Shown piece by piece: positions 1 to 37,578 of a stretch of DNA of 37,578 bases. The notes under the pieces were generated by a model. It ran no database searches, was not told where the DNA came from, and saw nothing but the letters and a program-made list of their open reading frames with translations. Position 1 is the first letter of the stretch; each line of letters opens with the position of its first letter. The translations under genes were made by a program, and so were the position numbers. This stretch comes from a virus: positions 1-37,578 of the IMG/VR virus record IMGVR_UViG_3300020433_000019; one strand, written 5' to 3'.

Positions 1-539
1 CGGTCATGTGCGGCTTTTACTCTTTCGTCTAACGGTCTAACATTCTTTTCACAATCTGATTTAAAACTAGAAATAATATTATCTAGTTTTGTTTGTGCTT
101 TTTCGTCAAGTCCGACTAGATCAGAAATATTAAATACACTTGTTCCCTTAAAGGTTAACTTCATGTAAAATTCTTGATTTCCGTCTTTGTCCAATTTGGG
201 TGAACCGTCTTCATTCTTTAGATCAATCTTTATTGGATTTGGTCGTAGAATTTTGGCGGCTTTACTTCCCTTTCTTGGTACACAATTTAAATCTTTTTTC
301 GCTTGGGCAAATCCTATCCATAAAGGCAAGTGATGACCTCTCAAAGCCATATACATTTCTAGGATAATTGGATTAGCTCCAGAATACTTGTGATTAGTTA
401 AGAAGTTAGTATGTCCAGCTTGCTCTGTTGCTGTCCATTCTTTTTTCCAAGTTTTGTCAAGATTGCCAGAATCTAAAAGACTCATAAAATCTTCTAAAAT
501 CTGTTCTTCAATTTTGATGTTCTTCTTGGTGAAAGTCAT
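1..539 (-). CDS. ArdC-like antirestriction / ssDNA-binding protein, C-terminus beyond window
   Basis: The reading frame opens at ATG 539 and stays open for 179 codons to the left edge, so only the N-terminal part is present. It has the ArdC N-terminal domain (DUF1738) pattern: an early W-K-K-E-W, then H-T-N-F-L-T-N-H-K-Y-S-G-x-N, then LPLWIGFAQAKK, then PRKGSKAAKILRP, and a late VFNISD segment. In known ArdC proteins this domain binds single-stranded DNA and protects incoming DNA from restriction; a C-terminal metalloprotease domain is often fused but cannot be judged here. GGAG lies 8 bases before the ATG, and a strong host-type promoter lies just upstream (588-616). It follows the terminase and control region, so in T7 terms it would be the first early gene, the slot of ocr. 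The family call is by motif reading only. Confidence 0.8.
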   Translation of the reverse strand, partial: MTFTKKNIKIEEQILEDFMSLLDSGNLDKTWKKEWTATEQAGHTNFLTNHKYSGANPIILEMYMALRGHHLPLWIGFAQAKKDLNCVPRKGSKAAKILRPNPIKIDLKNEDGSPKLDKDGNQEFYMKLTFKGTSVFNISDLVGLDEKAQTKLDNIISSFKSDCEKNVRPLDERVKAAHD

Positions 540-563
540 TGTGTTAGCTCCATTTGTGGTTAA

Positions 564-582
564 TAGTTCGTTGATCGAACTA
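564..582. repeat. Inverted repeat at the predicted start of the ArdC transcript
   Basis: Arms TAGTTCG and CGAACTA (7 bp, perfect) surround a 5-base centre. It lies immediately downstream of the -10 box of the promoter at 588-616, covering the expected +1. It could be a repressor operator or a 5' mRNA hairpin; the sequence cannot separate these. Confidence 0.6.
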
Positions 583-587
583 ATAGT

Positions 588-616
588 AATATATATATTA
601 ATATTTTTATTGTCAA
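588..616 (-). promoter_or_regulatory. Sigma70-type promoter for the ArdC-like gene
   Basis: On the minus strand a perfect -35 TTGACA (611-616) is followed after 17 bases by TATATT (588-593). It is 49 bases upstream of the ArdC-like start and points at it. Perfect -35, ideal spacing and a 5/6 -10 make it the best host-type promoter in the window. Use by host RNA polymerase is inferred. Confidence 0.75.
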
Positions 617-725
617 GAAATTAATCAAAAGATTCTTTCTTTTTCCCTTAGTGATTCCCTCTAATCCTTTGGTATGACTACCACCTACCGATAACATAAA
701 GAAATGTAAACGATCAATATAGACA

Positions 726-745
726 TTTTGAGTCGTTTTGAGTCT
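726..745. repeat. Tandem 10-bp direct repeat in the early control region
   Basis: TTTTGAGTCG is followed directly by TTTTGAGTCT. The second copy also forms a small palindrome TTGAGTCTCAA at 738-748. It lies just downstream of the second promoter (757-785). Short iterated boxes of this kind are often protein-binding sites, but no binding partner is evident. Confidence 0.5.
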
Positions 746-756
746 CAAGAATATAA

Positions 757-785
757 TATATATTCTGAAATCCTAGTTATATCAA
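757..785 (-). promoter_or_regulatory. Second sigma70-type promoter upstream of the ArdC-like gene
   Basis: Minus strand: TTGATA (780-785), a 17-base spacer, TATATA (757-762). It points toward the ArdC-like gene about 170 bases upstream of the stronger promoter. It is weaker than the proximal one, and in AT-rich DNA such matches also arise by chance. Confidence 0.45.
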
Positions 786-981
786 TGGTTTTGGCCTGAT
801 TGATTCCATATTTTTTTTATTTTTCCGTAGGATATGGGGATTTTTCGCCGACTATTATACGTATTACCCCTTCAAATTTTTGCGATAAATTTTTTTTAGG
901 TAGAATACCCTCTAGCAATCTGCCAAAGCTAGACACCATACGGAAACTTTGAAGGATTCTTAAAGGGTACCCTTAGTGTGT

Positions 982-998
982 GGAGAAGTGCTTTCTCC
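982..998 (-). promoter_or_regulatory. 5' hairpin of the phage-promoter transcript
   Basis: The predicted RNA begins GGAGAA-AGCAC-TTCTCC, a perfect 6-bp stem starting exactly at +1 of the SP6/T7-like promoter. T7 late transcripts also begin with a short 5' hairpin. The coincidence of hairpin start and predicted +1 supports the promoter call. Confidence 0.6.
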
Positions 999-1015
999 TA
1001 TAGTGTCCATTAATA
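993..1015 (-). promoter_or_regulatory. SP6/T7-like phage RNA polymerase promoter (phiOR-like)
   Basis: The minus strand reads GACACTATAGGAGA with TTAAT upstream. The SP6 class consensus ends GACACTATAGAAG and the T7 class ends TCACTATAGGGAGA. The predicted +1 is the G at 998. The site overlaps the terminase stop codon and points toward the ArdC-like gene, the location of phiOR in T7. The matching single-subunit polymerase is encoded at 30876-33272. I found no second equally good copy in the expected orientation. Confidence 0.7.
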
Positions 1016-2731
1016 GAAATCTTTAATAAAACCTTGGTCAGATACGTTACTATTTCTAATTTGTTGAGGAGTCATACCCATAGCAGTTTGAGTAATAGTG
1101 TTATTCATTAGAGAACCCCAGTTATCTGTATGAATAGAAAGTAATTCTTCTTTTCTTTTAGAGATATTAAGGTCTTCTGTCTGAGCCATATACTGTGTCC
1201 AATAGCCAACAGCACCAGCGAGGGAGTCAACGAGGTCATCATGTACAAGGGAACCTCTATGACGAGAGATTCTAGATAGTTGATAGACCAGTTGAAGCTT
1301 TAATCTACGTTCTGGAGTCTCTTGTGGATTAGAACGGAAGTCATTTTCTATTACTTTCTGGTCAATTATTAGACGGTGAGAGTTCATTACAGGTTCTAAC
1401 GTATCAATTATTCTCAGTTCTTTGGTCTTATTATTTCTAACGTCTTCTAATTCGCAGGGGTGAAACCTCATAAGAAACGGTTTAAGAAGTTGAGAGAACA
1501 TACCACCGCCAAAGTTTTGTTCAACAAGTATTTTATTAATTTTATTAGTCCTAGCTACCTTGGCTATCTTCTCAAGAACCCTATCTGAGTAGCCGCCAGA
1601 GAGTCCTAAACATTCAGTGACATATAAATTACCGTTCAACATCTTTACGCAGGTTATAGCGGTTGCATCTTTACCAGTTCCAGATGGGTCTACGAACATT
1701 ACGGAGCCTGTATATTCTATAAAGTCTCCAAACTGCTGTGCAGGTCGATAAAATCTATCGCCATTAAAACCAACGCACTGTAAATCTGTAATGACATACT
1801 CAGGAGAATTAGACCATATAACTTTTTCGGGAGCATATTCTTTATTAACTGGCATTATTACGAGATCATTTATCTTTAATGGGTATCTATCTTGGTCAGA
1901 TAGAGTTGTATCTAGTTGGAACTGTAGATTAAACCCAGAACGACCATAGGAAGCTTCACGTTCCATCAAATCTTCTGCTGAGAACCTTTGTGGGTCTACA
2001 GGGTCTTTAGGCTTTACAAGGCCATCTATGAGTTGTTGTTGAATCTTAGGAGCAAGTCTGTCTCCATAGTTGTTTTTTAGTTCTGGGTAACGTGCTGTCC
2101 ATATCCTTGTTTCATATCCTCTTTCTTCTAGTGTTAGGTACACAGAGTTTTCTACTTGTGGTGTACCAAGAAAGGTAATCTTTCCATTTGGTTTTAAGAT
2201 CGCTTCAAATTCTTTTACAGCTTCACTGAGTTTGTCTCTCATAGGCTGTGTATAAGAATTATTAGGAACCTCTACGTCATCTGCTATGACTTCATCAGCT
2301 CTAGCTCCTGACATCTGCCCTAGAACCCCTCTAGAAGAACATGAAGGAGCATGATCGGCCTGTGCAGGTTTTACATCAAAGCTAACCTTACTGTTTCTCT
2401 GATCGTCACGAGGTATCAATCCAGCAAGGATTGGCATTTCGTTTATAAGACGCATAGTAAAGGTAGTAAAATTATCAGCTCGATCTTTACTAGCAGATAC
2501 AACTAAGAACTTTAGCTGTGGATTCATACGAAGTCTCCACACTACATAGGTAGATGTAATCCAACTTTTACCTACCCCACGAAATCCCTGTATAATTTTA
2601 CGTCTTGCACCATATTGTAGATATTCAGCTATGTCTAACTGAACAGGTGTAGGGTCTGGTAGGTTTAGATGTCTCCAAGTAACGATTAAGAAATATCTAA
2701 AGTCTTGTAGTTTCTTTGGTAAGGGTTCCAA
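1010..2731 (-). CDS. terL: Terminase large subunit (T7 gp19-like)
   Basis: This is the DNA-packaging motor: an ATPase that pumps DNA into the prohead plus a nuclease that cuts the concatemer. The 573 residues compare with 586 in T7. The Walker A-like motif FRGVGKSW is near residue 50, Walker B-like VIADDVE near 150, and the nuclease starts at FVDPSGTGKDAT near 345. Further T7-like blocks are NFGGGMF, IDTLEPVMNSHRL and the late HDDLVDSLA. The start is TTG at 2731, directly after the small subunit's TAA, so translation is probably coupled; I see no separate Shine-Dalgarno. The end overlaps the SP6/T7-like promoter. Confidence 0.96.
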   Translation of the reverse strand: MEPLPKKLQDFRYFLIVTWRHLNLPDPTPVQLDIAEYLQYGARRKIIQGFRGVGKSWITSTYVVWRLRMNPQLKFLVVSASKDRADNFTTFTMRLINEMPILAGLIPRDDQRNSKVSFDVKPAQADHAPSCSSRGVLGQMSGARADEVIADDVEVPNNSYTQPMRDKLSEAVKEFEAILKPNGKITFLGTPQVENSVYLTLEERGYETRIWTARYPELKNNYGDRLAPKIQQQLIDGLVKPKDPVDPQRFSAEDLMEREASYGRSGFNLQFQLDTTLSDQDRYPLKINDLVIMPVNKEYAPEKVIWSNSPEYVITDLQCVGFNGDRFYRPAQQFGDFIEYTGSVMFVDPSGTGKDATAITCVKMLNGNLYVTECLGLSGGYSDRVLEKIAKVARTNKINKILVEQNFGGGMFSQLLKPFLMRFHPCELEDVRNNKTKELRIIDTLEPVMNSHRLIIDQKVIENDFRSNPQETPERRLKLQLVYQLSRISRHRGSLVHDDLVDSLAGAVGYWTQYMAQTEDLNISKRKEELLSIHTDNWGSLMNNTITQTAMGMTPQQIRNSNVSDQGFIKDFY

Positions 2732-2953
2732 TTATAATTCAGCCAAAGGCACAGCATCTAAGTCTGGTAAATTGTTCATTAGTTCAGCCATTGGATTATC
2801 TGCTACAGGAATACACTCGACTCCATTATCTTTTAAAAATTGTCTTGCCACATTAAGATCACCTGCTTTTGCATCACCACTTTTGATCTTGTCTAATAAT
2901 TCTTTGGCTAAACATAAATGCAAAGTCTCTAAAACTTTTAAACTTTTTTCCAT
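2732..2953 (-). CDS. terS: Terminase small subunit (T7 gp18-like)
   Basis: This 73-residue protein (T7 gp18 has 89) is the DNA-recognition subunit that pairs with TerL in packaging. The sequence LETLHLCLAKELLDKI, followed by GDLNVARQFLKDNGVE, is typical of podoviral small terminases, and the acidic C-terminus (MNNLPDLDAVPLAEL) fits the family. It lies directly upstream of terL, with the TAA adjoining the TTG start of terL. The start is ATG 2953. No clear Shine-Dalgarno is visible. Confidence 0.88.
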   Translation of the reverse strand: MEKSLKVLETLHLCLAKELLDKIKSGDAKAGDLNVARQFLKDNGVECIPVADNPMAELMNNLPDLDAVPLAEL

Positions 2954-2981
2954 GATTAGCTTTGTTTTTTTAATAATATAA

Positions 2982-3290
2982 TCACTTCTGATCTGTCTTG
3001 CCAGATAGAAGATACTTTATTTTACCAAAGAATCCTAGTTTTCTAACTTTCTTGTATAGTCTCATACCTTTTTCATAACGATATAGTTTAGTTTCTATAT
3101 CTGATATACGCATTATTGCTGAAGTTAAAAGTAAATCTTGTAGCTTGGTGTATTTAACTAAGTCTAAACAGTATGCTCTTACAGCTTCATCAGGCATTTG
3201 TTCTGTCTCACGTTGTTTAACTTCAATCTCAAACTCTATTTCTGGCGGAGGATTACCAACAAGGATTTTAAAAAACTCTTTGTGGTTCAT
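2982..3290 (-). CDS. Conserved-looking small phage protein, function unknown
   Basis: I do not recognise a domain. The 102 residues start with MNHKEFFKILVGNPPPE and have an acidic first third. A helical middle reads YTKLQDLLLTSAIMRISDIE, and the C-terminus is strongly basic and partly hydrophobic (KKVRKLGFFGKIKYLLSGK). It lies between a 54-residue protein and the small terminase subunit, where T7 has lysis and packaging genes. The ATG comes one base after the previous stop, consistent with coupled translation. A packaging or lysis accessory role is possible from position alone. No transmembrane segment is convincing. Confidence 0.8.
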   Translation of the reverse strand: MNHKEFFKILVGNPPPEIEFEIEVKQRETEQMPDEAVRAYCLDLVKYTKLQDLLLTSAIMRISDIETKLYRYEKGMRLYKKVRKLGFFGKIKYLLSGKTDQK

Positions 3291-3291
3291 A

Positions 3292-3456
3292 TCAGTTCAT
3301 CTTGGGAAACAACTGTTGCTCTAACATATCTACAGCACGATCATCAAGCGTGTTGGTAGTTTGTTTACAGATTGCTCTAAGTAAATCAACTACTAATCTC
3401 TTCACAGCAGTAGTAGTAAAGAATTTTAGTAGTATCGGTTTTAAGATTTTCAGCAT
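3292..3456 (-). CDS. Small 54-residue phage protein, function unknown
   Basis: The ATG at 3456 opens a 54-residue frame ending TGA at 3292. It begins MLKILKPILLKFFTTTAVKR, continues with LVVDLLRAICKQTTNTLDDR and ends LEQQLFPKMN. The N-terminal half is an amphipathic, basic-hydrophobic helix that could lie on a membrane; the second half is a plain helix. Similar short proteins occur in many phages without known function. It is the first minus-strand gene after the plus-strand island, and its stop is one base before the next ATG. A longer plus-strand frame over the same bases has no protein-like features. Confidence 0.72.
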   Translation of the reverse strand: MLKILKPILLKFFTTTAVKRLVVDLLRAICKQTTNTLDDRAVDMLEQQLFPKMN

Positions 3457-3521
3457 AATAATCTTGTGTTACTTTCCAAACATAGCTAACTTGGTAGTAT
3501 TAAACAAGAGTCTTAACTTTT

Positions 3522-3761
3522 ATGGAAGATCAAGAGCCAAGTAAAGTTGAAACCATTGTCAAAGTCTGCGTACTTTTATGGTCGGCAACGCTATTATCTC
3601 TCTCGTACTACGAACCGCCATCTGGTAAAAAGATTGTAGATTTTGATCCGACATTTATTGCAAGTATTTTCAGTGCTTCCACTGCGTCACTTGGGTTCTC
3701 GATAAAAAAGAAAAAAGATACTATAGTAGATAATAAGAACTCTAAAGTTGGCATCAAATGA
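3522..3761 (+). CDS. Small membrane protein, holin candidate
   Basis: The 79-residue protein has two hydrophobic stretches, near residues 14-29 (VCVLLWSATLLSLSYY) and 43-60 (DPTFIASIFSASTASLGF), followed by a lysine-rich tail (IKKKKD). Size, two segments and a charged tail fit a small holin, and the place between tail fibres and small terminase is where T7 carries its holin gene 17.5. No family signature proves it. It is the first of three plus-strand genes in an otherwise minus-strand genome; its TGA overlaps the next ATG (ATGA), so the two are probably translationally coupled. I see no convincing promoter in the 65-base divergent gap. Confidence 0.72.
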   Translation: MEDQEPSKVETIVKVCVLLWSATLLSLSYYEPPSGKKIVDFDPTFIASIFSASTASLGFSIKKKKDTIVDNKNSKVGIK

Positions 3762-4117
3762 AAAAACTATTATTACTAGGTTTGTTTTTAGTTGCACCTT
3801 GTTACGCAAACGGAGTGCCAACGTGGACTACTGGTTCAAGTAACAGAACTGAAAACACGACACAAACCATAACTCGCAGCGTAGTCACAGAAAAATATGG
3901 GTCTACTATAAATACTTGGGAAGGTTCTAATATAAGTGTGGCTGCATCTGCTGGTATATCTGGCGGTGATGCAGTATTTACAGTTGCAGATACTTCAAAG
4001 GATTGGTCATTGAATGTGACCTCTAGATCATCAGGTTTAATGATTGAAAAGATCACACAGAATGACACGATCAACACTACTAGCGTTATCACTTCTTTGT
4101 CTGTCTTTAGTCAGTAA
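3758..4117 (+). CDS. Secreted protein with signal peptide, function unknown
   Basis: The 119-residue protein starts MKKLLLLGLFLVAPCYA, a clear signal peptide with likely cleavage after CYA near residue 18. The Cys is preceded by Pro, so it is not a good lipobox. The mature part is rich in Ser and Thr, mostly predicted beta, with TENTTQTITRSVVTEKYG and SVAASAGISGGDAVFTV. It overlaps the upstream gene by ATGA and the next gene by more than 50 bases in another frame. A periplasmic or cell-surface role is inferred from the signal peptide; I do not recognise the family. Confidence 0.8.
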   Translation: MKKLLLLGLFLVAPCYANGVPTWTTGSSNRTENTTQTITRSVVTEKYGSTINTWEGSNISVAASAGISGGDAVFTVADTSKDWSLNVTSRSSGLMIEKITQNDTINTTSVITSLSVFSQ

Positions 4118-4589
4118 TAAAGTAAGAGCTGAAGGCGATACAAACGTACAGGCTCAACCAAATGCGATTGGTAATTCCAGTATTATCAATCAGAATATGA
4201 ATATTAATAATGGAATGACAGGTAAACAGCAGTTTGGAAATTTAGTTTGTAGTCAACCTACTATGGCAATAACTCCTTTTTATACAGGTAATGATGCACA
4301 AGGAGAAGAGACATATAGCATTAACGAAGGTTGGGGAGTTCAAATGAGTTTTATGATACCTCTGGGAGATAATCAAACTTGTAACGAATTATCCAAAGTA
4401 AAGCTAGACCTAGCCAAAGAAGAACTAGACAAGCAAGTGCATGATAAACAGCTCGTTCGTGTTTTGAAATGTAGTCAGCTTCACGCAAGTGGCTATATGA
4501 TAAACCCTGCTTCTAAATACGCATACATCTGTAATGATGTCATTAATATACGAAGTTATGTTAAAGCTAATCCAGAAAAATTTAAGTAG
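4062..4589 (+). CDS. Secreted phage protein with signal peptide, function unknown
   Basis: Begun at ATG 4062, the N-terminus MTRSTLLALSLLCLSLVSNK is a good signal peptide with cleavage after VRA. A TTG at 4044 in the same frame would add six residues. The mature protein has an Asn-rich stretch (NSSIINQNMNINNG), PFYTGNDAQG, GWGVQMSFMIPLGDNQTC, a charged helix SKVKLDLAKEELDKQ, then VRVLKCSQLHASGY and ICNDVINI. From memory this layout resembles a conserved secreted protein of marine cyanophages, also of unknown role. Four Cys in the mature part suggest disulfides in the periplasm. It ends convergently with the minus-strand gene at 4760. Confidence 0.8.
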   Translation: MTRSTLLALSLLCLSLVSNKVRAEGDTNVQAQPNAIGNSSIINQNMNINNGMTGKQQFGNLVCSQPTMAITPFYTGNDAQGEETYSINEGWGVQMSFMIPLGDNQTCNELSKVKLDLAKEELDKQVHDKQLVRVLKCSQLHASGYMINPASKYAYICNDVINIRSYVKANPEKFK

Positions 4590-4651
4590 GAACTGACGTT
4601 CTGTAGAGGAGGTATGGAGCTGAAGCTTCCGCTTACATTTGGCATTTCATA

Positions 4652-4684
4652 AATCCGTTGACCACTGCTAGGCATTGACGGATT
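4652..4684. terminator. Stem-loop between convergent genes
   Basis: AATCCGT and ACGGATT form a perfect 7-bp stem, extendable by two G-U pairs and one A-U pair to 10 bp around a 13-base loop. It lies in the 170-bp gap between the plus-strand island and the minus-strand gene at 4760. No T-tract follows on either strand, so it is only a possible bidirectional terminator. Nothing else was identified in the gap. Confidence 0.4.
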
Positions 4685-4759
4685 CTTGAGTTCATCTTAA
4701 GGAGTCAACTAAAAACCTAAGAGAGATCAAGCAGGTCTGGTTCCTATGTGTACTATATC

Positions 4760-5230
4760 TTATTTCTTTTTATCTGCAATCTCTTTCTTAAGTACTTTTT
4801 TAAATATTTTTGTCATTACTTTCTTTAACTGATTAACAACGCTTTGCAAAACTATTGAACCTGTAACCGCAGCAGTAGCACTAACACCAGATGCTATGAC
4901 ACTTGATGCAATTACTTCTGGCGAAGGCACTGGAAATTCGTAGTTTATAAATGGTATATTAAATGTAGCTACTCCTTCTTCAGTTGATAAAATTTCTGTG
5001 GTTTTTGGCAGGTTGTTCGGTATTGTCTCTGGTGTTAATTGTGGCACTTCCTCCTTTGAAGATGATGTTTCTTCTTCAACAGAAGATTCCTGACCTCCCA
5101 GACCAGACTCTACCTGTTCCAAACTCGGTAAAAGGATTGGGTCGAGATATGGTTCCTCTGCCACAGGCGGATAAAAAATTGTACTAGGAGGAGTTAAAGT
5201 TTCTGGTATATCAATATTTGGATAATCCAA
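4760..5230 (-). CDS. Membrane-anchored acidic protein, function unknown
   Basis: I do not recognise this 156-residue protein. The first 100 residues are acidic and Pro/Glu/Ser-rich (SSVEEETSSSKEEVPQLTPE), likely extended. Residues near 108-130 form a hydrophobic Ala/Ser/Val segment (VIASSVIASGVSATAAVTGS), followed by a basic amphipathic tail (QLKKVMTKIFKKVLKKE). This layout, one membrane span with a cationic end, fits a lysis accessory or membrane-associated protein, but nothing proves it. The start is TTG 5230, directly after the TAA of the upstream gene (TAATTG), with GGGAG just before. It is the last gene of the minus-strand tail block before the plus-strand island. Confidence 0.75.
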   Translation of the reverse strand: MDYPNIDIPETLTPPSTIFYPPVAEEPYLDPILLPSLEQVESGLGGQESSVEEETSSSKEEVPQLTPETIPNNLPKTTEILSTEEGVATFNIPFINYEFPVPSPEVIASSVIASGVSATAAVTGSIVLQSVVNQLKKVMTKIFKKVLKKEIADKKK

Positions 5231-5488
5231 TTACTCCCAATTAATCTCTTTTTTTGCTTCCGCTAATTTATCAGAATCAGTAATCTTAGTTAAAGTAACA
5301 GTAGTATTAGTGCATATACTAGGGTCAAAGCCTGTTTCTGCTACAACAACAGTTCCTATTTTTAACCATCTTTTTAATTTTTTAGGGTCATCTGTTACTT
5401 CTCTTATACCAGTACCCCACGCTTCTTCTTTACCTGTATAAGCTAAACGGTAAAACTCTGTGTAATCAGTTGCTTTAAATTGTGGCAT
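5231..5488 (-). CDS. Small tail-region protein, function unknown
   Basis: I start this 85-residue protein at ATG 5488 (MPQFKATDYTEFYRLAYTG), because AGGAG lies 8 bases upstream and the frame begins 4 bases after the giant fibre's stop. Upstream extension would overlap the fibre gene with no supporting signal. It contains a charged helix (DDPKKLKRWLKIG) and a beta-like segment VTLTKI. The place right after the fibre suggests a small tail or fibre-assembly accessory protein; no family is recognised. Confidence 0.75.
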   Translation of the reverse strand: MPQFKATDYTEFYRLAYTGKEEAWGTGIREVTDDPKKLKRWLKIGTVVVAETGFDPSICTNTTVTLTKITDSDKLAEAKKEINWE

Positions 5489-5492
5489 TAGA

Positions 5493-8400
5493 TTAATCTC
5501 CTGTAAATTGGTTCCAGTTAGATCGTGTCCAACTGTAACTAGAGTTCTGATAATTACCACCCATATACCAAGTATTATCTCCATGTGTGTACCACTCTCC
5601 TGACTTAGTAATAATAGAACTAGAAGTTTCACTATTACCTGAGTGATGATGTGAAAATCCACCTTCAGCAATCATTTCGGGTGTACCCCACCAAGGTACA
5701 AAATAATTTGACCATGAGTTGTTTTGTGCAAAATAAGCGTTGTTACCGTCAGCTTCGTAATATGGTGTAGTTATATAGTTCCAGTAACCTGCAACAAATA
5801 GCCTTCCTTCATCATCTTCTAATACAACTCTGTTTGCATCATCTTGATCTCCACCTCTAGGGTGAATCTTCACAATAGTTCCTATTGCTAATTTTTTATA
5901 GTTTGCGTGTGTTGTATCATCACGAAATGAATGTAGAGTTCCAATTACTTCATTTGGTCTGGAATCATTAGAACCACTTGTATTTAAACTTGGGTCACCA
6001 AAATCTCTAAACTGTATCTCTGCACCAAACCAATCTGTACTGTTGTTGTTGGCACTTGTAGTTTTACCAGTTCCCTGTTGTCCATAAGAGTTGTAACCAG
6101 TAGCATATACTTTCTGGTTATAGCCAGTAGTTCCTCCGTCAGTAATAAAGTATAAAGTTGAATATCTGCAATTATTACAAGCCATATATACTACCTTTTG
6201 ATTATCACTATTCCACATAGTACTTGAGTTAGTTAGTAGCTCTGGCAAAGTCAAGTTACCTGCACTACTACCATAAACTCCACCACTTGCTCCATATGCG
6301 TGACCATGATAACCACAGAAATATACTTTACCTTCATCAGTTAATATCCAAACTTTACCTTCATCATCACCATCTTGGTTTGCAATAACATGAACTACCT
6401 TTTTACCATTAATAGGTGAACCTGTTACTGCTGTCATTTCTTGTGGTGTTGTGTAATGGCTAGTAGTGTTACCTAAACCAAGCTGACCATTACCATTTCT
6501 ACCCCAAGACCATAGTTTACCTGACTCTGTTATTGCATAAACGGAAGTATAATAATAACCACTTGAGCATATGTATATAATCTTTTCATTACCAACTCTA
6601 CTCATAGGCATTTGTTTTGCGTAATAGTTAGTGTTAGTACTGTTATCTCCTAACTGTCCATATCCGTTATAACCCCATGTATATAGCTTTCCGTTTGTAT
6701 CTATACATCTAGTGGAGTAGTAACTATCGTTATCTCCTGAGAAAGTATGAGCATTAGAAAACTCCATCATCTTAATTTTAGGGTGATTTGCTCCTGTTAA
6801 TCTTGCTCCTGAGTCATCATAAAATACAACACCCATAGCTGCTGCGTTTAAATCCCACGTAGTACCGTTACCCCATATTCCATAACCTGCATAACCACCC
6901 GCCATGACCATGCCATTTTCAAACAACTGGAAACCATGCTTACCTGATTTGTGCATTTGCATTAATCTAGGCCATAAGTGTTTTAACTTTCCATTTTGGT
7001 CAAACAAATCAAGAGTATTACCGTTTAAATCAGTTAATAAGTGTGCATAGTCAGGGTGTCCAGCTAGTGCTTCTTCCCAGAATTTAGGTGTTCTATTACA
7101 CCCATCAGCAGGGAAATCATGTTGTCCACTATAAGCACTATGACCATAGACTCCATAGCCACTACCATAAGTGTAGTCATAACCACTTGTATGATAGTGA
7201 TTACCAAATTCAAAATACTTTCTCTTACCTAAAGCACCTGCTCTTCTATAACCTGCCATAGTACAACCATATAAAAATCCTCTACCACTTTTTTTAAGGT
7301 ATGCAGGTAAAGCCCATAAACTTTCTGTATAGTTATTTATTGTTGCGTTTGGAAATAGACAGAATCCTTTGACTAAATCTTTTGCTACTTCATAAGGCTG
7401 TTGAACTATATCTTTTTTATAAACAGTAGTACCCTCCCAAGAAGGAACTAACTTTAAATCTTTTAACGATAAAGTTATACTATCTGCTTGGTTTGCTTCA
7501 TCACGAATAATAACTGTAGCCAACGTAGAACCAACAGGAGGTGTATAAGTTATCGTTCCTCCGTTAGTCACAAACTGAGGTACAGCACTACCGTCTGTTA
7601 TTCTTCCACCGTTACCTGCTCCGCTATACCCACTAGCAGCAGGGTCTTTAATTGAATAAGTTAAACCGTTAGCAGGGAAAGTAAATGAATATGATTTTCC
7701 TTTTGTAACATTAACAGCACTTGATAATCCATTTTTTCGATAAAGCGTTGGTGTTGTTGATGAAGTATTTAAAGTACCCTGACCCATAGCACTATGAACA
7801 GAGCAACCATATTTATTAACAGATAAAGCAGGTGCTTTTGGAGTATATGTAATCGTTGCTCCCGCTTGACCTGCTGTACCGCTTCTTACAATTCCAAAGT
7901 CAGCTTCATTATATCCAGTAGTATTAACATAGGTATAAGTAGAACTAGCTGAACCTGTACCTGATTGATATGCAAAAGCAAAAACGTGGCCTGTATTACT
8001 AGCGTCACTAACATCAAAAACATACTGTGAACCAATCTTGATAGTTAGTGTAGGTCTTTCAACAGTTCCAGAAAGACTACCGCCACTAAGATGAAATTGA
8101 TTTTGATTGTTTACTGCTGCTACTGTAACTGTATAATTAACAGTTTCATAAGTTTCTCTTTCATCACCTGTTAACCATGCAACTCTAGTTCCATTAAAAA
8201 GTATTGGATTATATTCATAGTTACCTTCATTTGGTATATCTTCTAAAGGTTTTTCTATAACACTTAACTGAGAACCTACTGGACCAATAGGCAACTGAAC
8301 ATTTGTTGTATCATCATTATCTCTAAATATCATTCCTCCTGACGCATTTAATACAGCAGCACTAGGAGCATTAACAAGAAGTTTCCAAATCGAAGGTACA

Positions 8401-8717
8401 GTAGGGGGTGCTGACGCAGCGTATAAACCGCTAGTATTACCTGTAACTAATAAATATGAAGCGTTATTATATCTAACTAAATCTCCTTTGTAATAAGTAC
8501 CTGTAGACCAATCGCCCGCATAGTTTATACCTTCTGTCATCTTATCCCAAGCTGTGCCTAAAGCGTGTGCAGTAGCAGGGTTTGAGCCAGTACTATTTTG
8601 AACCGCAACGTAGGCAGAACCATTGTAATAAACTACGTCATCTGTTTCATAGGTAGAGGTCGTAAGCCACTCTCCTCTCCAATTAAACTTGAGTTTACCT
8701 AAATCAATTTGTGCCAT
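5493..8717 (-). CDS. Giant tail fibre / receptor-binding protein with CBM-like, cupredoxin-like and RCC1-like domains
   Basis: The 1074-residue protein is probably the distal host-recognition fibre. Near residues 11-60 and 65-115 are two repeats of the carbohydrate-binding CBM5/12 type (W-x-Y-x-x-D-D-V-V-Y-Y-N-G-S-A-Y). Residues about 200-315 look like a cupredoxin: H243 and a C305-x2-H308-x2-M311 cluster (YGCSVHSAMG) provide a full type-1 copper ligand set. Residues about 670-1000 carry RCC1-type propeller repeats such as KLYTWGYNGYGQLGD and KLWSWGRNGNGQLGLG, at 55-70 residue spacing. It is two bases after the adaptor fibre and is followed by a small protein. Domain calls are by motif; copper binding is inferred. 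Confidence 0.85.
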   Translation of the reverse strand: MAQIDLGKLKFNWRGEWLTTSTYETDDVVYYNGSAYVAVQNSTGSNPATAHALGTAWDKMTEGINYAGDWSTGTYYKGDLVRYNNASYLLVTGNTSGLYAASAPPTVPSIWKLLVNAPSAAVLNASGGMIFRDNDDTTNVQLPIGPVGSQLSVIEKPLEDIPNEGNYEYNPILFNGTRVAWLTGDERETYETVNYTVTVAAVNNQNQFHLSGGSLSGTVERPTLTIKIGSQYVFDVSDASNTGHVFAFAYQSGTGSASSTYTYVNTTGYNEADFGIVRSGTAGQAGATITYTPKAPALSVNKYGCSVHSAMGQGTLNTSSTTPTLYRKNGLSSAVNVTKGKSYSFTFPANGLTYSIKDPAASGYSGAGNGGRITDGSAVPQFVTNGGTITYTPPVGSTLATVIIRDEANQADSITLSLKDLKLVPSWEGTTVYKKDIVQQPYEVAKDLVKGFCLFPNATINNYTESLWALPAYLKKSGRGFLYGCTMAGYRRAGALGKRKYFEFGNHYHTSGYDYTYGSGYGVYGHSAYSGQHDFPADGCNRTPKFWEEALAGHPDYAHLLTDLNGNTLDLFDQNGKLKHLWPRLMQMHKSGKHGFQLFENGMVMAGGYAGYGIWGNGTTWDLNAAAMGVVFYDDSGARLTGANHPKIKMMEFSNAHTFSGDNDSYYSTRCIDTNGKLYTWGYNGYGQLGDNSTNTNYYAKQMPMSRVGNEKIIYICSSGYYYTSVYAITESGKLWSWGRNGNGQLGLGNTTSHYTTPQEMTAVTGSPINGKKVVHVIANQDGDDEGKVWILTDEGKVYFCGYHGHAYGASGGVYGSSAGNLTLPELLTNSSTMWNSDNQKVVYMACNNCRYSTLYFITDGGTTGYNQKVYATGYNSYGQQGTGKTTSANNNSTDWFGAEIQFRDFGDPSLNTSGSNDSRPNEVIGTLHSFRDDTTHANYKKLAIGTIVKIHPRGGDQDDANRVVLEDDEGRLFVAGYWNYITTPYYEADGNNAYFAQNNSWSNYFVPWWGTPEMIAEGGFSHHHSGNSETSSSIITKSGEWYTHGDNTWYMGGNYQNSSYSWTRSNWNQFTGD

Positions 8718-8719
8718 AG

Positions 8720-9706
8720 TTAGATGTCGAGAACTAAATGTCCTTGCAAGCTTGCTGTTAAATTAGCAGCAGTGTTGGGAGCTAGTGTAAATTTAGGAGC
8801 ATTTGGTGCTGTAGTACTAAGTACATCTTCGCCTAAAAAATAAGCGTGACTTGCTCCATTTTGAATAAAATCCTGTGCTTTGTAAACAACAGTATTATTA
8901 TCACTAGCTAAATTATATACCATACGCAACATACCGCTACTTAATCTTTGAAATCCTACAAAGACTGAAGTTCTAGATAAGTTTTGTGCTGTAGACGCTG
9001 CGTTAGTTGCAGTAACCGCAGACGCAGCAGCCTGTGTCGCACTTGCAGCAGCTTGTGTAGCAGACGAAGCAGCAGCACTAGCACTAGCACCCGCTTGTCC
9101 AATCGCTGTGTTTGCGTTTGCTATACCTGCATCTAGCTGTCCTTTGTTAACAGCATCAGTTGCAGCAACACCATTACCAAGATTAGAAATTCTATTTGAA
9201 TTTGCATTTAATGTACCTGCCATATTGACAGAACCATCAGCTTTTATAAATGCTTGTGTATCTAAAAAGTTTTTTGTAACAGCGTCTTGTGCATCAGTAG
9301 GGTCAGCTACATTTTTTATTTGTTTATTACTAGCACTTAAGTTAGCTCCTAAAGGTACAATACCTGCTGCTGTGTCATCTGCTGCTTCTTGCAAAGCAAA
9401 GATAAGTTGATCTGTATTAGCGTCTAAATCTGCTTCTGTTAAAACACTACCATCTTGAAAATCTACTTGTTTTGCACTGATATTTGTATTTCTTTGAAAT
9501 CTAATACTAGCACCATTAGAAGGTGCAACAGTAAATTGAATTGTTGTTGGACTAGGAAACGTATAGTCTGTGTTTAAAGTCTTTCCTACACCATCTACAG
9601 TTACATCTACCTCTGCTTCTGATAAATAATTAAAAGAAACTGCATAAGGACCAACTGTATTGTTAGAAGTATGGTCTGTAAACGAAGGTGTATTATTGGT
9701 AGCCAT
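8720..9706 (-). CDS. Tail fibre adaptor with T7 gp17-like N-terminal domain
   Basis: The 328-residue protein opens with the T7 gp17 tail-attachment domain: the N-terminus carries VGPYAVSFNYLSEAEVDVTV, followed by a second strand set with TIQFTVAPSNGASIRF and EADLDANTDQL. Residues about 195-240 form an Ala/Ser-rich coiled coil (ASASAAASSATQAAASATQ). The last 80 residues form a small C-terminal domain. T7 gp17 is 553 residues and ends in a receptor-binding knob; here the protein is shorter and a separate giant fibre follows, so it likely joins the tail to that fibre. It lies just after the gp16-like protein, as in T7. Confidence 0.87.
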   Translation of the reverse strand: MATNNTPSFTDHTSNNTVGPYAVSFNYLSEAEVDVTVDGVGKTLNTDYTFPSPTTIQFTVAPSNGASIRFQRNTNISAKQVDFQDGSVLTEADLDANTDQLIFALQEAADDTAAGIVPLGANLSASNKQIKNVADPTDAQDAVTKNFLDTQAFIKADGSVNMAGTLNANSNRISNLGNGVAATDAVNKGQLDAGIANANTAIGQAGASASAAASSATQAAASATQAAASAVTATNAASTAQNLSRTSVFVGFQRLSSGMLRMVYNLASDNNTVVYKAQDFIQNGASHAYFLGEDVLSTTAPNAPKFTLAPNTAANLTASLQGHLVLDI

Positions 9707-9708
9707 AG

Positions 9709-12700
9709 CTAGTAATTGTCAAATGTTCCTAAATTCATTCTATCTAATTCTTTAGTGAAAGCTTCAAAGTGATTTTCTTTGATTTTTGTTTTGGCATTTC
9801 TTCTTTCATTAAATTCTTTTTCACCCATGTAGTCTAAAGTAAATTGTTGTATTCCATTTGTTATGTATTTATTGTTAATTCTATAAAGCTCTTGATATAT
9901 TAACTCTGCTGCTAATTTACCTTCTGGGGAACTTAAGCCATACGTTTCTATTTGTGATTTATTAAATGCGTAATGTTGAGGTAGGTAAGCACCAGACAAA
10001 TAAGCATTGATAGCTTCATTAATATTTAAATCTTTACCGTTCATCTTTAAAGTCTTAGTATTTACATAAACTTTTAAAACATTATATTCAAAACTATTTA
10101 ATTTCTTAGGTGCAAATTCATCATTCTTTAATTTAAATTTTGAACCTCTTATTATGTCTGGGGGTTCTGGTAATGTTCTTCCTATTAATACATAAGCCTG
10201 ATAGATTGGGTGATTCTTACTTGTACTTTGTTTTGCTAGTGAAAACAAATCAGGAACTAAACCTTTGTTAGGTAAAAGAATTGGGTCATTTGTTATATGC
10301 TCTACTTGGTTAGGAACCATGCCACCTATATCAATAGGTATTGCTGTTTCATTCATCTTCTGCAAACTAGATTCTAACCACTTCATCATTATGCTGGTCT
10401 TGTTATAGTTAGGGTCACTAATCTCTACATCTGTTCTTGCACGATCACCAGCTCTAACTTTTGTATCTCCTTTCATAAACCATTTAAGTTTACTGTAATC
10501 ACCTTTTGATTCTTTTAGTTCTATAGCTTCTTGTTCACTGAATCCAACTATCTCTAATATGTCTTTGGGTAATGTCCAAAGCTTCTTTAAAAAACTAGAA
10601 TATGGCACTGTTCTACCTGCAATCTGTCTACCTACAAATTCTGTTATAGCTTTCTGTTTGTAATTTATATCGTCTTCTGGGTCTATTTCAGCACCTACAT
10701 CTGTTAAACCTGTAAGTAATTTCATAGCTTCATCTACTTGTGAAGTGAAACTTCTATTAAAAGTATTTCTAGCAAACGCACAAGCCCAACCACAAGTAAA
10801 TTCTTGATATTCTTTTTCTCTTACAAAAGGAGAACCTTTAGAAAAATCAACCATTAACCTAACAAATCCCACTATAGGTTCTGGTAAATCTTCGTAAGAG
10901 TGCCACTCTCTTACAGGTTTACCGTTCTTATATATTATTTCGCCATCTTCATCACGCTTCAAAACACCTCTAGCATAAGGTAGCCAACCGTCTTTATACA
11001 ATCCTATCCATTTTGCAGCACCTTCTTTTGTATAGAAATTAGGACCACCACCTGATAAAACTACTTCTTGCGGTTCATCATCAAGTCCGTTGTTTGGTAA
11101 AAGATAATCCCACATAGCCATACCAAATATCAGAGTACCAAATGCCATTGAAATTCTTATTTGTCCTAAAGCATTATTACGAACAAGTGGGTCAGGATTT
11201 AATAAATCATTTTTCATTTCATTTAAGACCATACGATTAACAAGATTTAAATTAGCTGTTGAACCGTCTGGGTATGTTTTAATCCAAGGCTGATTAACTA
11301 AAGGTATATATCTATTTACTTCTTTGATAATATTTGTAGGTGCTTTAGTAAATGTAAACAAAAATCTTAAATATGGACTTTTAGCAGCCAATTTATTAAT
11401 TTGATTAGCAGCCATACCAAACAAATCTTCTGTTCTTATATCTTGTGTAAACGTGACAGACTTAGCGAACTGTCTTGCATTTGATAAGATTCTTTCTGTT
11501 ATTTGATCTGGTAAATCACCTTTTGAATTATTCAATATATAAGTAATGATTGCGTCTACATTACCTTTAATAAATTTATTTAAGTCATCACCTCTTTTAC
11601 CTAGACCGTAACCTTCCATAAAAGCTTCATAAGTAGCAGCAGCTATTAAGTTTGGTGCTTGAATCAATGCGTCATTTGCCATCATCAATCTACTTGGTAG
11701 TCTTATAAATTTTCCAAACTTGTCATAAGCAACTAGAGGAAAGAAACTACTGTCTGACGAAATCATATATCTTTGACTTACTTCACCTTTTACGTTGCCA
11801 AGGTTTATAAAGTTATCTTCCATATCCCATGATCTCTTCCACGCTTTTCTTGCAAAATTAAAGTTGCTATGTAAAGCAAAAAGATGTTTCATAGCAGCTT
11901 GTAGTTCTGGAAGGTTACTTGAACCTGCTGCCAAGTTAGCAGCTTTCAAATAACTCATAGCAACACCAGAAAATAAATTTATTTCTTGTGTAGTAGGAGC
12001 TGACAGTAAAGCATTTATTCCAATCTCGTTATATGTTCTAACTAAGTTGTTAAATCTTCTACCAATATTAAATTTGTCAGCTTGTTTCATAGCTACAATT
12101 TTTTCTACTTGACCATCAGTAGCGTCTATTGTCATAGCTAATTTTGCTAGTTTGCTGTAATCACCTGTTTCTTCAGCTAAATTAGCAGCTAGATTTAATT
12201 CAGACCTAAAGGCTTGATTGATTTTTATTTTTTCAGATATGCTTTGTTCTAAATCAGGCTGTATCATTTCCCACTCTTTCTTCTGATTAGGAGTCATATT
12301 AATAACTTCATCTACTGTCTTACCAATTAATCCTGATTCTGGTTTCATATTGAATGAAGCTACAGTTCTAGCAGCTTGTGTTCTCAATGGAATACCTAGT
12401 GTTAACCACTCTTCAACTTCTAATAAAGCATCTGATAATTCATCTATTGATTTTCTAATAGCGTTAATATCTTTATCTTTAATAGCTTTCATAAACTTCT
12501 TGTTTATAAGTGCTACGTTATCTGACGCTAAAGTTATAGTTTGAGCTAGTGCATAGTTTAAAGAGTCAGAAGGTACAAGATCATATAATTTTGAATACAT
12601 CAGTGCATATTCTTTTATTTGTTTTGTATTAGCTAGATCAAGTATTCCTTCGTCAAACATTCCTAAACCTTCTAATTTTGTTTGTACTTGACTCTTGCTT

Positions 12701-15042
12701 CCTTTAAAAATATTTCCATCTTGTAAAACTTCTACTATTTTCTTTATCATTACTCTTTGATTTGGTTTCAAAGATTCAATAAATTTTATTTGTTGTGGGT
12801 TTTTGCTTCTGTTATTTAACTTAGTTTCAAGTGGTTCAATAACTTCATTACCATCTTTTGTGCTTTTTATTGTTTCATTTGGTGTATCTACTACAGGATT
12901 TTTCTTTGGTCTACCTCGTCTACCAACAGAAGTTAATAGTTCTGGTTTAAATTTTTTAGTTAATGTAGCACCTGTTTTTTTATTGGTAAATAAAACTGAA
13001 ATCTCTCCTGTAGATTCATTAAAACCTACGATAGTACCAACATTACCTCTGTCCGAAGCTTTGACTCTACCCCCTAATACAAAGTTACCATCACCTTTAA
13101 TTACTCCTGTTTCTTCATCAATAACAAAATTATTTTTTGTAGTGCTATTAGGTTTAGTTTTGCCAGATAAAATTTGATTTTGTGCTTTTATTTTAATTGT
13201 TAGACCTCTTGTGTTATTACCTGCTTGAGCTGTACCTGTTAAATCTATAACTTGATTTTTTATTATTTGATGAATCTTAGCTCCATGTTGTCTAATTTCT
13301 TTTTCTGAAAAACCTTGATTAAGAAATGATGATAAGATTTCACTATCTCTTTGTGCTTTGACTTTTTTACCAAACCTTAAAGACCAAGCCATCTTGTCAA
13401 AATCAGATTCAAAGACAACAGGTGCTTGTCCATACCTACCTTTACTATTTTTAAAGTTTGGCGGCATTTTATAGACTCTTACTTTCTTGTCTCCAACTCC
13501 GCTTTCAGTAGTATTTGATTTAGTTTTCTTATCTACTTTTGATGTATCTTCTAAAACTGAATCATTAACTTTTGTCTTGTCATTTAAGTCTTTCTTTTCA
13601 AGTTCTATCTTTTCTTTAGCTGCCATTAGTTTTCTTCTTTGATCTACAAGATCACTAAATAACAACTCTTCTTCTTTGTTTTTAAATTTTAAAACTCCAT
13701 TTGCGTCTGTATTTCTTTTAGTTACGTTATCAATCATTATGGTTACTGCTTCTATCGTTTCATCAAAACCATCAGTACTACTCTTACCAGCTTGAGGTTG
13801 TTGTTGTAATTGTTTTTGAAGAACTAAAGTATTCTCAAAAAATTGATTTAATTCAGCTTTTTCTGTATCTGTAATTAGTGAATTTATTTCCTCTACACTT
13901 TTACCTTTAAACTTTGCAGCAAGACTAGAAAACAATTCCATGCCACCTTTTAAAGTTGCAGAGAAAGTACCACCTAAACCGATTGATACTAAGAACTCAT
14001 TGAATGTAGGAAATCTTTTTTCATCAATTAAAGTTCTTGAAATTACGTCATAACCTGATATTACGCTACCATAACCAAATGCTTTTAATATTCCTTTCCA
14101 ACCTTTAGCTTCTACTCCAAAAGGTATTGATTGTAAAAGACCAGAGTTAAATAATTCTCCATAATTTATTTCATCTTTTCTACCTAAAAATCCAGCTTGT
14201 CCAAATCTTTTCTTTTGTGCTTCATAATTTAAATAAACACCACCACTAAAATTCAGAACAGCGTAAGCAAGTATTCCGTATGGTCCCATGCCTAGTAGTT
14301 TGGCACTTACTACATCAAGACTTAAACCACCACCAATCTCAATACCTAATCCTTTTAAAGTTTGTTCAAAAGGTGTAAGGTTTGTTCTTTCTGGAATTGT
14401 TATGGTATATCCGTTTCTTTCGTAATAATCAATTATCTTGTCAACACCTGCTTGAAATTCATCACTTTCAATAGCATCTAAAGGTATATCATTATTTAAT
14501 AATGCTTGAAATGTATAGCCAGTATTTTCTTTAAATAATTTATTGATTGTTTGTCTGTCTTTAAATGTTCTTATAGGTGTTTTGTCGTTCTTGAATTTAT
14601 CAAAGAAATTTACAAAACCAAGGTATTTTAAAAGGGGGTCTGAAATCTCTATAAATTTTTCGTTGTCATTTACCTCTGTCTTATTTTCAGTTGTTAGCTG
14701 TGTAAAAAGTTTTCTACCTAAATTAAATTCATCACTTGCAAATTCAAAGGTATCAGTTTCATTCATGTAGAAACTATTAATAGAATTATTTAAATTAAAT
14801 TCAGTATTAAAATCTATAAAACTTAAATCGCTTTTAAAAATATCTTTTGTAAAAATGTTTTTGTTTTGAAAACCTATATTCTGGTTTTCATCAGACATAA
14901 CAAAATTATTTACTGGTACTTCTTGATTGCCTTCAACAACTTCGTTATTTCCAATAACAGTGTTTTGATTCGTTTGTTCGTCATTGTTTAGCTCTTCTTC
15001 ATTGTTTAATAAAGAATTGTTATTTAAATTAGAATCTGTCAT
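9709..15042 (-). CDS. Internal virion protein, T7 gp16-like position (ejectosome)
   Basis: At 1777 residues this is much longer than T7 gp16 (1318). In T7 this slot makes the inner-core and DNA-ejection channel. The first 100 residues are Asn- and Glu-rich. A Gly/Ala-rich hydrophobic stretch (GMGPYGILAYAVLNFSGG) lies near 250-270. Near 705 is an AT-hook-like GRRGRPKKNP, after a beta-rich segment (GNVGTIVGFNESTGEISV). A hydrophobic segment IRISMAFGTLIFGMAMWDYL lies near 1300. I see no lytic transglycosylase motif, which T7 gp16 has at its N-terminus. The assignment rests on size and order (13-, 14-, 15-, 16-like, then fibre). Confidence 0.8.
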   Translation of the reverse strand: MTDSNLNNNSLLNNEEELNNDEQTNQNTVIGNNEVVEGNQEVPVNNFVMSDENQNIGFQNKNIFTKDIFKSDLSFIDFNTEFNLNNSINSFYMNETDTFEFASDEFNLGRKLFTQLTTENKTEVNDNEKFIEISDPLLKYLGFVNFFDKFKNDKTPIRTFKDRQTINKLFKENTGYTFQALLNNDIPLDAIESDEFQAGVDKIIDYYERNGYTITIPERTNLTPFEQTLKGLGIEIGGGLSLDVVSAKLLGMGPYGILAYAVLNFSGGVYLNYEAQKKRFGQAGFLGRKDEINYGELFNSGLLQSIPFGVEAKGWKGILKAFGYGSVISGYDVISRTLIDEKRFPTFNEFLVSIGLGGTFSATLKGGMELFSSLAAKFKGKSVEEINSLITDTEKAELNQFFENTLVLQKQLQQQPQAGKSSTDGFDETIEAVTIMIDNVTKRNTDANGVLKFKNKEEELLFSDLVDQRRKLMAAKEKIELEKKDLNDKTKVNDSVLEDTSKVDKKTKSNTTESGVGDKKVRVYKMPPNFKNSKGRYGQAPVVFESDFDKMAWSLRFGKKVKAQRDSEILSSFLNQGFSEKEIRQHGAKIHQIIKNQVIDLTGTAQAGNNTRGLTIKIKAQNQILSGKTKPNSTTKNNFVIDEETGVIKGDGNFVLGGRVKASDRGNVGTIVGFNESTGEISVLFTNKKTGATLTKKFKPELLTSVGRRGRPKKNPVVDTPNETIKSTKDGNEVIEPLETKLNNRSKNPQQIKFIESLKPNQRVMIKKIVEVLQDGNIFKGSKSQVQTKLEGLGMFDEGILDLANTKQIKEYALMYSKLYDLVPSDSLNYALAQTITLASDNVALINKKFMKAIKDKDINAIRKSIDELSDALLEVEEWLTLGIPLRTQAARTVASFNMKPESGLIGKTVDEVINMTPNQKKEWEMIQPDLEQSISEKIKINQAFRSELNLAANLAEETGDYSKLAKLAMTIDATDGQVEKIVAMKQADKFNIGRRFNNLVRTYNEIGINALLSAPTTQEINLFSGVAMSYLKAANLAAGSSNLPELQAAMKHLFALHSNFNFARKAWKRSWDMEDNFINLGNVKGEVSQRYMISSDSSFFPLVAYDKFGKFIRLPSRLMMANDALIQAPNLIAAATYEAFMEGYGLGKRGDDLNKFIKGNVDAIITYILNNSKGDLPDQITERILSNARQFAKSVTFTQDIRTEDLFGMAANQINKLAAKSPYLRFLFTFTKAPTNIIKEVNRYIPLVNQPWIKTYPDGSTANLNLVNRMVLNEMKNDLLNPDPLVRNNALGQIRISMAFGTLIFGMAMWDYLLPNNGLDDEPQEVVLSGGGPNFYTKEGAAKWIGLYKDGWLPYARGVLKRDEDGEIIYKNGKPVREWHSYEDLPEPIVGFVRLMVDFSKGSPFVREKEYQEFTCGWACAFARNTFNRSFTSQVDEAMKLLTGLTDVGAEIDPEDDINYKQKAITEFVGRQIAGRTVPYSSFLKKLWTLPKDILEIVGFSEQEAIELKESKGDYSKLKWFMKGDTKVRAGDRARTDVEISDPNYNKTSIMMKWLESSLQKMNETAIPIDIGGMVPNQVEHITNDPILLPNKGLVPDLFSLAKQSTSKNHPIYQAYVLIGRTLPEPPDIIRGSKFKLKNDEFAPKKLNSFEYNVLKVYVNTKTLKMNGKDLNINEAINAYLSGAYLPQHYAFNKSQIETYGLSSPEGKLAAELIYQELYRINNKYITNGIQQFTLDYMGEKEFNERRNAKTKIKENHFEAFTKELDRMNLGTFDNY

Positions 15043-15044
15043 GT

Positions 15045-17687
15045 TTAAACCTTACCTAAGTTTATGGTATATCGGTATGGGTTATCTAGTATTTTATTGA
15101 GATTTTCTTCACCAATTTTATCTATGACATATTTTCGTGGAGCATTACTAATTATCTGTAATAATCTATCGTTGACTCCTTGTGGTAAAGGTAAATTCAT
15201 TACCTTCATAGCTACAGACATTGGTAATCTAATTAATAGATCGCTGCCTTGAGTTTCTGTATCAACACTTTGGAATAAGTATGTATTGTTATATATAATC
15301 TCGTTGTTATTAACATAAGCTTCTACATCTAAATAATTACCATGACCAAGTGAATTTTGTAATCCTATGCGATTGTTATAACCGAATCCCATCATTAGTT
15401 GTTCTCGTACATAATCTTGTACTCCTTGGTAATCTCTTGCAGCAAGTAATGTCTTACCAATATTACTATTTAATATTCCTAAAGTTTCTTTCTTTAAAAA
15501 CTCTTGGTCATCTAGTGTAAGTAAATTTGTTAAGTCTTGACCTTGTTCTGCATCATTATTTATAAATTCATCAAGGAAAAAGTCTACAAAGTTTTTAGAT
15601 GATTCTACCTGTGCTATCTGTGCTACCTTATCAAAAGTAAAATCTTTAGGATTTTGAATAAAATCTTGAGCCGCAGACGCTATGTTCTGAACAAAGTTAT
15701 TTTCTTCTTCTATTACTTTTTGTTTTGAATTATTGTTTGTTTGATTTATAGGTGTGAAATTAGCTGCTATCAAATCCCCATCACTAAACTGAAACGGATT
15801 GGTATTTACATCACTTACTACTTCATTGGGGTTATAACTTAAACCTAATCCTTCAAGAGTGTTTTCTGTGCTGTCTTTTTGGAAGTTGTCTTCACCGAAG
15901 AAACCTCCACTCTGACCATCATCACCCTGACCATCATCACCCTGACCATCACCGCCGCCATTACCACCCTGACCATCACCACCACCAAACATATTATTAA
16001 ATTTAGTTTTATTAAATAAATTATTATTGCCAGCCAACTTGCGTACATCTTCTTCATATTTATCTAATCTTGTTCTAATAGCTGCTCTTTTTCCTTCACT
16101 ATCTAAATTTGTATTTTTTCTAATTTCAAAAATATCTTCTTTTAATTGTTTATCTAGTTGATATAAAGCATCTACTCTTTTAGGAGGTATGAAGACTTGC
16201 CCTGCTGAGTCTGTTTCTTTTAACAAGTCTTGTGCATAGTTAAGACTATCTTGAATCATTGGATAGTCTTCCATGTAACTATTGCCAGTAGTACCTTTAA
16301 TCATTTTGATTAACTTATCAAATCTGTCATAGTCTGCTTGAGTTCTAGCTGAACCTAAACCAGTATAAAAATTACTTAATATTGTTATTGCTTCTTCTTT
16401 CTTACCTACAAATTCTCCTTTATACCAACTAAGTTCAAAGTTGTCATACCATTGATCTACATTTATATTTAATGCGTCTACTCGTTCATCTATAAAACTT
16501 AGCCTGTCTCCGTATTTTTCTTTTAGTTTTGCAATAGTAGCATAATTTTGTTCAATAACTGTAATGTCGCTACTTGAAAAATCTAGCTTATCTAACTCTG
16601 CGTTAATAGCATTTTCATCAGCTATTTTCATTAAATCTTTTTCATTCTGCTTTTCATCTTCTATTTTTTTTATGATATTAGCTTTAACACTTGGTAGTTT
16701 GTCTGAATAAAACATATCTAAAGTACGACCTTGACCAACTTCTAAAGGAGCAAGAAAGTCAGTAAAGTTTTCAAACTCATTAAAAGCTTCTTCTAAAGTA
16801 AGACCTGCATCTAAATAGAAATCAACAATTTTATAACCAGTATTTTCTATAATATTGATAAGTTTATCAGGTGCTACTACTTCTGATAATCCCATATTAA
16901 CTATGCGATTTGTACCTTCTTGTATCTGATTAAAGGCATAAGTGTTACCATCTATAAATCCATCATTGTTGATAATATTTAAATCAATATTTTTTTGGTA
17001 ATCATCAATACTTAAGAAAGTACCAAATAAAAGTTGTTCATAACCTATTGATGTGTTTTTAATAGTTCTATCAGCTTTGCTTGATACTTGGTCATTAAAT
17101 ACTTTTGTTAAAGCAGCTCCTTGTTTTGGTAAGAAATGCAAACTTAATAACTCAGGTCTTATTCCTTTTGTATCTGGGAGTTGTTGTGCTTGAAATTCTG
17201 CTACTGCTTCTTTCCAAGGTGTTGAGTTCACATCAAAATCACTCAAAGGTAAAATAACTGTTTGTCCATTTACCTCTGTAGTAACCATTTTATTTTTAAA
17301 AAACTTATTGGTCTTAGCTTCTATGGCATTACCTAAATTTATAGCCATAGCTTTTTCTACTCCATACTGAGTAAAAACATTATTTCCTATTAAATCTTTT
17401 GCAGCTCTTTTCCCATCACGTTCTTGTACTTTTTTAACTAACGCTTTTAGTTCGTCACCTTGAGCCGCTAAAACCTCATTCATACCTTCTTGTATTAAAT
17501 ATGGTTTTTGTCTATCAATCTCAGCACTTAAAAACTTTTGCAAAGTTGGATTAACATTTTTAAGAGTTTCTGCTAATACCATTGTGTTGGTCTTAGGTAA
17601 TACTGTTACAGGTTCAACAGCAGTTTCTACAGGAGTTCTAAAAGTTTTCCCTGCTGTACTTTGAAATTTGTAATCTTGAATTGCCAT
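15045..17687 (-). CDS. Internal virion protein, T7 gp15-like position
   Basis: The 880-residue, largely helical protein lies between the gp14-like and gp16-like genes, where T7 has gp15 (747 residues), a part of the ejectosome. Charged helices dominate (for example KLKEKYGDRLSFIDERVDAL). Near residues 566-596 is a low-complexity linker of GGDGQ and GDDGQ units, which shows as 15-base tandem repeats in the DNA around 15900-15985. The start is ATG 17687, and neighbours are 2-3 bases away. The family is assigned by order, length and composition rather than by a signature motif. Confidence 0.78.
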   Translation of the reverse strand: MAIQDYKFQSTAGKTFRTPVETAVEPVTVLPKTNTMVLAETLKNVNPTLQKFLSAEIDRQKPYLIQEGMNEVLAAQGDELKALVKKVQERDGKRAAKDLIGNNVFTQYGVEKAMAINLGNAIEAKTNKFFKNKMVTTEVNGQTVILPLSDFDVNSTPWKEAVAEFQAQQLPDTKGIRPELLSLHFLPKQGAALTKVFNDQVSSKADRTIKNTSIGYEQLLFGTFLSIDDYQKNIDLNIINNDGFIDGNTYAFNQIQEGTNRIVNMGLSEVVAPDKLINIIENTGYKIVDFYLDAGLTLEEAFNEFENFTDFLAPLEVGQGRTLDMFYSDKLPSVKANIIKKIEDEKQNEKDLMKIADENAINAELDKLDFSSSDITVIEQNYATIAKLKEKYGDRLSFIDERVDALNINVDQWYDNFELSWYKGEFVGKKEEAITILSNFYTGLGSARTQADYDRFDKLIKMIKGTTGNSYMEDYPMIQDSLNYAQDLLKETDSAGQVFIPPKRVDALYQLDKQLKEDIFEIRKNTNLDSEGKRAAIRTRLDKYEEDVRKLAGNNNLFNKTKFNNMFGGGDGQGGNGGGDGQGDDGQGDDGQSGGFFGEDNFQKDSTENTLEGLGLSYNPNEVVSDVNTNPFQFSDGDLIAANFTPINQTNNNSKQKVIEEENNFVQNIASAAQDFIQNPKDFTFDKVAQIAQVESSKNFVDFFLDEFINNDAEQGQDLTNLLTLDDQEFLKKETLGILNSNIGKTLLAARDYQGVQDYVREQLMMGFGYNNRIGLQNSLGHGNYLDVEAYVNNNEIIYNNTYLFQSVDTETQGSDLLIRLPMSVAMKVMNLPLPQGVNDRLLQIISNAPRKYVIDKIGEENLNKILDNPYRYTINLGKV

Positions 17688-17690
17688 GAT

Positions 17691-18281
17691 TTAACCTGCT
17701 GGAATGTTTAGTGCAGAAGTATAGTTACCAAAAGCACCTACACCTATATTGACTAAAGTTTCACCAAGAGTAGGTACATTGTTATAAGCTTCATTTATAT
17801 TAGTTTGTATTCTGTTTCTTCTATTTAAATATTCTGATTCTGTTGCTTGTATATTAAATAAGTACTGTCTCTGCATAGATTCTAGACTTTGATTTATAGA
17901 TTCTCTATAGTTAGCTCCTTGTAATCCAATATCTCTTAGTAATAAACCAGTTGTTAATCCAGATTGTTCTGAAGCTTTTATTGCTGATTGTACATTTAAT
18001 GTTTCTATATTTCTAGCAAACTTGTCTTGAGCTGCTGCCTTTTCTTCTTCAGCTTTCTTTTCTGCTAAAGCTAATTGTTTTTGTCTTTTATCATCTTCTG
18101 CTGATAGGTTAGCTTGAAGACCTTGTTGATAAGTTTGATTTGCTACATCTTGAGCTGCCGCCCTACCCATAAAAGCGTTAGCTGCTGTAAGACCTAAACC
18201 AATATTAAAAGCTGTTGCCTGAGAAATTAAGGCACCACCAGTAGCTACTTTGCTTAAACCTAACGCAGCACCAACACACAT
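17691..18281 (-). CDS. Internal virion protein, T7 gp14-like
   Basis: The 196 residues equal the length of T7 gp14, the ejected protein that forms the outer-membrane part of the DNA channel. The start MCVGAALGLSKVATGGALIS parallels T7 gp14 in its N-terminal Met-Cys and Ala/Gly-rich hydrophobic segment. Then follow an Ala/Gln/Lys coiled coil (KQLALAEKKAEEEKAAAQDK), repeated Asn/Gln-rich helices and a final NIGVGAFGNYTSALN. It is adjacent to the GNAT-like and gp15-like genes, matching the T7 order. Confidence 0.85.
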   Translation of the reverse strand: MCVGAALGLSKVATGGALISQATAFNIGLGLTAANAFMGRAAAQDVANQTYQQGLQANLSAEDDKRQKQLALAEKKAEEEKAAAQDKFARNIETLNVQSAIKASEQSGLTTGLLLRDIGLQGANYRESINQSLESMQRQYLFNIQATESEYLNRRNRIQTNINEAYNNVPTLGETLVNIGVGAFGNYTSALNIPAG

Positions 18282-18734
18282 CTAGGCAATCCTCAAAAAT
18301 TCGTAGAAGGGTTTTTGTTGTAGACCAAACTCTTTGTGATAATTCACAAAAGTAAAGCCAAGACTTTTTAACCATTTAATAGCAGAAGTGTTTTCTGCAT
18401 ATACATAATTATAAAGTATTTTATAAGAGCCTAGTAAATTATCAACCCAATCCCTGCCTTGTCTTATTAATTGTATGCGGTATTTTTTGTTGTCATATAA
18501 ATCGTCTGTAGCTACACACCATATACACCCATCATTTTGAACTCCACAAAGCCCTATTGGTTCATCATTATCATTTGCTATTGCCATATTTATTTCACTA
18601 CCCATATAAGTAAAACTTAATGCGTCTTCTGGATTCATTCCTGTTTGATAATGTGCTTCTATTTTGTCCATAACTCTCATGTTGTCTACTACATATTTAA
18701 AATCTTTCAATGTTGCCTTCCTTAAATAACCCAT
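18282..18734 (-). CDS. GNAT-fold protein in the T7 gp13 position
   Basis: The 150-residue protein looks like a GNAT acyltransferase fold: MGYLRKATLKDFKYVVDNM at the start and the motif YAENTSAIKWLKSLGFTF near 113-130, the classic Asn-x-x-Ala-Ile...Leu-Gly-Phe segment. T7 gp13 (138 residues) occupies the same place between tail tube protein B and gp14 and is needed for virion assembly. The acetyl-CoA loop (Q/R-x-x-G-x-G/A) is not clearly conserved: the sequence there is NKKYRIQLIRQGRDW, so catalysis is doubtful. It overlaps the previous gene by one base. Confidence 0.78.
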   Translation of the reverse strand: MGYLRKATLKDFKYVVDNMRVMDKIEAHYQTGMNPEDALSFTYMGSEINMAIANDNDEPIGLCGVQNDGCIWCVATDDLYDNKKYRIQLIRQGRDWVDNLLGSYKILYNYVYAENTSAIKWLKSLGFTFVNYHKEFGLQQKPFYEFLRIA

Positions 18735-21193
18735 TAAAATCTTCTGCTCTTCATGTGAAATACCCCTTCGTATTCTGCACTAGCAATTCTTGTAGGTAAA
18801 AAAGTTTTATTCTTAATATCAATATCTACTCTGTCTGACTTACTCATAACAGGTACTTTAAAAGTTCCAGTATCTAAATTAATCTGACCAATAACACTAG
18901 AATTAGCACCAAGTAATCTACCACTAAATTTATGAATACTTGTATTTCTATTTTGAGGAGTTACTTCTACTTGGAAAAAACCAGCATCTTCATATTTAAT
19001 ATAAAAATGATGTATTTGTAATCTGCCACTTAAAAGTTCGCTTTGGCCTTGTTGCTCTGTAATTCTTTGTTTACTAAATCTATAGTGCATTTCAAAAGGT
19101 TCACCAATAATAAATTTACTATTTCTATAATCACCATCAGCAGTAATAATAGATGAACTTCCGTCAGTTAGATTTGCAGTTTCAATAATCTGACCAGCAA
19201 ATAAATCTTTAGTCTGTCCTCTTGTATCAACAAAAGTACTGGTTTCAGTAGATTCTAAATACCTACCAACAACTGTCATCTTTGCTCTTAATCTATAAGG
19301 TACAGAAAATTCAGTTTTATCTGTTACTGCGTTATAACTAACTCCAACTCCTGTAGTTGCTTCAGTTACTTTATGGTCTAGATAAAATTCAAATTCAGAA
19401 TTAGCTTCCTTGAAATCTGTTTCAAAAGGTATTTTTTCTAAAGTAACTTTATTATCTTCTTCGATTACTGCAACTAAATCAGTACCAATAAAATCAATAT
19501 TTAAAAATTTTCTATTACTATTTATTGTAAAAGTAAACCAAGCATTTAAAACTTTAGAAAAATTTTCTCCATATAACCATCTATTTAAATACAATTTGTT
19601 TGGATTATCTGAACCTAACAAAACTAATACGTCTTGGTTATTAGATACAGCCATCTTATAAATATTACTTGGAATAAGTCTTGGTACATGAACTGTAGTA
19701 TTAGCAGCATCACGAATTTGAGATTCTCCTCCTGTAATATATTCTCTTACACCTGCAAAAGAACCTTTCTTTGTAAGAAAATAAATTGAACTACCAGAGC
19801 CAACAGGTGCAGCAGCAGCACTACTTTCAAATTCAGTTGCTACAAGTACGTTAGCTGTCTTAGGAGTTAAATTATCAGATGAACTTGTAAGAGTAAACTG
19901 TGTTTGTTCTGAGAATAATATTAGTTTTTCTCCCATAGTTACTGCGTGTTTCAAAATAGCAACTTTTGTATGTGAAGCAGCAACGTCTATGGGTTCACTA
20001 TCTAAAACAGATATAACTGTTTCTGGAAAGAAATTAAAAAATTCTGATACTGCTGATAGTACTACGTTATCGCCAGCAAGAAATCCTAATCTGTTTCTAA
20101 AAAAGAAAACATTATTTATCTTGTTACCTATAAATGAAGGGTTTGGTGCTGATTCAAAGTCACCAGCAGTACGTTCACCCCATACAGGTAGAGTATAATT
20201 TGCTGTTGTATTTCCAACAGTAACGCTATAAGTATCGCCATCAACTCTTGCAAATCTAAAATTACCATCTGCTTGACGTACTAAAACGTGTGGCATTGTA
20301 GAGTAATCAAATTTAAAAGGTATGCCAGCTTTAACAGTTTCTTCCCACTGTCCTTCTTCAAAAGCACCACCATTATTAGTGACAAATTTTACATAGTAAT
20401 TATCAAAGTCTGTATCGTCATCACCTTTAACTTCAACAACATAACCATTAGGAGAAACAGTTGGCAGGTCAGTAAACCTTTGCACTGAATCTTTTACGAT
20501 TGTCATTTTTGTATTACCTTGCGTGTCAGTTCCGTCTATAGAAAAATTAGAGCCATCATTTTTTCTGATATATAATACTGGTCCATTTCTCTCTATCGTA
20601 AAACCAGTAAGACCAGAATCAAGACCAGACTTTATATCAGCAGCTATGGTATCTGTTGAAAGTGGATTATCGCCAGAAGTGTTATCGGTAACTGTCACTC
20701 CATCAACAGTAACGGTGTAAGTTGTATTATTTACAGCTTGGTTTATGAAGACAATAGCTTTTGTATCTGTGCCAGCAGACAGCGTAGAATCCATGACAGG
20801 TGTGATATTTGTATTAACAACAAAAGTAAAGTCAGCAATAGTAACTGTTTTAATTACACTTCTAGGGTTTGCTGTATTTAAGTATGTAGTTCCATCTGGT
20901 TTTTCTACGGTTAATGCAGTTCCATCTAGCTCGTAAACTTGTACATTTCCGTTACTAAATATCGCTACATATTGTTCAGTTGTATCTCTGTTTATAGTTT
21001 GTATATGAACATTACCTAAAGTGGTATTAGATAAAGATGTTATGTAATGTAATCCAGATCGTTTAGTTAACCCCAAGACAGGGTTACTATCTGCATTGTC
21101 TTGTATATCTGCGTGATCTGCTTGCTTTAAAGCATCAGAAGATTGTGATACACCTCTCAATAAAGTAGGTATAGCTCTTGATACAACTGCCAT
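18734..21193 (-). CDS. Tail tubular protein B (T7 gp12-like nozzle)
   Basis: The 819 residues (T7 gp12: 794) form the tail nozzle below the gatekeeper. The N-terminus has the family's pattern: PTLLRGVSQSSDALKQADH, then NPVLGLTKRSGLHYI, and later FIGNKINNVFFFRNRLGFL and VVLSAVSEFFNFFPET. The C-terminal half is beta-rich, with GRLQIHHFYIKYEDAGFF and the last strands ending FHMKSRRF. It lies 2 bases after tail tubular protein A and runs into the gp13-like gene with a one-base overlap. Confidence 0.95.
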   Translation of the reverse strand: MAVVSRAIPTLLRGVSQSSDALKQADHADIQDNADSNPVLGLTKRSGLHYITSLSNTTLGNVHIQTINRDTTEQYVAIFSNGNVQVYELDGTALTVEKPDGTTYLNTANPRSVIKTVTIADFTFVVNTNITPVMDSTLSAGTDTKAIVFINQAVNNTTYTVTVDGVTVTDNTSGDNPLSTDTIAADIKSGLDSGLTGFTIERNGPVLYIRKNDGSNFSIDGTDTQGNTKMTIVKDSVQRFTDLPTVSPNGYVVEVKGDDDTDFDNYYVKFVTNNGGAFEEGQWEETVKAGIPFKFDYSTMPHVLVRQADGNFRFARVDGDTYSVTVGNTTANYTLPVWGERTAGDFESAPNPSFIGNKINNVFFFRNRLGFLAGDNVVLSAVSEFFNFFPETVISVLDSEPIDVAASHTKVAILKHAVTMGEKLILFSEQTQFTLTSSSDNLTPKTANVLVATEFESSAAAAPVGSGSSIYFLTKKGSFAGVREYITGGESQIRDAANTTVHVPRLIPSNIYKMAVSNNQDVLVLLGSDNPNKLYLNRWLYGENFSKVLNAWFTFTINSNRKFLNIDFIGTDLVAVIEEDNKVTLEKIPFETDFKEANSEFEFYLDHKVTEATTGVGVSYNAVTDKTEFSVPYRLRAKMTVVGRYLESTETSTFVDTRGQTKDLFAGQIIETANLTDGSSSIITADGDYRNSKFIIGEPFEMHYRFSKQRITEQQGQSELLSGRLQIHHFYIKYEDAGFFQVEVTPQNRNTSIHKFSGRLLGANSSVIGQINLDTGTFKVPVMSKSDRVDIDIKNKTFLPTRIASAEYEGVFHMKSRRF

Positions 21194-21195
21194 AG

Positions 21196-21804
21196 TTACC
21201 TTATTAATCCGTTAGCTGGACTAAATGTACTGAATACGTTTGTTAAAGATGGGTCACCTCTTAAGATATTGTGATCTCCATTATTTAAATCTGTCTCCAT
21301 CAAAACAGCTCTAGCTCTAACTTCGTCTTGTTGTGTATAAGTTCTTAATCCTTCATCACTTACAAGTCTGTCTACAAATATTCTTGCAGACCTAATATTG
21401 ATATATCTTCTTGCTGGTTCTGGTATTTCTGTATAATCTCTAAAATAAACCACAGTACAAATAAGGTCTTCTTCAAAAGCAAAAGTATTATTTAACCTGT
21501 CATATAATTTTAAACCTCTTTGTATTGGGTCTATTGTTGGGTGTTGATGAATATTGGCATCTACTCTCAAAACATTTGTAGGCAAAACAATTTGATTGGC
21601 TGCATTACGAGTTAGGGTTACATCTATCTCAGTGTTAAAAGACCACCCCTCTGCTTGAACAGCCTTATTTATTTCTACTAAAGTTGATTGTGCAATCGCT
21701 ACATCTACAGGAAGTGTACCTGTCAATGTGTTAACAGGTGCTTCGCCTATAGCAGCAAGCATTATGTTAATTGCTTCAAGTTCAGTGGTTGCAGCTACAG
21801 CCAT
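21196..21804 (-). CDS. Tail tubular protein A (T7 gp11-like gatekeeper)
   Basis: The 202 residues (T7 gp11: 196) form the ring between portal and nozzle. The typical pattern is visible: ELEAINIMLAAIGEAPVNTL near the start, QAEGWSFNTEIDVTL, VLPTNVLRVD and ARRYINIRSARIFVDRL. The start is ATG 21804, only 3 bases after the tiny lysine-rich gene's stop. It is the first large gene after the post-capsid terminator, so it is expressed by read-through or from an unseen promoter. Confidence 0.94.
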   Translation of the reverse strand: MAVAATTELEAINIMLAAIGEAPVNTLTGTLPVDVAIAQSTLVEINKAVQAEGWSFNTEIDVTLTRNAANQIVLPTNVLRVDANIHQHPTIDPIQRGLKLYDRLNNTFAFEEDLICTVVYFRDYTEIPEPARRYINIRSARIFVDRLVSDEGLRTYTQQDEVRARAVLMETDLNNGDHNILRGDPSLTNVFSTFSPANGLIR

Positions 21805-21807
21805 TTT

Positions 21808-21915
21808 TTAATACTTTTTTTTTGTGAGTTTTAAAGAATCTCTAGAGTTTGATTTCATCTTAGATTTCTTTTTATTTTTCTTTTTTTTAATATCGTAAGC
21901 TTTTCCTTCTGGCAT
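21808..21915 (-). CDS. Tiny lysine-rich protein (35 residues), function unknown
   Basis: ATG 21915 opens MPEGKAYDIKKKKNKKKSK..., ending SLKLTKKKY. Nearly half the residues are Lys or Arg. The frame fills the gap between capsid terminator and tail tubular protein A and ends 3 bases before the next ATG, which argues for a real gene. There is no Shine-Dalgarno because the bases before the ATG are the T-run of the terminator. Such a basic peptide could bind nucleic acid or be a minor head protein; this is inference only. Confidence 0.6.
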   Translation of the reverse strand: MPEGKAYDIKKKKNKKKSKMKSNSRDSLKLTKKKY

Positions 21916-21948
21916 AAAAAAAAAGGGTATCTAATAATAGAATACCCC
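21916..21948 (-). terminator. Rho-independent-type terminator after the capsid gene (T7 Tphi-like)
   Basis: On the minus strand GGGTAT-T-CTA pairs with TAG-ATACCC (9 bp, one bulge, 4-base loop), followed by nine T residues at 21916-21924. It lies 21 bases after the capsid stop. T7 has its main terminator in the same place, after gene 10. It would lower expression of tail genes relative to capsid. Confidence 0.82.
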
Positions 21949-21968
21949 ATTTTATGAATTTAGGTAGA

Positions 21969-22955
21969 TTATGTGTTAGACAGTTTGATTGTCGCTGCAC
22001 ATTCTGGTCTTAAGATTCCATGACCTAACGCATACTTAGCAACCATTAAGGTTCCTTGATACATTATACCGTAATCTGAACCAGAGATTTCTGTAGTCAT
22101 ATCCTGTAGTTTAACAGTACCCACAGCAGACTTATGGAAGACTAAACCAATAGTCTTACTATCGTCACCATTGTAAGCATTGTTTGTACCACTAGGACTA
22201 GAAGCTACGTTAGTCTGAGGTACGTTGTTTGACATCATTATTGGTATGCCAGCAACTTGTTGTACTCTACCAGAAGCAAACGAACCATTACCTTGTGGGT
22301 TGAAGTCAACGTCTACTGTTCTTGTAGCAGATTCAGCAAGCTTGTAGTACTCAGCAGGGGGTAGCACACAGAAGCGATCTGTTGGAGGTATATCATTTTC
22401 ATCAAATGATTGGGCTATATCGTAGATAGCTGCTGCTATTTCGTCACCCGATACATTTGCTGAAGTTGTATTACCTGTAGGCAGTGTAAGAACTGTACCT
22501 CCTTGACCACCGCTTAAGTTAGCAGAAGCTCTGGAAGCATTAGCAATTACCTTGGCTACGTTCTGATCGTAGGTTCTGGCTAAAGCCTTTCCTAATTCAG
22601 ATGCGTATGTAGCTCTAACGTCATAGTGATTTTTTAATTCATCTATGTTCGCTATAAAGCTTTGAGCTATTAACATATCGTCAACAGCTATTAATTTTTC
22701 ATTCGCCTTGATTTGGTTTGCTCCAACGAGGGGAGTTCCCACAGTATGATAAGCCGCCGTTGCAGTGCCTAAAACTGGAAACTGTGCATTACGACCACTT
22801 GTAATAGTGCGAACTGAATGAAGCTGCTCGTTAAAAATATTGTTTTCAGAGAACGAAGTTAGAACTTCTCCACTGAAAATTTTTAAGAACAGGGCATCAA
22901 AGTTAGTACCCGTGTTGTTAATCAAACCCAGACGAGATACGGTAGCATTAGCCAC
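21969..22955 (-). CDS. Major capsid protein (T7 gp10-like)
   Basis: The 328-residue shell protein (T7 gp10A: 345) has the HK97-fold features of podoviral capsids: FSGEVLTSFSENNIFNEQLH, the SVRTITSGRNAQFPVLGTA block with YHTVGTPL, an E-loop-type acidic region KANEKLIAVDDMLIAQSFI, and the C-terminal ALGHGILRPECAATI. The start is GTG 22955 with AAGGAG 6 bases upstream. A 120-bp leader separates it from the preceding small gene, and a strong terminator follows, the usual setting for the most highly expressed gene. Confidence 0.95.
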   Translation of the reverse strand: MANATVSRLGLINNTGTNFDALFLKIFSGEVLTSFSENNIFNEQLHSVRTITSGRNAQFPVLGTATAAYHTVGTPLVGANQIKANEKLIAVDDMLIAQSFIANIDELKNHYDVRATYASELGKALARTYDQNVAKVIANASRASANLSGGQGGTVLTLPTGNTTSANVSGDEIAAAIYDIAQSFDENDIPPTDRFCVLPPAEYYKLAESATRTVDVDFNPQGNGSFASGRVQQVAGIPIMMSNNVPQTNVASSPSGTNNAYNGDDSKTIGLVFHKSAVGTVKLQDMTTEISGSDYGIMYQGTLMVAKYALGHGILRPECAATIKLSNT

Positions 22956-23077
22956 TTTGTTCTCCTTGGATTAATAGATTGATTAGCGTACAAAGTTCCT
23001 AAACTGTCGCACATATTTCACAAGTGTTATCTGACGCATCAGGCACTCATGTCATATAAGCTATCTGTCTCAAGAGT

Positions 23078-23341
23078 TTATACTGAACCGCAATTCCACT
23101 TACGTAATGCAAGTGCTTTGCGAGTTAGCTTGCCATCTTTTTTTAATGGTCCTTTTGCCTTAGACATTCTGGCACAAAAAGATTTTCTTCTGGCTTTTTG
23201 TCTAGGAGAAAGACCTGTCTTTTTTGTAACAGGTGCTTGCAAGTTTCCACCTGTTGCTCGATTGTATTTTCTACGACCAGAAGCAGTAAGGCCACCTGTG
23301 GGGTCTTTATCCTTCTTGGTAAGAGATACACTCTTAGACAT
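23078..23341 (-). CDS. Small basic Cys-containing protein (DUF6321-like)
   Basis: The 87-residue protein begins MSKSVSLTKKDKDPTGGLTA, continues SGRRKYNRATGGNLQAPVTK, then SPRQKARRKSFCARMSKAKG, and ends LTRKALALRKWNC. This is the pattern of DUF6321 proteins, common in marine phages and of unknown function. It is strongly basic, with two Cys. It is the last of four tiny genes between scaffold and capsid. Abundant basic residues would suit a nucleic-acid or capsid-interior protein; this is inference. Confidence 0.85.
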   Translation of the reverse strand: MSKSVSLTKKDKDPTGGLTASGRRKYNRATGGNLQAPVTKKTGLSPRQKARRKSFCARMSKAKGPLKKDGKLTRKALALRKWNCGSV

Positions 23342-23373
23342 AAAAAATGTAAGCTATTCCAAATATAACACTA

Positions 23374-23628
23374 TTACGCAATTTTTAAACTATCTCTTGT
23401 TTTTCTTTTATGGTTATACGTTATACGTTTACTGCTAGTTTTACTTTCTTTAAATTTTTTTGTTTCACTGCTACTCATTTCTTTTGTAGTCTTTGGAGTT
23501 TTACTACTAACTCTTTTGGAAGGTCTGCAAGCAGGGTAGCCTTTACGCTTCTCACCCTTCTGGCGGCCACAAGGCTTACCAGTTTTTACGTCAACCCATT
23601 TTTCATCAAACCATCTTTTAAGACTCAT
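23374..23628 (-). CDS. Small basic protein (DUF5872-like)
   Basis: The 84-residue protein has the DUF5872 block SLKRWFDEKWVDVKTGKPCG followed by RQKGEKRKGYPACRPSKRVS. The two Cys and the Gly/Lys/Arg-rich loop suggest a small metal- or nucleic-acid-binding fold, but the family has no known role. The C-terminal half is Ser/Lys-rich and low complexity. The ATG overlaps the stop of the gene before it (TAATG), showing tight coupling. Confidence 0.84.
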   Translation of the reverse strand: MSLKRWFDEKWVDVKTGKPCGRQKGEKRKGYPACRPSKRVSSKTPKTTKEMSSSETKKFKESKTSSKRITYNHKRKTRDSLKIA

Positions 23629-23768
23629 TAGACTAAATCAACAAACATACCGTACATTTTTTTTAAGCGAGTCATTTCTTTTGTGTTGCCTTTTTTCTTT
23701 GCTTGTTGATAAAGCATATTGACTAAACTTTTTTCTGAGCCAGTAAGATAGCGACCACTATTAGTCAT
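23628..23768 (-). CDS. Tiny basic helical protein (46 residues), function unknown
   Basis: ATG 23768 to TAA 23628 encodes MTNSGRYLTGSEKSLVNMLY, then QQAKKKGNTKEMTRLKKMYG, then MFVDLV. It is mostly helical and basic. The start overlaps the upstream stop as TAATG and the stop overlaps the DUF5872-like ATG as TAATG. This perfect chaining on both sides supports translation despite the small size. No family is recognised. Confidence 0.72.
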   Translation of the reverse strand: MTNSGRYLTGSEKSLVNMLYQQAKKKGNTKEMTRLKKMYGMFVDLV

Positions 23769-23941
23769 TAGCTAATCCTCAATGATTTTCTTGTGTACCC
23801 AGACGCAGTTCGTTTCTGTCCATCTGGTCCTTTGACTTGTCCTTTGCAAACTTTAACAGCATAAGCATTAGCGTAAGCAGAAGGATAGACCTTGAACTTA
23901 CGCTTTGCTGCTGACTTACCTCTAGCACATAACTTAGCCAT
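23768..23941 (-). CDS. Small basic protein (57 residues), marine-phage type
   Basis: ATG 23941 to TAA 23768 encodes MAKLCARGKSAAKRKFKVYP, then SAYANAYAVKVCKGQVKGPD, then a basic tail ending YTRKSLRIS. From memory, proteins with the start KLCARGK-AAKRKFKVYPSAYAN are frequent in marine phages; their role is unknown. Two Cys and many Lys/Arg resemble the DUF5872- and DUF6321-like neighbours. Both ends overlap neighbours as TAATG, linking it to the scaffold gene. Confidence 0.78.
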   Translation of the reverse strand: MAKLCARGKSAAKRKFKVYPSAYANAYAVKVCKGQVKGPDGQKRTASGYTRKSLRIS

Positions 23942-24792
23942 TAGCCAAAGACATCACTTTTTTCTAGTCTAGCGTAAACGTCTTGGGTGTAAGTTACATC
24001 TTTACCGTAGCGTGGGTCACGCATAGCAGCTTTAACTTCTTCTGTTGATCTGTATGGATTTGGACCACTTGAAGCTGGTCTTCCACTGATAAGGTTTGGC
24101 TCTACTCCCATAGCATTTTGGTATTGTGTGTATAAACCTTGCACCATTAGTTTAAGTTGTGGTGCGGTCATAGTTTTGGTTGCATCATTAAAGTCTGATA
24201 TTTCTTGTTTCGGTAAATTGCTGACAGCCCAATCGACCATCTTGCCATAGGCTTCATCACCACCAATAGAATCTCTTATCTCTTGCACACCTGCTGGCGG
24301 TATAGTTTCAACACCATCACCTCCTTCTGTATATCCCATTTCTGCTGCACGACCAGTAAGGTAGGAGTCAACAGCAGGTTTAGATAGACCAGCATCTAAT
24401 AGAGATTGGTACATATCTTCTGGAATCTCACCTTGGTTCTTGTGAAACTCAGCACTTATTCTGTATGGGTCAATGTTAGCTTCTTCAAAAATTCCAGCTA
24501 AAGTCTCTCCATAATTTTCTTTTACTGTGCCATAGTCTACGCTTCCATCTGGAAGATAGTTGTCTTCATAACCATCAGGCAGATCAACTGCATCTGATTC
24601 TCCTGTTGCTTCTTCGTCTGAAGGTTGACCAAGCTTACCTTCTAATTCTTTGTAGCTTGCAGCTAATTCTTCAACTGAATTAAACTTGCCAAGGATAAGA
24701 CCGTTTTCATCAGTTTCATTTTTAGCTAGGGTTTCTAAATCTGCTCGACTAACAGGAGGAGTTTCAGAAACATTTACTTGTGATGAAGTCAT
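23941..24792 (-). CDS. Capsid assembly scaffolding protein (T7 gp9-like)
   Basis: The 283-residue acidic, helical protein (T7 gp9: 307) guides prohead assembly and then leaves. Recognisable parts are ILGKFNSVEELAASYKELEG near 33-52, the acidic stretch PSDEEATGESDAVDLPDGYE, and the conserved end RDPRYGKDVTYTQDVYARLE. The central region is Glu/Asp/Gly-rich. It lies between portal and capsid as in T7, but with four small genes inserted before the capsid. The start is ATG 24792. Confidence 0.93.
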   Translation of the reverse strand: MTSSQVNVSETPPVSRADLETLAKNETDENGLILGKFNSVEELAASYKELEGKLGQPSDEEATGESDAVDLPDGYEDNYLPDGSVDYGTVKENYGETLAGIFEEANIDPYRISAEFHKNQGEIPEDMYQSLLDAGLSKPAVDSYLTGRAAEMGYTEGGDGVETIPPAGVQEIRDSIGGDEAYGKMVDWAVSNLPKQEISDFNDATKTMTAPQLKLMVQGLYTQYQNAMGVEPNLISGRPASSGPNPYRSTEEVKAAMRDPRYGKDVTYTQDVYARLEKSDVFG

Positions 24793-24804
24793 AATGATTT
24801 TCTT

Positions 24805-24963
24805 TTAACTATAAGTGATTGTCCCACCATGTCTAGTAGGGAACTCTCCTTTTCTCTTTGGTACAGGATTCTCTTCTATTTCATCTAGTCTACTGACTAC
24901 AGCATTTTCGGAAACGAACTTACCGTCTTCGTCACGCTTTCTACTGTTCTTCTTGGTTGGCAT
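24805..24963 (-). CDS. Small protein between portal and scaffold (52 residues), function unknown
   Basis: ATG 24963 opens MPTKKNSRKRDEDGKFVSEN, then AVVSRLDEIEENPVPKRKGE, ending FPTRHGGTITYS. It starts within the end of the portal gene (23-base overlap in another frame) behind the sequence AAGGAGGACAACCTA, a strong Shine-Dalgarno 7 bases upstream. The stop is 12 bases before the scaffold ATG. It is a charged, probably small globular or extended protein; no family is recognised. Confidence 0.76.
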   Translation of the reverse strand: MPTKKNSRKRDEDGKFVSENAVVSRLDEIEENPVPKRKGEFPTRHGGTITYS

Positions 24964-26542
24964 TAGGTTGTCCTCCTTGTTGGATTTGTTGGTTTTGTGC
25001 TTCGGCTAAACCAGCTTCAGCATTGACTTTAGGGTCAAGCAATCGTGAACCTAAAGCTGCGGGTCCAAGACTTTGAATAAGCTCTTGCTGTTGCATAGCT
25101 TGTTGTTCGGCTTGGATTTCTTCTTGTGTTTTTATTAGGTTAGCAGTATCTATACCAATACTGGTAGCTAGTCTTTTCACCGCTTCGTCTACATTTACAT
25201 ACTGTCTCATTACATCTGGTCCAAGTGCTTGAGCCACAGTTCCAATAAACTCTATAAGTTTGTTTCTATCATTACCCCTACCAAGACCTTGTAATCCTGT
25301 TACTATCTTTGGCTTAACTAAATTATCTGGCAGCTTTGGTGCTTTACCTGCCCTTACTAACAAGTGCATACGTCTTCTTAGATATACGAGCTGGAACTCT
25401 TGAGTCAAGATACTATATATACCACCAAGACTATTCTCTAATTCTTGTGCCATAAGATTTATCTCTGCGGCTGTTACTCTTTCTGCGTCACGTTGTACTG
25501 ATCTTGCCATCAAGAAAGCGTACTCAAGTCTTGCTTCTATTCTTTGTATAACACTGAACGCAACACTAAGGTCAGAAGTTTTACCCACTTGCATAACAGA
25601 AATATCGGAAGCACTACCTTCTCGTATGGCTCCATTGGGTGCTTTAGCTAGAGTCGAAGCTCGTGTTATTCCATTGGGGTTGACCAGAAACAAGCACTTC
25701 GCACTGGCACTGGCCGCTTCAATTACAGCTTGCATTAAAGATTCAAGAGTAATCAAGTCACCTCTATATTCTTCAACGTAACCTCTACCATAATCTTCAC
25801 CATCAACTCTTATAAATCTAAGTGGAATCCAAGGTGATACTTCTATCTTTGATCTTCCTTGTGTGTTTGGTATTATCTCACCCTTACATTCTTGATGCCA
25901 GAAGTAATCATCATTAACTCTCTTGACACAAGTATATATATCAAGATCATCTTCATAATTTTTTCTATCAAAATTTTCTTTCTTTTGTATTTGTTCTAAA
26001 AAATCTAAGGGTAAAGCTTTTGGGTTAATAGATTCTTTCGTCACTATTTCTAATACATTACCTACCTCGTCACGCTTACAAACAAACTTGGATAGAGGAT
26101 ATACTTTGAGTCCTTTATCTGTCAGGTATAGAAGAACATTACCTGATACAACTAAATGCTTGAGTGCTTCAAACATAGCGACTCTATCATTTGATATTTC
26201 TATTTCATTCATCAAAGCATTTTCTATTGTACGTAATCCTTTATCTATCTCACTCTGCATTTCTGCTTGTCCTTGTTTTCTTATTTCAAGATCATCAACT
26301 TCTAATTTAAAAAATGCAGTACTCGGAGGTAGAAGAGTCATTAATAATTTATTCGATAAAGAATTGACTCCACGACTACCCACCGCTTGGAAAGGTGTTT
26401 TAAGTTTTGCCTTTGTGCCTGTAGTACTCTCAGGTATGAGACTAGGAATCGTCAACTTAGACGAGTCCTTTGCTTCTCTATCATAGGTTGATCTTTCACT
26501 GACAAGTACTTCGTACCTACTAGCTGCTGTAGAAGTTTCCAT
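24941..26542 (-). CDS. Portal protein (T7 gp8-like head-tail connector)
   Basis: The 533 residues (T7 gp8: 536) form the dodecameric vertex for DNA entry and tail attachment. Matching parts are an N-terminal RYEVLVSERSTYDREAKDSS, TPFQAVGSRGVNSLSNKLLM near 50-70, SPWIPLRFIRVDGEDYGRGY, RSVQRDAERVTAAEINLMAQ and QELENSLGGIYSILTQEFQ. The C-terminus is Gln/Ala-rich. ATG 26542 lies 1 base after the preceding gene. The 3' end overlaps the small gene at 24963. Confidence 0.96.
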   Translation of the reverse strand: METSTAASRYEVLVSERSTYDREAKDSSKLTIPSLIPESTTGTKAKLKTPFQAVGSRGVNSLSNKLLMTLLPPSTAFFKLEVDDLEIRKQGQAEMQSEIDKGLRTIENALMNEIEISNDRVAMFEALKHLVVSGNVLLYLTDKGLKVYPLSKFVCKRDEVGNVLEIVTKESINPKALPLDFLEQIQKKENFDRKNYEDDLDIYTCVKRVNDDYFWHQECKGEIIPNTQGRSKIEVSPWIPLRFIRVDGEDYGRGYVEEYRGDLITLESLMQAVIEAASASAKCLFLVNPNGITRASTLAKAPNGAIREGSASDISVMQVGKTSDLSVAFSVIQRIEARLEYAFLMARSVQRDAERVTAAEINLMAQELENSLGGIYSILTQEFQLVYLRRRMHLLVRAGKAPKLPDNLVKPKIVTGLQGLGRGNDRNKLIEFIGTVAQALGPDVMRQYVNVDEAVKRLATSIGIDTANLIKTQEEIQAEQQAMQQQELIQSLGPAALGSRLLDPKVNAEAGLAEAQNQQIQQGGQPNANQEEQ

Positions 26543-26543
26543 T

Positions 26544-26780
26544 TTAAACAGGATATTTTAAATTACCAGAACCAGTTTGGTTAGGATTAAGTAATGGAAT
26601 CTGTAATGATTTTGTACCAAGAGCTGAAGTGGTAGTCTGTTGTTGAACACCCTTAGTCTTTTTCTTTTTGGTTGGCCTGTCCTTACCAACTACAACTGAA
26701 TCAGCAGTTTCTTCAATAGCTGAATCTGTTGGCTGTTTGGGAGGTAATGGCGGCGGTGATGGTCTTCTTCCTAAACACAT
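26544..26780 (-). CDS. Small virion-type protein with MCLG start (gp6.7/7.3-like slot)
   Basis: The 78-residue protein begins MCLGRRPSPPPLPPKQPTDS, has a short basic stretch TKKKKTKG, and ends in a Gln/Asn/Pro-rich tail LQIPLLNPNQTGSGNLKYPV. It is likely disordered. T7 has small virion proteins 6.7 and 7.3 just before the portal gene, and T7 gp6.7 also begins with Met-Cys. Position, start and composition suggest a minor, ejected or tail-assembly protein. The N-terminus is shared with the next gene upstream. Confidence 0.78.
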   Translation of the reverse strand: MCLGRRPSPPPLPPKQPTDSAIEETADSVVVGKDRPTKKKKTKGVQQQTTTSALGTKSLQIPLLNPNQTGSGNLKYPV

Positions 26781-26789
26781 AATAAAACT

Positions 26790-27125
26790 TTACTTTCCCC
26801 CTTTAGGACTAGATTTCTTACTCATTCTAGCCTTTGCTAGGCTTTTTGCCTTGGCTTTATTTTTAGCAAGGTTAGCTTTTTGTTGTGCAGTTTTATTTCC
26901 ACCGCCACCACCTTTTAATATTGTAGCGGTAGTGGTATTGGTAGACTCTGGATTATATCTGCCTTCTTCCTTCTGTCTCTTTATCATCAAAGCTTCAGTT
27001 GCCTTCTTAGTATCTTTAGGATTTTCTACACCTGTCTGTTCACCTGATACTGTAGGTGCTGCATTACGTTCTGGTAGTTCTTGTTGAACAGGCTGCCTAG
27101 CTGAACCACCCATACCTAAACACAT
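26790..27125 (-). CDS. Small virion-type protein with MCLG start (T7 gp6.7-like)
   Basis: The 111-residue protein begins MCLGMGGSARQPVQQELPER and ends in a basic tail (KAKSLAKARMSKKSSPKGGK). T7 gp6.7, an ejected virion protein, likewise begins with Met-Cys and ends in a Ser/Lys/Gly basic tail, so I infer the same role. The middle carries a Gly run (LKGGGGGNKTA). It lies between a 66-residue protein and the second MCLG protein, right before the portal gene. The equivalence is by position and pattern, not proven homology. Confidence 0.78.
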   Translation of the reverse strand: MCLGMGGSARQPVQQELPERNAAPTVSGEQTGVENPKDTKKATEALMIKRQKEEGRYNPESTNTTTATILKGGGGGNKTAQQKANLAKNKAKAKSLAKARMSKKSSPKGGK

Positions 27126-27127
27126 AG

Positions 27128-27328
27128 TTAGTTCTCCAATACACTAGACGTTAACATAGTTTCTCTCTGTCTTTTTTGCTGTTCGATTAAATAATCTACT
27201 ACAAATCTTTTACCAGCTTCATACCATATCTGTCTGTCAGACATAGACAAGTCAGGGTGACGTTGAGGAAAGGCAAGACTTAAACCTTCTATTAGTTCAT
27301 CAGTAATAGTAGGTAAACCTTTTTCCAC
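27128..27328 (-). CDS. Small conserved-type protein opening the virion block, function unknown
   Basis: The 66-residue protein starts at GTG 27328 (MEKGLPTITDELIEGLSLAF), continues PQRHPDLSMSDRQIWYEAGK and ends with a helix RFVVDYLIEQQKRQRE. The pattern P-x-L-T/S-x-E-L-I-E-x-L, then CPDL-like and SDR-x-W is, from memory, common in small proteins next to podoviral portal genes. It is the first gene after the hairpin pair at 27379-27454. No Shine-Dalgarno is obvious, so the start is less certain. Confidence 0.75.
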   Translation of the reverse strand: MEKGLPTITDELIEGLSLAFPQRHPDLSMSDRQIWYEAGKRFVVDYLIEQQKRQRETMLTSSVLEN

Positions 27329-27378
27329 TGTTAATAAAAATTAAAAGTTATTTTAATATTATATGTTAAGATTGAAAT

Positions 27379-27402
27379 AACAAGGGAGTGGTTAACCTTG
27401 TT
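27379..27402. repeat. Inverted repeat in the replication/virion boundary
   Basis: AACAAGG and CCTTGTT (7 bp, perfect) surround a 10-base loop that on the minus strand reads TTAACCACTC. The TTAACCAC sequence also occurs upstream of the ArdC-like gene and of the gene at 37383. It precedes the first virion gene. The function could be RNA processing or protein binding; no evidence decides. Confidence 0.55.
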
Positions 27403-27411
27403 GCAATAAAC

Positions 27412-27454
27412 AAAAAAACTCTGAGTTTGGTTAGCTCCTCTCAGGGTTTTTTTT
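27412..27454 (-). terminator. Bidirectional terminator-like hairpin after the exonuclease gene
   Basis: The minus strand reads A-run, then AACCCTGAG, a 14-base loop, then CTCAGAG, then seven T residues; one C-A mismatch interrupts the stem. On the plus strand the same stem has a U-G pair instead and is followed by eight T residues. The loop carries GGAGCTAAC, the Shine-Dalgarno block seen before early genes. It overlaps the exonuclease TAA, separating replication from virion genes. Confidence 0.7.
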
Positions 27455-28187
27455 ATGGGTTCCAAAGTTTTACTTCACCTGTATTGTAATTGTAATCTCC
27501 GCTTCTTAGTATTCTTGTCAGCCTTGCATTGAGAATAGCATCAGCCATTGTATATCCTTTCTTCTCGTAAGTCTCTAAGACCTTGTGCCATAAAGCTTCT
27601 TTAGTATCAGGTACATCAGCCAGTATCTTAGAAGCTGTGACCATACCCATACCTTTAATACCTATTATCCCATCACCTGAGTCACCTGCCATAGCCATTT
27701 CAAACCAACGTCTATCAGCTTTGCGTTGTGTGATATGTTCGATTTCATCTTCAGCTATCAGCTTACAAGGTATAGTCTTCATGTCTTTATCTACAGATAC
27801 TATGATTGGGTCTTTGTATTTAGTTGAACCTGCCAAGAGTCCAAGCACATCATCACCTTCTAATCCTTCATAAGACTCAGAGATATAATTTTGTTTTATT
27901 TGTTCGATAATACTTTTCAAAGCTAAAGGCTTACGCTTACCTATCCTGTTGATCTTGTACTCTGGGAATATCTCATGTCTAAATGTTGGATAAGAAGTAA
28001 AGCACATAACAACTTCTCGATCTCCACCTGCAATAGATTTGTATATATCCAATCTGTTATCTATAAGCTGAAGTATATCTCGTTCATCTGAATGTAAGGT
28101 ATGCTCCCACTCATTCCATCTTGTGTCTTGTTCACACGCACAACATGAATTGTAGATCAACCAATCAGCATCAATAAGTAAGGTCAT
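27453..28187 (-). CDS. 5'-3' exonuclease (T7 gp6-like, FEN family)
   Basis: This 244-residue nuclease (T7 gp6: 300) removes RNA primers and helps degrade host DNA. FEN-family features are TLLIDADWLIYNSC at the N-terminus, YEGLEGDDVLGLLA near 105-118, IIVSVDKDMKTIPC, and the helix-three-turn-helix block AMAGDSGDGIIGIKGMG near 167-183. The acidic metal ligands (D7, E/D in LEGDD, D in VDKD, DSGD) are present. GGAG precedes ATG 28187. It follows the helicase by 3 bases, where T7 would have DNA polymerase. Confidence 0.93.
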   Translation of the reverse strand: MTLLIDADWLIYNSCCACEQDTRWNEWEHTLHSDERDILQLIDNRLDIYKSIAGGDREVVMCFTSYPTFRHEIFPEYKINRIGKRKPLALKSIIEQIKQNYISESYEGLEGDDVLGLLAGSTKYKDPIIVSVDKDMKTIPCKLIAEDEIEHITQRKADRRWFEMAMAGDSGDGIIGIKGMGMVTASKILADVPDTKEALWHKVLETYEKKGYTMADAILNARLTRILRSGDYNYNTGEVKLWNP

Positions 28188-28190
28188 AGT

Positions 28191-29807
28191 TTATTCTCCA
28201 AAGATACTTTCATAAACTTCTAACCGACCTGTCTTCTGGTCGTACAATAACTTGTCAACTTCTCCTGTCATACCTGTGTGTCTAGACTTAAGTATTTTTA
28301 AAGTTAATCGTTGTCTTTCACTGGCTTCTCCTACCTGATTTCTTGATGCACCTAACACGACATCAGATAACTGAAGTAGTCCAGAGCTGCCCTTCAAATC
28401 ACTGGTAGATATTTCTCTTCCTTCTTCATGTGCCTGTCCCTGTGGTCTGCGTAGATGACTAACAAGTATCAAAGCTATGCCAGTTGATTCACATAAACTT
28501 CTTAGCTTAGTCATAGTCACATCTATAGCTCGTCTTTCATTATCTAAATCTAAACCAGAAGTAACTATTGTTATATGATCTAGTATGATTATCTGTACCC
28601 CATCAACAGTAGCCAAGTACCGTATCTGTTCTAGTAAAGTATCAGGTTCAAGTGAACCAAAGTGATTATATAAAAATAGATTTCTTGTAGACGTTAGCCT
28701 GTCAAATGATTTCTTTAATTCATCTTGGTCTACTGTTTCTTCTGCTGCCAGATGTAAAGGTATATTCAAATCAATACCAACTAATCCCTGTAGAGTTCTT
28801 TGTACTGATTCTTCTAGTCCAATATACCCTATCTTAAGATTCCTTTTGACCAAGAAATGATATGCCAATTCTCTGCAAATCGTAGACTTGCCAGCTCCAC
28901 TACCTGACGCAACAGTAAACAGTTGAGTAGGAAAGATGCCCTGCGTATATTCATTTAATTTAGGAAACGGAAAGTCTGATATTGGTTTACTTGTTTCTTT
29001 AATAAACAAATCCCATGCGTCAGCTCCATTAATTAAACTGTCTGGTCTTGATGGTCTAGCGTTCCATAACTTCTTTCTTACTATGTCTTCTTCATTTAAA
29101 ACTAAATGATCGTTAACATCATTACGATCTAACTTGGCTATAGCAACTTTGCCCTTGGGTAAAACTTCTAAACATTTATCTGCTGCCTTCATGCCAGCAA
29201 CATCATTATCAAAACAAATAACGATACGACAAAAGGTATCTAACCATTTATAGTTTGCTGCCAAATACTTAGCTGCTGATTGTACTCCTGACGGAATGGA
29301 GACACAGGGAAACTTGTTACCTTGGATTTGCGAACCAGAAAGGCAATCAACTTCGCCCTCGAAAACGCTTATGAATACTGAACCGTTACCTCCATGCTGT
29401 CTCCATAGATGCTGTCCCCATAACATTACGTTAGACATATCACCTATCCATATAAACTTCTTATCTTGAAAGCGTATGTGCTGTGCAACATCATTACCTT
29501 TCTGATCTTTGTATGTGGCTACCTGTACTGGCTGCCCTCTATACTCTGCTATCCCATAACCAAATAGTTCGCAAGTCTCCTTAGTGATTCCACGTTTAGG
29601 TAGAGCCATTGGCTTGACAGGTAAAAGTTTTGGATTTGTTTTCTTGATCGGTATGATGTTAGCTGTCATCTTCTTTTCTTTTTTATTTGGGTAGTAAGTG
29701 TAACCGCAATCCATAGTGAAGCAGTGTTCGTGACCATCATCAAAGACAGCACAGTTTTTCTTGCCACACTCAGGGCAAACTTTCTTAGCTTTGTAGCTTG
29801 ACTTCAT
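28191..29807 (-). CDS. DNA primase-helicase (T7 gp4-like)
   Basis: This bifunctional enzyme primes and unwinds at the fork. I choose ATG 29807 (MKSSYKAKKVCPECGKKNC), giving 538 residues (T7 gp4: 566), because the zinc cysteines follow 10 residues later as in T7; an upstream ATG at 29870 would add 21 residues overlapping the endonuclease. Cys11, 14, 29 and 34 lie in the primase zinc domain. TOPRIM shows FEGEVD and ICFDNDVAGMKA. The RecA-like helicase has SGSGAGKST near 301-309, then IIILDHIT and LVSHLRRP. An internal Met at 29669, right after the zinc domain, could give a helicase-only form like T7 gp4B. Confidence 0.94.
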   Translation of the reverse strand: MKSSYKAKKVCPECGKKNCAVFDDGHEHCFTMDCGYTYYPNKKEKKMTANIIPIKKTNPKLLPVKPMALPKRGITKETCELFGYGIAEYRGQPVQVATYKDQKGNDVAQHIRFQDKKFIWIGDMSNVMLWGQHLWRQHGGNGSVFISVFEGEVDCLSGSQIQGNKFPCVSIPSGVQSAAKYLAANYKWLDTFCRIVICFDNDVAGMKAADKCLEVLPKGKVAIAKLDRNDVNDHLVLNEEDIVRKKLWNARPSRPDSLINGADAWDLFIKETSKPISDFPFPKLNEYTQGIFPTQLFTVASGSGAGKSTICRELAYHFLVKRNLKIGYIGLEESVQRTLQGLVGIDLNIPLHLAAEETVDQDELKKSFDRLTSTRNLFLYNHFGSLEPDTLLEQIRYLATVDGVQIIILDHITIVTSGLDLDNERRAIDVTMTKLRSLCESTGIALILVSHLRRPQGQAHEEGREISTSDLKGSSGLLQLSDVVLGASRNQVGEASERQRLTLKILKSRHTGMTGEVDKLLYDQKTGRLEVYESIFGE

Positions 29808-30216
29808 ACCAATCGTCAGGAATAAATTTTTCACAGTATTGGAACCCATGTCTCGTACACCAATCGGCATACGAGATAGAGTTCTTGGCCTTGGATAATT
29901 TGGTCTTGCTGTTTTGAAAACAGAACCTTATATCTAGGTCGGGTCGTTTCTTCTTAATTGCAAGATGCTTGCGTCTATCTTCTTTCGAGAAGTAGCCCTT
30001 CGTTTCAACAATAAAATTGTTGAGTATAAAGTCAGGCCGATAGGTGCAAGTAATTTCATAGTCAATGCTGATTGTTTCATAGGTAAAGATAATTTTCTTT
30101 TTGATTAGTTTGTCAGCAAATTGACTTTCAAATTTACTCTTGTATTTAGAAGTCGGCTGCTGTTGGGGTCGGCACTTTTTCTTCATAGCTTGATGGTGCT
30201 TCTGCTTCAAAGTCAC
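29785..30216 (-). CDS. Endonuclease I, Holliday-junction resolvase (T7 gp3-like)
   Basis: The about 143-residue nuclease (T7 gp3: 149) resolves branched DNA and helps digest host DNA. FESQFADKLIKKKIIFTYE, then YRPDFILNNFIVETKGYFSK, then RRKHLAIKKKRPDLDIRF and YADWCTRHGFQYCEKFIPDD follow T7 gp3 in order; the catalytic E, D (PDF) and E-x-K (ETKG) are present. GTG 30216 follows GGAGGAG by 5 bases; GTG 30228 and ATG 30186 are alternatives. All overlap the 3' end of the single-stranded DNA-binding protein gene, so the two are coupled. Confidence 0.92.
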   Translation of the reverse strand: MTLKQKHHQAMKKKCRPQQQPTSKYKSKFESQFADKLIKKKIIFTYETISIDYEITCTYRPDFILNNFIVETKGYFSKEDRRKHLAIKKKRPDLDIRFCFQNSKTKLSKAKNSISYADWCTRHGFQYCEKFIPDDWYEVKLQS

Positions 30217-30808
30217 TAGCTCCTCCACCTGTAAATGGAACTATATTTCTAAAGCAAATACTTAATGGAATACATTTAATACCCACACCATTTCCGCCAG
30301 CATCATAACCCTTGGCAAGGAATGACATCTGACCTGTGGTTTCTGGGTCTATCTTTTCTAGCTTCTGTCTCTGTTCTTCACCCATAAGCTTTAGGTCACT
30401 GGTGTAAAAGGCAACAGGTGTATTGTTATATGGCTGTCCTGTATTTGGATTGACACCACTAGCTTTCTTACTAACCCTAATAACTAAACCGTCTTCTTCA
30501 AAAGACCAAGGGAAAGATGGCTCACCTGTCTTCAGACTTTTAGTAAGAGTAAACTTTCTATCTGGGTATGCTTCTTTCAATGCACCCTTCCATCTTTCAA
30601 GTAGTTGCTCTAGCTGATCTACTATAAACTGTGTAGCTTCAACCAGTTCTCCTTTGTCATCTTTCATTTGTGTACCCACAGGAATGATGATGTCACCTTT
30701 CCATTTTCTTACACCTTTGTATTCATCTGGGGTGACGTAGTAAGACCAACGAAAACGAGTTCCATTAGGTGAGACTAGCTTGATAGTCTCAGGCTTGAGT
30801 TCTGCCAT
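30146..30808 (-). CDS. Single-stranded DNA-binding protein (T7 gp2.5-like)
   Basis: The 220 residues (T7 gp2.5: 232) cover single-stranded DNA and recruit replication enzymes. A beta-rich core includes RFRWSYYVTPDEYKGVRKWK near 18-37, FPWSFEEDGLVIRVSKKASG, and IKCIPLSICFRNIVPFTGG. The acidic C-terminus ends PTPTAADF, and a terminal aromatic after acidic residues is the hallmark of gp2.5. It is the first gene after the RNA polymerase, in T7 order, and its 3' end overlaps the endonuclease. Confidence 0.9.
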   Translation of the reverse strand: MAELKPETIKLVSPNGTRFRWSYYVTPDEYKGVRKWKGDIIIPVGTQMKDDKGELVEATQFIVDQLEQLLERWKGALKEAYPDRKFTLTKSLKTGEPSFPWSFEEDGLVIRVSKKASGVNPNTGQPYNNTPVAFYTSDLKLMGEEQRQKLEKIDPETTGQMSFLAKGYDAGGNGVGIKCIPLSICFRNIVPFTGGGASDFEAEAPSSYEEKVPTPTAADF

Positions 30809-30834
30809 AATCTTTTTTTGTAATCTGGTTTAAT

Positions 30835-30849
30835 CGTCTATATAAGACG
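30835..30849. repeat. Inverted repeat upstream of the ssDNA-binding protein gene
   Basis: CGTCT and AGACG surround a 5-base AT centre in the 67-bp gap between the polymerase and the single-stranded DNA-binding protein gene. The minus strand reads CTTATATAGACGA, faintly like the phage promoter core TATAGGAGA. It could be an operator or a degenerate phage promoter. Confidence 0.4.
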
Positions 30850-30856
30850 TATATAA

Positions 30857-30884
30857 ATTTTACCGTAGTTATTTGTTATGTAAA
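30857..30884 (-). promoter_or_regulatory. Possible sigma70-type promoter for the replication genes
   Basis: Minus strand: TTTACA (30879-30884), 16 bases, TAAAAT (30857-30862). The -35 overlaps the polymerase stop region and the element points at the single-stranded DNA-binding protein gene about 50 bases on. Both boxes are 5/6 matches, but AT-rich DNA makes this only tentative. Confidence 0.4.
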
Positions 30885-33272
30885 TATATATGGTGCTGTC
30901 AACACATCTGTTATATCAAACTCCCCCATCTGTAGTGCAGTGGGTAAACCTTTAATATCACTTAGTTGTTCTACTGAATTATGGTATAGGTAATCTAAAT
31001 TATTATCACTGTAAATATAAAAGAAACTTTGCTTAACACATTCAATAAATCTTTCTAGTTCACTGGCTGGACTACCGTAACAATCGTGGATAATACAAAA
31101 GTTTTCTAACCCCTGCTTACCTGCTTCACATAAACTTAAGTGACAGTGTGCAGCATCTAAACTGTGTATGTAATTACTAGGGAATCCCTGCAACTGTTTT
31201 CTTTTATCAACCCTAGTCATATCAGTTTCATTTAAAGAAAGTTTTATACTAGAAGTTTCTAGTTTTGTAGTAACTCTTTTTGTTTTTCCCTGATAATAAT
31301 TTTGTTGAATATAGAAACCAGATGGACTAAACCATGCCATAGGTTTATTCTCATTATTAAAAGACTTGGCATAAGCTGACAAATGTTTTAATAACTCTGG
31401 ACTCTCAGGTGTAACGAACTCTACAGCTTCTTGAATTACAGCAGCCAAATAAAAATTGTTCTTAAAATTTTTCGCCATAAAAACATTTTCATTGACAAAG
31501 TATTTCTCAATATAATTTGCTATCCCATAAGTAGTTGAATTGTATGGAACCATCAAGACAGGTTTCTTTATAAATGCTCTTGTTAATTTATCTCTTTCTT
31601 TGTACCACGCTTTAGCTTCTGGATTGTTGCTTTGCTCTAGCAATATCAAGACAACATCAAGTACTTGCTTATATAAATCTTGTGGCTTTGCAACGTATTG
31701 AAGATTAACTTTATTGGCTAGTTCATTATTAGATGTAAGACCAGCTATATGTTGATAACCATTGTTAGTACCATCAAGACAACAACAGTGGTGAGAGATA
31801 TAACCTTTACCAATCCTTTGAAATTCATGCCACTCTTTGCACCATTGTAAGAATTGGAAAGGTTCTTTTGCCTGTCCCCATAGGTCTACATTCTCAATCG
31901 GATTGTCATAAACTTGTTCAGCTATATCTATGCCATAGGTATAAGACCAATCCAATCTATCTCTGTAGGATAGTTTGCTTAAACCAAAATGATTAGCTCC
32001 GCATATAGCCAGCCAATCTACGTCTTGTTTAGTATTCAATGCTCCACCCTTGGCAAAGACATGAAGACCTCTAGCTATATCATTTCCCTGTGGGTTGAAG
32101 TTAGCAGTGACAGGGTACATTCGACCAACCCAATCGAATTGATATATGTGATGGAAAGTTTCACCAACATATTTCTTAGCTGTGTCTATCATTGAAAGAA
32201 TCTGATACCGTTTGCTTTTATTCTGTGCGTTCATATCATGTATTAAACTAGCTAAGTATCGCCACTCCTTTTTACTTTCTGGGTTTGTATCAAAGTCAAG
32301 TGGTTTAGTTGGTAGTTCTTTTAAGTCTCGATTGATTAATGAACCTACTTCTATTCCTTCCTCCCAACAATATACAAGAGTATCAAGAACAAATTTATCA
32401 ACTGTCCACTCAGTTTGACTTGCCAGAGTTAAAGCTTTTAGACATATTGTTAAGTCTTGTTCTTGTAATTTCTTTAAGTGGTTTCGATCAGTAACTTTTA
32501 CCGCACTTGTTTGTAATCTCTTTGTGTAATATCCTCCATCATTTATACTTGTCCACTCTCTAGGCTTATCATAGGTAGGCATAAGCAAAGGGTAGAGTGC
32601 AATCCTGTTAGCTCTACCCTGTTGTATGTATTTCATATAGACATCTGTAAATATAAGATAGCTTGTAGTTGATTTCTTAACTCTCTTGTTGACCAGCTTG
32701 ACCATCTGAATCTTTGTTGATAGTACCTCAATAAGCTTTAGCCCAACCCTAAGTTTATTAGCCTTAGTCCAAGGTTCAAACTTATGTCCTTTCCTGTTCA
32801 TGTGATGAACCATAACCTTACGTTTATAGCCTTCGTGGTTTGTATCTTTGGTATGTTTTTTAATAGCTTTAAAATGTTTAGGGTCTTGCTTTTCAAACTC
32901 AGTAAATCTAAGTTCATCTTCTAACATCTGACCTATCTTCAAAGCTGTGTGTGTTGTAGTTCTCCCTTGGCTAGTGCAATCAATAATTACTTTGAAAGCA
33001 ATAAAAGAAACTACATCAAGATCAGGAAATAAAGAAAGGTATTTACCTGACACAGATTTAACTCCTACCTTTCCAGACATTGATTGCCATATATGTTTCT
33101 GTAGCTCTTTACTTAGCTGTTCAAGTCCAGCTTCAATCATGTTTCTTGCGTAATAATTATTTGATTCTTTACCTTTCTCTATGTTTCTATTCTGTTTACT
33201 TTGTTTGTTATAGGCTGAGATACTAAGAATACTTTGCTCTAGCTCTAGTTGTTTCTTGCTTGGTTCACTCAT
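30876..33272 (-). CDS. Phage single-subunit RNA polymerase (T7 gp1-like)
   Basis: This polymerase of 798 residues (T7: 883) transcribes the phage's middle and late genes. Motifs in T7 order: DWVGRMYPVTANFNPQGND near 380-398, the catalytic Asp in CLDGTNNGYQH (D500), the O-helix K/Y pair in AFIKKPVLMVPYNSTTYG (K570, Y577), NYIHSLDAAH near 700, and the second catalytic Asp in IIHDCYGSP (D730). The end, YIFT, replaces the T7 FAFA foot. It is downstream of the integrase and an 8-base overlap with the gene at 33265. A matching SP6/T7-like promoter is at 993-1015. All catalytic residues appear intact. Confidence 0.97.
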   Translation of the reverse strand: MSEPSKKQLELEQSILSISAYNKQSKQNRNIEKGKESNNYYARNMIEAGLEQLSKELQKHIWQSMSGKVGVKSVSGKYLSLFPDLDVVSFIAFKVIIDCTSQGRTTTHTALKIGQMLEDELRFTEFEKQDPKHFKAIKKHTKDTNHEGYKRKVMVHHMNRKGHKFEPWTKANKLRVGLKLIEVLSTKIQMVKLVNKRVKKSTTSYLIFTDVYMKYIQQGRANRIALYPLLMPTYDKPREWTSINDGGYYTKRLQTSAVKVTDRNHLKKLQEQDLTICLKALTLASQTEWTVDKFVLDTLVYCWEEGIEVGSLINRDLKELPTKPLDFDTNPESKKEWRYLASLIHDMNAQNKSKRYQILSMIDTAKKYVGETFHHIYQFDWVGRMYPVTANFNPQGNDIARGLHVFAKGGALNTKQDVDWLAICGANHFGLSKLSYRDRLDWSYTYGIDIAEQVYDNPIENVDLWGQAKEPFQFLQWCKEWHEFQRIGKGYISHHCCCLDGTNNGYQHIAGLTSNNELANKVNLQYVAKPQDLYKQVLDVVLILLEQSNNPEAKAWYKERDKLTRAFIKKPVLMVPYNSTTYGIANYIEKYFVNENVFMAKNFKNNFYLAAVIQEAVEFVTPESPELLKHLSAYAKSFNNENKPMAWFSPSGFYIQQNYYQGKTKRVTTKLETSSIKLSLNETDMTRVDKRKQLQGFPSNYIHSLDAAHCHLSLCEAGKQGLENFCIIHDCYGSPASELERFIECVKQSFFYIYSDNNLDYLYHNSVEQLSDIKGLPTALQMGEFDITDVLTAPYIFT

Positions 33273-33471
33273 GTAATAAACCTCTCAAAGCTTCAAGTTC
33301 TTGTATCTTTTTTACACACAATTCAACTGAGTTATTGATCTTATTTTTCTTTGATAAATCATTTTCTTTTTGTGCTAGATCAGTTAAATATTTTAAAAAT
33401 ATTTCTTGTTCATTTAACTCTTTTCTAATTGAGTCATTGATAAAAAAGATTTGACTATCTGTAAACTTCAT
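33265..33471 (-). CDS. Small charged helical protein, function unknown
   Basis: The 68-residue protein MKFTDSQIFFINDSIRKELN... is almost entirely helical and highly charged, with a coiled-coil-like KYLTDLAQKENDLSKKNKIN. It starts at the last base of the integrase stop and overlaps the polymerase start by 8 bases, so the three are probably one translational unit. No family is recognised. An excisionase-like role would fit next to an integrase, but no winged-helix or HTH pattern is visible. Confidence 0.72.
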   Translation of the reverse strand: MKFTDSQIFFINDSIRKELNEQEIFLKYLTDLAQKENDLSKKNKINNSVELCVKKIQELEALRGLLHE

Positions 33472-34331
33472 CAGTTCAGTACCTCCACTATGCTATGTAA
33501 TGCCCTTGGCTGTAGGTGTGCGTAGATCATTGTAGTTTTAATATCATCATGCCCTAACCAATCCTTAACAAGTAAGAGCTGGCACCCACGCTGAACCAAA
33601 CGACTCGCACAAGTGTGGCGGCATAGGTGTAAGGTGTAAAACTTTTTGTCTTTATATCCTAAGTCTCGTCTAGCTTCTTGCCATATAGAATTAAGTTTGT
33701 CGTAACTTAGATTGAAAACCCTATCAAAATCTTTTTTGTCATAACAATATAACTTCATATATTCTTTTACTCTATTGGTCATTGGTACAGCTACAGCATT
33801 ATCATTCTTTCTTTCATTAAAATTTATTTGGTTATTATCAAAGTCAACATATCTTTTTTCTAGTCCAAGCAATTCACTAACCCGACACCCTAAGTCTATG
33901 AGACAAGAGATAATATAAAAAGCTTGTGTATAAATTTTTTTATCTGTATCAAAAGATTTATCCCTTATGTAATTTAATAATTCTTCTTCCATATCTTGAG
34001 TTAAGTATTCAACCTTTTGTTTCTTTACTCTGTGTCTTTTGGGTAGCTTAACTTCTTTTATATATCCATCATCAATCATTCTTTCTAAAACTATTTTTAA
34101 ATAACCCCTCTTTGTATTTACTACAGCTCTACTATTTTTTAATTTAATTAATAAATAATCCATCATTTTATTTATGACAGGTGTAGTAATTTTATTTACT
34201 GGCAAGTCTCCAATAGCTTGAATGTTATGGTTCATAGCTGTAAGAAAATTCTTTGCTGAATCTGTGCCACTGTAGTGTGTTCTGTAAACAATCTTTGTAG
34301 CTTCAGATAATGTTGGAATAGTTTTTTTCAT
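33471..34331 (-). CDS. int: Tyrosine-family integrase
   Basis: This 286-residue site-specific recombinase would insert the phage DNA into the host chromosome. The catalytic set is complete: R150 (DLGCRVSELLGL), K175 (NERKNDNAV), H235-x-x-R238 (HLCRHTCASRL), H261 (WLGHDDIKTT) and nucleophile Y270 (MIYAHL). The first 100 residues form the SAM-like core-binding domain. ATG 34331 overlaps the stop of the NrdR-like gene (ATGA). It sits just upstream of the RNA polymerase gene, the arrangement seen in temperate-type T7-like marine phages. A possible att core lies in the next gene upstream. Confidence 0.95.
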   Translation of the reverse strand: MKKTIPTLSEATKIVYRTHYSGTDSAKNFLTAMNHNIQAIGDLPVNKITTPVINKMMDYLLIKLKNSRAVVNTKRGYLKIVLERMIDDGYIKEVKLPKRHRVKKQKVEYLTQDMEEELLNYIRDKSFDTDKKIYTQAFYIISCLIDLGCRVSELLGLEKRYVDFDNNQINFNERKNDNAVAVPMTNRVKEYMKLYCYDKKDFDRVFNLSYDKLNSIWQEARRDLGYKDKKFYTLHLCRHTCASRLVQRGCQLLLVKDWLGHDDIKTTMIYAHLQPRALHSIVEVLN

Positions 34332-34552
34332 GTGGTTAAATCCTTAATCATTTTTAAAAATCCATCACTGCTATAATCTGCTGTTCGCATTTCATAGGTG
34401 CTGTATTTGTGGCCGCAAACAAGACAGGTTCGACTCCTCCATATAAAAGGAATCGAACCATCTTGTGAATCTATATTGTGACCTCTAGTAGATAGCCTAG
34501 TTCTAGTATTGTTTACTTGATTCTCTAGGCTTCCACACTTGGTACACTTCAT
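34328..34552 (-). CDS. NrdR-like zinc-ribbon protein
   Basis: The 74-residue protein resembles the zinc-ribbon part of NrdR, the repressor of ribonucleotide reductase genes: MKCTKCGSLENQVNNTR at the start, then WRSRTCLVCGHKYSTYEMR. The C-x2-C ... C-x2-C pairs (C3, C6, C43, C46) and the R-S-R-x-C and Y-S-T-Y-E segments match NrdR's RRRxC and F-T-T-x-E. The ATP-cone that follows in NrdR is absent. It overlaps the integrase by ATGA and the previous gene by ATGA. DNA binding is inferred; a target cannot be named. Confidence 0.78.
   Translation of the reverse strand: MKCTKCGSLENQVNNTRTRLSTRGHNIDSQDGSIPFIWRSRTCLVCGHKYSTYEMRTADYSSDGFLKMIKDLTT
34427..34459. repeat. tRNA T-arm-like inverted repeat, possible att core
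   Basis: GGTTCGACTCC and GGAATCGAACC (10 of 11 paired) flank an 11-base AT-rich centre, inside the NrdR-like gene and next to the integrase. GGTTCGANTCC is the conserved T-loop pattern of tRNA genes, which are common targets of tyrosine integrases. Neither arm extends into a complete T-stem or acceptor, so the site is tentative. Confidence 0.35.
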
Positions 34553-34701
34553 ACTTCTAGCCCTCTTCTAGCAGCTTCTTCTTCTGCTAAATGTTGAACA
34601 CCAAACTTATTTAATTTACAGTTCTTATAATCAATTAAAAAGTAGGCATCATAAAGACCTATGTTATCGAACATAGTAACCTTTTTAATTTCATAATCCA
34701 T
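34549..34701 (-). CDS. Small protein (50 residues), function unknown
   Basis: ATG 34701 to TGA 34549 encodes MDYEIKKVTMFDNIGLYDAY, then FLIDYKNCKLNKFGVQHLAE, ending RRGLEV. AGGAGG lies 10 bases before the ATG, one of the strongest Shine-Dalgarno sequences in the window, and the stop overlaps the next ATG (ATGA). It looks like a small alpha/beta protein with no known motif. Confidence 0.75.
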   Translation of the reverse strand: MDYEIKKVTMFDNIGLYDAYFLIDYKNCKLNKFGVQHLAEEEAARRGLEV

Positions 34702-34847
34702 TAGCTTTTAACCTCCTTTCGATAGTGACATTCAATTAAGTAAGACTCAAATTTTTTAATTAAGTCTTTTCTTACTTCTTGATTTGTCCATTCGCCAGAC
34801 TTAACCCCTGAGTAACACTCAAGGATTTGTTCGTGAGTTAATTTCAT
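34701..34847 (-). CDS. Small protein (48 residues), function unknown
   Basis: ATG 34847 to TAA 34701 encodes MKLTHEQILECYSGVKSGEW, then TNQEVRKDLIKKFESYLIEC, ending HYRKEVKS. GGAGCTAAA lies about 8 bases upstream of the start, and the stop overlaps the next ATG (TAATG). It is a charged helical protein; no family is recognised. Confidence 0.75.
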   Translation of the reverse strand: MKLTHEQILECYSGVKSGEWTNQEVRKDLIKKFESYLIECHYRKEVKS

Positions 34848-35005
34848 TTGTTGTTTAGCTCCTTTTGTTTTTGTTGTTGATATTGTCGAGCAGTTTTAAT
34901 TAACTGCTCTTCTTTTCCTGTGCTATGTGCATCAAACCATTGAGCCATAAGGAAGCCATAATAAGTTATGGCTCCGAGACAGGCTGAGATAATTAAGACT
35001 TCCAT
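34844..35005 (-). CDS. Small single-span membrane protein (53 residues)
   Basis: ATG 35005 to TGA 34844 encodes an N-terminal hydrophobic segment MEVLIISACLGAITYYGFLM, followed by a charged tail rich in Gln and Lys (ARQYQQQKQKELNNK). This suggests one membrane helix with the tail on the cytoplasmic side. It overlaps the next ATG by 4 bases. Early membrane peptides in phages often act on the host envelope or exclude other phages, but no function is shown here. Confidence 0.72.
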   Translation of the reverse strand: MEVLIISACLGAITYYGFLMAQWFDAHSTGKEEQLIKTARQYQQQKQKELNNK

Positions 35006-35007
35006 TT

Positions 35008-35133
35008 TTAATACTTAATTTTTGAAAGGATTTTATCAAGCTTCCTTAGAGTTTTTAAATCTAATTTGTTGATAGCGTCTTGATTGATAGCTTTATCAAA
35101 AGCTTTTTTAACTTGGTTGTTTTTAGATTCCAT
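35008..35133 (-). CDS. Tiny charged helical protein (41 residues), function unknown
   Basis: ATG 35133 to TAA 35008 encodes MESKNNQVKKAFDKAINQDA, then INKLDLKTLRKLDKILSKIK, then Y. It is basic and helical. It lies 2 bases from the next ATG and directly after the TAA of the gene before it, so it fits the chain of small genes. No clear Shine-Dalgarno is present, so the call rests on context. Confidence 0.6.
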   Translation of the reverse strand: MESKNNQVKKAFDKAINQDAINKLDLKTLRKLDKILSKIKY

Positions 35134-35301
35134 TTAAAAATCCTCTATTAATAAATTGTTTACTGCGTCATATACCTTATCTGACATTTCATCAAAGGTA
35201 TCTGTGTCCATTAAATTGTTTCTATAGTTATCTGCGTAAGCATAAGAAACAAGATTAGATAAAGCTTGATGCTCTTCTATTGTTAGATTTATATATGGCA
35301 T
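35134..35301 (-). CDS. Small acidic protein (55 residues), function unknown
   Basis: ATG 35301 to TAA 35134 encodes MPYINLTIEEHQALSNLVSY, then AYADNYRNNLMDTDTFDEMS, ending DKVYDAVNNLLIEDF. The TIEEH...L pattern and acidic helices recall small helix-bundle proteins. The start overlaps the stop of the upstream gene (TAATG), and the stop directly precedes the next ATG. No family is recognised. Confidence 0.7.
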   Translation of the reverse strand: MPYINLTIEEHQALSNLVSYAYADNYRNNLMDTDTFDEMSDKVYDAVNNLLIEDF

Positions 35302-35531
35302 TAGACATTCTCCATAGGATAAAGTTTGTTTTGTATGTCATAAGCAAGTTGATTTATCCATTGATAAATGTCCTTACCTCTATAATCTTCAAAAGGTTCC
35401 CAAGCATTATCTTCACAATGTTGGTATTGATCTTCTATATCTAATTGCCAGAAAGTCTTATCAACTTCCTCTGCTAGATAATGACCTGATGCCCAACCGA
35501 AACATCTTTGTTGATACGTTAATTGATTCAT
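35301..35531 (-). CDS. Small acidic aromatic-rich protein, function unknown
   Basis: The 76-residue protein MNQLTYQQRCFGWASGHYLA... carries many Trp, Tyr and acidic residues (DKTFWQLDIEDQYQHCEDNAW, cut here at its end by DYRGKD). It begins at the last base of the upstream stop and overlaps the next gene as TAATG. It has no recognisable motif. An acidic early protein could act as a host-protein or DNA mimic, but this is speculation. Confidence 0.75.
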   Translation of the reverse strand: MNQLTYQQRCFGWASGHYLAEEVDKTFWQLDIEDQYQHCEDNAWEPFEDYRGKDIYQWINQLAYDIQNKLYPMENV

Positions 35532-35971
35532 TAGACCGCAGCTCCTTGTGGTATAGATACAGCAATAGCAGTAGCTTCAGTAATGTTAAAATCATCATCA
35601 CGTTTTTTTGATATTGCGTAACCGTGCCACTTACCATCTTTGAAAAGATAAGAGTATTCATTACCACAATCAAGTTCAGTAAACTCTTTAAAGTTATCTG
35701 AAGTTGTGATGTTTAAATCTTCTCCTCGCTGTGTGTAATACTGTATGCCATAGGCAGGTACTTTCATTTGACCGCCATTATCTAGCCATCTTGATTTAGT
35801 CCAACAGCTAGACATATCACCGCCAGAAATAAGATCGTTGGCTTTGTCTTCTGTGTTGTACTTATCTTGAAGTACTACACCAAGCCAATCAGGGTAGCCA
35901 TCAAAGTGATGGTAAACAGATTTGATTGTTTGATTGTCTTGAACAACTCCGATTAATGCTCGTGTTGACAT
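35531..35971 (-). CDS. Conserved phage protein of the MSTRALIGV type, function unknown
   Basis: The 146-residue protein begins MSTRALIGVVQDNQTIKSVY and has HHFDGYPDWLGVVLQDKYN near 21-39 and YLFKDGKWHGYAISKKRDDD near 108-127. Proteins with this start and a DGYP motif are, from memory, widespread in phages and mobile elements with no assigned function. GGAG lies 10 bases upstream of ATG 35971. It is the first gene of the transcription unit begun by the promoter at 36028-36056. Confidence 0.84.
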   Translation of the reverse strand: MSTRALIGVVQDNQTIKSVYHHFDGYPDWLGVVLQDKYNTEDKANDLISGGDMSSCWTKSRWLDNGGQMKVPAYGIQYYTQRGEDLNITTSDNFKEFTELDCGNEYSYLFKDGKWHGYAISKKRDDDFNITEATAIAVSIPQGAAV

Positions 35972-36003
35972 TGTTTTAAGCTCCTTTTTTTAATGTGGTT
36001 AGC

Positions 36004-36035
36004 AGTTATGAAAACATAACTATATTTAGTATAGT
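36004..36035. repeat. Two overlapping inverted repeats at a predicted transcription start
   Basis: AGTTATG-AAAA-CATAACT (36004-36021, 7-bp arms) overlaps ACTATA-TTTAG-TATAGT (36019-36035, 6-bp arms) by three bases. The second covers the -10 box and the first the early transcribed region of the promoter at 36028-36056. This is a typical place for repressor operators. No repressor gene was identified. Confidence 0.65.
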
Positions 36036-36056
36036 CTAAGAATTAAAAAATGCCAA
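36028..36056 (-). promoter_or_regulatory. Sigma70-type promoter of the integrase/polymerase unit
   Basis: Minus strand: TTGGCA (36051-36056), 17 bases, TATACT (36028-36033). The -35 is also the 3' arm of the terminator stem, and the spacer starts with its T-run, so a new transcript starts where the previous one stops. It points at the string of genes leading to integrase and phage polymerase. Confidence 0.65.
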
Positions 36057-36082
36057 CCCCTAAGTTTAAGTAGAGGTTGGCA
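36045..36082 (-). terminator. Rho-independent terminator after the first early genes
   Basis: On the minus strand TGCCAACCTCT pairs with AGGGGTTGGCA (11 bp with one U-G pair) around a 10-base loop, followed by six T residues (36045-36050). It lies 14 bases after the stop of the gene at 36096. On the plus strand a T-run also follows, but the U-G pair becomes a mismatch. Confidence 0.88.
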
Positions 36083-36095
36083 CTTGGTTTTTTAT

Positions 36096-36602
36096 CTAGA
36101 CATATCTTCTATATTTCAAGAAAATATCTCTTTGTTCGTTAACAACTTTCCAGTATTTAGTCCATCTAGATTTTTGTTTATAGCTAAAAGGATAAGTATT
36201 CTTTTGTTTAGCTATTTCTTTATCATCTAAATGTAAAGTATCTGAAAGCGTTTGTGTTTTTAAAATCTTAGAAATTTCAATTTTCTTTCTAAGTCTTTTA
36301 ATCTGATCTTCATACTCTTGTATGTCGTCATCATGTTCTTGTAAGTCTTTAAAGATATGATGCGTTTGATAACTAACTGATGCGTTATCGCTGAAGTCTC
36401 CCATAATGTTGAACTTAGTGCGGTAACTGTCATCATCTATTAGATGTTCAAGATCAGATATTGAACAGATAAATTCGTCATCTTCATATTCATAATCTGA
36501 ATCAGGATTTTCTAGTTCGTGTTTATCCTTAAGTGCTTGGTACTCTTTGGATAATTCTCTTAGTCTTCTCTTGGCTAGAGATTTGTAGTTAGTCTTAACC
36601 AT
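36096..36602 (-). CDS. Charged coiled-coil early protein, function unknown
   Basis: The 168-residue protein begins MVKTNYKSLAKRRLRELSKE and is very rich in charged residues. An acidic stretch ENPDSDYEYEDDEF lies near 31-44, a coiled-coil-like HDDDIQEYEDQIKRLRKKIE near 89-110, and a basic aromatic end (KSRWTKYWKVVNEQ). No family is recognised. GGAGCTAAC precedes ATG 36602 by 8 bases, and the 25 bases from the Shine-Dalgarno region to codon 3 are identical to those of the gene at 36976. A terminator follows the stop. Confidence 0.77.
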   Translation of the reverse strand: MVKTNYKSLAKRRLRELSKEYQALKDKHELENPDSDYEYEDDEFICSISDLEHLIDDDSYRTKFNIMGDFSDNASVSYQTHHIFKDLQEHDDDIQEYEDQIKRLRKKIEISKILKTQTLSDTLHLDDKEIAKQKNTYPFSYKQKSRWTKYWKVVNEQRDIFLKYRRYV

Positions 36603-36648
36603 AATTAGTTAGCTCCTATTAAGTGTAAAAAGTAAGGGTGTAAAGATA

Positions 36649-36677
36649 CCTAGAAGATGAAACAAGCACCTTCTAGG
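36649..36677 (-). repeat. Intergenic hairpin, third member of the early-gene cassette set
   Basis: CCTAGAAG and CTTCTAGG (8 bp, perfect) surround a 13-base loop in the gap between two early genes. It is not identical to the two repeated double hairpins at 37006 and 37414 but occupies the same place. No T-run follows, so it is unlikely to be a simple terminator. Confidence 0.6.
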
Positions 36678-36691
36678 CGATTCTGAGAGGA

Positions 36692-36976
36692 CTAAACCAC
36701 TACTTGATAGCGATTTAGTAACGGTATTCTGTTACCGTCTTGATCGGTCATAAGTCCAGCGTCATCATTCCAGTTCCAAGACTCAGTATTAGAAACATCA
36801 AAAACCAAGGCGGTCAATATAGTTTCTTTTGGAAACTTATATATTTTTCCCCAAGTTTTCTTTGCTTCTTTGCAAGCTCTGGTAGAAATAATAATCTCGG
36901 CTTCTTCGCCACTGGCATATGAAACACCGTGGCCAGCGTGTACTATTGCACACACATTTTTCTTTTTGTTAACCAT
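36692..36976 (-). CDS. Small early protein, function unknown
   Basis: The 94-residue protein begins MVNKKKNVCAIVHAGHGVSY, has EEAEIIISTRACKEAKKTWG and ends NDDAGLMTDQDGNRIPLLNR plus YQVVV. The pattern looks like a small alpha/beta protein. No family is recognised. GGAGCTAAC precedes ATG 36976 with the same spacing and sequence as at 36602. It is flanked by hairpin cassettes on both sides. Confidence 0.77.
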   Translation of the reverse strand: MVNKKKNVCAIVHAGHGVSYASGEEAEIIISTRACKEAKKTWGKIYKFPKETILTALVFDVSNTESWNWNDDAGLMTDQDGNRIPLLNRYQVVV

Positions 36977-37005
36977 AATTAGTTAGCTCCTATAAGGTTT
37001 AAAAG

Positions 37006-37061
37006 TGAAAGGTTATGAGCCTTTCAGAGAGGGCTTATCAGCCCTCTAGGAAAGATTCAAA
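37006..37061 (-). repeat. Double-hairpin intergenic repeat, copy A
   Basis: Two perfect hairpins lie side by side. One is TGAAAGG/CCTTTCA (37006-37026, 7-base loop) and the other AGAGGGCT/AGCCCTCT (37028-37047, 4-base loop). The block recurs at 37414-37470 with only the loop bases and one added T changed. It starts at the stop codon of the preceding gene and precedes the next one. No T-run follows. T7 separates early genes with RNase III sites, so mRNA processing is a possible role. Confidence 0.75.
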
Positions 37062-37383
37062 ATCCTAAGTTGTGCTTCTTGTTTAGCTCTGCACAATCGA
37101 CTCTGCAATATTTGTTGTAATCTTCCAAGTTATCCATAATCATATCCGCCGCATTCGTAATCATACGAACATAGATTTTCCAATTCTTTCTGTCTTGGTC
37201 GGCTGGAAATTCGTAGTCTTCACCAATAAGAAAATATAAATCTCTTACTGCATGATGGATTTCAAAACTTGAATATTCTTCTTTATCGTAAAATCTTCCC
37301 TCGAATTCCTGTTGAGCTATGAAAGGCACAGCATCAAATAAATTCATAGGTATTCTATTTGGGTTGAGCTGGTTTTTGTACAT
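37057..37383 (-). CDS. Small early protein, function unknown
   Basis: The 108-residue protein begins MYKNQLNPNRIPMNLFDAVP and contains FEIHHAVRDLYFLIGEDYEF and NWKIYVRMITNAADMIMDNL. It is acidic and helical; the two Cys in NKYCRVDCAELNKKH might bind metal. No family is recognised. No Shine-Dalgarno precedes ATG 37383, only an A-run after TTAACCACA, so the internal Met at codon 13 is an alternative start. The stop lies within the double-hairpin repeat. Confidence 0.75.
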   Translation of the reverse strand: MYKNQLNPNRIPMNLFDAVPFIAQQEFEGRFYDKEEYSSFEIHHAVRDLYFLIGEDYEFPADQDRKNWKIYVRMITNAADMIMDNLEDYNKYCRVDCAELNKKHNLGF

Positions 37384-37413
37384 GATTTTTTTTGTGGTTA
37401 ATTGGTTTACATT

Positions 37414-37470
37414 TGAAAGGTTTATGAGCCTTTCAGAGAGGGCTGAATAGCCCTCTAGGAAAGATTCAAA
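37414..37470 (-). repeat. Double-hairpin intergenic repeat, copy B
   Basis: The same two stems as copy A: TGAAAGG/CCTTTCA (37414-37435, 8-base loop) and AGAGGGCT/AGCCCTCT (37437-37456, 4-base loop GAAT). Conserved stems with changed loop bases suggest that the structure is what matters. It lies between the partial gene at the right edge and the gene at 37383. Confidence 0.75.
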
Positions 37471-37476
37471 GTAAAG

Positions 37477-37578
37477 TTACTCTTCACCTATTACAAGATC
37501 AGCCGCTTTAACAGAATTGCTAAATACTTTCATAAGTTCTGTTGCTGGACTCTTAGCATTTCTAATACCTTTCGCCCA
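37477..37578 (-). CDS. C-terminal end of a gene cut by the right edge
   Basis: The last 33 residues of a gene whose start lies beyond the window: WAKGIRNAKSPATELMKVFS, then NSVKAADLVIGEE and a TAA at 37477. The segment looks like a real helical protein end. If the molecule is circular, this may be the end of the ArdC-like gene at the left edge. Joining the two edges directly puts them out of frame, and one extra base (or 1 mod 3) at the junction would restore the frame. Confidence 0.5.
   Translation of the reverse strand, partial: WAKGIRNAKSPATELMKVFSNSVKAADLVIGEE

Follow-up and report, generated by a model that had tools for sequence, protein, structure and literature searches.

Replication block and gene content of the window

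The window (the whole stretch of DNA analysed, namely a 37,578-base IMG/VR record) was a linear contig. In agreement with the original prediction, it harbored the T7-ordered genes for RNA polymerase (RNAP), SSB, endonuclease I, primase-helicase, and exonuclease, all on the minus strand (Table 1). RNAP residues D500, D730, K569, Y577, and H709 aligned with the T7 catalytic and rNTP-selecting positions. The originally predicted start of the primase-helicase gene was the likely one and matched the start annotated in Prochlorococcus phage P-SCSP2 (residue 22 of the longer ORF), and the predicted spacing of 3 bases from helicase stop to exonuclease start was exact. A 74-aa protein (34328 to 34552, minus strand), encoded beside the integrase gene, contained an NrdR-like zinc ribbon (PF22811 1e-8) and was also found in P-SCSP2 (53%); it is a possible regulator.

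Table 1. Replication genes, neighboring genes, and terminal gene parts of the window
Feature	Position	Strand	Evidence and remarks
ArdC-type antirestriction gene, N-terminal part	3..539	-	PF08401 2.4e-14; residues 1-178 of P-SCSP2 ArdC; gene cut by left contig end
Conserved 66-aa protein	27128..27328	-	phrog_4970 9.6e-10; also in P-SCSP2, P-SCSP1a, and L235 record
5'-3' exonuclease (gp6-type)	27453..28187	-	PF02739 7.2e-14; phrog_107 8.6e-49
Helicase-exonuclease junction, 3 bases	28188..28190		Place of the DNA polymerase gene in polymerase-bearing relatives
Primase-helicase (gp4-type)	28191..29807 (ORF open to 29870)	-	phrog_239 1.5e-158; Helic-prim_T7_N, Toprim_2, DnaB_C
Endonuclease I (gp3-type)	29785..30228	-	PF05367 1.8e-35
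gp2.5-type SSB, C-terminus ...TAADF	30146..30808	-	phrog_112 6.9e-9; 81% to P-SCSP2 gene 09; tail survey
T7-type single-subunit RNA polymerase, 798 aa	30876..33272	-	PF00940 2.7e-74; phrog_414 3e-182
Tyrosine integrase	33471..34331	-	PF00589 2e-21; 79% to P-SCSP2 integrase
ArdC-type antirestriction gene, C-terminal part	37480..37578	-	P-SCSP2 ArdC residues 295-316 match 37480-37545; frame open to contig end

The two ends of the window lay in one and the same ArdC gene, and they were bridged by the contig L005 (93.6% identical to the window at the left end), in which window positions 1 and 37578 corresponded to 2010 and 2327, respectively; the missing 316 bp fell inside ArdC. Because L005 mapped these 316 bases between the window ends, the window was a nearly complete genome of ~37.9 kb. 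The premise of the original prediction, that the window is nearly the whole genome, was thereby upheld, and no polymerase gene lay beyond the window edges, where the ArdC junction and L005 left 316 bp only.

No tRNA genes were found in the window, and a repeat search of the window gave no clear phage promoter family. Two pairs of near-identical direct repeats (36595 to 37470) flanked two small ORFs: (i) 54 nt (91%) at 37008 and 37417, a possible exchange or termination element with a GC-rich palindrome in its unit, and (ii) 45 nt (84%) at 36595 and 36969. Three ORFs at 3522 to 4589 (plus strand) were located on the strand opposite to the replication genes; the ORFs 3758 to 4117 and 4044 to 4589 displayed 86 to 99% identity to P-SCSP2 and P-SCSP1a, compared to 78% and 25% for RNAP, which suggests that this cassette was exchanged recently. 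For the 181-aa product, 55 phage records gave matches, almost all of them named cyanophages; the neighboring 79-aa ORF was only about 33% identical. At the tail-fiber position, a 1074-aa protein (5493 to 8717, minus strand) carried RCC1-like repeats, matched CBM_5_12 weakly, and was mostly unlike its P-SCSP2 counterpart.

Comparison with P-SCSP2 and other known phages

By sequence comparison, the window was assigned as a sister of P-SCSP2 (accession number OM416780) within the MPP-C clade of Autographiviridae and as an ocean cyanobacteria virus; the host is probably Prochlorococcus, given that P-SCSP2 was isolated on strain MED4. The MPP-C clade was described as lacking DNA polymerase by Cai et al. 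(PMC9860041), and the polymerase loss itself is already published for close relatives. The window shared with this clade the lack of a DNA polymerase gene, the T7-like architecture, the genome size of 37.3 to 37.9 kb (37,578 bp, with about 316 bp missing), and the grouping with P-SCSP1 and P-SCSP2 (in the tree of helicase, one of the nine core genes). The lack of the auxiliary metabolic genes psbA, hli, mazG, rnr, talC, and thyX is a further MPP-C trait (PMC9860041); four of these six (psbA, hli, rnr, and thyX) were queried and had no match in the window, with the portal and exonuclease controls matched.

P-SCSP2 and the window had the same gene order, both with an integrase, an exonuclease immediately after the helicase, and no DNA polymerase, with identities of 94.6% for helicase, 78% for RNAP, 95% for TerL, and 90% for MCP, and about 78 to 88% DNA identity in long aligned blocks; they differed in the strongly divergent gp15, gp16, and tail-fiber-position proteins, and the window ORFs at 35.3 to 36.0 kb had no P-SCSP2 match. 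The P-SCSP1a-u phages of MPP-C were likewise polymerase-less, the P-SCSP1a helicase ending in ...FFGEKL and its SSB in ..EEF, but P-SCSP1a had no detected integrase homologue and its RNAP was only 25% identical to that of the window. The uncultured phage MedDCM-OCT-S08-C159 (Jalkavirus) displayed the same polymerase-less junction and a helicase of 74% identity, but it was represented by a 10.3-kb fragment only. Pelagiphage HTVC120P and roseophage CRP-361, two polymerase-bearing Autographiviridae, contained the same ordered set of integrase, RNAP, SSB, endonuclease I, primase-helicase, and exonuclease genes, but their polymerase was placed between helicase and exonuclease and their helicases had acidic ..DF ends.

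An unannotated 139-aa ORF at 5209 to 5628 of P-SCSP2 (L001, OM416780) was identified as endonuclease I (PF05367 6.2e-37), 80% identical to that of the window; this contrasts with the statement of Cai et al. that P-SCSP2 has no recognizable endonuclease gene (PMC9860041).

Absence of DNA polymerase

The helicase-exonuclease interval was occupied by the DNA polymerase gene in HTVC120P, CRP-361, HTVC200P, P-SSP7, and T7. The claimed lack of polymerase A in the window was borne out in three ways: (i) the family A profile PF00476 had no match anywhere in the window record; (ii) tblastn with five T7-type polymerases (E<=1), applied to the window, two isolates, the first 80 relatives, and polymerase-bearing control loci, gave nothing in the window and only three 36-residue matches in the relatives (E 0.4 to 1), while all polymerase-bearing controls were matched; and (iii) Pfam scans of 20 ORFs, which included the large unknown ones and covered the small ORFs and well-assigned structural genes in part, revealed no polymerase domain. 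Furthermore, no conserved unassigned gene of polymerase size was common to the window, P-SCSP2, P-SCSP1a, and the L235 record. At the level of sequence searches, the absence was thus shown to be real, in that no recognizable polymerase was present in the genome; profiles alone could miss a very divergent one.

A phage polymerase too divergent for known profiles might be hidden in a large unknown ORF, an option left open by Cai et al. (PMC9860041), and two ORFs of 880 and 1777 aa indeed had no informative Pfam match. These two, however, followed the gp13- and gp14-like genes in the T7 gp15/gp16 order, displayed only 27% and 32% identity to P-SCSP2, and, unlike the replication genes, were unmatched at E 1e-3 in both P-SCSP1a and the L235 record. 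Such a hidden enzyme is improbable, because a clade-wide polymerase should be conserved and these ORFs were poorly conserved. A term search of the P-SCSP1u cryo-EM paper gave nothing useful on the internal proteins.

Single-subunit RNAPs are homologous to family A DNA polymerases, and RNAP was kept in all four genomes compared, both of which would favor a phage RNAP that doubles as DNA polymerase. This double role is nevertheless highly improbable: the ribonucleotide-selecting positions aligned with T7 Y639/H784 were Tyr/His in all seven RNAPs (7/7), those of T7 and polymerase-bearing phages included.

Breadth and age of the polymerase-less clade

Among 80 IMG/VR relatives found with the helicase of the window, the distance between helicase and exonuclease measured -4 to +3 nt in 77, and the other three were uninformative (two ended too early, and one had a partial exonuclease match only). 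PF00476 had no match in 13 IMG/VR records, two isolates, and 10 further records, while the polymerase-bearing records were all matched (3/3). The relatives were metagenome contigs, many of them incomplete, and the shared junction therefore weighs more than the absence per record. The loss, proposed earlier for checking as a clade trait, was established as such by the junction and the PF00476 results.

The window being a linear IMG/VR contig, the missing polymerase could in theory be an assembly artefact or lie beyond the window edges. There is next to no chance of this, given that the same junction was present in the 77 relatives, which came from many contigs assembled separately, and in P-SCSP2 and P-SCSP1a, both recorded as complete genomes, and that L005 joined the window ends over 316 bp. 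A polymerase located outside the window or lost in assembly was thus ruled out by L005, the ArdC junction, the relatives, and the isolates.

In a tree built from the helicases of dereplicated loci, the polymerase-less tips, 15 in all with the window and 14 representatives, composed one clade with support 1.0, inside which the window was placed next to P-SCSP2; the stem was long (0.63), and the exact sister group among polymerase-bearing phages was weakly supported (0.19 and 0.82). The tree showed the polymerase as lost in a single clade, as one event. The ratio of polymerase-less to polymerase-bearing loci depended on the chosen queries. A helicase alignment search further recovered L232 to L237, which were 49 to 58% identical to the window helicase and had no polymerase at the junction. 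L235 belonged to a 39.7-kb record with no PolA and 57.2% GC, and L236 had 58.4% GC, compared to 35.0% in the window and 34 to 39% in P-SCSP2 and P-SCSP1a; both L235 and L236 branched outside the group of P-SCSP1 and P-SCSP2. These sequence comparisons hint at a loss both older and more widespread than the published isolates suggest. Among the papers listed in a literature search, none was relevant to other polymerase-less T7-like phages.

The L235 record (L304 and L305) displayed 41% RNAP and 75% TerL identity to P-SCSP1a, and no integrase homologue was found in it; marine Synechococcus, or else some other marine bacterium of high GC content, may be its host.

Helicase tail and SSB tip

The T7 polymerase gp5 has basic patches to which the acidic C-terminal tail of gp4 attaches, and the terminal Phe of this tail is essential for the attachment (PMC12593628; PMC12230644). 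Two components of the T7-type replisome were lacking in the window, namely the family A polymerase gp5 and the Phe-ended acidic primase-helicase tail (the helicase ended in ...VYESIFGE), while the third, a gp2.5-type SSB with an acidic/aromatic C-terminal tip, was present. The helicase end was aromatic in 66 of the 84 polymerase-bearing representatives versus 2 of the 14 polymerase-less ones, with mean acidic residues in the tail of 5.15 versus 1.5, and ..DF was retained at the helicase end of L284 and L250, the closest polymerase-bearing relatives. This correlation was not independent, because the loss was one event on the tree, and some polymerase-bearing relatives, such as HTVC200P, also had no aromatic helicase end. 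The SSB end was aromatic in every polymerase-less locus measured (83/83, i.e., 81 Phe and 2 Trp). A term search of Cai et al. (main text) gave no mention of the helicase-tail difference, and tail loss with SSB-tip retention is a modest addition to the published picture.

Proposed mode of DNA replication

We consider it quite likely that the window represents a P-SCSP2-like phage whose polymerase was lost in a distant ancestor, and that a host polymerase copies the genome unwound and primed by the phage helicase, with no T7-type contact between them. The phage RNAP would make its own transcripts; the primase-helicase would unwind and prime the DNA; the SSB would coat single strands; the exonuclease and endonuclease I would probably remove primers and process DNA ends and branches; and host DNA polymerase, either Pol I or Pol III, would do the copying. 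The use of a host enzyme and its coupling are both inferred. Such coupling must differ from that of T7, because the helicase has no T7-type tail, and it would probably occur via another contact; one candidate is the aromatic tip that the SSB has kept. One narrow pattern for a beta-clamp-like pentapeptide had no match in seven window proteins, and there was therefore no sequence hint for Pol III recruitment.

The MPP-C isolates, although devoid of DNA polymerase, form plaques on Prochlorococcus MED4 (PMC9860041). A need for a helper phage, which would co-infect the cell and provide the polymerase, is possible in principle, but nothing in favor of it was found, and the isolates were plaque-purified on MED4 and two of them grow in one-step curves (PMC9860041); we give this option almost no weight. 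Under copying by the host polymerase, the latent periods of 12 h for P-SCSP1a and 15 h for P-SCSP1u, compared to 6 to 8 h (PMC9860041), fit slower replication, with other causes possible.

Plant organelles pair a T7-type primase-helicase (Twinkle) with Pol I-like, bacterial-type polymerases (PMC12230644). This likeness is a mechanism analogy only, since the plant system is nuclear-encoded and organellar and its helicase tail is positively charged; by this analogy, a phage-host hybrid replisome would be workable, as plant organelles show. On balance, we lean slightly toward a broader reading, by which an old and wide T7-like clade, reaching past the published Prochlorococcus phages to high-GC genomes, swapped its polymerase for the host enzyme, dropped the docking tail, and couples primase-helicase and SSB to the bacterial replicase.

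Significance

In surface ocean water, MPP-C phages account for a large share of cyanopodovirus reads (43.5%), and their mode of DNA copying was stated as an open question by their discoverers (PMC9860041). With the helicase tip lost and the SSB tip kept, this question becomes one of simple binding tests. The wider clade would make the loss older than the published isolates suggest, and the phages that escape DNA polymerase markers may extend beyond MPP-C.
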